Of a DNA stretch of 64,000 bases, positions 1 to 64,000 are shown one piece after another (position 1 is the first letter of the stretch; each line of letters starts with the position of its first letter). A model generated the notes under the pieces. It did no database searches. It worked only from the letters and a program-made list of their open reading frames with translations, and was not told where the DNA came from. The DNA lies in assembly GCA_016744065.1 (NCBI GenBank), contig JADGFA010000002.1:62001-126000 (forward strand). The letters run 5' to 3'. The stretch is from Gammaproteobacteria bacterium (GTDB taxonomy: Bacteria; Pseudomonadota; Gammaproteobacteria; SZUA-229). Position numbers and translations under genes: made by a program.

Positions 1-2
1 GG

Positions 3-176
3 GTAATTAATACTTTAATGATAGAGGGCTGTACCGTGCCTTTTAAATATAAACGTAAAAAGCTGTATAAAAACCTGAAAGGACAAAGGGTGAACTTGAC
101 TTATTATCCTGATATGGAGGATATCGCAGGAATGGAAATAGAGGTAATGAATGTAGTAAGGATAAAAATATCATAA
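3..176 (+). CDS. C-terminal part of an unidentified small protein (5' end outside window)
   Basis: A frame open from the first bases of the window runs to a TAA at 174-176 and encodes about 57 residues, many of them Lys or Arg, with a GQRVNLTYYPD stretch near the middle. An in-frame ATG at 18 could be an internal start, so the gene might be only about 52 codons. I do not recognise the family. It is convergent with the gene ending at 257. Its reality rests only on the open frame and the plausible composition. Confidence 0.35.
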   Translation, partial: VINTLMIEGCTVPFKYKRKKLYKNLKGQRVNLTYYPDMEDIAGMEIEVMNVVRIKIS

Positions 177-256
177 AAAGTGTTGGCATGACTTCTTAAG
201 CTTATTTCTTTTAAATTGTATTTATTCTATAGATATGAACAGATTGCCCTTATGCA

Positions 257-1294
257 TTACTGGTTCTTTTCAAGGCTTTGAATTTTCTTGCTTACTTTTT
301 TTGCACGATTAATGAGCTGTTTTATTTCTGTGTTTTTGGGCTCTAGTTGCAGCGCCTGTTGCCATACTTTTAGTGCGCGGTTAATTTTATTTTTACTGTA
401 AAGCTCTTTGCCAAAGCGTATTTTACTTAATGTAAGCTCTTTTATTTCTTTATTTAAAGAGTCTAACAGGCGTTTTGTTTTTTTGTGCGCAGGGTTGATA
501 GTAAGTAGTGTATTAAGGTGTGATCGTGCCTTGTTGTACGCATGCTTTTCATATGCGGTGCTGTATGATGTGAGTAATTCATTATAGCGTTTTTGATCTG
601 ATTTATTTTTTAATTGAACATCAATTTTTGTAACCCATGATTCTTTTTGTTCTGTAGGGTCCAGTTTGTTTGATAAAAAATAGCAATCACGCGAAATTAT
701 ATAATGTTTATTACTTTTAGCTTGATCACCACACATTTCAAGGTGTCGAGCCACTTCAATTCTGTCTTTATTGTAGCGACTTATGTCGAATTGAGCACTA
801 TAGTCCCATGGAATTAGTTTATGTAATTTTTTGTATATTTTCTGGTATGAAATTAATGCATCAGCCTGCTTCATAAGCATGTCTTTTCTTAGTGTGGTGA
901 CTTGATGGTCTCTCTCATGAAGTAGTTCAGTTTTTTCTTTGTTAAGCCTCGGCTCATTTTCTATTTTCTTAAGTGCATTGTTATAAGTGTCGAGGGCTTG
1001 TTGCCATTCATTTGATTGCTTTAATTTTTTAGCTTTTTTTGATGTGTTCTCAATAAATGTGCTTTTCTTTGTATCAATAGTGTATTTTTTGTTCAGAGTT
1101 TCTTTAAGTGTACTGTCATTTTTACTGGCACTTTGCAGGGCATCATTAATTTCATCAAATTCATTATTGGCAAGCCATTGCTCAATGTTCTGCTCAAATG
1201 ATTCAGGAGATGTGTTGATCAGAGAGCACGCTGGCATAAACAAATATGTGAGCAAGATAAGAGTGGGCCGATTAATAAGTATGGAAATATTCAA
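257..1294 (-). CDS. TPR-containing probable lipoprotein
   Basis: The protein has 345 residues and an N-terminal hydrophobic segment ending in FMPACS, which resembles a lipobox with Cys23 as the lipidation site. The body is Lys-rich and helical. The last 60 residues contain a recognisable tetratricopeptide unit (GKELYSKNKINRALKVWQQA, then LQLEPKN). It starts within the stop codon of the upstream cyclase gene (4-nt overlap), so the two are translationally coupled. A periplasmic scaffold or sensor partner for the cyclase is an inference. No enzymatic motif is visible. Confidence 0.65.
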   Translation of the reverse strand: MNISILINRPTLILLTYLFMPACSLINTSPESFEQNIEQWLANNEFDEINDALQSASKNDSTLKETLNKKYTIDTKKSTFIENTSKKAKKLKQSNEWQQALDTYNNALKKIENEPRLNKEKTELLHERDHQVTTLRKDMLMKQADALISYQKIYKKLHKLIPWDYSAQFDISRYNKDRIEVARHLEMCGDQAKSNKHYIISRDCYFLSNKLDPTEQKESWVTKIDVQLKNKSDQKRYNELLTSYSTAYEKHAYNKARSHLNTLLTINPAHKKTKRLLDSLNKEIKELTLSKIRFGKELYSKNKINRALKVWQQALQLEPKNTEIKQLINRAKKVSKKIQSLEKNQ

Positions 1295-2805
1295 GTACAG
1301 GACTCAGTTAGATTACTCAGAATGTTATTTATCTGTTGTTCCATAAGCTTTTTGTGATCAGGTTTAACACTATCAACTAGCCAGGTAGATACGGGGTGTT
1401 GTTTTCCGCGGACACGAATGACTTTATGCTTATTCGCAATTATATGTTTGGAGATACTACTCTGTTTGTACAACTCTTCAAGAATAATTATCTGGTCGCT
1501 TTCGGCAATGCCAGCTAGCCGTGAAGCAATGTTGACTGGATCTCCAATTACAGTGTATTCCATGCGGTCATTTGATCCAAGGTTTCCGGCTATCATAGCG
1601 CCACTGTTAACGCCGATTTTAAAGTGAATAGGAATTTTGTTTTGTGTTAAGCGTATGTCATTAAGTTTAGTTACTGTTTCACGAATCATAATAGCGCAGT
1701 TTACTGCGTTGAGGCTATGGTTTTCAGAGTAGTCTGGAACACCAAAAACAACCATGGCACAGTCACCCATAAACTTATCAATGTGTCCATTATGCAATTT
1801 TGCAATGATTGCAATATGTGAAAAATATTCATTGAGTAGATTTGTAATTTCTTCAGGCGGCAATTTTTCAGAAATGCCGGTAAAGCCAACAATATCTGCA
1901 AACAAAACAGATGCTGTTATGTGCTTTCCACCTAATTCAATATTATCCAGATTTTTTAAAAGTTTTTGTGCAACATTACTGGATACATATCGAGAGAAAA
2001 CATCTTCAACCTGAGTTTTTTGTAATAAGCCATGAGCCATCTGGTTGAAGGCGCAGGCAAGCTCACCAATTTCATCATTGCGACGTTCATTTAGGCGAAA
2101 TTTAAAATCACCTTTACCTATTGCTTTGCTGGCGTCAACCAGATTATGTATAGGCTTGGATAAATGTCGGCTCATGACAAATGCGAGTAATATAGCAATT
2201 AGACTCATTAGTATGGTTGCAAAAATAATAACAAATCGTGAGTTTTTTAATGATTGAACCATTTGCTGTTTACTGAAGGTGATAATTATATGTCCAGCAA
2301 TGAGTTGCTTAAATTTGATTGGGCTATCAAAACAGATTAATTTATCGTGAGGGTTTGTGACTGTGCTCCATTCAAAAATATGAGAAGTTTTTTTATTGCT
2401 TAACTGATGCTGAATATATCCTATGGATGGCGTCAATCCATTTTTTACCAGAATTTCATTTTGGTCAGAAATTACAATAGCACCTTTGATGCGCTGATTG
2501 TCTACTAAATTATTGACCAGTGTTTGCAGGCCAAGTGTATCGCCAGAAAGTACCATTTCTGAAGCGCTAATTGAAACTTGTCTGGCAACGGTTGAACCCA
2601 TATCATTAATCTGTTGGTTTAAAACTATTTTCTGGTTTTCCAGAATAATAAAGCCAAGAGTTGACATACCACTTACGATTAGTAATGTAATGGCAAGGGC
2701 TAGCTTTATAGCAATGGGAACTCTTATTTTAAAGCGATTGTCATTGTTTACTGGAGGTATCTGTTTTGTGTTCGGGTTCAAATCATGCTCATTCATTAAA
2801 TTCAT
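1291..2805 (-). CDS. Membrane-anchored class III adenylate/guanylate cyclase with HAMP domain
   Basis: The 504 residues run as follows: TM1 at about 31-54, a periplasmic sensor domain to about 190, TM2 at about 191-212, HAMP at about 212-265, and a class III cyclase catalytic domain from about 295. The first metal-binding Asp is in LFADIVGFTG (D304) and the second in FMGDCAMV (D348). Lys344 and Thr418 (YTVIGDPVN) sit at the purine-selecting positions, a K/T pattern typical of bacterial class IIIb adenylate cyclases. The transition-state Asn/Arg lie in the PVNIASRL segment. It is predicted to make cAMP in response to a periplasmic signal. It is the first gene of a pair with the TPR lipoprotein. 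Substrate choice is inferred from residues only. Confidence 0.9.
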   Translation of the reverse strand: MNLMNEHDLNPNTKQIPPVNNDNRFKIRVPIAIKLALAITLLIVSGMSTLGFIILENQKIVLNQQINDMGSTVARQVSISASEMVLSGDTLGLQTLVNNLVDNQRIKGAIVISDQNEILVKNGLTPSIGYIQHQLSNKKTSHIFEWSTVTNPHDKLICFDSPIKFKQLIAGHIIITFSKQQMVQSLKNSRFVIIFATILMSLIAILLAFVMSRHLSKPIHNLVDASKAIGKGDFKFRLNERRNDEIGELACAFNQMAHGLLQKTQVEDVFSRYVSSNVAQKLLKNLDNIELGGKHITASVLFADIVGFTGISEKLPPEEITNLLNEYFSHIAIIAKLHNGHIDKFMGDCAMVVFGVPDYSENHSLNAVNCAIMIRETVTKLNDIRLTQNKIPIHFKIGVNSGAMIAGNLGSNDRMEYTVIGDPVNIASRLAGIAESDQIIILEELYKQSSISKHIIANKHKVIRVRGKQHPVSTWLVDSVKPDHKKLMEQQINNILSNLTESCT

Positions 2806-3066
2806 AGTTGCAGTTCGAAATCATAGCATGTCTATGCATAGTGCGGGTTCCTAAAAAATATTAGAAATTAGTTTGAACTTATATAGGACTTATTGTGTCC
2901 TAGTATTCGCAAGCCAGCAAAGTTGGGCAGGGTAGACAGGTTGTCCCTGTCCTTTTTTTGTTAGAAAAGGCTTTTTTGTAGTCATTTTTTCTAGTGTAAA
3001 AACACGCCTGTTTATTCCTTTTCTTGTTTAGAATACACCTTTAAATTTCATTAATAGATACATTCC

Positions 3067-3966
3067 ATGTTGCCAATACTTCAGGTAAAACAGTTACATA
3101 AACAATTTAAACGGCTTAAAGCGGTTAATGGTGTTAGTTTTGAGGTGCCTGAAGGAATATGTCTTGGTTTGCTCGGGCCCAATGGAGCGGGTAAAACGAC
3201 AACAGTTGAGATGCTGGAGGGGATTAAAACACCTGATAAGGGAGCAATACTATATCGTGGCAAGCCTTTAGGCGATGAATTTAAAAATAAAGCCGGTATT
3301 ATGTTTCAATCCACTGCCTTACAGGACTTTATAACGGTGCAGGAGTCACTTGAGTTATTTCAATGCTTATATCCTGATGTATCTGATTTACAGCAAGTTA
3401 TTCAGGATTGTGCATTAGGTGATTTTTTAGATCAGGATACAGCAAGCTTGAGTGGTGGTCAGCGTCAGCGTGTATTACTGGCTATAGCTATGGTGAATGA
3501 TCCAGACATTATTTTTCTTGATGAGCCAACGACAGGGCTGGACCCACAGGCTCGACATAATTTCTGGCGATTAATTGAAAAAATAAAACAACAGAATAAA
3601 ACCATCGTGCTTACGACTCATTACATGGACGAGGCTTATAGGCTTTGTGATGAAATAATTATTATGGATCATGGAAAGATAATTGCTGAGGGCACGCCAG
3701 GTGATCTGTTATCAAAGCATTTTAATGATGTTGTTATACAGATACCTGTTTCTGTTTCGCTTGAGACAATACTTGGTTTATTGGAGGGGCAGGGGAAATT
3801 AAGTTTTAGCCGGAACCAGGATCGGTTTGAGATTTGCACATCCGATGTCAATCAGACAGTTAAGTTACTGCTTGAAGCAAATATATCCCTTAGTGGGTTG
3901 CAGATTAGGGAGCGGACACTTGATGACCTGTTTCTTGAGCTGACAGGTAAGGGGCTTAGGCAATGA
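3067..3966 (+). CDS. ABC transporter ATP-binding protein (ABC-2 exporter type)
   Basis: The 299 residues carry the full set of ABC ATPase motifs: Walker A GPNGAGKTT near residue 37, a Q-loop (MFQST), the signature LSGGQRQRV, Walker B IIFLDEPTTGLDP and the switch His in TTHYMDEA. An extra C-terminal domain of about 80 residues is typical of the CcmA/drug-export subfamily. The stop overlaps the start of the permease gene at 3963 by 4 nt, so they form one transporter. The substrate is unknown; drug, lipid or polysaccharide export are all possible for this subfamily. Confidence 0.9.
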   Translation: MLPILQVKQLHKQFKRLKAVNGVSFEVPEGICLGLLGPNGAGKTTTVEMLEGIKTPDKGAILYRGKPLGDEFKNKAGIMFQSTALQDFITVQESLELFQCLYPDVSDLQQVIQDCALGDFLDQDTASLSGGQRQRVLLAIAMVNDPDIIFLDEPTTGLDPQARHNFWRLIEKIKQQNKTIVLTTHYMDEAYRLCDEIIIMDHGKIIAEGTPGDLLSKHFNDVVIQIPVSVSLETILGLLEGQGKLSFSRNQDRFEICTSDVNQTVKLLLEANISLSGLQIRERTLDDLFLELTGKGLRQ

Positions 3967-4970
3967 GATGGCAGCGTTTTGTTAGTATATTGAGAGCGAG
4001 AGATCGAGAGTTTCTGCGTGATAGAAGTGCACTTGCCTGGAATATTATTTTTCCGCTGCTGATCATTCTTGGTTTTGCTTTTGCGTTTACCGGGGATCAG
4101 GTGAATCAATATAAAATAGGCGTTATAGAGCAGCACGAAGATGCACTACTAACTTTTTATACAACAGATTATATACAGTTTATACCTATAGAAGAGTCTG
4201 AGAAGGTGCTGGCTATTGATAAAGTGAAGCGACACCAGTTGGACATGTTGCTGGATGCAAGGTTAAAGCGTTACTGGATGAATGACAGTTCCCCTTCGGG
4301 TTACATGCTTGAAAAAGTGTTAGCAGGTAGTGGCGGTGAGGCTTATCAGAAGCAATTAGTGCAAGGTGAGCAAATACGTTATGTCGATTGGCTTATTCCC
4401 GGTGTTCTGGGTATGAATATGATGTTTAGCGCTTTGTTTGGTGTAGGTTATGTTGTTGTTCGGTATAGAAAAAATGGTGTGCTTAAGCGACTTAAAGCGA
4501 CGCCTCTTAATGCATTAGAGTTTTTATCTGCACAGGTCGTTTCTCGATTATGGCTTATTATGGCTATTACTTCTGGTGTCTTTATTGGCTGTAATTTATT
4601 AATTAATTTTGCTATGCATGGCAGTTACCTGAATCTATTTTTAGTCTATGTTCTGGGTGCTTTTTCTATGGTGAGTATGGGGCTGATAGTGGCTGCACGG
4701 GTTAAATCAGAAGAGATGGCGGGCGGGCTGCTAAATATGCTTTCCTGGCCCATGATGTTTTTGTCCGGTGTCTGGTTTTCGCTGGAAGGTTTACACCCCT
4801 GGATACAGAAGCTGGCCCTGGTCTTTCCATTGACCCACATAACACAGGCTGCACGTGGTATAATGCTGGATGGTGCCAGTTTGTCGGCTATTTTGCCAAA
4901 TCTGGTGGCTCTGTTGGTTATGAGTATTATTTTTTTACTGCTAGGTGTGCTTTTGTTCCGTTGGGAATAG
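3963..4970 (+). CDS. ABC-2 type transporter permease
   Basis: This 335-residue membrane protein has one N-terminal TM helix (NIIFPLLIILGFAFAF), an extracytoplasmic domain of about 100 residues, and then five TM helices from about residue 135 to the end. That is the usual ABC-2 permease topology. The stretch LLNMLSWPMMFLSGVWFSLEGL matches the conserved region of ABC-2 exporters. It is translationally coupled to the ATPase gene by a 4-nt overlap. The substrate cannot be read from sequence. Confidence 0.9.
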   Translation: MRWQRFVSILRARDREFLRDRSALAWNIIFPLLIILGFAFAFTGDQVNQYKIGVIEQHEDALLTFYTTDYIQFIPIEESEKVLAIDKVKRHQLDMLLDARLKRYWMNDSSPSGYMLEKVLAGSGGEAYQKQLVQGEQIRYVDWLIPGVLGMNMMFSALFGVGYVVVRYRKNGVLKRLKATPLNALEFLSAQVVSRLWLIMAITSGVFIGCNLLINFAMHGSYLNLFLVYVLGAFSMVSMGLIVAARVKSEEMAGGLLNMLSWPMMFLSGVWFSLEGLHPWIQKLALVFPLTHITQAARGIMLDGASLSAILPNLVALLVMSIIFLLLGVLLFRWE

Positions 4971-5038
4971 CAGGCATATATCTTCTTCTCCCCCAGAAAG
5001 ATATTTTAAAATGGCAGGTATTGTATTGAGGTTAAAAA

Positions 5039-5434
5039 ATGTTTCACTTAAGTGAAGAACGGCAAATCCTGCTAACACAAAAAATTATGGCTAATCTGGA
5101 TGAGTGGGGCCTGTGTGCTGCAGATCAGGTTGTTGTGCTTAGTTTGCCGGAAGGTACCCGTACCCGTAAGTTACGCGCGTACCATGAGAATACGCCATTA
5201 CCAAAAGATGATAATGTTGAGTTCAAGGCGATACGTATTTTAGGGATAATTGATGCCCTGCGTACGACTTACCCTAAAAATGAAATGATGGGTGCGCGCT
5301 GGATGAAAAAACCTCATCGTCGCTTTCAGAATCGACCACCATTACAGGTGCTGGTTGAAGAGGGTAATGTGGGTGCTGATAGTGTACTGGCAGAACTGGA
5401 TTGCTCTTATGCATGGGAGTTAAGTGCCAAGTAA
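5039..5434 (+). CDS. MbcA/ParS/Xre-type antitoxin-like protein (DUF2384 region), no toxin partner
   Basis: The protein has 131 residues and a GAGG ribosome-binding site 8 nt upstream. The C-terminal half (ARWMKKPHRRFQNRPPLQVL, then VEEGN) matches the conserved W-hhN-P-phi-F-x-G-x-x-P core of the toxin-binding domain in antitoxins that pair with RES-domain toxins. The N-terminal half is helical and may bind DNA. No RES toxin lies next to it: the downstream gene is a convergent pterin dehydratase. It is therefore a solitary antitoxin-like regulator, a common situation in this family. The call rests on the C-terminal motif only. Confidence 0.65.
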   Translation: MFHLSEERQILLTQKIMANLDEWGLCAADQVVVLSLPEGTRTRKLRAYHENTPLPKDDNVEFKAIRILGIIDALRTTYPKNEMMGARWMKKPHRRFQNRPPLQVLVEEGNVGADSVLAELDCSYAWELSAK

Positions 5435-5573
5435 TTATTTTGACTATGTTGTCCTGGCATAGTGTCTTTCTGGAATTTTCAGTAGTTTTTTTCTTTATTG
5501 TCTTTTTAGCATACCGATAAAAATTTGCCGACAAAGACCTGCAGAACAGTGCTGAAAAAGTATATGGTTTTGT

Positions 5574-5930
5574 CTATCCAGCATATTGGTATGCTTTATC
5601 GCATCGTGCTGCCATAATAAAATCATTAACAGATAATCCTGCGATACTGTGTGTCCACCAGCTTATATTCACTTTACCCCATTCAACGCAGATACGAGGA
5701 TGGTGATTTGCCTGTTCAGCGAGGTCAGTAATTTGATTTGCAAAAGCCATTGCCAGAGTGAAATTTTTAAATTGGTACGTCCTGTTAATTTGCTTAATAT
5801 GTGATATGACGCTGAGTTGCCAGTAGTTTAGCTCGATAAGGAACTCTTCAATTTTCTTATTAGACAGTGTTACACTGCTGCCAGATGTCTTTAAAGGCTG
5901 GTCGATTAAGGCGGCCATAAGCAATCCCAC
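5574..5930 (-). CDS. phhB: Pterin-4a-carbinolamine dehydratase
   Basis: The 118 residues carry the family's active-site pattern: ANHHPRICVEWGKV with the two catalytic His, then a third His in SWWTHSIAGLSVNDF. The enzyme dehydrates 4a-hydroxytetrahydropterin to recycle the cofactor of aromatic amino-acid hydroxylases, and it is found widely even without one. No hydroxylase lies in the window. A shorter start at 5918 (MAALIDQ) is equally plausible and closer to the usual family length. Confidence 0.88.
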   Translation of the reverse strand: MGLLMAALIDQPLKTSGSSVTLSNKKIEEFLIELNYWQLSVISHIKQINRTYQFKNFTLAMAFANQITDLAEQANHHPRICVEWGKVNISWWTHSIAGLSVNDFIMAARCDKAYQYAG

Positions 5931-5989
5931 TATATTTTAAAAAGCGTATGCGCTGTAAGTTAATATTATAAAGATATTCTAACGGGAAA

Positions 5990-6370
5990 GTGATGGAAAA
6001 AGAGAATACATCTGAAGTTGAAGCATTTCGCGATATGTTGGCACTGCAGGGCAAATTGTTTTTAATCAGGGGGGATTTACCTGCAAATAAAGTAGAGTTG
6101 CAATTTGAGGGTGTCTTGAATGGTGTTTCTGTTGTGTGGCATGCCTGTGTGAGAACGATTGAGGAGTACTCATTGCACAACCCGGTTTCCGATGATCCAG
6201 AGCAGTACATAAATATTGAAGTTGTAAATGAACGGTATAAGCTGGAAGTTGGCTTAAATGTTAGTCAAATTGATTTGTCGGTGTTAGAAAGCACTATAAT
6301 TATGATTAGAAAATATAAGAGGTTGCGCCTGGGTTATCATGAATATGGGGTGCGAAGTAAAACCGAGTAA
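5990..6370 (+). CDS. Hypothetical protein upstream of ParA
   Basis: This soluble protein of 125-126 residues has no signal peptide or membrane segment. The start is either GTG 5990 or ATG 5993, with a weak GGGAAAG upstream. I do not recognise a domain; the sequence alternates short predicted strands and helices. It lies 24-50 nt before the ParA-like gene on the same strand, so the two are probably co-transcribed and may work together. That is inference from position only. Confidence 0.6.
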   Translation: MMEKENTSEVEAFRDMLALQGKLFLIRGDLPANKVELQFEGVLNGVSVVWHACVRTIEEYSLHNPVSDDPEQYINIEVVNERYKLEVGLNVSQIDLSVLESTIIMIRKYKRLRLGYHEYGVRSKTE

Positions 6371-6409
6371 GCTTTTCAGTTTCTATTTTATGGTTTGGTA
6401 AAGGGGCAG

Positions 6410-7066
6410 ATGTCAGGAATGAAACGTATAGTTGTGATTAATACCAAAGGTGGCTGTGGTAAAACAACGGTTTCAACCAGTCTGGCCAGTTATTATGCAT
6501 CTAGAGGTATTAATACCGCACTATTTGATTATGATCCTCAAGGGTCAAGTATGCGCTGGTTGAAACTTCGTAACGACAGTATGTCTGATATATATGGTGT
6601 TGTCGCGCATAGAAATTCTGCCAAGGCGGTTACGATGAGCTGGCAGCTCAGGTTACCGCCTGAAACTGAACGAGTCATTATCGACACGCCTCCAGGCTTA
6701 AAAGGCCCAGAACTTAGAGAGCAATTAAAGGGGGTGGATAAAATATTAATACCCGTTTTACCTTCTCCGCTTGATATTTTTGCTACGGCCGATTTTATTC
6801 GTGATTTATTGCTGGATGTTAAAGTCAGGTTAAACCAGACTAGTATAGGCATTGTGGCAAATCGTGTCAGAAAGAATACGGTTGCTTTTCAATCACTTGA
6901 GCGCTTTTTAAGTTCATTAAATATTCCGGTAGTTGCTAGTTTAAGGGATACACAGAATTATTTACGAGCTACTGAGGAAGGTATGGGTATACATGAGTTA
7001 AAAGGTAAAAACGTGTACGTAGACAGAATGCACTGGAAGGCGGTTGCGGAATGGCTTGATAAGTGA
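6410..7066 (+). CDS. ParA/MinD-family ATPase (orphan)
   Basis: The frame is open from a TTG at 6395. I prefer ATG 6410 (MSGMKRIV) or ATG 6419, since the family begins just before the first beta strand. The deviant Walker A motif KGGCGKTT follows immediately; FDYDPQGSS (A') and VIIDTPPGL (Walker B region) follow. The length of about 218 residues fits small ParA/Soj-like cargo-positioning ATPases. There is no ParB or parS-like repeat nearby, so chromosome partition is unlikely; positioning of a protein cargo is more plausible. The unknown gene upstream is its likely operon partner. Confidence 0.85.
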   Translation: MSGMKRIVVINTKGGCGKTTVSTSLASYYASRGINTALFDYDPQGSSMRWLKLRNDSMSDIYGVVAHRNSAKAVTMSWQLRLPPETERVIIDTPPGLKGPELREQLKGVDKILIPVLPSPLDIFATADFIRDLLLDVKVRLNQTSIGIVANRVRKNTVAFQSLERFLSSLNIPVVASLRDTQNYLRATEEGMGIHELKGKNVYVDRMHWKAVAEWLDK

Positions 7067-7096
7067 GTACGTCTGAATATTACACAGGCTTAAATT

Positions 7097-7128
7097 AAGA
7101 GGCTCGCTTTAGGTGAGCCTCTTTCTAT
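7097..7128. terminator. Bidirectional intrinsic terminator
   Basis: A perfect 9-bp stem (AAGAGGCTC 7097-7105 with GAGCCTCTT 7115-7123) has a 9-nt loop and is followed by a T-rich run on the plus strand and preceded by an A-rich run. It sits between the convergent parA-like gene and the VPLPA-CTERM gene and can serve both. Confidence 0.8.
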
Positions 7129-7136
7129 TTTCGAGA

Positions 7137-7796
7137 TTAAATATTACCTGTATGGCGGAAAATACCCAGTCCCGCCAGTCCGGATAAAAATAAATATAAC
7201 GCTGCTGGTAAAGGAACGAGAACAGGTGCATTTAAGCCGATGGCATATGACATTAATGATGTTTCGTTACCTAAATTAACCTGAATATTATTTATACTCT
7301 GGTTCAAGTTAACATTGAAATCGTTCAGATCAAGAAAAATAACTGAAAGATCAGCCGTTCCTAAAGTGCCATTTGGTAATAATATGTCTGTTACCAGATA
7401 CTTTTCTCCATTTGGTCCAGGGTTTACAAATGGATCATCATTAACAAACAATTGTCTTGAGGTGATTGGGCCGCTATTAATACCATTGATATTGACAGAA
7501 ACCGTGTTATTAGCGGTAATAAAAAATAAGGCAAGATCATTTCCATTCTGATTTGACAGGGCTGTATTTTCAAAATTTAAAAAAACAGCTGCATCGATTG
7601 ATGTGCCTTTAATGTATGTGTTTACAAGAGAGTTTGTAATTGCTCCGTTGGTGTTTTCAAAAACAGAGCCAGTGAAGCTTGATGAGGTTGCGCCTGCGTC
7701 TGTGTCTAGTCCATATGGTCCAATACTAATAGGGGCTGCGAATGCTTGTGCAGAAAAAATAGCTGTTGCAGAAAGTAATAATCGTAATTTTTTCAT
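7137..7796 (-). CDS. Secreted protein with VPLPA-CTERM-like sorting tail
   Basis: The 219 residues start with a clear signal peptide (MKKLRLLLSATAIFSAQAFA) and end with VPLPAALYLFLSGLAGLGIF followed by a short tail. That is the VPLPA/PEP-CTERM-type signal recognised by exosortases. The body is Asn/Thr/Ser-rich and beta-like, as in many exosortase substrates. No exosortase gene is in the window. The tail ends RHTGNI and is less basic than usual. It lies 61 nt downstream of another small secreted-protein gene on the same strand and probably shares its transcript. Confidence 0.75.
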   Translation of the reverse strand: MKKLRLLLSATAIFSAQAFAAPISIGPYGLDTDAGATSSSFTGSVFENTNGAITNSLVNTYIKGTSIDAAVFLNFENTALSNQNGNDLALFFITANNTVSVNINGINSGPITSRQLFVNDDPFVNPGPNGEKYLVTDILLPNGTLGTADLSVIFLDLNDFNVNLNQSINNIQVNLGNETSLMSYAIGLNAPVLVPLPAALYLFLSGLAGLGIFRHTGNI

Positions 7797-7857
7797 TTTT
7801 ATTTCCCAAATTGCATATTATCAATACCTGGCGCTGGGTTGATAATTATTCCTTGCT

Positions 7858-8175
7858 TTAAAATTGATTAACGGGCGTTGTTGGTGTGACAACAGGTGCG
7901 ATAACTACGCTGGTTACCTGAGGGGCGTTAGGTGTTACTGGTGGAGCAGTGCGAAATGTGAGTATCGCTTCACGTAAAAAAGCAGAATTTTCATTAGGCC
8001 GAAAATTCACATCCGGTGTCTGGGCGGGGGGTGGCGTTACCTGAGCAACTGGCCCTGCTGCGGGTTGAATGCCTTCGGCCCATTCACCCCATGTGTATAC
8101 AGAATCCTGCTGAATTGCCATTGCTTGAATGGGCAATAATATTGCGAATGTAAATAAAATTGTTTTTTTCATCAT
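7858..8175 (-). CDS. Small secreted Pro-rich hypothetical protein
   Basis: The protein has 105 residues, a signal peptide ending IQAMA, and a mature chain rich in Pro, Thr and Val (PPPAQTP, APPVTPNAPQV, TPTTPV) with no Cys. I recognise no domain. It is the first gene of a probable two-gene transcript with the VPLPA-CTERM protein at 7137-7796, which suggests a cell-surface or extracellular-matrix role. That is inference from position and composition. Confidence 0.55.
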   Translation of the reverse strand: MMKKTILFTFAILLPIQAMAIQQDSVYTWGEWAEGIQPAAGPVAQVTPPPAQTPDVNFRPNENSAFLREAILTFRTAPPVTPNAPQVTSVVIAPVVTPTTPVNQF

Positions 8176-8590
8176 ATTTAAGACCTAAATTTTGTAATAA
8201 AAATACAGGCAAATCCAGTGCCACAAAAAATAAACAACATTTTAAACAAATGCTTAGGCTAGTTGATTATAAAATGTGGGTGATCCTTGTCTTGGGCGCT
8301 CCTTCCCATTGTAAGAGAATTATAATTATCGTGGAGCCTCTGTCCATACCCCATTTGAGTGGCTTATTAGAGGGGAATATCTAACTCATTGATTTTATAG
8401 GTGAAGTTTGAAATGTATTTGTCATTTTTCAGATGAATAGTGGTTTATATTCAGGCGCTCTATTGTAAATATTATCGACATGATGCACGGTTTATTGACG
8501 CTTTATATTTAAACAAAGAGAAATTGTCTTTTTCAGGTTTATCATGCTTATTTATATGCTTTAAGTGTACTAATAATGGTTTTTTTCAGG
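8176..8590. other. Intergenic region without a recognisable gene
   Basis: This 415-nt AT-rich segment lies upstream of the small secreted-protein gene and downstream of the TPR/beta-barrel gene, both on the minus strand. A 74-codon plus-strand frame at 8160-8384 has no ribosome-binding site and no protein-like composition. I see no strong hairpin with a T-run. It presumably holds the promoter of the 8175 gene. Confidence 0.5.
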
Positions 8591-9856
8591 TTAAAAGAAA
8601 TAGCGACGTAAATTGATTTCAAATATATTGCGATCATAGGTGAAATCATCCAGATTTGAGTCATTATCTGTAAATGTATACTGGGTATTTACAGTCCATG
8701 ACTTGAGAAATCCGCCGTGGAAGTCATGGCTTATACCCAATACAGCCAGTAACTCGGTTTCATTGCGTTTCTCTGTGTAACCTTTTGTGATGTCGGCCGC
8801 TTTATATCTGTAGTCACGGCTGCTTAATGTTAAATATGCTCGAGCATTTTCCCAGGCAGGTATCTGGCCACCGAAGTATATTTCACCACCAGTCGAATGG
8901 AGTGCACCATCTTTAGCGCCATTATTGTGATATTTAATGCCTGCCTGTAAGCCGATAGACTGATCAGTATAAAATTTGGCAATATCTATACCCCATACTG
9001 TCATAGTGCCGGTCAGACCTTTGTCTTCCTGTTGATCGTACTCACGGGCTGTCGTGGTATTTTCAAATGTGATCTCAAGGTCTTCCTGAATACTGTAGGT
9101 GTAAAGTGGGTTGATACCTGCGTATTTTGCATAATCGTCTTTGCCGAATATAAGCTTGTCCAGTTTAAAATTGAAGGCAGCACGCCAGCGCTTTTCTTCA
9201 GAAATGAAGGCAGGGCCTGTGCTAAGTGATAATACTGAGAGGTTAAATTCAGTATTATCAGATCCATATGCTTTGCTATAGGCTGTGGCCTGGGTTTGCC
9301 ATTCAAAGTCAACAATAGAGTTATTAATATGCATAGCCTGGCTGGCACGTGAGCGATGTGAATAGGTGAACATAAACTGCCCGCCGCTGCCATTTTCTTC
9401 GGATGATATATTGGTGTTGCCTGTTATATCTTTTCCTGGGCCCAGATTTATATTTGAATCAGTGAACATGCCTGCTGATATATACATGGATGATGTGGAG
9501 CGTTGGGCGGCTGTTTTGATATCACCAGATAACTGAGCCATATATGCGGTTACCGATAATTTAACTTCATCCGGAGTTTCGGGGTCATTTAAAACCTGAC
9601 TTAACTGATCTTTTGCATCTTCATAGCGGCGGGTTAGATGATAAGAAATGGCAAGCTCAAGGCGCGCGCGATTAAGGCTGGGCTGGTTGCTTAATATGGT
9701 TTCAAAGAGCTCAATAGACTTAAACAGCTCTCCATTTAAGCGATAACGCATTGCTTCATTAAATAAAACTTCTGGATCTACAGCCTCTTCAGCATAGGTG
9801 TTAGGCGAAGCTAATGCCATGTATAAACAAGCTGCCACCAGAATTTTCCTGATCAT
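8591..9856 (-). CDS. Outer-membrane protein with N-terminal TPR and C-terminal beta barrel (DUF560/Slam-like)
   Basis: The 421 residues begin with a signal peptide (MIRKILVAACLYMALASPNTYA). TPR-like helices follow at about 28-110 (LFKSIELFETILSNQPSLNRARLELAISYH is characteristic but spread over two helices). From about residue 125 comes a region of alternating aromatic beta strands ending in LRRYFF, the usual C-terminal aromatic signature of a beta barrel. This order matches surface lipoprotein assembly modifier-like (DUF560) proteins, which move lipoproteins or other proteins to the cell surface. The substrate is unknown. A plain TPR porin is the alternative. Confidence 0.65.
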   Translation of the reverse strand: MIRKILVAACLYMALASPNTYAEEAVDPEVLFNEAMRYRLNGELFKSIELFETILSNQPSLNRARLELAISYHLTRRYEDAKDQLSQVLNDPETPDEVKLSVTAYMAQLSGDIKTAAQRSTSSMYISAGMFTDSNINLGPGKDITGNTNISSEENGSGGQFMFTYSHRSRASQAMHINNSIVDFEWQTQATAYSKAYGSDNTEFNLSVLSLSTGPAFISEEKRWRAAFNFKLDKLIFGKDDYAKYAGINPLYTYSIQEDLEITFENTTTAREYDQQEDKGLTGTMTVWGIDIAKFYTDQSIGLQAGIKYHNNGAKDGALHSTGGEIYFGGQIPAWENARAYLTLSSRDYRYKAADITKGYTEKRNETELLAVLGISHDFHGGFLKSWTVNTQYTFTDNDSNLDDFTYDRNIFEINLRRYFF

Positions 9857-10093
9857 TTAAGTACTCTCAAAGTGATTTTGCGTGATATTGACGTTTTTTA
9901 TATATATTTACAAGGGAAAACGTACAGTTATTCCACCTGGTCGAGACTTATTCTGATTAAATAAGCCATTTATTAAATATAATTATCAGGTGTAAATGTT
10001 CTACAATTTGCCGTTAAGTTATTGTATTTGTAAGCTGCTCAAAGTGTGTCTGAGTATGTGTCTGGTTCATATTATTGTTAAGAGGAGGGTTAT

Positions 10094-10726
10094 TTGAGCT
10101 GTAAAAACAGATATTGCTTATACGGGTATATTTTTTTGTTTGTTTTGCTGCCTGAGGTTGTTCTTGCAGGACTTTTTGGGTATCAGTCAAATGAGCGTGA
10201 AAATTTAAAACTGTTTCCTCAATGGTTATCGGTTTTAGAACGTAATATTAAACAAAAGGCATTAGAAGGAAACTGTGAAAATAACAGGCTTGATCATTGT
10301 CATGTTAGAGACTGGTTGAGGTTTTTAAAAAGCATTCAGTCGCTTTCAAAAATGCAACAGATAAATAAAGTTAATTTATATGCTAATGAGCATGACTATC
10401 TTCTGGATATTGAGAATTACGGAGTAAAAGACTATTGGGCGACACCACGAGAGTTTTTATATAATAATGGTGATTGTGAAGATTACGCAATAACAAAAAT
10501 GCTATCCCTTAAGATGCTTGGTTTTAATATGCAGAGTATTAAGCTGGTGGTATTACAGGATACAAATTTAAAAATTCCACATGCGGTTTTAGCTTTATAT
10601 ATTAAGGACGATATATTAATAATGGATAATCAGGTAGACGAAGTTATTTCACATAAACATATTTTGCATTATGTTCCTGTATATGCCGTTAATGAAAAAA
10701 AGTGGTGGATGTTCCTGCCTCAATAA
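10094..10726 (+). CDS. LapG-type periplasmic transglutaminase-like cysteine protease (BTLCP)
   Basis: The 210 residues start at TTG 10094; a strong AGGAGG at 10083-10088, 5 nt upstream, decides this rare start. An N-terminal hydrophobic segment (YIFLFVLLPEVVLAG) is a likely signal peptide. The catalytic triad of the family is visible: Cys128 in NNGDCEDYA, His163 in IPHAVLAL and Asp178 in LIMDNQ. In known systems LapG cleaves the N-terminal region of giant biofilm adhesins (LapA type) and is held inactive by the c-di-GMP receptor LapD. The next gene, 34 nt downstream, encodes a membrane receptor with a dead HD-GYP domain, not a LapD. No adhesin gene is in the window. Confidence 0.88.
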   Translation: MSCKNRYCLYGYIFLFVLLPEVVLAGLFGYQSNERENLKLFPQWLSVLERNIKQKALEGNCENNRLDHCHVRDWLRFLKSIQSLSKMQQINKVNLYANEHDYLLDIENYGVKDYWATPREFLYNNGDCEDYAITKMLSLKMLGFNMQSIKLVVLQDTNLKIPHAVLALYIKDDILIMDNQVDEVISHKHILHYVPVYAVNEKKWWMFLPQ

Positions 10727-10760
10727 GAGGGTCTTTTAAAATTTAAATAAGTAATATTGT

Positions 10761-12782
10761 ATGAAAGTTAAAAATAATGCATTTAAAATAAAGTTCCCCC
10801 CCGTATTGGCAAGTGTATTTTTGGGCCTATTTATTGTAATAAGTTTATGGTTGATATTTGAGTATGCGGAAAAAGAAAAAAATCGTGATTTGACTAACTG
10901 GCAGTCACGTCTGGCGCTATTGGCTGAGATAAGATCGGCGGCTGTTGAAGACTTGATATGGAAGCAAAAAAAACAATTAAAAAAACTGGCTGAAAATACA
11001 AGTCTCAGGTTGTTTCTATCGGAGTATAATAATAGAGATAAAGTGAATGAAGTCGTATTGAGTGCAGTGCAGGGGCATGTGAGGAATTTGTTAAGGGCGA
11101 GCGCAGGAAGCTTTGGATTTCTGGAAAATATAACGGCTATTAAGAAAAACAGTTCTGGTGAGTATGGTCTTGCGGTACTGGATAAAAAGCAAATACTGGT
11201 TATGTCTACAAAAGGTTTTCCTGTCGATATTGAAGCGCATAAAGCTGTAGTTAAAAAAACATATAATGCAGCGAAAATACAGGTAATTGATCTGTATTCG
11301 GGTGAGAGCAAACAATCGGTCTATGGATATATTATGCCTGTTTTTCAGGTTCAGGACATTGAATTAATAGAGCCTGTAGGTGCAGTTATATTGTTATTGA
11401 ATCCGCAGAAAGATTTATACCCAATATTGAAAAACAGACAAAGTATAACCGGTTCAGATGAAAGTTTACTGGTGAGGCAGGAAGGTGCCAGTCTTGTTTA
11501 TATAAGCCCGATAAAAGAAGATTATAATTTATTTCATCGCCTTCCTGATAATAATAATCAACTGGCATCGTCGTATGCTTATCATAATCCAGGCGGTTTC
11601 AGGGAAGTTCAGGACTATCGAGGTAACAATGTGTTGGTTACCGGGCGAGAAGTTAAAGATACGCCCTGGAAACTGGTTCAGAAAATTTCAGCGTCTGAGG
11701 CGTTAGCTGAATCAAATAGCCATCAGACGTTTTTGTTAACAACATTTATCTTATGTGTTTTTTTTGTAGCAATGGCCTTTGTCGCAATTTGGCGGCATAG
11801 TACCAGTTTAAGATTACAGTCTTTGAGTAATGTGCTTGAGGCGCGGACTATTTTGCTCGATGCAGTTACCGATAACATAAAAGATAATATTATTTTACTG
11901 GATCAGAACTCAAAAATTATCTTTATGAATTCTGCGTTTTCACATTTATTGTCGATAGATATTGATGAAATAAAATCAAAACATATAACCAGTGTGTTAG
12001 GCAAGGAAACGGCAGAACGATTGATAAATAGTATATGTGCTGATACTAAAACCTGTGTTATGTCTTTGCAGATTGATTCCTGTGAACGGGTATATCATGT
12101 GGTCTCTACGCGACTGGTTTATGGTGAGCACCAAAGTGCTGTGTTATATGTGTTGCATGATATAAGTGAATTAAAACAGGAACAGGAAAAGCGTGAGCAA
12201 TTGGGGCAGGGTATCATTGGGACTCTGGTTAAAGCGGTGGATATGCATGATCCGTATTGCATAAATCATTCTGCACGCACCCGGGATGTTGCAATCGCGA
12301 TTGCTAAAGAAATGAATTTAACTGAGATGCAGTTAGAGTCGCTGGAAATGGCGGCTTTATTAGCAAATATAGGTAAGTTGTATGTTCCAAAGGAAATACT
12401 GACTAAAATGGAAGCGCTATCTGATAACGAATCAAAACAGTTGAGAAAACATATTGGGTTTGCTGTCGATATATTATCTGAGCTCCCTTTTAGTGGGCCT
12501 GTGGTTGATATTATTTCACAGAAAAGTGAGTTCCTTGACGGCAGCGGCTATCCAGAAGGGCTGGCAGGTAGTGACATTATGCTTGAATCGAGAATACTGG
12601 CTGTAGCAAATGCATTTGTCGCCATGGCTAGCTCACGGGCGTATCGTGAAGGGCGAGCGGTAAAAGAGGTGGTGGATATACTTCTGGAGCAATCTGAGTC
12701 ACATTACGATCGCCATGTTGTTGCTGCTTTATTTCATATTTCAGAGAATAAAGCAGACTGGAAAACGTGGCAGAGAACATAG
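10761..12782 (+). CDS. Membrane receptor with PAS and degenerate (catalytically dead) HD-GYP domain
   Basis: The 673 residues run as TM1 about 12-33, a periplasmic Cache-like domain of about 290 residues, TM2 about 324-344, PAS about 360-470 and an HD-GYP fold about 485-660. Every metal ligand expected in a phosphodiesterase is changed. The HD dyad is Ala535-Asn536 (AALLANIGKLYVP), the H-H-H-E block reads QKSE before LDGSGYPEGL, and the later Asp pair reads VANAFVAM. The GYP loop itself (GSGYPEGL) is intact. It is therefore predicted to bind, not cleave, c-di-GMP or a partner. It follows the LapG-type protease gene by 34 nt, consistent with one operon and a LapD-like job. That role is inferred. 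Confidence 0.85.
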   Translation: MKVKNNAFKIKFPPVLASVFLGLFIVISLWLIFEYAEKEKNRDLTNWQSRLALLAEIRSAAVEDLIWKQKKQLKKLAENTSLRLFLSEYNNRDKVNEVVLSAVQGHVRNLLRASAGSFGFLENITAIKKNSSGEYGLAVLDKKQILVMSTKGFPVDIEAHKAVVKKTYNAAKIQVIDLYSGESKQSVYGYIMPVFQVQDIELIEPVGAVILLLNPQKDLYPILKNRQSITGSDESLLVRQEGASLVYISPIKEDYNLFHRLPDNNNQLASSYAYHNPGGFREVQDYRGNNVLVTGREVKDTPWKLVQKISASEALAESNSHQTFLLTTFILCVFFVAMAFVAIWRHSTSLRLQSLSNVLEARTILLDAVTDNIKDNIILLDQNSKIIFMNSAFSHLLSIDIDEIKSKHITSVLGKETAERLINSICADTKTCVMSLQIDSCERVYHVVSTRLVYGEHQSAVLYVLHDISELKQEQEKREQLGQGIIGTLVKAVDMHDPYCINHSARTRDVAIAIAKEMNLTEMQLESLEMAALLANIGKLYVPKEILTKMEALSDNESKQLRKHIGFAVDILSELPFSGPVVDIISQKSEFLDGSGYPEGLAGSDIMLESRILAVANAFVAMASSRAYREGRAVKEVVDILLEQSESHYDRHVVAALFHISENKADWKTWQRT

Positions 12783-13078
12783 TATTGAATTAGTTGCCAG
12801 TTAAGCTTAAGGAGTGATATGTATGTCTGAACAGGAATTAAGCTTTATTGTGTGCCCTGAGCTTTAGTGCTGGCCCAGATGTCGTAAAACAACAGATTGG
12901 GTTGAGCCCAGAGTTTACGGCGAATTTACTATGGAGTGTTGGTGTTAGTATGTTTAACTAATACTATAAGCCCCGCAGCATATTTACAGGGTGTTTTTAG
13001 TGAAAAAATAAGTATATTAGTATTAACTGTTTGTTTTTTATTCAAATGACAGACATTATCCTATATTAGTAAAAATAA

Positions 13079-15193
13079 ATGAGCACAAGTCAGGAGCTTG
13101 CTACAGACATGTATGAATCTTTTTATGGGCTTACGGAAAAGCCATTTACATTATTGCCTGATCCGGATTATCTGTATCTGAGCCAAAAGCATCAGCGGGC
13201 GTTGACGCTTCTTGAATATAGCATGATGAACCAGGCTGGTTTTAGTGTTATATGTGGTGATACGGGTGCAGGTAAAACAACCCTGATTCGACGCCTCCTG
13301 GTTGGGCTGGGTGATGATACTAAAGTTGGTCTGATAACTAATACGCACCATGCGTTTGGTGAGCTGCTTAATTGGGTGCTTATGGCATTTGGCCTGGATG
13401 GTGAAGGCCAAAGTAAGGCGCAAATGCATCAGATGTTCATTCGTTTCTTAATTGAGCAGTATGCGCAGAAGAAACATACTGTTTTGATCGTCGACGAAGC
13501 CCAGAATATGAATGCAGATACATTGGAAGAGCTGCGCATGTTGTCCAATATTAATGCAGATAAAGATCAGGTATTACAGGTTATTCTTGCTGGGCAGCCG
13601 GCATTACGCGAGACGTTACGTCAACCTGAATTAATGCAGTTTGCGCAGCGTATAGCGGTAGATTATTATCTTGAGTCATTAAGTATTGAAGAAACTAATG
13701 CTTATATTCATCATCGCCTGAAAGTTGCCGGAACGGAAGCGTCCATTTTTACTGAAGCGGCTTGTGAAGCAATATATAAATACAGTGGTGGTACCCCTCG
13801 TTTAATTAATCTGCTATGTGATACAGCACTTGTATATGGTTTTGCCGAACAAAATAAAACGATTGGTGAGCAGCTGATACATGATGTTGTGAGCGAGCAG
13901 CATAGTAACAGTATTATCCCTGCATTTAATACGGGCCAGCCGGCTCAGGACTCAGTGTTTTCAGCTGACAATATAACGCAACAATCGATAAATCAGTCAA
14001 AAACAGAAATAGAGCAGAAAGCTAATGCACAAAGAACGGTTGATAAAAAACAGGAAGAAAAATTAGTTAGTGCAGAGCAGCAGGTAATTAAAAAAGATGT
14101 GGCTGAAATATCAAAAAAATTATTTCAGCAGGCGAGAGGTGTGGAGCAGCTTGTCCCTGTGGTTCATTCGGAATCTCAGGTGAATATAGAAAAAGTCCAT
14201 ACTCAGAGTGCAGCCATAGATGAATCAAATGTAAGGCCGATAAAAGCAACACGCCCGTCAGAAAGTAAAACGGATGAATTTAAAATAGAAGATGAAGGAG
14301 TACAGCCTGAGGGTGCAGTAGATTCTGAAGGAAACCTGGAAGAAGGTGTAAGCAGTAAAAGTTCATTTATAGATATTGATAAGCAGCCCCCTGAAGCAAG
14401 CATAGTTGATACGGATGCCGCGCCTCTGTATATGTCACAAAGAAAGTATGATGAGGATGTTTATCATCCTATGATACATATTGAAGAAGGCCCGGGAAAG
14501 GGGCTTAATATGATTATTATAGGTGTAGTGGGGGGGATGTTTATTGCGTCTTTGATAATGATGATTGCAGCCTGGATGATGTTTGGTTCAAGAGAGAACA
14601 CTAGCCAACAGGAAGTACGACAAAATGCGCGGCAGCAGCCACAATGGGAAGTGGAAAACCGAGAACTAAAAGCATTACAGAAAGAACGTGATGCTGCAAT
14701 AGCCGTAACACGGGCACTGGAAAGAGAGCGTGATGCCGCAATAACCACCGCCCGGGTACAGGAAGAAATACGTGCTGCTGAAATGCGTGCCGCAGAAATA
14801 TTAGCAGCACAGGAGCAGCGGGCGGAAGTAAAATTAACGCGGGCGAAAGCACGTATCAGAGAGGCAGAACGAGCTGAATCCAGGGCACTGGTTCGTGAGC
14901 GTGAGATGCAGCGCAAGGCGGAAAGAAAAGAGGCTGAATTAAAAAGTGAGCGACTGAATATGTTTCATAAGGAGCAGGCTCGTTTAGAAGTGCTGGTTGT
15001 CGAAAAGGAAATGTCAGCCCGGCGATTACAGGCAAAACAGGTCGAGCAGAAAGAAGTAAAAGAAAAGCCTGTTGAAGAGGCAATAGTTGAGCCAGATGTT
15101 AAAAGCAAAATTAAAGAAAAGGCAAAAAAAAGATTTTCATCTAACCCCTGTAATAGCCCTTCTGCGAAATTCCTTTCAACATGTAAAAAATAA
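13079..15193 (+). CDS. ExeA/GspA-like AAA ATPase with one TM helix and long C-terminal coiled coil
   Basis: The protein has 704 residues. The family usually begins at MYESFYGLTEKPF, which here is ATG 13109, so the first ten residues may not be translated. The ATPase domain (to about 270) has Walker A GDTGAGKTT and Walker B VLIVDEAQNM, then SGGTPRLINLLCD, the hallmark of ExeA/GspA and exosortase-locus ATPases. A low-complexity linker follows, one TM helix near 475-500 (IIIGVVGGMFIASLIMMIAAW), then about 150 residues of Ala/Arg/Glu-rich heptad-like coiled coil. The family energises assembly of envelope complexes. No secretin or exosortase is adjacent, so the partner is unknown. Confidence 0.8.
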   Translation: MSTSQELATDMYESFYGLTEKPFTLLPDPDYLYLSQKHQRALTLLEYSMMNQAGFSVICGDTGAGKTTLIRRLLVGLGDDTKVGLITNTHHAFGELLNWVLMAFGLDGEGQSKAQMHQMFIRFLIEQYAQKKHTVLIVDEAQNMNADTLEELRMLSNINADKDQVLQVILAGQPALRETLRQPELMQFAQRIAVDYYLESLSIEETNAYIHHRLKVAGTEASIFTEAACEAIYKYSGGTPRLINLLCDTALVYGFAEQNKTIGEQLIHDVVSEQHSNSIIPAFNTGQPAQDSVFSADNITQQSINQSKTEIEQKANAQRTVDKKQEEKLVSAEQQVIKKDVAEISKKLFQQARGVEQLVPVVHSESQVNIEKVHTQSAAIDESNVRPIKATRPSESKTDEFKIEDEGVQPEGAVDSEGNLEEGVSSKSSFIDIDKQPPEASIVDTDAAPLYMSQRKYDEDVYHPMIHIEEGPGKGLNMIIIGVVGGMFIASLIMMIAAWMMFGSRENTSQQEVRQNARQQPQWEVENRELKALQKERDAAIAVTRALERERDAAITTARVQEEIRAAEMRAAEILAAQEQRAEVKLTRAKARIREAERAESRALVREREMQRKAERKEAELKSERLNMFHKEQARLEVLVVEKEMSARRLQAKQVEQKEVKEKPVEEAIVEPDVKSKIKEKAKKRFSSNPCNSPSAKFLSTCKK

Positions 15194-15322
15194 AGCTGTT
15201 TTTAGAAAAATAGTCAGCCTGACATCAGTTGTTTTCTTATCTTAAAGTGTGAAACAGGTTTCAGATTAATATTGGTAGTGTATTAGTATTTATAAAGCAA
15301 AAATTATATTAAAGGATTAATT

Positions 15323-15391
15323 ATGAGTGCAAAATATAGTCTGATGGTAGTAATTGTCGTCGCTGCCCTGTTAATGATAAGTAGCTTATAG
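15323..15391 (+). CDS. Possible 22-residue membrane peptide
   Basis: An ATG at 15323 is preceded by AAAGGA with 6-nt spacing and opens a 22-codon frame ending in TAG: MSAKYSLMVVIVVAALLMI then SSL. The peptide would be one TM helix. It lies in the 399-nt interval between the ExeA-like gene and pyk. The good ribosome-binding site and hydrophobic content favour it, but so short a frame could be chance. Confidence 0.4.
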   Translation: MSAKYSLMVVIVVAALLMISSL

Positions 15392-15592
15392 GTTTCGCAG
15401 CCTTATTTTTTTGGGTTGTATTATTATAAGGTGCCCACGAAAACAGATCATCCCTTTGGTTTTCAATGTTGCATGGGTTTAAAAAGAGTACAGATTGTTT
15501 TTGGTGTAATTTGATGCATTATAAAAATTATATATACTTGACGTGTAATTGAACTACACTGTTTATGTTTATGTATAAATATAGGACGTTAT

Positions 15593-17059
15593 ATGCAGTC
15601 ACCTGAAGTCACAAAAAATATTCATTTACATTGGCGCAGAACAAAAATAATAGCCACACTTGGCCCAGCAAGTAAAAGTGAAAAGAAAATAACTGAACTA
15701 ATTGATGCGGGTGCAAATGTATTTCGATTGAATATGTCTCATGGGACACATGATGAGCATAGAAAGCTGGCCGAGCGCATTCGAAAAATATCAAAACGCA
15801 AGAAAGAGCATGTCGCTATACTTATGGATTTGTGTGGTCCAAAAATTCGAGTAGGTGATTTTGAGGAGGGTGAAATAGAGTTAATTTCAGGTGATGAAGT
15901 TGTAGTTAGCTGTACTGCTTCAACAGGTATGGCAGGTTTGATAGCATCGCAATATAAAAGCCTATATAAAGACGTGAAAAAAGATGAAAGAATATTGCTT
16001 GATGATGGAAAATTAGAGCTAGTTGTTAAATCTGTTAATGGTAAAGAAGTGCATTGTAAGGTTATATACGGTGGAATATTAAAAAATAAAAAAGGCCTCA
16101 ATCTGCCTGATTCAAATATTTCTATTAATAGCTTTACGGCCAAGGATAAAAAAGATTCAGAACTGGCAATTGAGTTAGGAGCTGATTTTTTGGCTTTAAG
16201 TTTTGTTCGGGATGAAAAATGTATTACAACTTTAAAACGATATGTGAAAAAATCTGGAGGCGATATACCTGTTATTGCTAAAATAGAAAAACCTGAAGCA
16301 ATAAAATACATAGACAATATCCTTTCTGAAGCGGATGGGATAATGGTTGCCCGGGGTGATCTGGGTATTGAAATGCTTGCACAACAAGTGCCTTTGATAC
16401 AGAAAGAGTTAATAAATAAAGCAAGACTACATGGGAAGCCTGTAATAGTGGCAACTCAAATGCTGGAATCAATGATAACAAGCTCAAAGCCCACAAGGGC
16501 AGAAGTAAGTGATGTCGCTACTGCTGCGTTATCAAGTGCAGATGCGGTTATGTTATCGGCGGAAACAGCCAGTGGTGATTTTCCTGTGCTTGCAGTGAAT
16601 GTTATGAATGATATATTACGTGAAATGGAAGCGTATCAATGGCAGCATGGAAAGTTTGGTGAGGCAGACTTTGAACAGTGTGCAGAAATGATAGAGCCTG
16701 ATAGAAAAGCGATAGCAAAAGCGGTAAAAACACTGGCTCATGAGTTAAAGCTACAGGGTATCATCGTGCCTACACGAAGTGGTTCAACAGCACGGGTGTT
16801 ATCTGCCGACAGACCGGGAGCACCTTTAATTGGTGTAAGTTCTGATGAAGAAGTCTGTAGGCGACTGGCGTTAAGCTGGGGTGTGGTTCCTATATATATT
16901 AAAGAAGAAATAACCCATGACTGGCAGGGGTTATGTAATAAAGTTGCCGACATGTGCAATATCGCAAGTACAGGAAATCGTGTTTTACTTGTATCTGGCT
17001 TTAGTGATGATGCAGAGCTGAATGAACCAGTATTGAAATTAATGAAAATTAAAAATTAG
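15593..17059 (+). CDS. pyk: Pyruvate kinase
   Basis: This 488-residue enzyme transfers phosphate from phosphoenolpyruvate to ADP, the last step of glycolysis (EC 2.7.1.40). Visible signatures are TIATLGPAS-like KIIATLGPASKSE at the N-terminus, MDLCGPKIRVG (start of the B-domain region), IAKIEKPEA with the catalytic Lys, VARGDLGIEM and KPVIVATQMLESMI...PTRAEVSDVATA. The start has AGGA 6 nt upstream. The C-terminal allosteric domain is complete. It is convergent with putA; only 27 nt separate the stop codons. Confidence 0.96.
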   Translation: MQSPEVTKNIHLHWRRTKIIATLGPASKSEKKITELIDAGANVFRLNMSHGTHDEHRKLAERIRKISKRKKEHVAILMDLCGPKIRVGDFEEGEIELISGDEVVVSCTASTGMAGLIASQYKSLYKDVKKDERILLDDGKLELVVKSVNGKEVHCKVIYGGILKNKKGLNLPDSNISINSFTAKDKKDSELAIELGADFLALSFVRDEKCITTLKRYVKKSGGDIPVIAKIEKPEAIKYIDNILSEADGIMVARGDLGIEMLAQQVPLIQKELINKARLHGKPVIVATQMLESMITSSKPTRAEVSDVATAALSSADAVMLSAETASGDFPVLAVNVMNDILREMEAYQWQHGKFGEADFEQCAEMIEPDRKAIAKAVKTLAHELKLQGIIVPTRSGSTARVLSADRPGAPLIGVSSDEEVCRRLALSWGVVPIYIKEEITHDWQGLCNKVADMCNIASTGNRVLLVSGFSDDAELNEPVLKLMKIKN

Positions 17060-17086
17060 TTATATAAATATAACAAACTTAATTTT

Positions 17087-20056
17087 TTATTCTTCAGGAG
17101 CAAAACCACGACGTAATGTGTTTTCAGTAACGCAATAAGCGTGCATAAATTGAAGTAAATAATCCACACCACCTGCCTTGTTACCTGCGCCACTCATTTT
17201 ATGGCCGCCAAAAGGTTGTCTGCTAACCAGTGCTCCAGTGGTTTTTCTATTAAGGTAAAGGTTTCCCACATCAAAATTATTCCGCGCATATTGCAGGTTT
17301 GATGGTTGACGAGAATAAACACCACCCGTTAATGCGTAACGAGTATTGTTTGCAATCTCTATTGCCTGTTTAAAGCTGTCTGCTTTTATAACCGATAATA
17401 CAGGGCCAAATATTTCTTCCTGACCTAATGGTGATAAAGGGTCAACGTCAGTGAAGATACAGGGTTTTATATAAAAACCATTTTCTGAATTATTGTCGGC
17501 TATATAGTTGTGTGTAGAGGCTGTTTGCTGGCCATTTTTAATAGCCTGTAAAATAGCTTCAAATGCTTTTTTATCAATGACGGGGCCGAGTAAATTATGT
17601 GCTTCTTCAGGGTTACCTATGGTCAGGCTGTTAGTGGTTTCGATAAGTCGCTTTATAAATTTTTCATAAATACTTTTTACCACAATTACTCTAGATGTAG
17701 CGCTGCATTTTTGCCCCTGAAAACTAAAGGCTGAATGAGCAACACCCAGGACGGCATCATCAAGGTCAGCGTCACTGTCAATAACAATAGCATTTTTCCC
17801 TCCCATTTCAGCAATCACTTTTTTAATATGATGTTGCCCGGGTTGTATATGAGTGCCTATGCTTAGTAGTTTGGAACCAGTTTGTAATGAGCCTGTAAAT
17901 GCGATGATATTAATGTCAGGTTTTCGAGCCAGGTATTCACCGATTATTTTTCCTGGTCCAGGGAGGAAGTTTATTACGCCATCAGGGATGCCAACTTCGC
18001 GCCAGAGCTGTATGAATTTTGCTGCAATAACAGGTGTAAGGCTGGAGGGTTTTAGTATGCAGGTATTCCCGGTGACTATTGATGCGCTTAGCATTCCACA
18101 TAAAATAGCCAATGGAAAGTTCCACGGAGGGATAACAAGGCTCACACCACGTGCTTTATAGTTTAAATGATTGTATTCACCACTAATGTTTATGCTGTTC
18201 CCTTTATTAATAAGCTCAGCTTGATCAGCATAATAATTGAGAAAATCAATGGCTTCACATACTTCGCTATCGGCTTCCTGCCAGTTCTTTCCCGCTTCGA
18301 ATACCTGCCATGCTGCGAATTCAAAACGTTTTTTAATTAGCAGGTTAGCAACTCTACGTAAAAAATCGGCACGTTGTTTTACAGGGGTGTTTTTCCACAA
18401 AGGAAAAGATTGTACGGCAGCCTGTAATGCCGCATCAGCGTTTTTATGGCTGGAGCAGGAAACTTTTCCAATTAATTGAGAGGGTTTGGCAGGGTTGTAT
18501 GAGTCGATGGTTTTATCTGTATATATCTCTTTTCCGTTAATGATAAGTGGAAAGTGTTCAGTGAATTTTCTACTCATATTTATTAATGCTTTATTAAAGT
18601 CATTGTGATCTTGCTGATCGATAAAGCGCAATAAGGGCGTGTTTTTAAAAATTAATTTGTTTTCAGATATTAATTGGAGTGATTTTTTTATATGTTCAGG
18701 AGGGTCAAAGCTGTGATTGTTAATTAATTTACTATGATCGTTAAAACCAGAGTCAATCATGCTTTGGCCACTGGCGTTTTCGAGTAATCGCCGAACAAGG
18801 TATGCCATGCCAGGCAGTGTTTCACCAAAAGGAACATAGATGCGTAAACGATAGCCCAGATCAACTAGTGCTGGTTTTAATGGCTCAGCCATACCATAGA
18901 GCATTTGAAATTCAAACTGGTCTTTATTTAAATTTAGTTTTTCGATTAAGGCCATTGAAAATGCAATACTTCTAGGGTTATGGGTTGCTATAGCAGTGTC
19001 AATGCTATGTTGTGAATTTAATAATAAGGTCAGGCATTTTTCATAATTGTAATCAGTTTCATTTTTATTTTTCCAGACAGGGCAGGGCCAGTTATTTTGT
19101 TTGGCAATAACGGTTTCGTAATCCCAGTATGCACCACGAACAAGGCGAATGGTGACAGGTGCTGAACGATGACTAAGAAAGCTAATTAAGTTTTCAATAT
19201 CGCCATAGGTGTCTTTTAGGTATGCCTGCATTGCCAGGCCGATATGAGGCCATGATTTAAACTCATCCTCCATGATTACTTTTTTAAAACAGTCAAATAT
19301 GATGTTTTTTATATCATACTGTTCCATATCGATGGTAATGAAGGCGTTATTTTTAATAGCGGCTCTGAGTATGGGCCTAAGCCGTTTACAAATAGCTAAA
19401 ATACTGGCCTGTGGTGAGACTGTTTGAATTTGTGAATAGAGGGATGAGAGTTTAAGTGAGAAATTGAGTCTTGGGGTGTCTTTACCGTGACTTAAATCCA
19501 GTAGTGGGTTCTGGCTCCAGTTATTGACGGGTTCAGATAGTTTGTTCAGCATTTGTAGGTACTGCTGTTGATAGGCTTCACTTTCAACTTCTGAGATAGT
19601 GGCTTCACCGAGTAAATCAAGGGTGAAATTCATTTTTTGATGACGCAACCGGCTAATACTGGTCATTGCATGGTGTAACTGGCTTCCGCCCATAAACTTG
19701 CGTGCCAGGCCGCGTAATGTATAGCGTACTGTAGGTGCTGCTATGCGTGTCGCCCATTTGCTATCAGTGTGTTTCAGGCCCCATTTAGCAAAATAGGGGA
19801 GTTGCAAATCAGAGAAATATTCCTGTAAGTGCCTGGCGAGTATCTGGTCATCATCAAGGCTGGGTAATACATCAATAAAACGTAATGCCTGAATACGAAA
19901 ATCAGCTTCAGAAATGGTACGACTGATGAGCTGTTCTAACCAGTTGTATGTGTGGCCAGAAGTAGGAATATTGTTTGAAATTGCATTAGAAAAGCGTTTG
20001 CCGCAAATTTCAACCTGTTGCTGAAAAGATTCAGATTCTATGTGCTGCGTAGGCAT
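17087..20056 (-). CDS. putA: Bifunctional proline dehydrogenase / P5C dehydrogenase (minimal PutA)
   Basis: The 989 residues hold the FAD-linked proline dehydrogenase barrel (about 100-430, with QMLYGMAEPL and RIYVPFGETLPGMAYLVRRL) and the NAD-linked aldehyde dehydrogenase half (about 500-985, with IPPWNFPLAI, FTGSLQTGS, EMGGKNAIVID and the catalytic Cys in FQGQKCSATSR). Together they oxidise proline to glutamate. It lacks the N-terminal ribbon-helix-helix DNA-binding domain and the C-terminal extra domain of the roughly 1320-residue enterobacterial form. This is a minimal, non-regulatory PutA of the roughly 1000-residue class. No proline permease is adjacent. Confidence 0.95.
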   Translation of the reverse strand: MPTQHIESESFQQQVEICGKRFSNAISNNIPTSGHTYNWLEQLISRTISEADFRIQALRFIDVLPSLDDDQILARHLQEYFSDLQLPYFAKWGLKHTDSKWATRIAAPTVRYTLRGLARKFMGGSQLHHAMTSISRLRHQKMNFTLDLLGEATISEVESEAYQQQYLQMLNKLSEPVNNWSQNPLLDLSHGKDTPRLNFSLKLSSLYSQIQTVSPQASILAICKRLRPILRAAIKNNAFITIDMEQYDIKNIIFDCFKKVIMEDEFKSWPHIGLAMQAYLKDTYGDIENLISFLSHRSAPVTIRLVRGAYWDYETVIAKQNNWPCPVWKNKNETDYNYEKCLTLLLNSQHSIDTAIATHNPRSIAFSMALIEKLNLNKDQFEFQMLYGMAEPLKPALVDLGYRLRIYVPFGETLPGMAYLVRRLLENASGQSMIDSGFNDHSKLINNHSFDPPEHIKKSLQLISENKLIFKNTPLLRFIDQQDHNDFNKALINMSRKFTEHFPLIINGKEIYTDKTIDSYNPAKPSQLIGKVSCSSHKNADAALQAAVQSFPLWKNTPVKQRADFLRRVANLLIKKRFEFAAWQVFEAGKNWQEADSEVCEAIDFLNYYADQAELINKGNSINISGEYNHLNYKARGVSLVIPPWNFPLAILCGMLSASIVTGNTCILKPSSLTPVIAAKFIQLWREVGIPDGVINFLPGPGKIIGEYLARKPDINIIAFTGSLQTGSKLLSIGTHIQPGQHHIKKVIAEMGGKNAIVIDSDADLDDAVLGVAHSAFSFQGQKCSATSRVIVVKSIYEKFIKRLIETTNSLTIGNPEEAHNLLGPVIDKKAFEAILQAIKNGQQTASTHNYIADNNSENGFYIKPCIFTDVDPLSPLGQEEIFGPVLSVIKADSFKQAIEIANNTRYALTGGVYSRQPSNLQYARNNFDVGNLYLNRKTTGALVSRQPFGGHKMSGAGNKAGGVDYLLQFMHAYCVTENTLRRGFAPEE

Positions 20057-20322
20057 AAGAGCGTTACCGTCAGAACTTTCTTATCCAGTTAATAGCTGTT
20101 TAATGTTATGGATGCAAGCTAGAAAGAGGTTGCTGCGATATGCGGTGTGTTTATTGAGTTATTAGAGGTCGTTTAATTAGTTTATTTTTAATCAGGAAAA
20201 TTGTATTAAAATGTTAGTGAGATAGAGAAGATAAATTTAGTAGCAAGCACAGATTAAATGAAATTTAATCTGTTGAATTTATAAATTATGTATCTGTATT
20301 TTTTAGTGAAAATGACAGGGTT

Positions 20323-20595
20323 TTATTCTAAAAAAACCAGACCAATGCCGTCGGGTTCGTGTCTTACTACTTTTGCCCTGTTTACGGGGGGCTCTTCACC
20401 ATCTCCTAATTGATTTTTAAGGCGAACTTTCACTTCGGTATCGACAGAAGGTAATTCAATTTCATCAAGAATCAGGTAAAGGCCACCATCACTGATATTG
20501 CGGGTGCGGACATCAATTGTATCCTGCCCAGGAAGTGTGAGTTCGATATCGACAATAAGCCCAATGCGTAGGTGCTTTCTATTTTCAGCAGACAT
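20323..20595 (-). CDS. Single-domain PilZ protein (c-di-GMP receptor)
   Basis: The 90 residues consist of one PilZ domain. Both c-di-GMP-binding motifs are present: RxxxR as RKHLR near residue 6, and NxSxxG as NISDGG near residue 48. It has no membrane or output domain, so it is likely to act by binding a partner. It stands alone upstream of the DUF302/cytochrome pair on the same strand. It is one of several c-di-GMP-related proteins in the window. Confidence 0.88.
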   Translation of the reverse strand: MSAENRKHLRIGLIVDIELTLPGQDTIDVRTRNISDGGLYLILDEIELPSVDTEVKVRLKNQLGDGEEPPVNRAKVVRHEPDGIGLVFLE

Positions 20596-20638
20596 AATCT
20601 TTAATAATTTTTAATATATTAGTTACTAATAATAGCTG

Positions 20639-21109
20639 TCAATTTTGAATTTGCACAGATTTAAGTATTTGAGTGACATCTTTTAACCATTTTTCAAATG
20701 TAGGTTTTAATTCAGGCAGTTTGAAGAGGTCATTATATATCTTTGGGTTGGCACTAATGAGAATAGTATTTTCATTCTCGGCAAAAATGGCGATTTTTAA
20801 TGGCAGGTAGGGTATTAACTGGGGGTACTTAAGGGAAAGCTGCTGTATTTGTTCGCCCTTGCCAAAAAAAACAACTCTGTATTTATCGGTTTTGTAGCCT
20901 TTTGCACTTAGACCCACATCCACGCGTTGTATACGGCTTAGTTCATATCCCTGGTGGCGTATAGCCTCCTGTAGTAAGGCCATGGTTTCAGGAAATGCCT
21001 CTGATGAGCGAACCATAATCATCTTGCCCGTAACCACGGCATGGGCGTTGGCTGGTGTGAGCAGGCATAAAATAAAGCCTGAAAAGAGGAGTCTTCGGAT
21101 GATGTTCAC
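20639..21109 (-). CDS. Secreted DUF302-domain protein
   Basis: The 156 residues have a signal peptide (to about AHA, residue 24) and a DUF302-type alpha/beta domain (FPETMALLQEAIRHQGYELSR at the start of the fold is recognisable). DUF302 function is unsettled; it is often found beside redox proteins. It overlaps the upstream cytochrome-DUF302 gene by 4 nt, so the two are coupled, and both carry a DUF302 domain. The products may interact in the periplasm. Confidence 0.7.
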   Translation of the reverse strand: MNIIRRLLFSGFILCLLTPANAHAVVTGKMIMVRSSEAFPETMALLQEAIRHQGYELSRIQRVDVGLSAKGYKTDKYRVVFFGKGEQIQQLSLKYPQLIPYLPLKIAIFAENENTILISANPKIYNDLFKLPELKPTFEKWLKDVTQILKSVQIQN

Positions 21110-22179
21110 AGGCTGGCATCCTCTAATATACTGCTATAAACATCATGCATCTGATCACATGATTCATCTAGTGCGTCATTATTGAATAACTGGGTCAGGT
21201 GTTTTGGGTTTATGCTCATCATTTGAACCCTGTTATTTTGCTCAATGACGGTAATACGACAAGGTAAAAACATACCAGCACGTGGGTCAATCTTTAATGC
21301 ATCATATAAAAAACTGAAATTACAGAAATATATAATCGTCTGTTTAGGGCTGTTTGTTGTTTCTATATTAAAGCCGTGGGTTAGCGCCTGATCTCGAATA
21401 TGTACAAAGTTTGACCCGGTGATTGCGCGTTTTACATTTTCAACTGTTTCATCAAAAGAATAAGGCGAGTCTACAATTAAACTGGCAGGTTCTTCATGAT
21501 AGTTAGATTTATGAGTAATACTTTTTAATTGAAAACTACGAATGTAGCTAACCAGGTCATTAATATTTTTATCGCTAAGCCCAAGTGCTTTAGCGGATGG
21601 CATAGGCGTGTCTTTGCGACCATGGGTAATAATATAATGGAGCATAGAGTCTGTTGCTGAATTTAATAAACCCTGATTATTCAGAGCCGGGGGAGTAATA
21701 GCCAGGCCATCTGAACGTGAAAAATGCAAACCAGAGCCTTTGCCTCCTTGTGCATTATTACCGTGGCAAGTAGCGCATTTATTCTTGTATAAAATCTTTC
21801 CTGCGTGTTTATCGGCTACTATTGGTTTTATGTCCCAAAGTGGAGCAGGTGCTTTGCGCCAGCTATCAAGAAAATGGATGATTTCATTTACATCCGATTC
21901 AGGCATTCGGTAAAAAGACGGCATAATCCTGTTTGGTCGACCGAGTCGAATGGTTTTTTTAATATAGTCATTTGATGCAGATTTAAGAAAACCATCAAGT
22001 GAAAGGGGTATGCCCATCCCCCCCTGACCGTCATTACCATGGCAGATAGCACAGTTTTCAAGGTAGAGACTCTCACCCTTACTCTCCGCAATACTGAGCT
22101 GAAAAGAACTAAAGCAAGTGCATATCAATATCAGGGCGAGTTGAAAATAATGCCTGGGAATGGTTGTGTATGTATTCAT
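21106..22179 (-). CDS. Periplasmic dihaem cytochrome c fused to a DUF302 domain
   Basis: The frame is open from 22230, but ATG 22179 (MNTYTTIPRHYFQLALIL) places a normal signal peptide at the N-terminus, giving 357 residues. Two class I cytochrome domains follow, each with a CxxCH haem site: CAICHGNDGQGG and CATCHGNNAQGG. The last 130 residues or so form a DUF302 domain (YSFDETVENVKRAI onward). It is translationally coupled to a stand-alone DUF302 gene downstream. It is predicted to be a periplasmic electron carrier. The role of the DUF302 part is unknown. Confidence 0.85.
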   Translation of the reverse strand: MNTYTTIPRHYFQLALILICTCFSSFQLSIAESKGESLYLENCAICHGNDGQGGMGIPLSLDGFLKSASNDYIKKTIRLGRPNRIMPSFYRMPESDVNEIIHFLDSWRKAPAPLWDIKPIVADKHAGKILYKNKCATCHGNNAQGGKGSGLHFSRSDGLAITPPALNNQGLLNSATDSMLHYIITHGRKDTPMPSAKALGLSDKNINDLVSYIRSFQLKSITHKSNYHEEPASLIVDSPYSFDETVENVKRAITGSNFVHIRDQALTHGFNIETTNSPKQTIIYFCNFSFLYDALKIDPRAGMFLPCRITVIEQNNRVQMMSINPKHLTQLFNNDALDESCDQMHDVYSSILEDASL

Positions 22180-22278
22180 CAGTTTCGCTATTATAACATG
22201 TATATATAAGGGTTTTATGAAGTAAATCAAGTGAATAGGGTATGTATACTGGGAGCGTAAAGTTGTTATAGCATAGTA

Positions 22279-25200
22279 TCAGGCATCAGAAATGTCATTC
22301 CATAGTTTTTTAAGCCTTTTAGCTGAAACAGGTGTCAGTGTTTTAATCTCCTGTGCAAAAAGAGAAATACGGTACTCTTCCAGTAACCAGCGATAGTTTT
22401 CAAGCTGTCTGGATTGTCTATTGCTTTTAGCTAAAGAGTCAGCGCGTTTTTGGTATGCCGACCATAAGGATGAAATCTCTATTCTGGCTTTTCGGTCACG
22501 CTCTGGATTTGACTGTATTTTTTCAAGTCGCTTATCGATAGCTCTCAGGTAGCGGGTGAAATTATTCAGGTTTTCCTGCCTGGTTTCTAAAATAAAATTA
22601 TTGTGCATTAGATTATTTAGCTGGTTTTGAATGTCAGCCATAGCATCTAGCCAGTTGAGAGGTGGGTTTTTAAGTTTTTTATTGAGCTGGTGAAAGAGCT
22701 CTAAAATATCAGTAAGTTGAAGGGTTGTCTCTGTTAGGAAAATATCAATATTTTTGCGGTTATCCAGCAGTTTTTTAAAATCATTTTCTGTTTCTGGCAA
22801 ATGTTGAGTAAATAACTGATCGATTATACGGTAAAGTATTTGTGATTTAAGTTGCTCACAATTTCCAATTGGTAAATATTTAACACATAAATTTTGTTGT
22901 TTTTTTAGACTGGATTTTAAATTTTTAATGGGTTGAGAGAGTGAATTAATAAATAATAAACGAAGGCCATCATGATGTTGTTTTTGGGCATCGTGTTTTG
23001 AATTTATAATGCGTAAATCAACCTGTTTTCCGCTGGCAATAAGGGCTGGATAAGCTTTAATCGTTATTCCATTATTATTTATTTCAAAAAAATCTGGAAT
23101 ATTGTCGAGTATGCTGTAATCAACATCGTCCTGTTCCAGTTTATTGTGTTTCTCCACAGCGTGCCCAGGCTCAATGAAATTTGAAAATTCTTCCTGTAAC
23201 AGAGTTAAATTTCTACTTGTTTTGAGTATGTCCCCTGTAACAGAAATGACCTGGTAGTTAAAAAATAGATGCTCTGGCAATTTGTTTTCCTGCCAGGCAT
23301 CATAAGGTACTTCTGTTCCGGTTACTTTTTTTAAGTGACCAGACATGGCAGTTGTAAGGCCAGTTAAACCAGGTGTTAATGTATCGAAGCAGGCTTCAGC
23401 AAAATTAGGTGCAGGCACAAAGTTTTTTCTTAGTTGTTTTGGTAAAGAACGGATGAGTTCGATCATTTTTTCGAGCAGCATGCCGGGTACTAGCCAGTCA
23501 CAACTGCTTGTGCTTAATGAGGCCAGTCCTGCTATGGGTGTGATTAAAGTAATGCCATCACAGTGGTGACTGGGATCAAAATGATATTCTAAAGGGAACT
23601 GAATATCATTTATTAGAATAGAGTCAGGAAATAAATTATCTGATACATGGTCTGCATCTTTTTTCATTAGACTATCTAAAGATAATAATAAGTTATCTGT
23701 GTTGTTGTTTTTAACCCACTTATTTAACTGCGGGCCACTATAAATATCATCAGGTAGTTGTTGGTCATAAAAATCATATATATCATTCTCGTCAACCAGA
23801 ATATCCTGTCGCCTTGATTTGGCTTCAAGTTTTTCAATATCATTAATAAGGTCGCGATTTTTTTTATAAAAACCGTGATGACAGTCGAAGTCGCCCTGTA
23901 CCAGAGCGCTACGTATAAAAATTTCACGTGATTCCACAGGGTTTACAGGGCCATAGTTTACTTTTTTACCGGGATTTACAAGTAAGCCAAACAGTGTTGA
24001 TTTTTGAATGGCAGAAACCTGTGCAGATTTTTTCTCCCAATGAGCTTCGGTATAGTTATGCTTAATAAGGTGCTGTGCTTTACTAATTATCCATTGGGGT
24101 TCTATTTTAGCAAGGTGTCGAGCATAAACCTTTTGTGTTTCAACAATATCAGACGCAATAACCCATTTTGGTCCTCGATTAAACAGACCTGATCCTGGAA
24201 AAATATGAAATTTTCGCTGTCGACAACCCTGGTATTCATGGCCTTCGTCCTTAAAACCAGTTTGACTTAAAAAACCGGTGATGAGTGCTTTGTGAATTTG
24301 ATTATAGTCGGCACTAACAGAATTAATCTTTAAATTTAATTCATGTAACATTTTTTTAATCTGTTGGTGCGTATCTATCCATTCGCGCATACGCATCCAT
24401 GAAATAAAATTTTCTTTACACCATTTGCGTAATTGATTGCCAGATAATTCTTTTTTATTTGTATGGTACTTTTCCCATAAATTTAACCAGCTAATAAAAT
24501 CTGATCTATTATCAGTGAATTTTATATGTGCTTTATCTGCTGCCTGTTGTTTGTTAAGAGGTCGTTCACGAGGGTCTTGCACGGCAAGAGCAGATACGAT
24601 AATTAATGTTTCAGTCAAACAGCTTTCTACTACTGATTCAATTAGAATACGGCCAAGTTTCGGGTCAATAGGTAAACGTGCTAATTTCTTACCGATATCT
24701 GTTATTTTATTATGTTTATTAATAGCGCCAAGTTCATGTAATAATTTATAGCCATCTGTAATTAATCGGCTGTCTGGTGGTTCAACAAAAGGAAACTCTT
24801 CTATATGACCTAATTTCATATGCTCCATTTGAAGAATAACGGCTGCTAGATTCGTGCGTTGAATTTCAGGTTCAGTAAATTCATTACGTAAATTGAAATC
24901 ATCTTCCGAGTACAGTCGATAACAGACTCCCGCGCTTACCCGGCCACAACGCCCCTTACGTTGATTTGCAGAAGCCTGTGATATTCTTTCAATAGGCAGG
25001 CGCTGGATTTTGCTGCGCCATGAATAGCGAGAAATACGTGCAAATCCTGTGTCAATAACATACTTTATGCCGGGAACAGTGAGGGATGTTTCCGCAACAT
25101 TGGTTGATAAAATAATACGTCGTTTGCCTGAGTTTCTGAAAATTTTATTTTGTTCGGCAGCAGATAAACGAGCCAGTAAGGGCAGGACCTCTGTATTGTG

Positions 25201-26148
25201 TAAATTTTGTTTTGATAAAAAATCAGCGGTTTCACGAATGTCTCGTTCACCACTTAGAAATACCAGTATATCACCGCGATCATGGCGTGATATTTCATCA
25301 ATACAGTCTGCAATTGAGCGTGTTAAGTCTTTTGCTTCAGTCTCTTCAGATTCTGTACTCCGATACTCAATACTGACGGGGTATGTTCTACCCGATACCT
25401 CAATTACAGGGGCATTATTAAAGTGTTTAGAGAAGCGCTGGGGGTCAATAGTGGCTGAAGTAATTATTATTTTTAAATTACGTCGTTTAGAAATAAGTCT
25501 TTTTAAATAACCGAGTAAAAAGTCTATATTTAAACTGCGCTCATGTGCTTCATCAATGATAATACAGTCATATTGATTAAGAAAAGCATCGTGATGGGTC
25601 TCAGATAAAAGAATACCATCCGTCATGAGTTTAACCAGGCTATTTTCATTGAGCGTATCGCTAAAGCGAACCTTGTAGCCAACTATTTTTCCTGGTTCTG
25701 TTTTTAGCTCTTCAGCAATACGGTTGGCAACAGAGCGGGCAGCCAGTCGTCGAGGTTGTGTGTGACCGATCATACCCTGTATTCCCAAACCTGCATCAAG
25801 GCACATTTTAGGTAGTTGGGTTGTTTTTCCTGAACCTGTTTCACCACAGATAACAATGACCTGGTTTTTTTTAATAGCCTGAATGATTTCCTCACGCTTC
25901 TGACTAACAGGCAGGTCTTCAGGATAAGTTGTATCGGGTTTATTTTGTAAGCGTAACTGGTACTGGGTGGTCGATTTGTCGACTTGTTTTTGTAAGTTGA
26001 CAAGTAACTGCTCTACGGGTTTACTTGCACTGAGGTGTGACTGGATGTTCTGAATTTTTCGCCTGATTGTAAACTGGTCTTTCAGCATGGTCTGCGGAAG
26101 TAATTTTTTTAATAGCTCAACTTGTTTTTTAGGCGACATACTCATCAT
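22279..26148 (-). CDS. hrpA: ATP-dependent RNA helicase HrpA (DEAH box)
   Basis: The 1289 residues are close to the roughly 1300 of the E. coli protein. Motif I is GETGSGKTT at 102-110 and motif II is DEAH in IIDEAHERSLNIDFLLGYL; SATID (motif III) and QRKGRCGRVSAGVCYRLYS (motif VI) follow. The long C-terminal region includes the DUF3418-type tail of HrpA. In E. coli HrpA acts on collided or stalled ribosomes and mRNA. It is transcribed alone. Confidence 0.95.
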   Translation of the reverse strand: MMSMSPKKQVELLKKLLPQTMLKDQFTIRRKIQNIQSHLSASKPVEQLLVNLQKQVDKSTTQYQLRLQNKPDTTYPEDLPVSQKREEIIQAIKKNQVIVICGETGSGKTTQLPKMCLDAGLGIQGMIGHTQPRRLAARSVANRIAEELKTEPGKIVGYKVRFSDTLNENSLVKLMTDGILLSETHHDAFLNQYDCIIIDEAHERSLNIDFLLGYLKRLISKRRNLKIIITSATIDPQRFSKHFNNAPVIEVSGRTYPVSIEYRSTESEETEAKDLTRSIADCIDEISRHDRGDILVFLSGERDIRETADFLSKQNLHNTEVLPLLARLSAAEQNKIFRNSGKRRIILSTNVAETSLTVPGIKYVIDTGFARISRYSWRSKIQRLPIERISQASANQRKGRCGRVSAGVCYRLYSEDDFNLRNEFTEPEIQRTNLAAVILQMEHMKLGHIEEFPFVEPPDSRLITDGYKLLHELGAINKHNKITDIGKKLARLPIDPKLGRILIESVVESCLTETLIIVSALAVQDPRERPLNKQQAADKAHIKFTDNRSDFISWLNLWEKYHTNKKELSGNQLRKWCKENFISWMRMREWIDTHQQIKKMLHELNLKINSVSADYNQIHKALITGFLSQTGFKDEGHEYQGCRQRKFHIFPGSGLFNRGPKWVIASDIVETQKVYARHLAKIEPQWIISKAQHLIKHNYTEAHWEKKSAQVSAIQKSTLFGLLVNPGKKVNYGPVNPVESREIFIRSALVQGDFDCHHGFYKKNRDLINDIEKLEAKSRRQDILVDENDIYDFYDQQLPDDIYSGPQLNKWVKNNNTDNLLLSLDSLMKKDADHVSDNLFPDSILINDIQFPLEYHFDPSHHCDGITLITPIAGLASLSTSSCDWLVPGMLLEKMIELIRSLPKQLRKNFVPAPNFAEACFDTLTPGLTGLTTAMSGHLKKVTGTEVPYDAWQENKLPEHLFFNYQVISVTGDILKTSRNLTLLQEEFSNFIEPGHAVEKHNKLEQDDVDYSILDNIPDFFEINNNGITIKAYPALIASGKQVDLRIINSKHDAQKQHHDGLRLLFINSLSQPIKNLKSSLKKQQNLCVKYLPIGNCEQLKSQILYRIIDQLFTQHLPETENDFKKLLDNRKNIDIFLTETTLQLTDILELFHQLNKKLKNPPLNWLDAMADIQNQLNNLMHNNFILETRQENLNNFTRYLRAIDKRLEKIQSNPERDRKARIEISSLWSAYQKRADSLAKSNRQSRQLENYRWLLEEYRISLFAQEIKTLTPVSAKRLKKLWNDISDA

Positions 26149-26334
26149 GAATGTTGTTTGTGTGTAAGGTTTAATAATTGTATTTATACAGGCAGAAATT
26201 TTTTTTTAAATGATTGTATTAAATATGGGCTATATAGATAGAAACATATTCTACTTCCAGGTTATGTTGGCCTGGGCTAGGTGCCGTTTAAGCGATTGTT
26301 AATTTTTTAACTCATTTTATCTGGTGATTTAATA

Positions 26335-26880
26335 GTGACGTGTAAAACAGCGATTATACAGTTTTTAAAGCATATTTCGGAGATACTTCTGGTACTTACG
26401 TTATTTTTTCCATTTTTTGTGAAAGCCGCTTCAGATCGGGCCTGGCCAATAATTACATTCACTTGTGATAAAGCTAAAAATGAGGTGAAACTGAAAAATG
26501 AAGTGAAGTGGGGGGAAACCGGGAGGGATTTTGCATTTGATGCTGGGCAGGGTACTTATAACCCCTGGTCCCTGGTTGCATTTGAGGACTATGGAAAAAG
26601 GCGCCTGACTTCAGAAAAAACACAGCTTAACCTTGTCTGTAAGCTGGGTGAGATTGAATATAAATTTGTTATTAAGCCTAAAATATTTAATACCAATTTC
26701 TATGGCAAATGTGGAGATCGTCTGTCGGTTAATGTAAGCGTCTATGAAAACACATCGAAGTTACTAGGTGATAAGGCGATGGTGGCTTTCTGTCATGGTA
26801 ATTCACCTGTCCTAAGAGGGATTAAAGTAAAAGATAGCAAGGTGAAGTTTTATGAAGTTGCCCGTAGTCGTTTTTATTAG
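26335..26880 (+). CDS. Secreted hypothetical protein
   Basis: The protein has 181 residues and a GTG start. A hydrophobic N-terminal segment (ILLVLTLFFPFFVKAAS) reads as a signal peptide with cleavage after AKA/AAS. The mature part is beta-rich and has four Cys, possibly two disulphides. No family is recognised. It is the last gene before the 705-nt gap that opens the island. No coding partner is adjacent. Confidence 0.55.
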   Translation: MTCKTAIIQFLKHISEILLVLTLFFPFFVKAASDRAWPIITFTCDKAKNEVKLKNEVKWGETGRDFAFDAGQGTYNPWSLVAFEDYGKRRLTSEKTQLNLVCKLGEIEYKFVIKPKIFNTNFYGKCGDRLSVNVSVYENTSKLLGDKAMVAFCHGNSPVLRGIKVKDSKVKFYEVARSRFY

Positions 26881-27252
26881 GGTATATGGTGTATTTAAGC
26901 GGTAAGCCAGAAAAGCTTAAGCATGGACGATTCATTAAAACACCTTATCTACAAAAAAAGAAAATTTCTAATATTACAGAATCATTATGTTTAAACCTAC
27001 TGCGTTAATTTGACATAATGCCATTCAAAGCAGTGGCCCTCATAGGGAGGATATTTGAATGAATACATAATGAGCTGATTAGTGCCTCAGCAGGCTGATC
27101 TTTTTTTGTAAAATGCTTCATTTAGTGCATTAGTAACGAATTGTCTCCCAGAGGTTTTTCTGTAATCTTACTTTGTTGTCTTTCTTAAGTATGATGTCAT
27201 CTTAAGAGAAGTACCCTGCTAGATGCCCCATACCTTTTTTATTCACCCACCG

Positions 27253-27333
27253 TCTGTCGTTTTCCCAGGATAGAAACACCATGCCTCCGTGTTGGGTGCT
27301 TATACCTGACCGGACTCAGGTATTCTGCCAAAA
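27253..27333 (+). repeat. Copy 1 of an imperfect island repeat with a TACCTGA/TCAGGTA hairpin
   Basis: The segment aligns, with small gaps, to 33314-33400. Shared parts include CTGTCG, CAGGA-AGAAAC, a hairpin whose arms are TACCTGA and TCAGGTA (27303-27309 and 27316-27322) and the exact tail ATTCTGCCAAAA. It lies about 250 nt upstream of the Fic gene, as copy 2 lies just upstream of the defence cargo. Confidence 0.7.
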
Positions 27334-27381
27334 TCACATTGGTTTATGTTTAAAAAGAGGTGCTTTCTATATATAACAACG

Positions 27382-27420
27382 ATGTAATGTATAGAAAACT
27401 GAAAAAACTATACATTACAT
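27382..27420. promoter_or_regulatory. 13-bp perfect inverted repeat upstream of the Fic gene
   Basis: ATGTAATGTATAG (27382-27394) and CTATACATTACAT (27408-27420) are perfect reverse complements separated by 13 nt. There is no T-run, so it is more like an operator or an element end than a terminator. The Fic start codon is 166 nt downstream. Confidence 0.5.
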
Positions 27421-27585
27421 ATCCATAGATAATATAAGGTAATAAGAAATAAGACGAACTTTTAGATGTAACTACCTAAAACTATAAAAGTTTCCGACAT
27501 AAGAATCACGCTATATCGAAAACTATGCAAGAATTGGGCATAAGAGAAGGCCAAAGAAGTAGGCCAAATTAGAACAGGAAAAAAC

Positions 27586-28734
27586 ATGGACTTGCATGAT
27601 TACATAGCGGGAAAGTATAAACAGCAGTATGAGTATAAAAGCTTTTCCCCTGAATTGATAAATCATCAGTGGTTGATTTCAGATGGTGAAATTCAAAGCC
27701 TGTTAAGCGAGGCTGATCAAGCGCTTGGGCAACTCAATGCCTTTTCTCAGTTAATACCCAATGTTGAGTTCTTTATTCGTATGCACATTACTAAAGAAGC
27801 AACTTAATCCAGCCGTATTGAAGGTACACAAACCAATATGGAAGAAGCCTTATTGGAAGAGCAGGATATCGATCCAGAAAAAAGAGACGATTGGGCTGAA
27901 GTACAAAATTACATTGAAGCGATTAACTCAGCTATAACAAGCTTAGATAGCTTGCCACTATCAAACCGTTTATTAAAAGATACTCATGAAACGTTAATGC
28001 AAGGTGTGCGAGGTGAAGGAAAACTACCTGGTGAATTTCGTAGCAACCAAAACTGGATTGGCGTAAGCCTTAAAAATGCTGTGTTTGTACCGCCTCATCA
28101 TGAAGAGCTGGCAGAGTTAATGAGTGACTTAGAGAAGTTCATGCACAATGATGAATTAAAGTTGCCTCATCTAATTAAAATAGCCATAGCACATTATCAG
28201 TTTGAAACTATCCATCCCTTTCTTGATGGTAATGGTCGTTTAGGTCGTTTAATGATTGCGTTGTACTTTGCTGACTTTGAGTTATTGGATAAGCCTGCTC
28301 TATATTTGTCAGATTATTTTGAACGTAATAAAACAGAATATATAGATCGTTTAATGGCAGTAAGAGAATCTAATCAAATAAAGCAGTGGGTCATATTCTT
28401 TTTACATGGCGTCCGTGAAACGGCGATGAGTTCAATACAGGTATTCAAAGATACATTGAAATTAAAAGAGCGCCTTGAACGAGAAGTGTTGCCTCATTTT
28501 AGTACCAGACGACAGGAAAATGCACAGACATTGATGCAGTATTTATATAAATCACCAGTATTGAATATTAAAAGAGTATCCAGTTTGCTCGGCCTAAAGC
28601 CAAATACAGCAGCAACGTTAGTGGATGATTTTGTTAAATATGGGGTTTTAGTGGAGTTGACTGGTAGGCAACGAAACAGACTGTACTTATTTCAAGAATA
28701 TTTCCTGATATTTAAAAGACAGGATGATGAGTAA
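27586..28734 (+). pseudogene. Fic-family AMPylase-like gene interrupted by an in-frame TAA
   Basis: One frame runs through the whole region except for a TAA at 27805-27807. The first part (73 codons, AGGA ribosome site) is the usual N-terminal lobe of class II Fic proteins. The codons just after the stop read SSRIEGTQTN, the autoinhibitory (S/T)xxxE(G/N) motif. The next ATG, 27838, opens 298 codons that contain the catalytic HPFLDGNGRLGR and a C-terminal winged-helix-like segment (RVSSLLGLKPNTAATLVDDF). The intact protein would be about 382 residues. A CAA-to-TAA change is the simplest cause. If translation restarts at 27838, the product would lack its inhibitory motif. A sequencing error is the other possibility. 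Confidence 0.85.
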
Positions 28735-28744
28735 AGTGCAAATC

Positions 28745-28893
28745 AGTAGCTTCATGCCGTAAACCATGAAATCTCAGGTCCTCAATATCAGCTAATTTAC
28801 AAACACGGCCAAGTACCTGAGTGGTAGAATCTGATTGTATAGAAGAAACATCGCAAGTAATCTGCCGAGGAAAAAATTCGATGGTTCTGTTTG
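28745..28893 (-). pseudogene. Relic of a tyrosine recombinase (C-terminal part)
   Basis: About 150 nt align to the minus-strand C-terminal region of the intact integrase at 39403-40383. They cover the segment around its catalytic HDLRHEA box (here the plus strand reads CTTCATGCCGTAAACCATGA) and the upstream ADIEDLRF and SDSITQAF codons. The 3' and 5' parts are missing and no long frame remains. It starts 11 nt after the Fic stop and suggests that an older island once ended here. Confidence 0.75.
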
Positions 28894-28934
28894 AGAGAAA
28901 AAGGTCCTGTATGTATGAATATTTACTCGATTAG

Positions 28935-29714
28935 TTAATTGGTTTTCTCTAATACCAAATCTTGGATATCAAGAGCGCTAGCATTAACACCTAAGTTCTT
29001 TTGCATAGATGTATCTTGATATTTAATCACTACACTATTCATTATCAAATCAATAAATTCCTGTCCATATTTATGATGAAAATCTCTTATGCTAATACTA
29101 GACGATCTCATCATAGAAAATGAAAGCTCAATATAGTGCTGTGAGGTTAGTGGCGTGACATAAGACATGGTGCTTTCAGTCGTGTTTATGGTGCCGTAGT
29201 TGTAACGAATCCAGCGTTGTTGGTTATATGTCTCATCAAAAAAAGATTCGTATGTTTCAGGGTGTGCTATTTGAAAATCGGGTTCCGTTGTTTTATTGAA
29301 TTCGGTTTGGGTTTCCTGCAAACCTTTAAGTATGTCGGTTAGTAAATCGAATCTATTTTTATATTCAGATTTTGCTTTATTGATATTAATAGAGAGCATA
29401 ATGGTGCCCATTTCTTTTGTGGAAAAGAAAGTGGACTCTGAAAAATCCCACCAGCGCCTTAATAATAATGCCTTGTTGTTTTTTTCAAATAAAGTGCTGC
29501 TACCAAAGTCAACTTGAGTGACTAAATCATCAGCGGGAAAGTCAGGGCTGAAATTTTCAGGCATACTAAATAGTAATTTAGAATTGGAAAATTCAATTTC
29601 CCTTGGTTTTAATTCACTGTTGTCGAGTGTCGCAGAAGTTAGTGATGTAGCTTTAGAAAATAAACCAAACATAATGGCACCAAAAATTAAGATTAACAGG
29701 GTTTTTAATATCAT
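28935..29714 (-). CDS. Probable immunity protein for the adjacent lipase-like toxin
   Basis: The 259 residues begin with a hydrophobic segment (MILKTLLILIFGAIMFGLFS) that is a signal peptide or membrane anchor. The rest is a soluble domain rich in Phe, Ser and Thr (PREIEFSNSKLLFSMPENF, then a YVTPLTSQHYIELSFSM strand pair). The layout recalls periplasmic Tli-type immunity proteins of type VI lipase effectors, but no family match could be tested. It overlaps the end of the lipase-like gene by 4 nt (ATGA), the usual toxin-immunity order. Function is inferred from gene order, size and envelope targeting. Confidence 0.55.
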   Translation of the reverse strand: MILKTLLILIFGAIMFGLFSKATSLTSATLDNSELKPREIEFSNSKLLFSMPENFSPDFPADDLVTQVDFGSSTLFEKNNKALLLRRWWDFSESTFFSTKEMGTIMLSININKAKSEYKNRFDLLTDILKGLQETQTEFNKTTEPDFQIAHPETYESFFDETYNQQRWIRYNYGTINTTESTMSYVTPLTSQHYIELSFSMMRSSSISIRDFHHKYGQEFIDLIMNSVVIKYQDTSMQKNLGVNASALDIQDLVLEKTN

Positions 29715-30904
29715 TTTAAATTGTTTGCAATGGCTTTAAACTGATTCTGAATTTTACTGGCTCCTTTTCCTGGGCCAGTATCCATGTTTTTGTTCCAGTT
29801 ATCCATTCCTTCATAAGGTAAAGTGTGAGGGCTTTGCTGCACTGAGCCGCCCGTGACATGGTTAAAGTAAACAATAGAGCCGATGATGTTTCTGAAACCT
29901 CCGCCATTTAAACCAGCAATGTTATGCACAGGGTCGTAAGGGTGTGAGTTATAACCAAGCACTTTTACGCCAGCTCGTTCAAATAAAATTTTAGAGCGTT
30001 TTTCATTGTTAGCATTTCCGTGAAAGGTGACACTGTGTTTGTCTAATACCTGACCTTTGTTTTTGCTAAAGGCACCATTAAAACCACCAAGTATTGCCCA
30101 GCTGCTTTCATCATTTAATATATATCGCACTGCTTCAGAAAAAATAACAGCTCCCTGGCTATGGGCAACCCATTTGGTTTCGTTGCCCGCTGATTGTGAT
30201 GTTAATAATGCTTTAGAAAAGCCTTTAGTTACTGGCGTGGTAAAGCCGAGTTTGTCTTTAAATGATTCCCAGGTGTCACCGGCTGTTGATGTGCTGGGGT
30301 TATGGTACAAAGTAAACTCTTTGATTTCTCCATATGCATTATTTAAATGCAAACCCATTAACCAGATGGCCTTGTCTAAGGTGTTTGATTGCCCATTAAC
30401 AGCAGCATGATTTGTAGAAACATCATTAACTTTACCTTTGTTTTTCCAGTGTCCATTGCCGTCTTTGGCGACTTTATATAAAGCGGGTTTTTCTAGTTGG
30501 GCACGCATTTTTGCGATAGAGTCATTTACCTGAATATTAAATACATGTACCTGACCACTAATTAATTTATACATAATTGTATGATCGTTTGTTTTTATCA
30601 TGCGTGTATCAATAGAGCCTTTTTTTGCGAATCCATTTTCTAGGGGGCGTGGTATAGATCTTAATTGGTTTAGTGTTTTTGATAGTAAGAAGAAGTTGGC
30701 TTCTTTTGTCTCAAGGGTTAATACATGTTGTGCATAGCCAGATAGGTAGACTTTGTAACCAGATTCTGGGTTTTGGGTAAGGTGAGATGCCTTGAATAGT
30801 TGTGGCGGTTGATTATTTAGCATGGTCAGTTCATGTGGAGAAACACGAATATTTCCATCATGAAAAATTTGTTTATTTATATTTTGCATGCTTAATGTGG
30901 ACAT
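29711..30904 (-). CDS. Alpha/beta-hydrolase (lipase-like) candidate toxin
   Basis: The 397 residues have no signal peptide and no TM helix. The nucleophile elbow AHSQG (Ser249) is followed by a helix, then GYNSHPYDPVHNIAG (Asp324) and QQSPHTLPYEGM (His360). Spacing and order fit a Ser-Asp-His triad of the phospholipase-effector type; the DPVxN and H-(T/S)-LPY context is common in such toxins. The N-terminal 180 residues show no delivery domain that I recognise (no PAAR, VgrG or LXG). It is followed with a 4-nt overlap by a secreted or anchored partner. Interpretation as an effector is inference; a housekeeping lipase is the alternative. Confidence 0.6.
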   Translation of the reverse strand: MSTLSMQNINKQIFHDGNIRVSPHELTMLNNQPPQLFKASHLTQNPESGYKVYLSGYAQHVLTLETKEANFFLLSKTLNQLRSIPRPLENGFAKKGSIDTRMIKTNDHTIMYKLISGQVHVFNIQVNDSIAKMRAQLEKPALYKVAKDGNGHWKNKGKVNDVSTNHAAVNGQSNTLDKAIWLMGLHLNNAYGEIKEFTLYHNPSTSTAGDTWESFKDKLGFTTPVTKGFSKALLTSQSAGNETKWVAHSQGAVIFSEAVRYILNDESSWAILGGFNGAFSKNKGQVLDKHSVTFHGNANNEKRSKILFERAGVKVLGYNSHPYDPVHNIAGLNGGGFRNIIGSIVYFNHVTGGSVQQSPHTLPYEGMDNWNKNMDTGPGKGASKIQNQFKAIANNLK

Positions 30905-31009
30905 GTGATTCCCTTCTTATAAAATAATATAACAATATTTCGATTCTAATCTTTTTGTGCTTGTTTATCAATGGCTTAGTGATTTTGTTGTGATGTGTAT
31001 CTGTAAGTT

Positions 31010-31576
31010 TTATCTAAGCTTTTGTGCCAAGTCCTCTGCTTTTAGGTGGGTGTATCGTTTAAGCATCACTAAATCTTTATGACCAGTAATGCTGGAAGCT
31101 TCCATAATACTTAAACCCATTTCAAAAAAACGACTGGTAGCTTCGTGTCGTAAATTATGAAATCGTAACCCTCAATTTTAGCCAGCTTACATACATGTCC
31201 AAAAGCCTGTGTAATGGAATCAGACCTAATGGAAAAAACATCACCGGTAAACTGGCGAGAAGAGACTTAAAAATTTCTATTGTTCAGGATGATAAGGGAG
31301 TAGTTCTATCATCACCATTTTTAGTATCTATAAAGGTGGCAGTGCGATTACTGAGTTTAATGTTTTCCCATCGCAGTTCGCCAATTTCACTTCTGTGTGC
31401 ATCTGTTTCTATAGCAAGTTGAATAATCGTTTTAATATGACCGCTGTACTCTTCTTCACCTGGCTTTAGTCGTCTATCTCGGTTTTTGCCTTTGGTTGGC
31501 ATAACCGGCTTGCCTCGGGGTAAATAGATACCCCATTCTTTCTGGGCAATTTTTAGTACGCAACTCAGTAATTCGA
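31010..31576 (-). pseudogene. Truncated and frameshifted tyrosine recombinase
   Basis: The sequence aligns to the C-terminal 190 codons or so of the intact integrase at 39403-40383, from VLKVAQKEWDIYLPRG to the final LAQKL(K/R) stop. Differences that break it are a 1-nt deletion in the segment for ADIEDLRF (near 31170), short in-frame deletions, and loss of everything upstream of about 31576. There the homology stops abruptly and an opposite-strand coupling-protein fragment begins. The orientation is the same as the intact copy. Confidence 0.85.
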
Positions 31577-32083
31577 GATAAAAAAGCGCATGTGATGTTA
31601 GCGCATCAAAGTTTAGGTGATCTAAGAGACTGCCCAAAGGATATTGATCCAGACTCGGTGGTGTCATCTATCAATGAAAACTGTGCAATCAAACTAACTT
31701 ACAAAGTTAATGATCCAAATACAGCTGATTGGCTAGCTAGAATGTCTGGTCAGATTTTAGTCGATGATGAAATGCGCTCTATTAAGACGACAAAGGCGCT
31801 TACAGAGGTTAAGAACCCGGATCGAATGCTCAGGCAAACTGAACGTTGTTTGATTGATACAAACATGCTTCAGTCGCTTCCATCTCGTTGTGCAGTGTTG
31901 TATGGAAATGGTCTGGCAGATTTTGTATTCACATCGCCAATTAAAGTGATTAAAAAATCAGAATATACAACACCGACAATATTTGATGATCTTGATGGCG
32001 ACAACTCTTGTCCTAATGATGATATAGGCTTGAATGGTGGGTCACATAATTCAATTGCTGAGGGTTTGTTGGATGTTGATTAA
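31574..32083 (+). pseudogene. 5'-truncated conjugative coupling protein (TraG/TraD-like) C-terminal fragment
   Basis: The frame reads RDKKAHVMLAHQSLGDLRDC, then continues through a segment on the interaction of strands (IKLTYKVNDPNTADWLARMSGQILVDDE) typical of the C-terminal part of type IV coupling proteins. The ATPase motifs that should precede it are absent: upstream sequence is the reverse strand of the integrase pseudogene. A GTG at 31592 could start a 163-residue product, but it would lack the motor domain. It is followed with an 11-nt overlap by the MobC-like gene, the order seen in integrative conjugative elements. Confidence 0.7.
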
Positions 32084-32807
32084 ATCATATGAAGAACGTC
32101 AAACCCGCGTTGAGTATAAGAGGAGTACAATTCTCAAATACCTAAGGGATGAAACATGGAGCAATGGATATAACCTGGCGCGTATTCTATGTGTTACAAA
32201 TACTGCAATTTATAAAACACTGGCAAAACTAGAGCACCAGGAATTACTTAAATCGTACTATGTACCAGATCTTAAATTTAAAATCTGGGGAATCACACAA
32301 ATGGGTTTGTTGTATTCTTGGGGGGAGAATGAAGTCATGGAAAATAGATATGCATTTGAACCATCAAAAGTAAAACCAGTCATGATTCAGCATCATTTAG
32401 ATTTACAATTGGCTCGATTCAAAGCAGAAGCGGCAGGCTGGAAAAACTGGATATTAGGCAACCAGTTACCAAAAGGAATAACAAAAAGACCAGATGCAGT
32501 AGCGGAGCAATATTCTAACAATAATAAAATTGCCATAGAATTAGAGAGGACAATTAAAACAAAAAAACGTTATGAAGTTATATTCTCGATTTATCTGAAA
32601 GCCATTAAACGTGGTGAATATCATTCAATTCATTACGTCTGCCCAGATGCAGATTTTGCAGTCCGTATGAAAAGAATGTTCTTACTAATTAAGTCTGTAC
32701 CAGTTGCTGGTGAACGTGTACAGATTAATGAAAAACACAGAGCCAGATTTCCGGTGTACTCATTAGAACAATGGCCTCCCGTCACTCTGGAAAAGGAGAT
32801 GGGATAA
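32073..32807 (+). CDS. MobC-like replication-relaxation family protein
   Basis: The frame opens at 32034, but ATG 32073 (MLIKSYEERQTRVEYKR) overlaps the upstream stop by 11 nt and is the better start, giving 244 residues. The N-terminal third is a winged-helix (ILKYLRDETWSNGYNLARIL, ITQMGLLYS). The second part has the RPDAVAEQ...IAIELERTIKTKKRYEVIF block characteristic of the replication-relaxation (MobC) family, which shares a core with restriction-like nucleases. Such proteins help a relaxase at oriT in mobile elements. No relaxase remains in this island. Confidence 0.7.
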   Translation: MLIKSYEERQTRVEYKRSTILKYLRDETWSNGYNLARILCVTNTAIYKTLAKLEHQELLKSYYVPDLKFKIWGITQMGLLYSWGENEVMENRYAFEPSKVKPVMIQHHLDLQLARFKAEAAGWKNWILGNQLPKGITKRPDAVAEQYSNNNKIAIELERTIKTKKRYEVIFSIYLKAIKRGEYHSIHYVCPDADFAVRMKRMFLLIKSVPVAGERVQINEKHRARFPVYSLEQWPPVTLEKEMG

Positions 32808-33476
32808 GGATAAGGAAAATATGCATTATCCAGATCATTATCCCATCGCTCTATCCAAGCATATGCCAGACTGTATCCACAGACTGGCTTAAGTTATTTC
32901 GCTGGCGCTACATAACTTAAAGGAGCCTTCCTCTTGCCTTCCAATTCCGCTGGACGCTACATCTACAGGCAATTCACCTCACACCACTTCCCTGAACGTC
33001 CAGTGGCTTGGAAGGGCGTTGCCCTCTTAACAGAAGTACTACGCTGAACGCTTCGTACTTCTATTAATTCACCCGGCCGTCGCCGTCGCTATGAGCTATG
33101 GTGTGATCGTGTGCCCACGTTCTCACCATGCCCCGCAATTTGCAATTGGGGTTTCGCTGAACGCTCAATCACAGCATCGGGAGTCGAGCGCCAGCGACGA
33201 CGACGGCCGCAGGCCACGGCACAAAATCGCTGGGGCGAATTTTGCACCTTGATTACGCTAGGGCGTAATCAGACCTGCTGGTTGCACCTCTGAACGAGGC
33301 ACAATCCTGAGTTCCTGTCGTCTCTCAGGACAGAAACGTCATGCTCCGCGCTGGGGCTTGATCATGCCTTACCTGACTGGGGTCAGGTATTCTGCCAAAA
33401 ACATTAGGAGTATATTGAGTTTTAGGGCTAATTAAATTGTCATGAGATTTGGGCTCTCATGATGAGGAGAAATAAA
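32808..33476. other. GC-rich, palindrome-dense segment downstream of the MobC-like gene (candidate transfer-origin relic)
   Basis: This 669-nt interval has no convincing gene and is much richer in G+C than the surrounding island. Several stems are visible: TTAAGTTAT/ATAACTTAA (32889-32920), CCTTCCAA/TTGGAAGG (about 32937-33014) with an inner CGCTGGACG pairing, AGAAGTAC/GTACTTCT (33032-33062) and GATTACGC/GCGTAATC (33251-33270). The word CGCTG(G/A)(A)CGCT recurs in the loops. It ends with copy 2 of the island repeat. Its place beside a MobC-like gene would fit an oriT, but no relaxase or nic site is recognisable. Confidence 0.45.
33314..33400 (+). repeat. Copy 2 of the island repeat with a TACCTGAC/GTCAGGTA hairpin
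   Basis: The segment aligns to 27253-27333. It has a perfect 8-bp stem (33370-33377 and 33382-33389) with a 4-nt loop and the same ATTCTGCCAAAA tail. It lies 76 nt before the start of the unknown gene that opens the defence cargo. Confidence 0.7.
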
Positions 33477-34016
33477 ATGGCTGCTAAAAAAGAAGAATAT
33501 GAATTCTTATCAATAGAAATAACAAAATATAAGGTGTATCTGAATGCATCAATTAATTATGAAGTAAGAGATAAGCGTCATTATTATGATGGTGCAAAAG
33601 TATATGACTTTGGTTCACATCTAGAAATTGAGGGTGTATGTAATTACCCAGAAGAAAGGGAAGGCAATGAGCATCGAATAAATATTTATAGCGCAGAAAA
33701 GAGTTACAGAGATTTTGAATTAACGTTGTCTGACTGTCATGTGAGAAATGAGGATAGTACGCATAAATATAGAAGAATTTGTGGCAGAGACATGCCTGTT
33801 TACGATATCTCAAAAGGGCTTGGAACGTTAGAAAAAGTAAGAGGTGAGGCATTGTGGACAGGGTGTCTCTGGGTGAAACAAGAAACAGTTACTCAAATGT
33901 TAAGTCTTTTGCCTGTTGTAAAGCCATTGTATATGTTTATACATGAGCGAAAAATTGAGCGTAATAGATGGATAGTGGGTTTTGCAGTACAGACTGGTAA
34001 CCCTGCTGAAGAATGA
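33477..34016 (+). CDS. Unknown protein at the head of the defence cargo
   Basis: The frame opens at 33459, but ATG 33477 has GAGGAGA at 33464-33470 with 6-nt spacing, so the product is probably 179 residues (MAAKKEEYEF...). It is soluble, beta-rich by composition, and has two Cys (SDCHV and RRICGR). I recognise no domain. A 7-bp inverted repeat (CATGAGA/TCTCATG, about 33441-33461) overlaps its upstream region and could be an operator. It precedes the AbiE pair, separated by the two 45-nt palindromes, and may be an independent unit. Confidence 0.6.
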   Translation: MAAKKEEYEFLSIEITKYKVYLNASINYEVRDKRHYYDGAKVYDFGSHLEIEGVCNYPEEREGNEHRINIYSAEKSYRDFELTLSDCHVRNEDSTHKYRRICGRDMPVYDISKGLGTLEKVRGEALWTGCLWVKQETVTQMLSLLPVVKPLYMFIHERKIERNRWIVGFAVQTGNPAEE

Positions 34017-34051
34017 TGTTAAAAAGCCTAAGAGCTTAATAAATCATATAG

Positions 34052-34096
34052 CTTACTGTACACTAACCGTCCTCAGGACGGTTAGTGTACAGTAAG
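34052..34096. promoter_or_regulatory. abiE operator: Perfect 45-nt palindrome, operator 1 of the AbiE-like operon
   Basis: Two 22-nt arms (34052-34073 and 34075-34096) are exact reverse complements around a single C at 34074. It lies 36 nt after the unknown gene's stop and 112 nt before the AbiEi start. It has the same geometry as the second palindrome, with a shared half-site TACnCTAnnnGTCCT. A terminator role for the upstream gene is less likely because no T-run follows. Confidence 0.75.
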
Positions 34097-34149
34097 TAAA
34101 TGGTTTTAACAAGAGATTCTATAGTTTGTTGTTGTTTCATGCAAATTTA

Positions 34150-34178
34150 TTGACAATAAGAGTTATCTACGCTATATG
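34150..34178 (+). promoter_or_regulatory. Predicted sigma-70 promoter of the AbiE-like operon
   Basis: A perfect -35 box TTGACA (34150-34155) is followed after 17 nt by TATATG (34173-34178). The -10 box lies inside the left arm of the second palindrome, so a protein bound there would block transcription. The expected start is near 34185, leaving a leader of about 23 nt with no good ribosome-binding site before ATG 34208. Confidence 0.65.
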
Positions 34179-34205
34179 TCCTTAGGACATATAGCGTAGA
34201 TAACT
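34161..34205. promoter_or_regulatory. abiE operator: Perfect 45-nt palindrome, operator 2 overlapping the -10 box
   Basis: Two 22-nt arms (34161-34182 and 34184-34205) are exact reverse complements around a single T at 34183. It ends 2 nt before the AbiEi start codon and covers the -10 box and transcription start. Its centre is 109 nt from that of operator 1, and the two share the half-site TACnCTAnnnGTCCT. Confidence 0.8.
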
Positions 34206-34207
34206 TA

Positions 34208-35110
34208 ATGAAAATATTAAAAGCAATAACATTAGCCGTCGGTGAATTGGAGCAGCCAGTAGTTACATCTTATCAACTGGGTTTAATTGTGTTTGGGCTA
34301 TATAAAACAAAGAGTTACAAGGGTGAGGCAATAAATATACAAAAAACTCATGCTGAAGCTGCAATATATAATAAGATTTCAAGGCAATTGCAGGACGAAG
34401 GCATACTAACGATGTATAAAGGGTTACCTGCGAAATCAGTTTTTAGTCTTTTGGGGCGTAGTCATGACTCGGTAGAGGATATAGTGTGTACTGTAGATCC
34501 ATTTGGCTATATCTCTCACTTAAGCGCGATGGAGTATCATGGACTAACAAATAGAATGCCAAGCAAATTATTTATGTCTTCGCCAGCGCCTAAAAAATGG
34601 ACAGAGTTTGCGAAAGATAAAATGGGGAAAGACCTGGATGAGGATATAGACATTTATTTGCAAAATGGCTTGCCTGTGTTGAGAAGGACAAAATTAGAAA
34701 AGGTAAATAGAAAAGAAATTCATCGGTATAGCAGTGTTCATTTGGGGGCTTATAAAAATATAAAAGGCCGTTCCATGCGTGTTTCAACAATAGGCCGCAC
34801 ATTTCTTGATATGCTTAGAAATCCAGAGCTATGTGGGGGTATAAACCATGTATTGGAAATATACGAAAATCATGCTGAAAGTTATTTAAAGCTAATTATC
34901 AATGAAGTAAACCTTCATGGTGCGCCAATAGATAAAGTAAGAGCAGGCTATATTATGGATGAGCGATTAAAAATGAATTTTGATGAGTTGAATGAGTGGG
35001 TGAAGCAGGCTCAACGCGGTGGTTCAAGAAAATTAGATGCATCTAGTGAATATGAGTCAAGATGGTCTGAAAAATGGTGCTTGTCTCTTAATGTAATTGA
35101 AAGTGTTTAG
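34208..35110 (+). CDS. AbiEi-like antitoxin / transcriptional repressor (type IV TA)
   Basis: The 300 residues begin with a winged-helix-like region (about 15-75). A central domain follows with DPFGYISHLSAMEYHGLTNRMP, the hallmark of the AbiEi family. Known AbiEi proteins repress their own operon by binding inverted repeats in the promoter and neutralise the AbiEii nucleotidyltransferase. The two perfect palindromes upstream fit that. The toxin gene follows after 8 nt. It is longer than some AbiEi proteins of about 200-280 residues. The call is from motifs and gene order. Confidence 0.8.
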   Translation: MKILKAITLAVGELEQPVVTSYQLGLIVFGLYKTKSYKGEAINIQKTHAEAAIYNKISRQLQDEGILTMYKGLPAKSVFSLLGRSHDSVEDIVCTVDPFGYISHLSAMEYHGLTNRMPSKLFMSSPAPKKWTEFAKDKMGKDLDEDIDIYLQNGLPVLRRTKLEKVNRKEIHRYSSVHLGAYKNIKGRSMRVSTIGRTFLDMLRNPELCGGINHVLEIYENHAESYLKLIINEVNLHGAPIDKVRAGYIMDERLKMNFDELNEWVKQAQRGGSRKLDASSEYESRWSEKWCLSLNVIESV

Positions 35111-35118
35111 GTTTAGAA

Positions 35119-35976
35119 GTGATAGATGATTATGATATAGCTAAGTGGGTAGCAAATGCTGATTCAGACCAACAGGAATTCAGAGAAGCGGTACATACAA
35201 TATTAGCGTCAATAGCAAATGATTCGCAGTTAAGGGCTAGCATGGTGATTAAGGGTGGTATTTTGCTGGCTGTTCGTTATCAAAGTCATCGTTTCACGAA
35301 AGATATAGATTTTTCTACATATGAAAAGCTAGATAAGGTCGATGTGGGGGAGCTTACTGATAAGTTGGATAAAAGCTTTATTCAGATAGCAGCAGAATTA
35401 GAATATGAGTTAGATTGTCGTGTACAAAGTTGTAAGGTTATTCCTGCCAATAAGCCAGATGCATCATTCCCTTCAGTTAAAATGACAATAGGTTATGCAT
35501 ATAAAGGTGAAAATAAACATGCGCGGCTAATGGCCAAGCAGTCACCAACTAGCATATCTATTGATTACAGCTTAAATGAATTAATGCCAAATCTTGAAGC
35601 GTTAGATGTAGGTCAAAGTGAGTCGCTGATTGCATATTCGCTTACAGATTTAATAGCAGAAAAAATCAGGTCGATATTGCAGCAAGTTATAAGAAATAGA
35701 ACGCGGCGTCAGGATATATTCGATTTGATATTACTATTAGAAAAGTATCCTGATCTGGACAGAGAAGAAAAGCAAAGGATACTAAGTAGTCTTATTGAAA
35801 AATCTGAATCTAGAGAAATAACGCCTCTGATTGATTCGTTAGATGACTCTGCTATCCGTGAAAGATCGCAGAAAGATTATCATACGCTAGCAGATGAAAT
35901 AGAGGGTGATCTACCTGATTTCGATGAAACGTATGACACAGTTAATGGGTTTTATAAATCTTTACCGTGGCAATAA
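35119..35976 (+). CDS. AbiEii/AbiGii-like nucleotidyltransferase toxin
   Basis: The 285 residues start at a GTG 8 nt after the antitoxin stop. The nucleotidyltransferase core is visible as KGGILLAVRYQSHRFTKDIDF near residue 45-65 (conserved GG, then R-x-T-x-D-h-D). A later DLIAEKIRSILQ...RQDIFDLILLLE block is typical of the AbiEii family, which modifies tRNA 3' ends or blocks growth during phage attack. It is coupled to its antitoxin. The active-site Asp pair is intact, so it should be functional. Confidence 0.85.
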   Translation: MIDDYDIAKWVANADSDQQEFREAVHTILASIANDSQLRASMVIKGGILLAVRYQSHRFTKDIDFSTYEKLDKVDVGELTDKLDKSFIQIAAELEYELDCRVQSCKVIPANKPDASFPSVKMTIGYAYKGENKHARLMAKQSPTSISIDYSLNELMPNLEALDVGQSESLIAYSLTDLIAEKIRSILQQVIRNRTRRQDIFDLILLLEKYPDLDREEKQRILSSLIEKSESREITPLIDSLDDSAIRERSQKDYHTLADEIEGDLPDFDETYDTVNGFYKSLPWQ

Positions 35977-36066
35977 AACACTGTATTTAGTTGTGAAAGG
36001 TTAAAGCTTTGGATTGGAACACTCATTGAGCTATTGATTAATAATGAAAAATGACAAGGACATACC

Positions 36067-39000
36067 ATGGAATTTGATTTCCTAACAGAATCCCCTTCGA
36101 AAAAAGACAGGTTTAATAGCAAAAGCCACCAGCTAGTTGCTGATTCAATTGTAAGTGTATTTGAGAGTAAGCAGGATATACAGATTGTTGGGCTGGAGGG
36201 TGGGCTTGGTTCTGGTAAATCAACAGTTATTGAATTAATAAAAGATAATCCAGATTGTAAGCTATACAAGTTTTTTGTATTTGATGTTGAACAGCATCAT
36301 TATAGCTCAACAAAGAAGGCGTTTATTTCATTGTTTTCTGACTGGATTTTAGGGTTTTGTGATAAAGATAAAGAGAAGGCTGTTGCTAATGCAAAAGACA
36401 AGGCGCTTGGTAACGTGCTCGAATATGAAAAAAAGAATAGAAGTAATATTAGTTGGTGGACTATAGGTTTTATTATTAGTTTATTGTTCTCTGCATCTTC
36501 AATGAGGCCTCTATTCAGTCATTTGGATTTATATTTTACAGAAAATAACTATGAGTTCTTTTGTTTAGAGCTGCTTTTATGGGGAGGGCTTTTTATATTG
36601 CCTGGTCTTCTACTGTTGTTATTGGCAAGTATTTCTAAATTTTCTAACAATGATGATAAAGATTCTAAAATTCCAACAGTTGGTGATTTGTTTAAGCGTA
36701 ATACAGTTGACTCTATATCAGAAAGGCTAGAAGTCACCAGAGAGGTTGGTAGCATTGAGTTACGAGACTCCATGAAAGTATTTGTGGGCTCAATTCCAAG
36801 TGGTATTAAATGTATATTAGTAATAGATAATCTTGATAGAGTTTCTCCAGATAAGGTAAAAGAAGTATGGAGTGACCTCGAAATATTTATATCAGCTACT
36901 AATAGTGCTTTAAAAATAATACTTCCTTTTTCAAGTAAGCATATTGCTGATGCAATTTCTGATAATGATGATGGCTATGAATTCATTGCAAAAAGAATTC
37001 CAGTGTCATTCAGGGTTCCACCTATTGTTAGTGTTGGATGGCAAGAAACATTTGAAAAGTTCTGGCATGATGCGAGTAATCAAACTGATAGCCAAACAAT
37101 TAAGTCTTGTGCAGACATATTAGACTTATTGTTGCCTAAATCTTTTAATGGCCATGTTACACCTAGGCTAATGAAAAGATATATAAACGATATATATAGT
37201 TTAAAAATAACAACGCCGATTGATATACATCCAGTTGTATCTGCCTTTTATATTGCTGCAGTGAATTATGGAGATGAAACATACACTGTTGAATCAATAA
37301 TACAAAATCCTCCAACATCTGACATTATTGGTTCAATTCATAAGAAATTAAACTTGATATCAAGCAGTGATATTGAATGGCCTATTCAGATAATGTGTCT
37401 TCATTATCAAACTACGCCGGAAATAGCGAAAAGTGAGCTTTTAATTCAGCCGCTTGATCGCGCCTTGAAGCAGCATGATCCTGATGCTTTTATTGAGAGA
37501 GCAGATATTTATGGATTCAAAGATGCATGTGTGAAAATAATTTCTAAAAATTCGTATATAGACATAATCAAGTTAGCAAATGCATTACTTGAAACTAATG
37601 AAGAATTTACTAAGTTTTGGTTGCAAGAACATATAGCAGTAGTGAATCACGAGATTGATGAGCAATTGAAGCTAGCTGAAAACCAAATATATGATGCAGA
37701 TTTAGTGAAGGCGTTATTGAATTTGCTTAATAAAGATTACCCGCTCGAAATAAGTCCACTAAATACGTTATATTACAAAAATCTTGTGGAAGTTAAGGAA
37801 GAATTAAATGATGGTAAGACTGATGGTAATATCTTCGATAGCTTAGATTCATTGTACTTGTATAGTAAATTAACCAAAAAAATCCCTGAAATTATAAGTG
37901 AGCCTGACGGAGAGTTTTATATTAAAACTCTGTGGGCAGAAAAAAATAACTGGACATATTGGGGTGTTGAGAAAATCGCATTATCATCCGATCAAGTTGG
38001 CGATGTCATTTTAGCTTTATATAGTGATCCAAATGAAATTCCAACCAAAGACCAGACTTCAAATATAATTAAAAGAATCAGGCTCGGCTGGTTTGATTTT
38101 GAAAAAGGATTAAATAAGCAATCCCCATTTACAATTAATGATTACACAAGCTTTATTCAAAATGCAGATATAAAAAATATTCAAGTTTTGGTTTTTGACC
38201 ATAGGTGGTATTCACAGGATTTAATTCAACAATACATCAGTTATGTAAACAGAATAAATCAGCCTGCCGTAAAAGAAGAGCTTATTGCTCAAGCGCTAGT
38301 AAATATTATTCAAAGAAGCGCGTATCAGTTATTGGCTCAGTGGAAAACTGTAGCAGATCAGCATCCAGGATATAAAAAATATATTTCGATGTATTTGCCC
38401 CTTGTATCATCATTTTCTGCAGTTATGGATGCGTTTGATAGACCTGAGATTTCAGGTGACTTAAAAGAATCATTGAGTGCTCTCATAACTAGCGGGAAAA
38501 TTCATAGATTAAAAATTGATGAAGTTTTGACAGAATATTACTCAACAATAAAATCAGCTGTTAAGGATACAAGTCAGCTCCTTTCATGGTCTGATGGATG
38601 GAGGCGACATATAGATTCTGATGATATAAGCCTGGAGAATTTCGACAAGACATTTGTTGCAGATGTCTTGTCGCTATCTGATAAGTTTAAAGGATATAAG
38701 GAAGTTTTATATTCAAAAATAGATACTGATACAATTGATAAAGGTGAATGGATTGATCTTTTATTTTCAAAACATGAAAATATGTTTTCAATTATTGAGC
38801 ATATGAGAGATAGTGCGTATTGTCTTTCTTATCCCTCGGCTTTGATGGAGGCTATTGAAGAATTACTTACTTCAAATGTTCATGTTGAATCCATGAAATC
38901 CATAGACGATTCTTTGCTATTCGATTTGCTTCTTTCGATCATCGAAGAAAATTTAAGGTCTGTATTACTTAAGAAGCTATCTAAATCTCTTCTCATTCAA

Positions 39001-39318
39001 AGTGTCACAGATGCTGTTAAAGAGCGTTTGATCATTAATTTAGGAACTCATATATCTCTACCTATAGCCAAGGAGCAAGTTGACCAGGAGATAATTAAAG
39101 ATTTATTGGGTTCAATTACAATCACCCAAGTTATTGCAGAATGGTTTGATAAGCAGGCATTCTATTTCAATAAGTGGAGAAATGAGGACATGCTAGAAAT
39201 AGCAAAACCCATTTATAAGCATAGGAATTGGTTTAATAAGCTCTTAGTTGATAAGCATTTAGAAAAATCAATTGAAAGTATAAAGAAAGCAGAAGAAAAG
39301 TTAGGAGGAGGTGGTTGA
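36067..39318 (+). CDS. Membrane KAP-family P-loop NTPase
   Basis: The 1083 residues start with AAGGA 7 nt upstream. Walker A is GGLGSGKST (about 45-53) and Walker B is ILVIDNLDR (250-258). Between them lie two TM helices (about 129-148 and 163-189), the diagnostic insertion of KAP NTPases (Kidins220/PifA type). The C-terminal 700 residues look all-helical with no enzymatic motif. Bacterial KAP NTPases occur in phage-exclusion loci such as F-plasmid pifA. It follows the AbiE pair by 90 nt on the same strand and is the last cargo gene before the integrase. A role in defence is inferred from family and place. Confidence 0.85.
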   Translation: MEFDFLTESPSKKDRFNSKSHQLVADSIVSVFESKQDIQIVGLEGGLGSGKSTVIELIKDNPDCKLYKFFVFDVEQHHYSSTKKAFISLFSDWILGFCDKDKEKAVANAKDKALGNVLEYEKKNRSNISWWTIGFIISLLFSASSMRPLFSHLDLYFTENNYEFFCLELLLWGGLFILPGLLLLLLASISKFSNNDDKDSKIPTVGDLFKRNTVDSISERLEVTREVGSIELRDSMKVFVGSIPSGIKCILVIDNLDRVSPDKVKEVWSDLEIFISATNSALKIILPFSSKHIADAISDNDDGYEFIAKRIPVSFRVPPIVSVGWQETFEKFWHDASNQTDSQTIKSCADILDLLLPKSFNGHVTPRLMKRYINDIYSLKITTPIDIHPVVSAFYIAAVNYGDETYTVESIIQNPPTSDIIGSIHKKLNLISSSDIEWPIQIMCLHYQTTPEIAKSELLIQPLDRALKQHDPDAFIERADIYGFKDACVKIISKNSYIDIIKLANALLETNEEFTKFWLQEHIAVVNHEIDEQLKLAENQIYDADLVKALLNLLNKDYPLEISPLNTLYYKNLVEVKEELNDGKTDGNIFDSLDSLYLYSKLTKKIPEIISEPDGEFYIKTLWAEKNNWTYWGVEKIALSSDQVGDVILALYSDPNEIPTKDQTSNIIKRIRLGWFDFEKGLNKQSPFTINDYTSFIQNADIKNIQVLVFDHRWYSQDLIQQYISYVNRINQPAVKEELIAQALVNIIQRSAYQLLAQWKTVADQHPGYKKYISMYLPLVSSFSAVMDAFDRPEISGDLKESLSALITSGKIHRLKIDEVLTEYYSTIKSAVKDTSQLLSWSDGWRRHIDSDDISLENFDKTFVADVLSLSDKFKGYKEVLYSKIDTDTIDKGEWIDLLFSKHENMFSIIEHMRDSAYCLSYPSALMEAIEELLTSNVHVESMKSIDDSLLFDLLLSIIEENLRSVLLKKLSKSLLIQSVTDAVKERLIINLGTHISLPIAKEQVDQEIIKDLLGSITITQVIAEWFDKQAFYFNKWRNEDMLEIAKPIYKHRNWFNKLLVDKHLEKSIESIKKAEEKLGGGG

Positions 39319-39402
39319 ATAAATCTATGGGTTTTGTGTGCTTGTGTCCTCATGTCAGCTATAACGTGAGGGCTGATGTGGTATTGGTGTTAGTAAGTTT
39401 GG

Positions 39403-40383
39403 CTATTTTAGTTTTTGTGCAAGATCTTCAGCTTTCAAATGAGTATACCGTTTCAACATAGCTAAATCCTTATGGCCGGTAATGCTGGAAACTTCCATAA
39501 TACTCAAGCCCATCTCAAAAAAACGACTGGTAGCCTCGTGCCGTAAATCATGAAATCTTAAGTCTTCAATATCAGCCAATTTACAAATACGACCAAATGC
39601 CTGGGTAATTGAATCAGATCGAATAGAAAAGACATCCCCGGTAATTTTACGAGGGAATGATTTAAATATCTCTATAGCTTTTGATGATAAGGGAATAGTT
39701 CTATCATCACCATTTTTAGTATCTAGAAAAGTAGCAGTACGATTACTAAGCTTTATATTTTCCCAGCGCATCTCACCTAGCTCGCTTCGACGTGCACCAG
39801 TTTCTATAGCGAGTTGTATAATAACTTTAATGTAACCACCATACTCTTCAGCATATCTAAGTAGTTGCTCTTCTTCTCCAAACTCCAGACGTCTATCACG
39901 AGCCTTTCCTTTTGAGGGTATGGATATTGAATCAACAGGGTTACCACGGGGTAGGTAGATGTCCCATTCCTTCTGAGCTACTTTGAGAACACGTCCTAGA
40001 AGTAGTAATTCTTTACGGGATGTATCATTTGAAACGGTCTCTAATCGATAATCACGAAACTCTTTAACTGTGCCTGGTGTGATTGCTGCGAGTGTTAGGT
40101 GGCCTAGTGATTTATTGAGGAATTTTAAAGTATATTTAATATGGTTTTCAGATTTCTTAGTGGGTGCAATTTCTTTTTCGTATTGATCAAGAAGTTCTGA
40201 AAGGAGAATGGTTTCAGCTTCTGTCGTAGACATGAAAATGCCGCGATCCATTTCAGATTCAACTAGGCGTGCCCACTGCTCTGCTTTGGATTTTGTGGGT
40301 AATGTTTTGGATATAGTCTTGTAGCCTTTCTTGCGGACTTTAACTTGCCACTGTCCTTCGCCACGTTTGTTGATGCTAGCCAT
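39403..40383 (-). CDS. Tyrosine recombinase / integrase of the island
   Basis: The 326 residues have an N-terminal arm-binding domain (GQWQVKVRKKGYKTISKT), a SAM-like core-binding domain and a complete catalytic domain: Arg199 (GARRSELGEMRW), Lys223, His278-x-x-Arg281 (HDLRHEA), His304 (TGHKDL) and Tyr313 (KRYTHL). It starts 74 nt from the 3' end of tRNA-Arg, pointing away from it, as in tRNA-targeted islands. Two decayed relatives lie at 31.0 and 28.7 kb. All residues needed for activity are present, so the island may still be excisable. Confidence 0.92.
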   Translation of the reverse strand: MASINKRGEGQWQVKVRKKGYKTISKTLPTKSKAEQWARLVESEMDRGIFMSTTEAETILLSELLDQYEKEIAPTKKSENHIKYTLKFLNKSLGHLTLAAITPGTVKEFRDYRLETVSNDTSRKELLLLGRVLKVAQKEWDIYLPRGNPVDSISIPSKGKARDRRLEFGEEEQLLRYAEEYGGYIKVIIQLAIETGARRSELGEMRWENIKLSNRTATFLDTKNGDDRTIPLSSKAIEIFKSFPRKITGDVFSIRSDSITQAFGRICKLADIEDLRFHDLRHEATSRFFEMGLSIMEVSSITGHKDLAMLKRYTHLKAEDLAQKLK

Positions 40384-40402
40384 GAAGCCTCCTTGGGTTT
40401 AG

Positions 40403-40439
40403 TGTCCCAGCTCAGAGCTAGTGTCCCAAAATTGTCCCA
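40403..40439. repeat. Three TGTCCCA direct repeats (candidate integrase arm sites)
   Basis: TGTCCCA occurs at 40403-40409, 40422-40428 and 40433-40439, between the integrase start and the tRNA-Arg 3' end. Short direct repeats in this place are typical arm-type binding sites of tyrosine recombinases. No binding data exist here. Confidence 0.55.
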
Positions 40440-40456
40440 AAAAGGCAAATGGTGTA

Positions 40457-40533
40457 TGGCGCGCCCAAGAGGATTCGAACCTCTGGCTTCTACCTCCGGA
40501 GGGTAGCACTCTATCCAGCTGAGCTATGGGCGC
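40457..40533 (-). tRNA. tRNA-Arg (anticodon CCG)
   Basis: This 77-nt gene includes an encoded CCA (40459-40457). The acceptor stem GCGCCCA pairs with TGGGCGC, the anticodon loop is CTCCGGA with CCG at positions 34-36, and the T-loop is GTTCGAATC. It reads CGG codons. Its 3' end faces the integrase, so it is the probable attachment site of the island. Confidence 0.95.
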
Positions 40534-40640
40534 ATATAAATCAAGGGCTTAGGTAGGTGTGTAAATTATGAAATGCCTTAGGTTTCTATTTTATTATAAA
40601 TATTTTCTAACGCTTTTTCTCTCCGAAAATTTAATACCTT

Positions 40641-40683
40641 TACCTCCGGAGGGTGGCACTCTATCCAGCTGAGCTATAGGCGC
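40641..40683 (-). pseudogene. 5' half of a second tRNA-Arg(CCG), 3' half missing
   Basis: The 43 nt match the first part of the intact tRNA (acceptor 5' strand, D arm, anticodon arm) with two differences. After the anticodon stem the sequence diverges, so there is no T arm or acceptor 3' strand. It lies about 107 nt upstream of the intact gene. It may be a decayed tandem copy or a scar of an exchange at the anticodon arm. Confidence 0.75.
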
Positions 40684-40820
40684 GTAGGCGACGCAGTATA
40701 CCAGAAATATAAATAAGCATCTTTTGAATAATAATAAAGATGCGTACCTTAAGTCCGATATAATACTTGCCAAGTGCAATGTTGTCGTATTCGTAGTGCT
40801 TTAATTACAGGGTAGTAAAA

Positions 40821-41639
40821 ATGATAAAATTAATAACACTGGTGGGCCTTTCTATTATTTCTGCTCATTCAGGTGCAGCAAGTGTACTGATTGATGATTT
40901 TACAATAATAAAAAATGATAATGTTCTTTTTCAGGATGCGTTTGATAATGATATAGCGCCAGATGATACGGGTGGTAATACACAGTCATACAGAGTATTT
41001 GGTGGTTCATTAGGCCCGGAGCAGGGCGGTAAGCTTATTTTGAATGCTGATTTGGGTGAGAGTGTAAGCCGCCCGGATGCGGGTGATATGTCTCGTCAGG
41101 GTGCCAGAGTGCTTACCAATACAAACCCGGATCGACCTAACAGGGGGTTGCGCACAGATGATACATTCTCAGTGACAGGTCTGTTTGATTTAACAACGTT
41201 GCTAAACGTTCGTGAGCGTTATGGGGTTCGGTTAACGGATGGGGGTTTTACAGGGGCTAATGATAGTCTTGGCTTATCGGTTATGCGCACATCCCCGTCC
41301 CAGCTTGATGTTGTATTTCATTCTTATGATCAAACGGCATTTACTTTTTTTGATATTGAATCTATATCGCTGGACAGTGATCATGACCAGGTAGCATTAA
41401 CATTGAGCCGTCTTGATACGACAAATAATAATATAATCGCATCTTTTGCTTATGTTGATGATGGGGTTATAGGTAATTACACTGCATTTACCTCAACCGA
41501 TACTATTTTCAATGGTGAGGATTTTACTCGTGCTCAGTTTATGCATGTTGCTCCTGTGCCCATTCCGGTTGCGTTTTGGCTCTTTGGTTCAGGTATTTTG
41601 GGTCTGATTGGTGTAGCCAGGCGAAGTTCCTGTGTATAG
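40821..41639 (+). CDS. Exported protein with PEP/VPLPA-CTERM-like tail
   Basis: The 272 residues have a signal peptide (MIKLITLVGLSIISAHSGAA) and end with PVPIPVAFWLFGSGILGLIG followed by VARRSSCV. This is a short Pro motif, a TM helix and a basic cluster, the three parts of an exosortase sorting signal. The middle is a beta-rich, Asp-rich domain typical of such surface proteins. It is the second CTERM-type protein in the window, but no exosortase is present here. It stands alone and is not part of the island. Confidence 0.75.
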   Translation: MIKLITLVGLSIISAHSGAASVLIDDFTIIKNDNVLFQDAFDNDIAPDDTGGNTQSYRVFGGSLGPEQGGKLILNADLGESVSRPDAGDMSRQGARVLTNTNPDRPNRGLRTDDTFSVTGLFDLTTLLNVRERYGVRLTDGGFTGANDSLGLSVMRTSPSQLDVVFHSYDQTAFTFFDIESISLDSDHDQVALTLSRLDTTNNNIIASFAYVDDGVIGNYTAFTSTDTIFNGEDFTRAQFMHVAPVPIPVAFWLFGSGILGLIGVARRSSCV

Positions 41640-41721
41640 ACTTTATTAAAAAGCCCTGTTTTACACGTTTTTTTTGTAAAAAATTCTTATTCATGATCCC
41701 GTGCAGGCAGTGTCGATCTGA

Positions 41722-43992
<2,271 letters not shown>

Positions 43993-44030
43993 TTTTCTAA
44001 TTTCTTGAGTTTTTAGAGCAATATTGTTAG

Positions 44031-44063
44031 AAAGCGTCACTTCCGGGGAAAGCGGCGCTTTTT
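44031..44063 (+). terminator. Intrinsic terminator after icd
   Basis: AAAGCG (44031-44036) pairs with CGCTTT (44056-44061), with partial inner pairing, and runs into a T tract. It lies 39 nt after the icd stop. Confidence 0.6.
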
Positions 44064-44162
44064 AATATTTCGATTTATATGATTATGAAAAATAATAAGC
44101 TGCTATAGCTTTAAATTTAAAAGCTAATTTTTATAATTATGTTTTATTGCAGGCGAAATTAT

Positions 44163-45677
44163 TTAAGTCATAAATCGATCAAGTGAGCGATAAGAAATAG
44201 CTTCACTTAAGTGCTTTGTATTAATATTATCTGAGTTATCCAGGTCTGAAATTGTTCGGCTCATGCGCAAAATTCTATGATAGGCCCGTGCCGACAGTTT
44301 TAATTTTTCCATAGCCTGTTCAAGTAGTTTGCTTTCTGTCGCTTTTAACCGACAAAATTCGTCTGTTTCACGGCTGCTTAATTCAGCATTGGATTTCCCA
44401 CAACGTAACAGTTGTTTTTCAAATGCTTTGCTAACCCTGCGTTTTATTGTTTTACTTGTTTCTGTGTTTTTAACATCTTTAGATAAAATTTTCCGATCAA
44501 CTGCCGGCACTTCAATATGAATATCAATTCTATCGAGTAATGGAGCAGAAATTTTTGAACGATGTTTGCGTTGCTGCTCAGTAGAGCATTGGCATAATGA
44601 TTTTCCATCACAGTTATAACCTTGAGGGCAAGGATTCATAGCAGCAATTAATTGAAAGCGAGCAGGGAATTCTGCCTGACGAGCGGATCTGGAAATAATG
44701 ATTGTTCCTGTTTCCAGGGGTTCACGTAAAACATCCAGAGTGTGGCGATTAAATTCAGTGAGTTCATCCAGAAAAAGTATGCCATTATGGGCCAGTGAAA
44801 TCTCACCTGGTTTTGGGTTTGATCCACCACCCACTAAAGCAACACCGGAAGCCGTATGATGAGGTGCACGAAAGGGGCGCTGCCCCCATTTATCTATATT
44901 AAAACCCTGATGGCTAATAGAGCAGATCGCAGCGCTATCAATGGCCTGTTGTTCGGTTAGTTCAGGAAGCAAGCTGGGTAGTCGGGAAGCCAGCATGGTT
45001 TTGCCTGTTCCAGGTGGTCCTATCATTAATAAATTGTGTCTGCCTGCGGCTGCAATTTCCAGAGCACGTTTTGCACGGTGTTGTCCTTTAACGTCGCAGA
45101 TATCAAGCGTATGTTGAGTTTGAATTATTGGGCTTGTTTCCGGGCGTTGCAAACCATCCTGCTGGTGTAGATAGCGACAAATATCAAGTAAGTGGACTGC
45201 CTGAAAAATATCTACATTTTTAATTAATGCAGCCAGTGTTGCAGATGCCTGGGGTAAAATTAAAGTGTGTTGTCGTTTTTTTGCGCCTAGTGCAACAGGC
45301 AGAGCACCGTTCACAGGTCGCAATTTACCGCTTAGTGCTAACTCGCCATGGAATTCAAGTTGCTGTAAAGCGTCATCGGGTATTTGTCTGGATGCGGCAA
45401 GAATCCCAATTGCAATAGGCAGGTCGTAACGGCCACCATCTTTAGGCAGGTCTGCTGGTGCAAGATTGACAGTAATTCTTTGCATGGGGAAGTCAAAGCC
45501 CGAATTTATGATAGCAGCACGAACCCTGTCTTTGCTTTCACGCACAGCCGCTTCGGGAAGTCCGACAATCGAAAGTGCTGGCAGGCCGCTGGAAATATGC
45601 ACTTCAACACTAACAGGGAGTGCTGTTATACCATTGAGTGCCTGGGTGTTGATAGAGGCGTATGACATGGATTCCAT
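44163..45677 (-). CDS. comM: ComM/YifB family Mg-chelatase-like AAA+ ATPase
   Basis: The 504 residues show the family order: an N-terminal Lon-protease-like domain (VEVHISSGLPALSIVGLPEAAVRESKDR start), the AAA+ module with GPPGTGKTM and LFLDELTEF, a zinc-like CxxC segment (NPCPQGYNCDG, LCQCS) and the Mg-chelatase C-terminal domain (SARAYHRILRMSRTISDL). In Vibrio ComM is a hexameric helicase that promotes branch migration in natural transformation. It is monocistronic. It is divergent to nothing nearby; ubiK lies upstream on the same strand. Confidence 0.93.
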   Translation of the reverse strand: MESMSYASINTQALNGITALPVSVEVHISSGLPALSIVGLPEAAVRESKDRVRAAIINSGFDFPMQRITVNLAPADLPKDGGRYDLPIAIGILAASRQIPDDALQQLEFHGELALSGKLRPVNGALPVALGAKKRQHTLILPQASATLAALIKNVDIFQAVHLLDICRYLHQQDGLQRPETSPIIQTQHTLDICDVKGQHRAKRALEIAAAGRHNLLMIGPPGTGKTMLASRLPSLLPELTEQQAIDSAAICSISHQGFNIDKWGQRPFRAPHHTASGVALVGGGSNPKPGEISLAHNGILFLDELTEFNRHTLDVLREPLETGTIIISRSARQAEFPARFQLIAAMNPCPQGYNCDGKSLCQCSTEQQRKHRSKISAPLLDRIDIHIEVPAVDRKILSKDVKNTETSKTIKRRVSKAFEKQLLRCGKSNAELSSRETDEFCRLKATESKLLEQAMEKLKLSARAYHRILRMSRTISDLDNSDNINTKHLSEAISYRSLDRFMT

Positions 45678-45798
45678 TCCTTAAAGTATGTCGAGCTAAA
45701 TATTTTTTATGTTATCGGTATTTATTGTTCCTGTTAATCATTAGACCTATAACAGAGCGGGTAAAATATAACGCTAGTTAAAGCTACTCACTTTAAAG

Positions 45799-46035
45799 TC
45801 ACTTGTCTAATTTATTTACACGATCTTCTAATTCTTTTAGTTGTTTTAATGTGCGTGCTAATAAAGCTGTTTGTACATCAAACTCTTCTCGACTAACCAG
45901 GTTCATTTGTCGAAGACTGGATTCAAGAATGGCTTTAATATTATTTTTAACATCAGATTGCAGGGTTTTAAAGCTGTCTGGTATAACAGATGACAGCTTA
46001 TCGGCAAGGTCATTCAGGCTTTGATTATCAATCAT
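45799..46035 (-). CDS. ubiK: Ubiquinone biosynthesis accessory factor UbiK (YqiC)
   Basis: The frame opens at 46098, but ATG 46035 (MIDNQSLNDLADKLSSVIP) gives the family's usual size, here 78 residues. The N-terminal amphipathic helix and the C-terminal coiled coil (REEFDVQTALLARTLKQLKELEDRV) match UbiK/YqiC. It works with UbiJ as a lipid-binding accessory factor of ubiquinone synthesis. Its promoter region shares 260 nt with the divergent torF gene, which has a sigma-54 promoter and an NtrC-like site. Confidence 0.9.
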   Translation of the reverse strand: MIDNQSLNDLADKLSSVIPDSFKTLQSDVKNNIKAILESSLRQMNLVSREEFDVQTALLARTLKQLKELEDRVNKLDK

Positions 46036-46080
46036 GGGTCTGCTCAGTTGAAATGTGTGTTCAGTGTACATTAAAAGTAA

Positions 46081-46097
46081 TGCACCTGCTTTGTGCA
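46081..46097. promoter_or_regulatory. Predicted NtrC-binding site
   Basis: The 17-nt sequence TGCACCTGCTTTGTGCA matches the NtrC consensus TGCACC-N5-GGTGCA with one mismatch. It lies about 150 nt upstream of the sigma-54 promoter below, a normal enhancer distance. A single half-site GGTGCA follows at 46145-46150. Confidence 0.65.
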
Positions 46098-46225
46098 AAA
46101 TAAAGCACCAAAATAGAGCGTGGATATTTTTTATGTTTCATTCTGGTGCATATAAGGCGTGAGAAATTAAGATAAAGAATGCAATAAAAACATATAACTG
46201 CATGTTTTTATTAGAAATTATGTAG

Positions 46226-46242
46226 TTGGCACGTCTGCTGCT
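46226..46242 (+). promoter_or_regulatory. Predicted sigma-54 (RpoN) promoter of torF-glnK-amtB
   Basis: TTGGCACGTCTGCTGCT contains the -24 GG (46228-46229) and -12 GC (46240-46241) with the required 10-nt spacing, and TGGCAC is a perfect -24 element. Transcription would start near 46253, 43 nt before torF. With the upstream NtrC-like site it predicts induction under nitrogen limitation. Confidence 0.7.
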
Positions 46243-46295
46243 GTGTACTCTGTCACATTATATTAAAAATAATTTAAACAAACCTGGGGTTTTAC

Positions 46296-46955
46296 ATGAA
46301 AAAGCTAAATATTTTGGCAATTAGCGCAGCAGTAGCTGGTGTAGTTTCAAGCAGTACAGCGTCGGCTGATCTGGTGGGTAATATTGGCCTTTCTAATAAT
46401 TATATATGGCGTGGTGTTACGCAAACTGATGACCAGGCCGCTATCAGTGGTGGTATTGATTATTCAAATGATTCAGGTGCCTATGCTGGTTCCTGGGTTT
46501 CAAATGTTGATTACGGAAGTACTGCGTCAGATGGCTCTTATGAAATGGATCTTTACTTTGGTTATGGTGGTGAGGCAGGTTCAGTTGCTTATGATGTTGG
46601 TTTTATCTACTACGCCTATCCACTAGATACAGATGCTGATTTTTCTGAAATATATGCAGGTGTTGACGCAGCAGGTGTTGAGTTCGATATTGCTTTCACA
46701 GTAGATACAGATGCAGGTGGTGATGATGCAAATATATATGCTTCACTAGCATATTCATTTGATTTAGGTGATGAACTGAGTCTAGGGCTTTTAGTAGGTG
46801 ATTATGAGTTTGATGATGACGCTGCTACAGACTACATACATTACTCAGCCAAATTGTCCAAAGGCGATTTTTCATTTGGCCTGGAAGCAAATGATATTGA
46901 TGGTGATGATGACATGCGCGTTGTAGTTGCATGGGGTAAGGAATTTACACTTTAA
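46296..46955 (+). CDS. TorF family putative porin
   Basis: The 219 residues have a signal peptide (to SSSTASA) and begin the mature chain with DLVGNIGLSNNYIWRGVTQT, the N-terminal signature of the TorF family (TIGR02001-type). The rest is a series of Asp/Gly/Tyr-rich beta strands of an outer-membrane barrel, ending AWGKEFTL. These genes often stand directly before glnK-amtB, as here, suggesting a role in nitrogen-source uptake across the outer membrane. That role is unproven. Confidence 0.85.
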   Translation: MKKLNILAISAAVAGVVSSSTASADLVGNIGLSNNYIWRGVTQTDDQAAISGGIDYSNDSGAYAGSWVSNVDYGSTASDGSYEMDLYFGYGGEAGSVAYDVGFIYYAYPLDTDADFSEIYAGVDAAGVEFDIAFTVDTDAGGDDANIYASLAYSFDLGDELSLGLLVGDYEFDDDAATDYIHYSAKLSKGDFSFGLEANDIDGDDDMRVVVAWGKEFTL

Positions 46956-46965
46956 AGAAACGTTC

Positions 46966-46995
46966 AGGCAAATGAATTTTCATTTGCCTTTTTTT
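46966..46995 (+). terminator. Intrinsic terminator between torF and glnK
   Basis: AGGCAAATGAA (46966-46976) and TTCATTTGCCT (46979-46989) form a perfect 11-bp stem followed by seven Ts. Some read-through would be needed if glnK depends on the torF promoter; otherwise glnK has its own. Confidence 0.85.
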
Positions 46996-47026
46996 AGTCT
47001 GTTCGCAGACGTATTTTTGGAGATGA

Positions 47027-47368
<342 letters not shown>

Positions 47369-47386
47369 TTATTGAGGGTATAAAAA

Positions 47387-48655
47387 GTGGAAAATCAAAT
47401 TTTCGAACTTCAATATGCAATGGACACCTTTTATTTTTTGGTGTGCGGTGCATTAGTTATGTGGATGGCGGCAGGTTTCTCAATGTTAGAAGCGGGTCTT
47501 GTGCGTTCAAAAAATACAACTGAAATATTAACCAAGAATGTGGCGTTGTTCGCTATTTCCTGCATTATGTATATGGTTTCAGGTTATGAAATTATGTATC
47601 AAGGTGGTTATTTTCTTGCGGGTATTGCTGGAGGTGAGTCGTTAGTTAAAGATGCGCTAACAACATCGGCAGAAAATGGTTTTGGGGGTGACTCGGTATA
47701 TTCCAGTGCTTCTGATTTCTTCTTCCAGGTGGTGTTTGTTGCAACCGCCATGTCTATCGTATCAGGTGCAGTTGCAGAGCGTATGAAGCTCTGGGCTTTT
47801 CTTGCTTTTGCCGTTGTTATGACGGGCTTCATATACCCAATGGAAGGTGCATGGACATGGGGTAGTGCATCAGTATTTGGTATGTTTACTTTAGGTGATG
47901 AGGGCTTTTCTGATTTTGCAGGTTCGGGGATTGTTCATATGGCGGGCGCTTCAGCTGCTTTAGCCGGTGTACTTTTATTAGGTGCTCGTAAAGGCAAGTA
48001 TGGTGCGAATGGTCAGATACACCCTATTCCAGGCGCTAACTTACCTATGGCAACATTAGGTACATTTATTTTATGGATGGGCTGGTTTGGGTTTAATGGT
48101 GGTTCAGTTTTAAAGCTGGGTGATATAGCAAGTGCCAATTCTGTTGCGATGGTCTTTTTGAACACCAATGCAGCGGCAGCTGGTGGTGCAATTGCGGCGT
48201 TAATTGCAGCTCGTTTATTATTTGGTAAAGCAGATTTAACCATGTTATTAAACGGAGCACTTGCTGGTTTGGTTGCGATTACTGCGGAGCCGTCAACACC
48301 AACAGCATTACAGGCAACTATGTTTGGTGCGATTGGTGGTGTGCTGGTTGTATTCAGTATTATCGCACTGGATAAGATGAAAATTGATGATCCTGTTGGT
48401 GCTATCTCTGTTCATGGAACATGTGGTTTATTAGGTTTGTTGTTAGTACCTATTACCAATCCAGAAGGCGCAACATTTGCCGGCCAGTTATTAGGTGCAG
48501 CAACTATCTTTATCTGGGTATTTGGAACAAGCTTTGCAGTATGGATGGCCATTAAAATTGTTATGGGTATTCGTGTTAGTGAAGAAGATGAATATGAAGG
48601 TATGGATCTGGTTGATTGTGGTATGGAGGCCTACCCTGAGTTTACGACTAAATAA
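47387..48655 (+). CDS. amtB: Ammonium transporter AmtB
   Basis: The 422 residues start at a GTG with GAGGG about 9 nt upstream. There are about eleven TM helices, including the conserved DxxxxxGxxxVH-like block FSDFAGSGIVHMAGASAALAG with the pore His, WMGWFGFNGGS and the second His in SVHGTCGLLG. The tail (EYEGMDLVDCGMEAYPEF) resembles the GlnK-binding C-terminus of Amt proteins. It forms one unit with glnK. Confidence 0.95.
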   Translation: MENQIFELQYAMDTFYFLVCGALVMWMAAGFSMLEAGLVRSKNTTEILTKNVALFAISCIMYMVSGYEIMYQGGYFLAGIAGGESLVKDALTTSAENGFGGDSVYSSASDFFFQVVFVATAMSIVSGAVAERMKLWAFLAFAVVMTGFIYPMEGAWTWGSASVFGMFTLGDEGFSDFAGSGIVHMAGASAALAGVLLLGARKGKYGANGQIHPIPGANLPMATLGTFILWMGWFGFNGGSVLKLGDIASANSVAMVFLNTNAAAAGGAIAALIAARLLFGKADLTMLLNGALAGLVAITAEPSTPTALQATMFGAIGGVLVVFSIIALDKMKIDDPVGAISVHGTCGLLGLLLVPITNPEGATFAGQLLGAATIFIWVFGTSFAVWMAIKIVMGIRVSEEDEYEGMDLVDCGMEAYPEFTTK

Positions 48656-48702
48656 TATAGTTGATAAATACCAGTAGTTTAGACTCCTGCTGGATTGTGG
48701 TT

Positions 48703-48736
48703 GAAGCCGATGCGATAGCATCGGCTTCTTTTTTTT
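48703..48736 (+). terminator. Strong intrinsic terminator after amtB
   Basis: A perfect 11-bp GC-rich stem (GAAGCCGATGC 48703-48713 with 48718-48728), a 4-nt loop and eight Ts follow the amtB stop by 47 nt. Confidence 0.92.
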
Positions 48737-48760
48737 GGGAAAAAAATATATACTAGCGCA

Positions 48761-49207
48761 ATGCCTTATTTTAAAAAAATTATCATTACGTTTCTGTTAA
48801 TTCAGTATTCATGCTGTTCACATGCAGAAATATACAAATGGGTAGATGAGCAGGGAGAAACCCACTATGGAGATAAATCTGTTGTTAACTCAAAAGAGGT
48901 AGATGTTGATATATCGAAGCAGGGGCATATTAAAATAAACAACAAAAGAGAGATCAGGCGGAAAAAGTTATTAGAAACGTATGCCGATGATCAGCAGCGT
49001 AAAGATAAAGAGAAAAAAAAGCAGAAAAAAAAGAGGAAAAAACTAAAGCGTGAATGTATTAAATCAAAAGACAGGTTGAGGCATTATGAGCGTGCAAGCT
49101 CGTTATATAAGCTGGATAAAGATGGCAACAGAATTACCATGTCTAATGAAAAAAGGGAGCAGAAAACATCGGCATTGCGTGAAAAAATAAAGAAATATTG
49201 TAAGTAA
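48761..49207 (+). CDS. DUF4124-domain secreted protein
   Basis: The 148 residues have a signal peptide (to CCSHA) and then EIYKWVDEQGETHYGDKS, the diagnostic DUF4124 repeat (Y-x-W-x-D-x-x-G-x-x-x-(F/Y)-(S/G)). The rest is a very basic, Lys-rich helical region with a final KYCK. Function is unknown. Proteins of this type are common in gammaproteobacterial periplasms. It stands alone after the amtB terminator. Confidence 0.8.
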   Translation: MPYFKKIIITFLLIQYSCCSHAEIYKWVDEQGETHYGDKSVVNSKEVDVDISKQGHIKINNKREIRRKKLLETYADDQQRKDKEKKKQKKKRKKLKRECIKSKDRLRHYERASSLYKLDKDGNRITMSNEKREQKTSALREKIKKYCK

Positions 49208-49305
49208 TGTTCAGGGTGGTATTTATACTATTTTAATGGGTATGCGAATAAATAAGAATTAATGTTAGTTTATTAATTTGTTTTAATATTTTTATAGCCA
49301 AAGTT

Positions 49306-51651
49306 TTAGACAGTTGTGGATAGAGAATTAATAACCATACCAAGTGCATGATCGAATGCTGAATGATCTGCAATTATTTGTGATGTGCTTTCTGCTATTT
49401 CATGGGTGAAAGTTTCAGCATCTTTCTCTATGACTTTGATGCCAAGTCTGTCAACGAAAACAAGCTTAGCCTCTTCCATGATGATGACTGACAGTTTAAC
49501 GCGTCGTGCAGCCGAATTTTCACCATTAAACACTTTGAACCAGACGCCCGGGCGTATTTCGTTGGGTAGTTTGGCTATTTTCTCACGGGCTACATTAGCC
49601 TGTTCAAGCAGAGGATCAATAATGTCCTCTTCAAACTCGAGTACGGGCTCAGATATAACTTCAGGTCCTGTGTCGTCCAGGTTGTTTTCGGTTTCTTCGA
49701 CAGAAGTGAAGTATGTGTTATTTCTTGAACTGTTTTCAGGATTAAATTCACTATCAGTAAGCATATTTTCAAAATTTAAAAATACACCGTTTATCTCTGT
49801 TTCAATATCGACAGGGTTTTGTTTCGTGGTTAATAAACAGGTTTGCACAGTATCAAGTAATTCATCTTTTTCAGTGCTTAGTTGATTGTATGCCTGAGAT
49901 GACTCAATAGGCTGTAATAGCTGGATGAATTTATTTATAGTATTAACTGACTCACGCCAGTTGTCGCTATTTTTTCCAAACTTAATATAGCGATGGAACA
50001 TAAGTGTTGACCAGAATTTAAGAATGAGTTTTTGTGCAACTTTAGGTAGTGATTTATTTGTAACGTGGTATTGTAATTCAGCAAGTACAACTTCACGAGC
50101 ATGTGTTTGCAGTACTGTTTTTTGAGTTGTTCTTTCCTCTTCGGCTACTTTTTTTAGTTCATTAAATTCAATGTTTTCTAACTGCGATGCAGAATTTTCA
50201 AAACTGTCAATATTAATGTCAAAATCACTTAACAGTGTTTCTACAACATTATTTAGCTCAGTAAAAAGAGTGTCTTCTTTTGAGATAAGGCCGCGCCCCA
50301 TATGAGCGATAAGGTTAAGCGTTGTTCTACATGGGTGCTCCCCATCGGCAAAGAATTTTTTGTCTAGCATGGCTACTTTTATAACGGGTATCTGTAATCT
50401 AAGTAGCAGGTTGGTGATAGGTTCAGAAATACTAACGTCTTCAACAATGGCATTGAATAGCATTTCAATAAAGTCGATGGTTTTTTCATCTACCTGGTTA
50501 ACCTGTTTCGTAATGGCTCCACCGCTGCGACTTCCCATATCTGCAAGCAGTGCACGTTTGAAGTCGGCAGCATCTATCTGTTCTATAGGTGAGCTGGACT
50601 GGGAAACATTGTGTTGCATGCTGGATAGTGCGCTCATGACATCACGGCGATCATAGTATTTCGTACTGCTTCCTGGCTGATCATTATTGGTTGTGGTGAA
50701 TGAGGCAGGAATCCCTGGGCCTGATGCTGTTAATTTACCATTTATAAATTGACTGACTACTTGGTGTACTTGCTGTTGAGTGCCTATCTCTGAGGCGTTA
50801 TTGGCAGTCCCTGCCGTAATGCCTGCTGCTTTGATGCCCTGTGAATTATAATTAAATGTGGATGACTGATTTGTATTGTAGGTTGGGTTTTCTAAATATA
50901 CGGCATCTGTTTCTGACGACTGTTCTACGACGGGGTTCTGTGTTCTGGGATTAGGCGCCTTTTTATTTGTAGTGTCGCCCAGTTTTATTTGTGGTAAAAC
51001 ACCATGTTCGATAAATACCTGATTCAGTTTTTTATATAAGGATTCTAAATGTAAAATAACTTCCTGATCGAATAGTTTATATAGTACAAGTTTATTATTG
51101 GTCGAGAGCTCGATATTAATTAATGCATTTTTAAATGAATCGCAGATATTTTTTGGTGCTAGCGCATCTTTATCAAAAATGGCAGATGATTTTAGTGATA
51201 AAAATTCAACCCTGGCCTCAAGGTGATTAACGGCTTCACCATATAAATTCATGGCTTTGGAGTGCATGGCTGAAACGGCTACCATCTCCTCCATTTCATC
51301 CTGATCAACCAGGCTGAGTTCGTCTTCATCAATTGTTTTTGGATTGTTTTGCTTATTAGCAGGTTGTAAATATGCTTTCAGATTGGCTGCGAAATTTTGT
51401 CCAATTTGTTTACGTTCAATACGCAGCATACGCATGGTATCGAAGTACTGATTCTGATCTTCATTTGAGTCGGCATTTTCGGCTAGTTGAAATAGCATAT
51501 CATCTGCGCCATCAAACATACGACCAATTAATTCAGACAGCTCTTCATTAAGGCAGCCTGTTATTTTGCCGATTAATGTTTTCAGGTTATCACTAACACC
51601 CTGTCTGGATGTTCGAGATGTATTGTCAAACTTATGTATTATCGCGCTCAT
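49306..51651 (-). CDS. DUF1631 family protein
   Basis: The 781 residues have a long helical N-terminal part, a disordered Asn/Thr/Gln-rich linker (about 225-335), a helical middle (from about 355, DAADFKRALLADMGSRSG) and a C-terminal domain with RPGVWFKVF and RRVKLSVIIMEEAKLVFVDRLG. That tail is the DUF1631 hallmark, with a fold similar to PilZ. The family is sometimes mislabelled thymidine phosphorylase. It lacks RxxxR and NxSxxG motifs, so c-di-GMP binding is not supported. Function is unknown. Confidence 0.82.
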   Translation of the reverse strand: MSAIIHKFDNTSRTSRQGVSDNLKTLIGKITGCLNEELSELIGRMFDGADDMLFQLAENADSNEDQNQYFDTMRMLRIERKQIGQNFAANLKAYLQPANKQNNPKTIDEDELSLVDQDEMEEMVAVSAMHSKAMNLYGEAVNHLEARVEFLSLKSSAIFDKDALAPKNICDSFKNALINIELSTNNKLVLYKLFDQEVILHLESLYKKLNQVFIEHGVLPQIKLGDTTNKKAPNPRTQNPVVEQSSETDAVYLENPTYNTNQSSTFNYNSQGIKAAGITAGTANNASEIGTQQQVHQVVSQFINGKLTASGPGIPASFTTTNNDQPGSSTKYYDRRDVMSALSSMQHNVSQSSSPIEQIDAADFKRALLADMGSRSGGAITKQVNQVDEKTIDFIEMLFNAIVEDVSISEPITNLLLRLQIPVIKVAMLDKKFFADGEHPCRTTLNLIAHMGRGLISKEDTLFTELNNVVETLLSDFDINIDSFENSASQLENIEFNELKKVAEEERTTQKTVLQTHAREVVLAELQYHVTNKSLPKVAQKLILKFWSTLMFHRYIKFGKNSDNWRESVNTINKFIQLLQPIESSQAYNQLSTEKDELLDTVQTCLLTTKQNPVDIETEINGVFLNFENMLTDSEFNPENSSRNNTYFTSVEETENNLDDTGPEVISEPVLEFEEDIIDPLLEQANVAREKIAKLPNEIRPGVWFKVFNGENSAARRVKLSVIIMEEAKLVFVDRLGIKVIEKDAETFTHEIAESTSQIIADHSAFDHALGMVINSLSTTV

Positions 51652-52034
51652 GTATTTTATCCGCCAGGAATTTAATTACATAATGGCACTATAGATTCTA
51701 ACCCTGAAAAAAGCTTTTGCTTTTGCGTTAGTGCGCATCGTCATAAAGAAGGTTTAACCTTCGGATGCTTTTAACATTTGAGATGTGTGACGAATTTAAA
51801 ATTACACATCATGTCAATAATTTAGTTGTTTTTGAGGCAACCTGTCGTGAGCTGGTTCACACAAAAGAGCTAATTACTATTATTGCCCGATTATCGACTG
51901 GTTTCAGAGGGCCATAAATCAATTTTAATCCTGATTTATGGCAATGTGGGGGAAATTTGCCCTATACAGGATAAACGGTATATGTGGCGCTCTGAGGGCG
52001 GGTAAAGCGCCTGGGTAATTGTTCTTCTGCAGCT
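51652..52034. other. Gene-free interval with three inverted repeats
   Basis: This 383-nt gap between two minus-strand genes has no open frame of note. Three hairpins are visible: a nested GCATC/GATGC with inner GAAGGTT/AACCTTC near 51736-51770 followed by TTTT, GATGTGT/ACACATC (51782-51810) and a perfect 11-bp GCCATAAATCA/TGATTTATGGC (51911-51942). It must hold the promoter of the DUF1631 gene. A small RNA is possible but not shown. Confidence 0.4.
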
Positions 52035-52898
52035 TTAAACCCTGGGGCAGATGATATCCAGTACTTCGGCTGCCTGTTCCCAGGCCTGCTCCATTACTTC
52101 AGGTAAAATTTTTAAATCCAGTCCTGTTATTTCCAGTGACTGGGGCTCAAAAGCGGGGTAGTCGTCGAGTAAGTGTTCATCTACCTCAATGTCGGGCTCC
52201 AGGGCATTAACTACACAGTTGGCAATGTGTACAATTGAGGTCTCCATGCGATAATTTTTGGCTTTAAGCGGGGTGTGGTGGTAGGCAACAACTTCTTTCA
52301 GGGTATCTGACAGCTTCCATGCATCGATTAATGCAGCGCCAACATCACCGTGGGTAAAGCCAATAATTTTTTGTTCAGAGCGGAACAGCTGCCCATCTGA
52401 TTCAGCGGCTTCAAGAAGAACTTGTTGTGATAGATCAGGCTCCTTGAAGTATAAAATCAATTTACCGATATCGTGCAGCATGCCTGCAACAAACAGGCGT
52501 TCACCGTGTAAAATATTGCAGTGCTTGGATAGCAGGCGTGAAACAATGCCCGTGTGTATGCTGTGTCGCCAGAAAAGGTCAATATCCACTAGTTGATTAG
52601 GCAGCCGCTTGAATGTATCAACCGCCGATGTAGCCAGTACCAGATTGCGTAGATCCTCTTCACCAATAACCGAAACGGCTCTGCTAACGAGTTCTATTTT
52701 GACTCTGAGTGAATAATAGGCGCTATTAACAATACGTAAAATACGTGCAGTCAGAGCAGGATCATGGCCAATTATTTCGCCAAGCTGTTTGGCATCATGG
52801 TCCTGGTCTTCAAGTACCTGAGAGATGCGGATGTATATTTCAGGTAATGAAATAAGTTTGATGACACCTTTTACGAGGTCTTCGGGTTTACGAGCCAT
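52035..52898 (-). CDS. HDOD-domain regulatory protein
   Basis: The 287 residues are made of one HDOD domain: the start ISLPEIYIRISQVLEDQDHDAKQLGEIIGHDPALTARILRIVNSAYY, split over two helices, is characteristic, and LFVAGMLHDIGKLIL retains an HD pair. HDOD proteins sense stress or act as partners of c-di-GMP and two-component enzymes. It has no receiver or GGDEF domain of its own. It stands upstream of the DUF1631 gene, separated by 383 nt. Confidence 0.88.
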   Translation of the reverse strand: MARKPEDLVKGVIKLISLPEIYIRISQVLEDQDHDAKQLGEIIGHDPALTARILRIVNSAYYSLRVKIELVSRAVSVIGEEDLRNLVLATSAVDTFKRLPNQLVDIDLFWRHSIHTGIVSRLLSKHCNILHGERLFVAGMLHDIGKLILYFKEPDLSQQVLLEAAESDGQLFRSEQKIIGFTHGDVGAALIDAWKLSDTLKEVVAYHHTPLKAKNYRMETSIVHIANCVVNALEPDIEVDEHLLDDYPAFEPQSLEITGLDLKILPEVMEQAWEQAAEVLDIICPRV

Positions 52899-53070
52899 TG
52901 TTCTCTCTATGTATTCTTACGGCAACAAAACGCAAATCAGCAAATGCTGAAGGGGTGTAGCAAATCACCTGTTTGGGTGAATATATAGTAAATAATGGCT
53001 TAGTTGACGCGGGTTTTCTAGCAATCTATAAAAAAAATAAAATAGATACAAATTGTGTGTTTTTTGTATA

Positions 53071-53337
53071 TTAATGCGCGATTTCTGCTCGAGCTATGAG
53101 TTCTCTTACGGTGCAGACATGTTCACCAAAAGAGAGGGTTTGCTCTATGTTGATATAGCCTTCTTTGAAACGTTTACGTTTTCCCTGGTCCATTAAATAG
53201 GTGCCGTTAGTAGAGCCCAGATCAGTCAAATACATCTGGTTATTCAGAACTACAAGCTCTGCATGACGTGAGCTGGTGGTTTTATCAAAAAGCTCTATAT
53301 TGCCCCGGCGGCCAATAATATAAGTTCTGTTTTCCAT
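53071..53337 (-). CDS. Small FHA-domain protein
   Basis: The 88 residues are a single FHA fold: IGRRGN at the start, SSRHAELVV, then DLGSTNGTYL, the three phosphothreonine-binding motifs in order. It has no other domain and would act as a phospho-dependent adaptor. No Ser/Thr kinase is nearby. It starts 172 nt before the HDOD gene on the same strand. Confidence 0.9.
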   Translation of the reverse strand: MENRTYIIGRRGNIELFDKTTSSRHAELVVLNNQMYLTDLGSTNGTYLMDQGKRKRFKEGYINIEQTLSFGEHVCTVRELIARAEIAH

Positions 53338-53861
53338 TTTTATCCTCGGGAACCTTGCGATTCTATAGCGTTTATCATTTTTGCCTGTCGATAATTATAG
53401 GACAGACTTAATTAACTTGTGTGATTTATATCACAATGCAAAGTAAAACGATAATACTGATTTTGCTTTATCATAGAAGGCTGACAGCTATTTCGGAAAT
53501 TCCCTACATGAGGCCTTTAAATAGAGTAGTTAAAGTATAAAAGTAAAAAATTTATAAATAACGATATTTGATGATTATTTTAATGTTTTAGTCTGTATAT
53601 ATCGTGTTTCAGGTGCTAAATGCAAAGTTAAACCGTTTTAAAATTTATTAGGTCGTAATATTCGTATAAATTATAGATAAATGTGGTTTTATGCGATTTT
53701 CTTCTGAAAATATAAAAAAGTGCGCTGTTAACTAATTATAAGTGACTAATATGCTGTATAATCTGCACCCTTTTTGATTGGCCGGAAATGCTGGCCCATT
53801 TGATATTAATTGTGTGCTGACTTTTGAGGTGCACATTTTTGGCCAGGAGCTTGAAGCAAAC
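53338..53861. other. Intergenic region between FHA and typA genes
   Basis: This 524-nt, very AT-rich divergent interval has no gene. A TATAAT at 53757-53762 is the best -10 candidate for typA and would give a leader of about 90 nt; no good -35 box accompanies it. I see no riboswitch-like fold. Confidence 0.45.
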
Positions 53862-55685
53862 ATGAAACTACGTAATGTCGCAATTATTGCCCACGTTGAC
53901 CACGGTAAAACCACGTTGGTTGATGAATTGTTAAAGCAGTCTGGCACGATAGATAATAGCCGCGGTGAAATGGATACCTGTGTGATGGATTCCAATGACC
54001 AGGAAAAAGAGCGTGGTATCACCATTCTGGCAAAAAACACAGCGATTACCTGGAATGATTATCGTATCAATATTGTAGATACGCCAGGTCACGCAGACTT
54101 TGGTGGTGAGGTTGAGCGTGTGCTTTCTATGGTTGATTCAGTGTTACTACTGGTTGACGCACAGGAAGGCCCCATGCCTCAAACCCGCTTTGTAACGCAA
54201 AAAGCCTTTAATATGGGTTTTAAACCCATTGTTGTTATTAACAAGGTTGATAAACCTGCGGCACGTGTTGACTGGGCGCTGGATCAGACGTTTGAGCTGT
54301 TTGATCAGTTAGGCGCAACGGATGAGCAGCTGGACTTCCCTGTTATATATGCTTCTGGCCTGGGTGGTTTTGCAAGCCTGGAAGACGATGTAACTGAAGG
54401 AGACATGACGCCATTATTGCAGGCTATTCTTGAGCATGTGCCTGCACCTGATGTAGATATTGATGCCCCATTCCAGATGCAGGTAAGTGCGCTGGATTAC
54501 AACTCATACGTGGGTGTAATCGGTATTGGTCGTATCAAGCAGGGTAAAATCAGACGTAACCAGGCGCTTGCCCTGATAGACAGTGAAGGTAATACTCGAA
54601 CCGGCATTCGTATGCAACAAATTCTTGGCTTCCATGGTCTTGAACGAGTAGAAGTTGATGTGGCCCAGGCGGGTGACATTATTTGCTTTAACGGCATCGA
54701 TAAGCTGAATATCTCAGACACAATCTGTGATCCTGAGAATGTAGTGGCTATGTCTCCTTTATCGGTAGATGAACCAACACTAAGCATGATGTTCCAGGTG
54801 AATAATGGTCCATTTGCAGGCCAGGATGGTAAATATGTTACTTCACGTAATATTTCAGATCGTCTGGATCAGGAGTTAATTCATAACGTTGCACTTAAGG
54901 TTGAACAGGGTGAATCCGGTGATAAGTTTAAAGTATCAGGCCGAGGTGAATTACACCTGTCTGTACTGATCGAGTCCATGCGTCGTGAAGGTTTTGAGCT
55001 TTGTGTCGGTCGTCCTGAAGTGGTTATTAAAGAAGTCGACGGTAAACTTCAGGAGCCGTATGAAGCATTGACGGTTGATGTGCCTGAGGATTCACAGGGT
55101 ACAATCATGGAAGCCCTGGGTATTCGTAAGGGTGAACTAAAAGACATGGTGCCAGATGGGCAGGGTCGTGTTCGCTTAGATTATAAAATTCCAACCCGTG
55201 GGTTAATTGGTTTCCGTACAGAATTCCTTACGGCGACACAGGGTAACGGCCTGATGTATAACGTATTTGATAGTTACGGCCCTAAACTGGATGTGATTAT
55301 TGGTCAGCGTAGTAAAGGTGTATTGATTTCAAATGGTACGGGTAAAGCGCTTTCCTTCTCAATTTATAACCTGCAGGAACGAGGTAAGATGTTTCTTGAG
55401 CATGGTGATGAAGTTTATGAAGGTATGCTGGTGGGTATTCATGCCCGTGATAATGACCTGGTGGTTAACCCGCTTAAAGGCAAGCAATTAACTAACGTTC
55501 GTGCCTCTGGAACAGATGAAGCATTAACGCTCGTTAAGCCTATTCAAATGACTCTAGAGCAGGCGCTTGAGTTTATCGATGATGATGAGCTGGTTGAAGT
55601 AACACCTAATCATATTCGTACGCGTAAGAAGTTGCTTACAGAAAATCTACGTAAACAAAGTTCACGTGGTGCGAAGGTAAGTTAA
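53862..55685 (+). CDS. typA: Ribosome-associated GTPase TypA/BipA
   Basis: The frame is open from 53778, but ATG 53862 (MKLRNVAIIAHVDHGKTT) gives 607 residues, exactly the E. coli length. G motifs are AHVDHGKTT, DTPGHADFGGEV and VINKVDKPAARVDW, followed by EF-G-like domains and the BipA-specific C-terminal domain. The protein helps 50S subunit assembly at low temperature and translation under stress. An intrinsic terminator follows. Confidence 0.96.
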   Translation: MKLRNVAIIAHVDHGKTTLVDELLKQSGTIDNSRGEMDTCVMDSNDQEKERGITILAKNTAITWNDYRINIVDTPGHADFGGEVERVLSMVDSVLLLVDAQEGPMPQTRFVTQKAFNMGFKPIVVINKVDKPAARVDWALDQTFELFDQLGATDEQLDFPVIYASGLGGFASLEDDVTEGDMTPLLQAILEHVPAPDVDIDAPFQMQVSALDYNSYVGVIGIGRIKQGKIRRNQALALIDSEGNTRTGIRMQQILGFHGLERVEVDVAQAGDIICFNGIDKLNISDTICDPENVVAMSPLSVDEPTLSMMFQVNNGPFAGQDGKYVTSRNISDRLDQELIHNVALKVEQGESGDKFKVSGRGELHLSVLIESMRREGFELCVGRPEVVIKEVDGKLQEPYEALTVDVPEDSQGTIMEALGIRKGELKDMVPDGQGRVRLDYKIPTRGLIGFRTEFLTATQGNGLMYNVFDSYGPKLDVIIGQRSKGVLISNGTGKALSFSIYNLQERGKMFLEHGDEVYEGMLVGIHARDNDLVVNPLKGKQLTNVRASGTDEALTLVKPIQMTLEQALEFIDDDELVEVTPNHIRTRKKLLTENLRKQSSRGAKVS

Positions 55686-55706
55686 TATATCTGTTTTATC
55701 TTGATT

Positions 55707-55748
55707 AGATCGCTTTTATAAGAGTTATTCTGTAGAAGCGGTCTTTTT
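55707..55748 (+). terminator. Intrinsic terminator after typA
   Basis: AGATCGCTT (55707-55715) pairs with AAGCGGTCT (55736-55744), including one G-T pair, and runs into five Ts. It lies 22 nt after the typA stop. Confidence 0.7.
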
Positions 55749-55854
55749 AAGCTACCATTTTTCCTGTGTTCACGTACTCTTCGTGCAACCCCTGTTTATA
55801 CCAGCTAAACTCCTTTAAACTTTAGATAAGAAATAATAATAGGTTTTAGCATCA

Positions 55855-57003
55855 GTGTCAGAAAATAAAAATGAAAACCAGATATTAGTCATCGATGATT
55901 CACGTGTCATTCGTCGTGCGGCAGTAAAAATTCTACAAAAAGAATTTGATGTTATTGAAGCAGAAGACGGTGAAGAGGCCTGGGAAGAGTTACAGAAAAA
56001 TACAAACATATCAGTTGTGTTTAGTGACCTTGGCATGCCTAATATGGATGGTTTTGAATTATTAGAAAAAATTCGTAATGCACAGGATCCGATATTAGCA
56101 AAAATACCAGTGATTATTATTACTGGAGCAGAGGAGTCGGATGGTACGAAAGAAGAAGTGTTACGGCTTGGCGCAACTGATTTTATTAGCAAGCCTTTTG
56201 ATTCAATCTCATTAAAATCCAGAGCAGCAACACATATAAATTATCGAAATGAAGTGCGCTCACTGGAAAAAGCGGCATCCTGTGATAAGTTGACGGGACT
56301 GTTTACTGAGTTATCGTTCGGGCAGCAGGGTGAGCAGACGCTGGCATATGCCAGGCGTCATTGTACTGATATTACCCTGGTGCGTTTTGATATTGATCAG
56401 TTTTCTGAAGTATTTGTAAAACACGGTAAAAATATTGCCGAGCAAATTTTAGTTAAAGTGGCTTCTTTAATTAATGAAGGTAAGCGTACAGAGGATATTG
56501 CTGCACGCCTGGGTGTTTCATCTTTTGCGTTATTACTGCCTTGCTCCGATCCGCAGGGAGCGGAAGTTGTGGTAAGTCGAATCTGTCAGCGTGTAGCGCG
56601 ATTAAAATTAAAAATGGGTGAAGATGTATTTAATATCCGATTTAGTGCGGGTATAACTTCACCCGTATTAGTTGATACAAATATTAAATTTCCTGACCTG
56701 CTCAAGCAGGCTGAAAGTGCATTGAAAAAAGCGCTGGCCAAAGGTGGGGGGAAAATAATTCGATATCAGCGAAGTGTAGATAAAACGCTCCCATCAACGC
56801 CTGATGCTCCAATAGATAGTCGTGCAGACATTAACCTGGAAGATCTTATATCACAATTAACCAGGGAAAATGCTGGTGTTACTAATGATCAACTAGTATC
56901 GGCCATGCGAAAAATTATACCGTTAATAGCACATGCTGATAATAACCTTAAGCTTGGTTTGAGTAAGGTTATATTGCACCTTAAAAAACGTCTGCTCCCC
57001 TGA
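55855..57003 (+). CDS. Response regulator with degenerate GGDEF domain and intact I-site
   Basis: The 382 residues start at GTG. A receiver domain (about 8-125) has the phosphorylatable Asp58 in FSDLGMPNMDG and Lys113. The GGDEF-type domain (about 140-310) starts with SCDKLTGLF. Its signature reads LGVSSF (219-224) instead of GGDEF/GGEEF, so it should not make c-di-GMP. The allosteric RxxD motif is intact as RTED (211-214), in its canonical place five residues upstream. It is probably a phosphorylation-gated c-di-GMP receptor. A helical tail of about 60 residues follows. No cognate kinase is adjacent. Confidence 0.88.
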   Translation: MSENKNENQILVIDDSRVIRRAAVKILQKEFDVIEAEDGEEAWEELQKNTNISVVFSDLGMPNMDGFELLEKIRNAQDPILAKIPVIIITGAEESDGTKEEVLRLGATDFISKPFDSISLKSRAATHINYRNEVRSLEKAASCDKLTGLFTELSFGQQGEQTLAYARRHCTDITLVRFDIDQFSEVFVKHGKNIAEQILVKVASLINEGKRTEDIAARLGVSSFALLLPCSDPQGAEVVVSRICQRVARLKLKMGEDVFNIRFSAGITSPVLVDTNIKFPDLLKQAESALKKALAKGGGKIIRYQRSVDKTLPSTPDAPIDSRADINLEDLISQLTRENAGVTNDQLVSAMRKIIPLIAHADNNLKLGLSKVILHLKKRLLP

Positions 57004-57124
57004 TATAGGGTAATTTATAATATCAGATGAATTGATAGTTAAAGTATTTATATAAATATTAGAGCGATATCTTTATCCTTTAGGTACAATAGAAGCCCAT
57101 ATTTTTTCAGGATTTTATTGTTTC

Positions 57125-59458
57125 ATGATGTCTATTCCCCAGCGTATTGCCGAAGAGTTATCCGTTAATGTACAGCAGGTTATTTCTGCGGTTGAACTAC
57201 TGGATGAAGGCTCAACAGTCCCTTTTATATCTCGATATCGAAAAGAAGTAACAGGTGGATTAGATGATTCGCAATTACGTAATCTGGAGGAACGTTTGCG
57301 TTATTTACGTGAGCTAGATGAGAGACGTGAAGTGATTTTGAAAAATATCGATGATCAGGAAAAACTAACCCCTGAGCTGAAAGCTTCAATTATGCAGGCA
57401 GATACAAAAAATCGTCTTGAAGATTTATATTTACCCTATAAACAAAAGCGGCGCACAAAAGCACAGATCGCAAAAGAGGCTGGTCTTGAGCCGTTAGCTA
57501 TTGCATTATTTGAAAACGCCGCATTAGAGCCTGATGTTGAGGCTGAAAAATATATAGATTCAGAAAAAGCAATTACAGATATCAAGATGGCGCTGGATGG
57601 TGCGCGTCAGATTTTGATGGAGCGATTTGCTGAAGAAGCTGATTTATTACAGAACTTACGTGAGTATTTATGGAAGCAGGGAATAATTGAATCACGGGTA
57701 ATATCAGGAAAAGAAGTGGAAGGTGAAAAGTTTGCTGATTATTTTGAATATGAAGAAGCGCTAGAAAAAATCCCATCCCATCGTGCTCTGGCATTATTTC
57801 GCGGTCGCAATGAAAGTGTTTTGCAAATGAATTTAAAAGTGCCAGGTGAAGATGAGTTAGCCAGTAAATCACTTAGCCATCCTTGCGAGGCAACAATAGC
57901 AAAATATTTCAATTTGGAAAATAATGGAAAACCTGCTGATAAATGGTTGTTTGATACAGTGCGGTGGGCGTGGAAAATAAAAATATTCAGCCATCTTGAT
58001 GTTGAATTAAAAATGAAGCTTAAAGAAGCGGCTGAAGAGGAAGCGATAAAAGTATTTGCCTCTAATTTACATGATTTATTATTAGCTGCACCAGCCGGAG
58101 CAAAAGCAACGTTAGGACTTGATCCGGGGTTGCGTACGGGAGTTAAGGTCGCCGTTGTTAATGAAACCGGTAAAATGGTTGATCACGCAACAATTTATCC
58201 CCATGTTCCTAAAAATCAATGGGATCAGTCAATAGCTGTTTTAGCCGCACTCTGTAAAAAGCATAATGTAACATTAATTAGTATTGGTAACGGTACTGCA
58301 TCGCGTGAAACAGATAAGTTAGCAAAAGAATTAATTAAAAAATATCCTGAATTAAAAATGACACCGTTGGTGGTTTCAGAAGCGGGTGCATCTGTATATT
58401 CAGCATCTGAATTAGCTTCAAAAGAGTTTCCTGATCTTGATGTTTCTATCAGAGGGGCAGTATCTATAGCACGTCGCTTACAGGACCCGCTTGCAGAATT
58501 AGTTAAAATAGAGCCTAAAGCAATTGGTGTTGGTCAATATCAGCATGATGTTAGCCAGGTAAGGCTGGCACGTCAGTTGGATAACGTGGTTGAAGATTGT
58601 GTAAATGCGGTGGGTGTAGACATTAATATGGCATCGGTTCCTTTATTAACGCAGGTCTCTGGTTTAAGTCAGTCGATGGCAGAAAATATAGTGCAGTTTC
58701 GTGATGAAAATGGAGCGTTTAAAAATAGAAAACAGTTGTTAAAAGTGCCACGGCTTGGGCCAAAAGCATATGAACAATCAGCCGGTTTTTTACGTATTTT
58801 AAAAGGAGAAAATCCGCTGGATGCTTCTGCTGTTCATCCTGAAGCCTATCCTTTGGTAGAAAAAATAGTTGAATTGTCTGGAAAATCTATTCATGCAGTT
58901 TTAGGTGATACCCGTTTCCTTAAAAAAATAAGTGCTAATGATTATGTAGATAATGATTATGGCTTACCTACTGTTATAGATGTTATCAGTGAAATGGAAA
59001 AACCAGGGAGAGATCCACGACCTGAATTCAAAACAGCTGAATTTAAAGATGGTGTGGAAGAAATAAAAGATTTATCGACTGATATGATTTTAGAAGGCGT
59101 GGTAACAAATGTGACAAATTTTGGTGCGTTTATTGATATTGGTGTCCATCAGGATGGTCTGGTTCATATATCGGCATTATCAAATACATTTGTAAAGGAT
59201 CCACGTGAAGTTGTTAAAGCAGGTGATATTGTAAAAGTTAAGGTAATGGAAATTGATGTGCAACGAAAGCGCATTGCTTTAAGTATGAGACTAGATGATG
59301 ATAGTCGTGACCAGCTTAAAGATATGCCGAGGGAAAAAAATCGGCCACAACAGAGTCGTCAAAAAAGTCATCAGAAAAACCGTCAACAAAATCAGTCTGG
59401 TGGCAATATGGAAAATTCTGCAATGGCAGATGCACTTTCCAGAGCATTTAAAAAATAG
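57125..59458 (+). CDS. tex: Tex family RNA-binding transcription accessory protein
   Basis: The 777 residues show the Tex architecture: an N-terminal helical region with [17 protein letters not shown], a YqgF-like nuclease-fold domain ([16 protein letters not shown]), helix-hairpin-helix repeats ([17 protein letters not shown]) and a C-terminal S1 domain ([26 protein letters not shown]). The tail is Gln/Lys-rich. It binds RNA and is linked to transcription and virulence-gene control in several bacteria. Confidence 0.95.
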
Positions 59459-59510
59459 TATTAAAATATGTAATATATTAAATGAATCAGAAATTAAAAA
59501 GCTATAACGT

Positions 59511-61403
59511 ATGTTAACACTCTCAAGTCTGGCGATTCGCCGTGGAACTAAAGTTTTGTTTGAGCAGGCAAACTTTAAAATTCATCGTGGTAATCGTGTC
59601 GGTGTTACGGGGGCAAATGGTTGTGGAAAATCAAGTTTATTTGCGTTAATACTAAAGCTCATACAAAGTGATGCAGGTGAAATTATAATACCGCAGAAAA
59701 CGGTTATTGCACATGTGGCACAGGAAACGCCCACAACAGAAAAAAGCGCTCTTGATTATGTTTTAGATGGAGACATTGAACTTAGAAAAATCCAACAACA
59801 ATTAGCTAAAGCGGAACATAATAATAATGGAGCAGAGCAGGCTGAATGCTATAGCCGTCTGGAAGAAATTGATGCTTATACCGCTGAAGCCCGAGCGGGT
59901 AAATTATTATTGGGCCTGAGTTTTACAACAGAACAGCTGAGCCATTCTGTTAGTCGTTTTTCTGGCGGTTGGCGTATGCGTTTAAATTTAGCACAAGCGC
60001 TTATGTGTCGATCTGATCTGTTGTTGCTTGATGAGCCAACTAACCACCTTGATCTGGATGCGGTTATCTGGCTTGAACAATGGTTATTAAGTTATACAGG
60101 AACCATGTTATTAATATCCCATGACCGTGATTTCTTAGATAAAGTGACCAGTCATATTATGCATATAGAGCAGCAAACTGTAAATTTGTATACAGGGAAT
60201 TACACGGCATTTGAAAAATTGCGTGCAGAAAAACTGGCATTACAAAAATCACAATATGATAAACAACAGCGTGAAATTGCACATATAGAAAATTTTATAC
60301 GTCGTTTTAAAGCTAAAGCGAGTAAAGCAAAACAGGCACAGGGTCGTGTGAAGGCACTTGAAAGAATGGAAATGATTTCAGCAGCACATATTGATTCACC
60401 CTTTAATTTTTCATTCTTTAAACCTGAAAAACTACCCCATCCTTTAATGCGCCTGGATGATATTAGTGTGGGATATGGCGATGTTCAAATATTGAAGGCT
60501 GCTAGTATGAGTTTGTTACCTGGTGACCGAATTGCCTTGTTAGGACATAACGGTGCAGGTAAGTCTACTTTAATAAAGTTATTAGCAGGAGAGCTAAAGC
60601 CGCAACAGGGTGATTTTGAACAGTCATCAGAATTAAAAATAGGTTATTTTGCCCAACATCAGCTTGAGCAGTTAGATCTGGAAGCCAGTGCACTATTGCA
60701 TTTACAGCGTCTGGATGCACAATTAACAGAACAGCAGGTGCGTAGTTACCTGGGCGGGTTTGATTTTCATGGTGACCGAGTGCTTGAGCCCGTAGCGCCA
60801 TTTTCCGGCGGAGAAAAAGCTCGTCTGGTGTTAGCGTTACTTATTTACCAAAAACCTAATATATTGTTACTGGATGAGCCAACCAATCATCTGGATCTTG
60901 AAATGCGTCATGCGCTATCAATTGCATTGCAGGAATATGAAGGTGCTATGGTTCTAGTTTCCCATGACCGCCATTTGCTACGTGCGGTTACAGATCAATT
61001 TTTGTTGGTTGATGGAGGTAAGGTCAAACCCTTTAATGATGACCTGGATGCTTATAGAAACTGGTTAATACAGCCTAAAACAAGTGATGAGAGTAGTGGT
61101 GTTTTAGATAAAACATGTACTACTATTAATAAAAAGGCCCAGAGACAGCAGTTGGCAGAGCTTCGTAAGCGATTGAACCCGTTAACAAAAGAAGTGAAAT
61201 CACTAGAAAAAACAATGGCTTCATTGGAGCAGGAAATAGTTAATGTAGAAGTTGATCTGGCTAAACCAGAGATGTACCAGGCAGAAAATCGTGAGTGTCT
61301 GGAACAACTATCAAAATTACGTGGTGAGCTGAGTGGCAAGCTGGAGGAAACAGAGGAAAACTGGTTAGCTAAAAGTGAAGAGTTAGAACGGTTATCAGGC
61401 TAA
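59511..61403 (+). CDS. yheS: ABC-F family ATPase (YheS-like)
   Basis: The 630 residues carry two ABC domains without TM segments: Walker A GANGCGKSS and GHNGAGKST, signatures FSGGWRMRL and FSGGEKARL, and two LLLDEPTNHLDL Walker B regions. The inter-domain linker (IENFIRRFKAKASKAKQAQ) is the ABC-F P-site tRNA interaction motif. The C-terminal coiled coil is present. Length and order match E. coli YheS (637). ABC-F proteins act on the ribosome to relieve stalling. It follows tex by 52 nt. Confidence 0.9.
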   Translation: MLTLSSLAIRRGTKVLFEQANFKIHRGNRVGVTGANGCGKSSLFALILKLIQSDAGEIIIPQKTVIAHVAQETPTTEKSALDYVLDGDIELRKIQQQLAKAEHNNNGAEQAECYSRLEEIDAYTAEARAGKLLLGLSFTTEQLSHSVSRFSGGWRMRLNLAQALMCRSDLLLLDEPTNHLDLDAVIWLEQWLLSYTGTMLLISHDRDFLDKVTSHIMHIEQQTVNLYTGNYTAFEKLRAEKLALQKSQYDKQQREIAHIENFIRRFKAKASKAKQAQGRVKALERMEMISAAHIDSPFNFSFFKPEKLPHPLMRLDDISVGYGDVQILKAASMSLLPGDRIALLGHNGAGKSTLIKLLAGELKPQQGDFEQSSELKIGYFAQHQLEQLDLEASALLHLQRLDAQLTEQQVRSYLGGFDFHGDRVLEPVAPFSGGEKARLVLALLIYQKPNILLLDEPTNHLDLEMRHALSIALQEYEGAMVLVSHDRHLLRAVTDQFLLVDGGKVKPFNDDLDAYRNWLIQPKTSDESSGVLDKTCTTINKKAQRQQLAELRKRLNPLTKEVKSLEKTMASLEQEIVNVEVDLAKPEMYQAENRECLEQLSKLRGELSGKLEETEENWLAKSEELERLSG

Positions 61404-61819
61404 AGTGTCGTTTTTGCTGATACAAAATATACATATTATGTGTTTTGTGTGCTGGATAAAAGTTATGACAATAAATTTTGATTTGGGATTTATCTTAAAG
61501 TAACCTCTACTAGATAGGCCCTGGTCTTAATTAAACCCTGTTATTCTATGGCAGTAGGTTCTTCGGTAATATTCAGAGTAGCAGTACACAAGTTTCATGC
61601 TTAATAAATAATAGTGGTATTTAGCCTATATATTATCAATTAATATGCTATAGGTTAAACCTGAAGTATTCTGGGTGCCCTGTGCTGGATTCTAGCTCAG
61701 GAAATAGCCCGTTAGTCAGAATAGTCGAGAGCAAAAAATCTATTTCCTTATAATAAATAGATATTCCCAGTACCTAATGGATTACCCAATCGGATGAGGT
61801 CTTAAAGGGGGAGAACTAA
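61404..61819. other. Intergenic region without a recognisable gene
   Basis: This 416-nt interval precedes the HD-GYP gene. I checked it for a GEMM-like c-di-GMP riboswitch and did not find the conserved core. It ends with a strong AAAGGGGGAGA ribosome-binding site for the gene at 61820. Confidence 0.5.
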
Positions 61820-62977
61820 ATGTCTAAAAATAATTCTATAGATCAGCTAGATGCTATTAGTGCAAGTACGCTAGCGAGCTTCTTTGTCAATTTTACTTCA
61901 TCTCAGCGGCAGATGGAGCAGTCTTTACTAATGCTTGAAATGTCTCCGCATGATAATGAGTTAATATTAGAGCTACAACAAGGTGTCGAGTTAATTCAGC
62001 AATCGCTGCAGGATGTCGGCCTTGAAAATATAGAGCCATTAACCGTTAGTCTGAATGGCTTGTTGCAGCAGGTCATATTAAAAAACCTCACCTTTGAAAC
62101 ATTACTGAGTGATTTAATTCTTCTAGCAGTTAATGATATTAAAATCGTAATGGAAAAAATAATTGATGGTGAAGATCGATGTGTTTTGTTAACAAGAATG
62201 CCAAGAATTTGTGAAAGTATTGATGCAATAGGAACTGCTGATGAATTAAATCGAGATACAGTTATAAGGGATGCTTTATTATTGCTTGATCCGAGTATAG
62301 AAATTATTGAAACCAGTATTTCTAGAAGTGATTCATTAATTAATTTATTTTCAAAAGAAATGCCAAATGAAGAAGAGCTTGCAGCTTATGGAGTTGAAGA
62401 GAGTGACGATTTTATTTTCTTTCGTGCATTGGTTGAGCCTTTAGAAACGCGTGCCAATTATTGGCGAGGTCGTGCTCATCGTATGTTACGTCTAGCTCTT
62501 AAAATGAATGACCAGGCAGGCAGGCCCGTTAACCCTAATCAATTGGCAGCAGCTGTTTATATGCATGATGCTGGTATGGCTTTATTGCCTTTAGATATTA
62601 TTAATTGTGAAGATAAGCTATCTGATGAGCAGCTAGAAAAAATGCAGCAGCACCCTGTTATTGGTTACGAACTAATGCGTTATATGAAAACCTGGCGTGA
62701 AGCTTCGTTCATTGTCCTGCAACATCATGAGCAGGTCGATGGTGGAGGCTACCCTTATGGGTTGAGTGATAAGGATATTTGCGATGGAGCAAAAATACTG
62801 GCTATTGTTGATGCTGTAGATGCCAGAACGCATGAACGTGCATATGCTACTTTATTAAAAAGGCCATTGCTTCGAGCCGCTATTGAACTGGGGCAAAGTG
62901 AAGGTATTCAATTTAGTGAAAAGTGGATTGCTGTATTTAAAGATGTGTTTCAGGAGTTAAGAAAACTAAATATTTAA
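61820..62977 (+). CDS. HD-GYP domain c-di-GMP phosphodiesterase
   Basis: The 385 residues consist of an N-terminal helical domain of about 200 residues without a recognised fold and a C-terminal HD-GYP domain. All metal ligands are visible: His220, His249-Asp250 (VYMHDAGMALLP), QHHEQVDGGGYPYGL, and the Asp pair in ILAIVDAVDAR. It should cleave c-di-GMP to pGpG/GMP. GGGYP replaces the more usual GSGYP. The strong ribosome site suggests good translation. It contrasts with the dead HD-GYP protein at 10.8 kb. Confidence 0.92.
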   Translation: MSKNNSIDQLDAISASTLASFFVNFTSSQRQMEQSLLMLEMSPHDNELILELQQGVELIQQSLQDVGLENIEPLTVSLNGLLQQVILKNLTFETLLSDLILLAVNDIKIVMEKIIDGEDRCVLLTRMPRICESIDAIGTADELNRDTVIRDALLLLDPSIEIIETSISRSDSLINLFSKEMPNEEELAAYGVEESDDFIFFRALVEPLETRANYWRGRAHRMLRLALKMNDQAGRPVNPNQLAAAVYMHDAGMALLPLDIINCEDKLSDEQLEKMQQHPVIGYELMRYMKTWREASFIVLQHHEQVDGGGYPYGLSDKDICDGAKILAIVDAVDARTHERAYATLLKRPLLRAAIELGQSEGIQFSEKWIAVFKDVFQELRKLNI

Positions 62978-63063
62978 AGTTATACTGAAGATGTTTTTAT
63001 TATAAAGTTTAGCTATGAAATTAATATAAGTGAATAATTAATAATCTTAAAAGATATGTAAAA

Positions 63064-63462
63064 ATGAATAAAATAATTAAAACTAAAGATGAATGGATTC
63101 AGCAGCTTGGGGAAGACATATATCGAGTAACACGTGAGCAGGGAACAGAAGCTCCTTTCAGTGGTGCTTATTATGAAAATGATAAAACGGGTATTTATAA
63201 TTGCGTATGTTGCAGTGCCCCGTTATTTGCGTCACAGGAAAAATATGACTCAGGCAGTGGTTGGCCCAGTTTCTGGAAGCCAGTTAATGAGCTATGTATT
63301 AAAGAAATAGAAGACGTTTCACTGGGTGTAAAAAGAATAGAAGTCAGATGTGAAAAGTGTGATGCTCATCTTGGCCATGTTTTTGAAGATGGCCCAGAAC
63401 CAACAGGGTTACGTTATTGTATAAATTCAGTCTGTATGGATTTTAAACTGGAAAAGCTCTAG
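63064..63462 (+). CDS. msrB: Peptide methionine (R)-S-oxide reductase MsrB
   Basis: The 132 residues contain the zinc ligands CVCC (47-50) and CEKC (96-99), the GSGWPSFWKP block and HLGHVFEDG, and end with the catalytic Cys119 in RYCINS. It repairs the R-epimer of methionine sulphoxide in proteins with thioredoxin. It is cytoplasmic, with no signal peptide. Confidence 0.95.
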   Translation: MNKIIKTKDEWIQQLGEDIYRVTREQGTEAPFSGAYYENDKTGIYNCVCCSAPLFASQEKYDSGSGWPSFWKPVNELCIKEIEDVSLGVKRIEVRCEKCDAHLGHVFEDGPEPTGLRYCINSVCMDFKLEKL

Positions 63463-63498
63463 AGAATACAGTTTAGGAAATTTAACCTGGGAAAAAAT

Positions 63499-64000
63499 CT
63501 ATAATTCAATGCATTGTCTGTATTTTGCTATAAGAGGTTTTATGTTTAAGTCTGTGTTTATTTTTTCAGCCAATATAGTCTGGGCTTCAGGTTCACCATG
63601 AACCAGTACTAATTGAGGGCGGTTTTTAAAATGGCTGTACCAGTTAATAAGTCCTTGTTGGTCAGCATGGGCAGACAGGCCTCTTGGTGTAGTTACTTTT
63701 GCATTTACTTTAATTTTTTCGCCCCAGAGTGTTAACCATTCGACACCATCGACCAGCAGTCGCCCTGGTGTATTTCTGGCCTGAAACCCTGCAATGATGA
63801 CATGGTTCTGGTGTCGCCATAAGTTGTGTTTTAAGTGGTGTTTAATTCGTCCGCCAGTACACATTCCACTACCCGCGATAATAATAGCACCTGACTGAAT
63901 ACGATTTAAGGCCATTGATTCTTCAGTGGATGAAGTCATTGTTAGATTTGGTAAGTTAAATGCATTGCTGCCTTTTTTGATGCTTTTACGTGTATCGTTA
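63499..64000 (-). CDS. C-terminal part of a beta-CASP metallo-beta-lactamase fold RNA hydrolase (5' end outside window)
   Basis: The frame is open to the window edge (AAC at 63999) and covers the last 166 residues or so. Visible motifs are TSSTEESMALN, IIIAGSGMCTGGRIKHHLK and PRGLSAHADQQGLINW, the beta-CASP and post-CASP signatures of RNA-processing MBL proteins (YsH1/CPSF73-like bacterial homologues). The N-terminal HxHxDH metal site lies outside. It is convergent with msrB. Confidence 0.88.
   Translation of the reverse strand, partial: NDTRKSIKKGSNAFNLPNLTMTSSTEESMALNRIQSGAIIIAGSGMCTGGRIKHHLKHNLWRHQNHVIIAGFQARNTPGRLLVDGVEWLTLWGEKIKVNAKVTTPRGLSAHADQQGLINWYSHFKNRPQLVLVHGEPEAQTILAEKINTDLNIKPLIAKYRQCIEL

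Follow-up and report, generated by a model that had tools for sequence, protein, structure and literature searches.

The question raised by this locus is how a LapG-type periplasmic protease is controlled when the membrane receptor encoded next to it carries an HD-GYP domain, and which protein this protease would cleave. The locus is located in a 64,000-nucleotide stretch of a gammaproteobacterial genome, to be referred to as the window (Table 1). A sequence-only reading of this DNA had proposed that the receptor works instead of LapD, as an analogue built on a different c-di-GMP-binding fold.

Table 1. Features of the protease–receptor locus, in window coordinates.
Feature	Position	Strand	Basis or remark
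LapG-like (DvhG-type) periplasmic cysteine protease, Peptidase_C93	10094..10726	+	PF06035; triad and calcium motif intact
DvhD-like receptor TM-dCache-TM-PAS-HD-GYP, catalytically dead	10761..12782	+	DvhD sequence and fold match
Slam/T11SS-like outer-membrane protein, N-terminal TPR helices and 14-strand barrel	8591..9856	-	AlphaFold2, TPR_Slam
Small exported Pro-rich protein, 105 aa, candidate protease substrate	7858..8175	-	Conserved, adjoining the pair
Conserved segment DSVYTWGEWAEGIQPAAG	8053..8106	-	Proposed cleavage site PA↓AG at 8053-8064
VPLPA-CTERM exported protein	7137..7796	-	TIGR03370 26.5 bits, cut-off 25.35; conserved module member in the family
ATPase similar to XrtA/PEP-CTERM-associated ATPase	13079..15193	+	TIGR03015 297 bits, cut-off 324.5

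The protease and its receptor

The open reading frames of the protease and the receptor are exactly 34 nt apart, as had been read from the sequence. At each of the 23 family loci whose upstream sequence is complete, the protease gene is immediately followed by the receptor gene, and the same order is seen at a further family locus that is broken by a contig end. The family was sampled with 54 genomes, and the order-level sample consists of the same 54.

The protease belongs to Peptidase_C93/BTLCP (66 bits, cut-off 27), in agreement with its earlier assignment to the LapG type. Its catalytic residues Cys128, His163 and Asp178 and the GDCED calcium motif are invariant or nearly so among 24 aligned C93 proteins. 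Canonical LapG shares these catalytic and calcium motifs but belongs to a different clade. In the protease tree, the window protease is located outside the group (100/100) that holds two solved LapGs and the LapG encoded on contig C54 of the same genome. With the LapG model NF045674, the window protease scores 78 bits and the C54 LapG 203 bits, and the cut-off of 320 is reached by neither. A Peptidase_C93 protein (209 bits) of a family genome without the pair (L134, genome G012) forms a very long branch in this tree, as a different kind of C93 protein.

The receptor is 673 residues long. Pfam recognizes a PAS domain and an HD-GYP domain (HD_5, 142 bits), and the AlphaFold2 model (pLDDT 80.5) shows a long helix (residues 13–77), an alpha/beta domain, another long helix (residues 316–372), the PAS domain and the HD-GYP domain. 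The periplasmic part is similar to dCache domains in a Foldseek search, the best match being DvhD (9rc2), which ranks above the other dCache domains listed. This is the architecture described before, a two-TM receptor with a periplasmic domain, a PAS and an HD-GYP.

In the HD-GYP domain, xHDxGK is replaced by LANIGK, the HHE motif by QKSE, and VADxF by VANAF, with GSGYP intact as noted earlier. The lost motifs are fixed across the family in the alignment, and are therefore not sequencing or chance effects. The statement that all metal ligands are lost is borne out at these three motifs but is slightly too strong, since His503 (in HSxRT) is invariant in the family and His564 (in LRKH) is present in the window copy, although it is replaced in about half of the relatives. 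Both positions are metal ligands in active HD-GYPs. A second HD-GYP-type open reading frame is found at 61820–62977 (+ strand) of the window (HD_5, 72.8 bits), where the HHE and GYP-type motifs are kept.

Relationship to DvhD and to the canonical Lap system

DvhD of Desulfovibrio vulgaris Hildenborough binds c-di-GMP without hydrolyzing it and controls the LapG-like protease DvhG; its structure has been solved, and it has been tested and reported as a functional analogue of LapD (Font et al. 2026, PMC13090378). Among solved structures, DvhD (9rc0) is the best sequence match of the window receptor, with an E value of 2.6e-43, followed by another HD-GYP at 7.8e-22. The best fold matches are likewise to DvhD, for PAS/HD-GYP (9rc0), HD-GYP with c-di-GMP (9rbz) and dCache (9rc2). 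In a receptor tree with several long branches and a narrow sample of active HD-GYPs, the window family clusters with DvhD and with relatives from Alpha- and Deltaproteobacteria (98/93), separate from the other HD-GYPs of the genome.

The window receptor is homologous to DvhD over all domains, and the two loci share their arrangement, with a LapG-like protease gene followed by the gene of a TM-dCache-TM-PAS-HD-GYP receptor with dead metal motifs. These motifs are SQ for HD and MN for HH in DvhD, and AN, KS and VANAF in the window receptor. Most of the c-di-GMP contacts of DvhD are kept. In the canonical site, six of the eight residues are the same (Tyr523, Leu577, Tyr621, Met646, Arg650 and Tyr652), with Lys582 changed to Ser and Glu668 to Gln. 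The bridging site retains one of its three residues, Pro567, with Lys520 changed to His and Arg569 to Glu. Leu577, Tyr621, Met646, Arg650 and Tyr652 are kept in 29–30 of the 30 beta- and gammaproteobacterial members. Judged by this homology, the window pair is probably a DvhG/DvhD-type switch, and its receptor may bind c-di-GMP.

There are also differences from DvhG/DvhD, beyond the changed residues of the c-di-GMP sites. DvhG has a membrane anchor and a long linker, whereas the window protease has only a plain N-terminal leader. Neither a type I secretion system (T1SS) nor a large adhesin with an N-terminal retention domain was found at the pair's locus, which has a Slam-like barrel and a PAAG protein instead. 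Moreover, the window pair coexists with a canonical LapD/LapG.

The latter is part of a complete canonical Lap island on C54, with genes for a TolC-OmpA protein, LapG, LapD, the T1SS ATPase, the T1SS adaptor, a regulator and a LapA-like adhesin. This LapD matches LapD_MoxY_N with 118 bits, and its top NCBIfam model is LapD (332 bits). The adhesin has a LapA retention module and the site ELEPTAAG, and is the only adhesin above the retention-module cut-off. The presence of this genuine LapD, which comes with a LapG, a T1SS and an adhesin, refutes "instead of LapD" as a statement about this genome. The LapA-like adhesin with a LapG site that the sequence-only reading had proposed to look for is likewise present in the genome, on C54, but not at the pair's locus.

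On the other hand, the C54 LapD does not refute the analogue itself, as the two proteases are in different clades and most of the pair-bearing relatives have no LapD_MoxY_N match. The receptor is found in 29 of the 54 family genomes and a LapD_MoxY_N match in 6 of the 54. With so few matches, most of the receptor-bearing genomes show no such switch other than the Dvh-type pair. The central idea of an analogue on another c-di-GMP-binding fold is therefore right, in that the receptor is homologous to DvhD, but it has already been published for another phylum (PMC13090378). Gammaproteobacterial DvhD/DvhG pairs may already be included in the supplement of that paper. What is new here is the neighborhood, in which the pair is linked with a Slam-like exporter and a PAAG protein.

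As in the LapA/LapG/LapD system of Pseudomonas fluorescens, the C93 protease of the window adjoins a membrane receptor whose c-di-GMP enzyme domain is degenerate, and the candidate substrate has a [T/A/P]AAG-type site. Unlike LapD, however, the window receptor is dCache-PAS-HD-GYP; a LapD_MoxY_N-HAMP-GGDEF-EAL receptor is absent at the window locus and present on C54. The window locus also differs from the LapA system in having no retention-module adhesin and no T1SS. DvhD-type receptors reach well beyond the sulfate reducers, into Gamma-, Beta- and Alphaproteobacteria and Desulfobulbaceae. A genome of another family (G297) has a LapG/LapD-like pair in addition to the Dvh-type module. DvhD may have replaced a LapD, as has been suggested (PMC13090378), but since DvhD-type receptors coexist with canonical LapD, it does not have to stand in for one that was lost.

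A Slam-like barrel and a conserved PAAG segment

At the family loci, a conserved set of genes is divergent from the pair, encoding the TPR and barrel protein, the small Pro-rich protein and the VPLPA-CTERM protein. The AlphaFold2 model of the window barrel protein (pLDDT 87.7) has TPR-like helices and 14 long strands. We take TPR helices with a barrel to be the architecture of Slam/T11SS proteins. TPR_Slam is matched by all 24 members of the barrel family (E≤0.01) and SlipAM by 8 of them. The window copy, with 32.5 bits for TPR_Slam (cut-off 35.2) and no SlipAM match, is under the Pfam cut-off and is therefore termed Slam-like. The best 50 PDB matches in a fold search are porins and other barrels, with none labeled Slam among them, and as a result the Slam assignment rests on Pfam and the architecture. 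The Slam-like barrel adjoins the pair in gammaproteobacterial, Rhodocyclaceae and Desulfurivibrio loci, while the other neighbors differ.

The barrel gene is separated from that of the small protein by a gap of 415 nt (8176–8590, - strand). A promoter-like site, TGGACA-16-TATAAT (11/12), is located at 8346–8319 in this gap, in a region whose total of promoter-like matches does not exceed that of shuffled sequences. This site suggests that the PAAG and VPLPA-CTERM genes may have their own promoter. A search for known RNA elements at 7000–13100 of the window found none.

Conservation of the small protein is concentrated in a near-invariant segment, DSVxxWGxW...PAAG. The PAAG is present in 16 of 17 relatives and is PSAG in the other one, and it matches the consensus for LapG and DvhG, which cut between the alanines of [T/A/P]AAG (PMC13090378). 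The 54 family genomes were searched with a DNA pattern for WGxWx5PAAG, and with the reversed pattern as control. Exactly one match each was found in 23 genomes, and none with the control. Of the 30 pair-bearing genomes, 23 have the pattern, against none of the 24 others (Fisher p 2.7e-9, with relatedness ignored). Among the seven pair-bearing genomes without the pattern, one has PSAG and several have cut contigs. The tetrapeptide consensus [T/A/P]AAG is also found in three other open reading frames of the window, one of which is a shadow frame of the barrel gene.

When 369 genomes drawn evenly from the class were searched, the pattern matched in nine that do not belong to the family, and only in G297 and G152 is the match in a large exported protein. 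The protease-family profile detects a Dvh-type protease in these two genomes but not in the other seven; the protease and the motif protein of G152 are encoded on separate contigs. A chance origin of the motif was considered and rejected; the matches of these seven are in no exported motif protein, three being in short open reading frames and four out of frame.

The segment also occurs near the N-terminus of exported proteins of 385–417 residues in a Rhodocyclaceae locus (L059) and in G297 (L179), whose genes adjoin the Slam-like barrel and the protease–receptor pair. The C-terminal part of both proteins passes TbpB_B_D (27.2 and 27.7 bits, cut-off 26), the domain that forms the barrel in known T11SS cargo (PMC12282271). 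The motif protein of G152 (L180) is homologous to these two and has no Pfam match. In a profile comparison, the small protein of the window is similar to these larger proteins, with the match (97%) confined to the 26 motif columns. The VPLPA-CTERM protein was considered as a split-off cargo domain, but its profile gave no match to the TbpB_B_D cargoes. In the family genome G014, a further large exported protein carries the motif in a weaker form, EDSAYQWGRWAVLSPSAGG.

The locus is therefore similar to T11SS loci (Slam, DUF560; PMC8406197, PMC12282271) in that a TPR and barrel outer-membrane protein is encoded beside an exported protein, and TbpB_B_D cargo is found in the two relatives. It differs in that the barrel is distant from Slam in sequence and the candidate cargo of the window has no TbpB_B_D. 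As the motif protein of the window itself has neither this domain nor a known cargo fold, it can only be guessed that the barrel exports it. Most T11SS outer-membrane proteins are without known cargo (PMC12282271). LapG and HD-GYP are mentioned in neither of the two T11SS papers, and a literature search by title and abstract, with subscription journals mostly outside its scope, found no link between a LapG-type protease and T11SS or Slam.

Proposed control of release and its rivals

The reading that we favor, at somewhat better than even probability, is a Dvh-type switch that gates the proteolytic release of a Slam-type cargo by c-di-GMP through the PAAG segment. At high c-di-GMP, the nucleotide would be bound by the dead HD-GYP domain, and the signal would pass through the stalk, the PAS domain and the transmembrane helices to the periplasmic dCache domain, which would restrain the protease. 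A fall in c-di-GMP would free it. The substrate would most likely be the divergently encoded small exported protein, not a T1SS adhesin, with DSVYTWGEWAEGIQPAAGPVAQ as the candidate cleavage segment, cut at PA↓AG within DSVxxWGxW...PAAG. Proteins that are exported by the barrel and carry the tag would be kept at the cell at high c-di-GMP and released at low c-di-GMP.

As the same segment heads a TbpB_B_D protein beside the barrel elsewhere, it is probably a retention and cleavage tag for barrel-exported proteins. In its sequence distribution, the motif resembles a portable tag accompanying the protease–receptor pair and the Slam-like barrel. The chances are close to balanced that DSVxxWGxW...PAAG is indeed a portable N-terminal tag through which a c-di-GMP receptor and a LapG-type protease control Slam/T11SS-like release, separately from the coexisting canonical Lap system. 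If so, T1SS (LapA) and type Vb (CdrA) would be joined by a third route of secretion that LapG-type proteases control. The precedent of CdrA/LapG in Pseudomonas aeruginosa (PMC4694147) is similar in that a LapG-type protease controls a non-T1SS substrate, but here the exporter would be a Slam-like TPR barrel, the candidate substrate is unrelated and has its proposed site near the N-terminus, and the receptor is different. With a candidate substrate and cut site named, the link between c-di-GMP and a Slam/T11SS-like exporter is directly testable.

Alternatively, the segment could serve the Slam-like barrel as a signal for docking or export and not be a protease site, with the protease and the receptor acting elsewhere. 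It is always near the N-terminus of exported proteins encoded beside the barrel, and the conserved tryptophans ahead of PAAG exceed the known protease consensus. We nevertheless consider this unlikely, because PAAG is the most constant part of the segment, fits the LapG consensus with a single PSAG exception, and in different families the motif is found where the protease is. An ordinary second Lap/Dvh switch, in which the window protease would act on the C54 adhesin as a second c-di-GMP input and the PAAG protein would be incidental, appears quite unlikely. The genome does encode an adhesin with a retention module and PTAAG, and LapA-type peptides are cut in vitro by DvhG (PMC13090378), but this adhesin has its own LapG and LapD adjoining it, most pair-bearing family genomes lack LapD, and this reading would not account for how closely the motif and the pair occur together.

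For the family's own small protein, which is short, Pro-rich and without a recognizable effector domain, a role as a pseudo-substrate or competitor that occupies the protease could be envisaged in place of release. This is improbable in our judgment, as a full T11SS-type cargo carries this segment near its N-terminus in two other lineages, and one family genome encodes a large protein in which the motif recurs in weaker form. There is very little probability, finally, that the HD-GYP domain no longer binds c-di-GMP and that the receptor answers only to a periplasmic dCache ligand or through its PAS domain. The changes at Lys582, Glu668 and both polar residues of the bridging site would be consistent with such a relic, which, however, would not need the five canonical-site residues that are kept almost throughout the beta- and gammaproteobacterial members.

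Several features of the wider neighborhood lie beside this proposal. The ATPase gene downstream of the receptor encodes a long charged C-terminal part and is found beside the pair in close relatives only (16 loci); taken with the VPLPA-CTERM protein, this ATPase points to a possible link with an exosortase. The barrel and the PAAG protein were not found at the alphaproteobacterial loci, and these relatives likely have a different substrate. The protease and receptor genes are divergent in three of them (L066, L068 and L074), and a sugar-transferase gene is located nearby in L066, L071 and L073. Two genes that precede the pair in L062 and have homologues in L065 had been suspected by their position to be T1SS parts, but they encode a PilS-like kinase and an NtrC-like regulator. 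In both loci, which are Delta- and Desulfurivibrio-assigned, they directly precede the protease–receptor pair, and possibly provide its transcriptional control.
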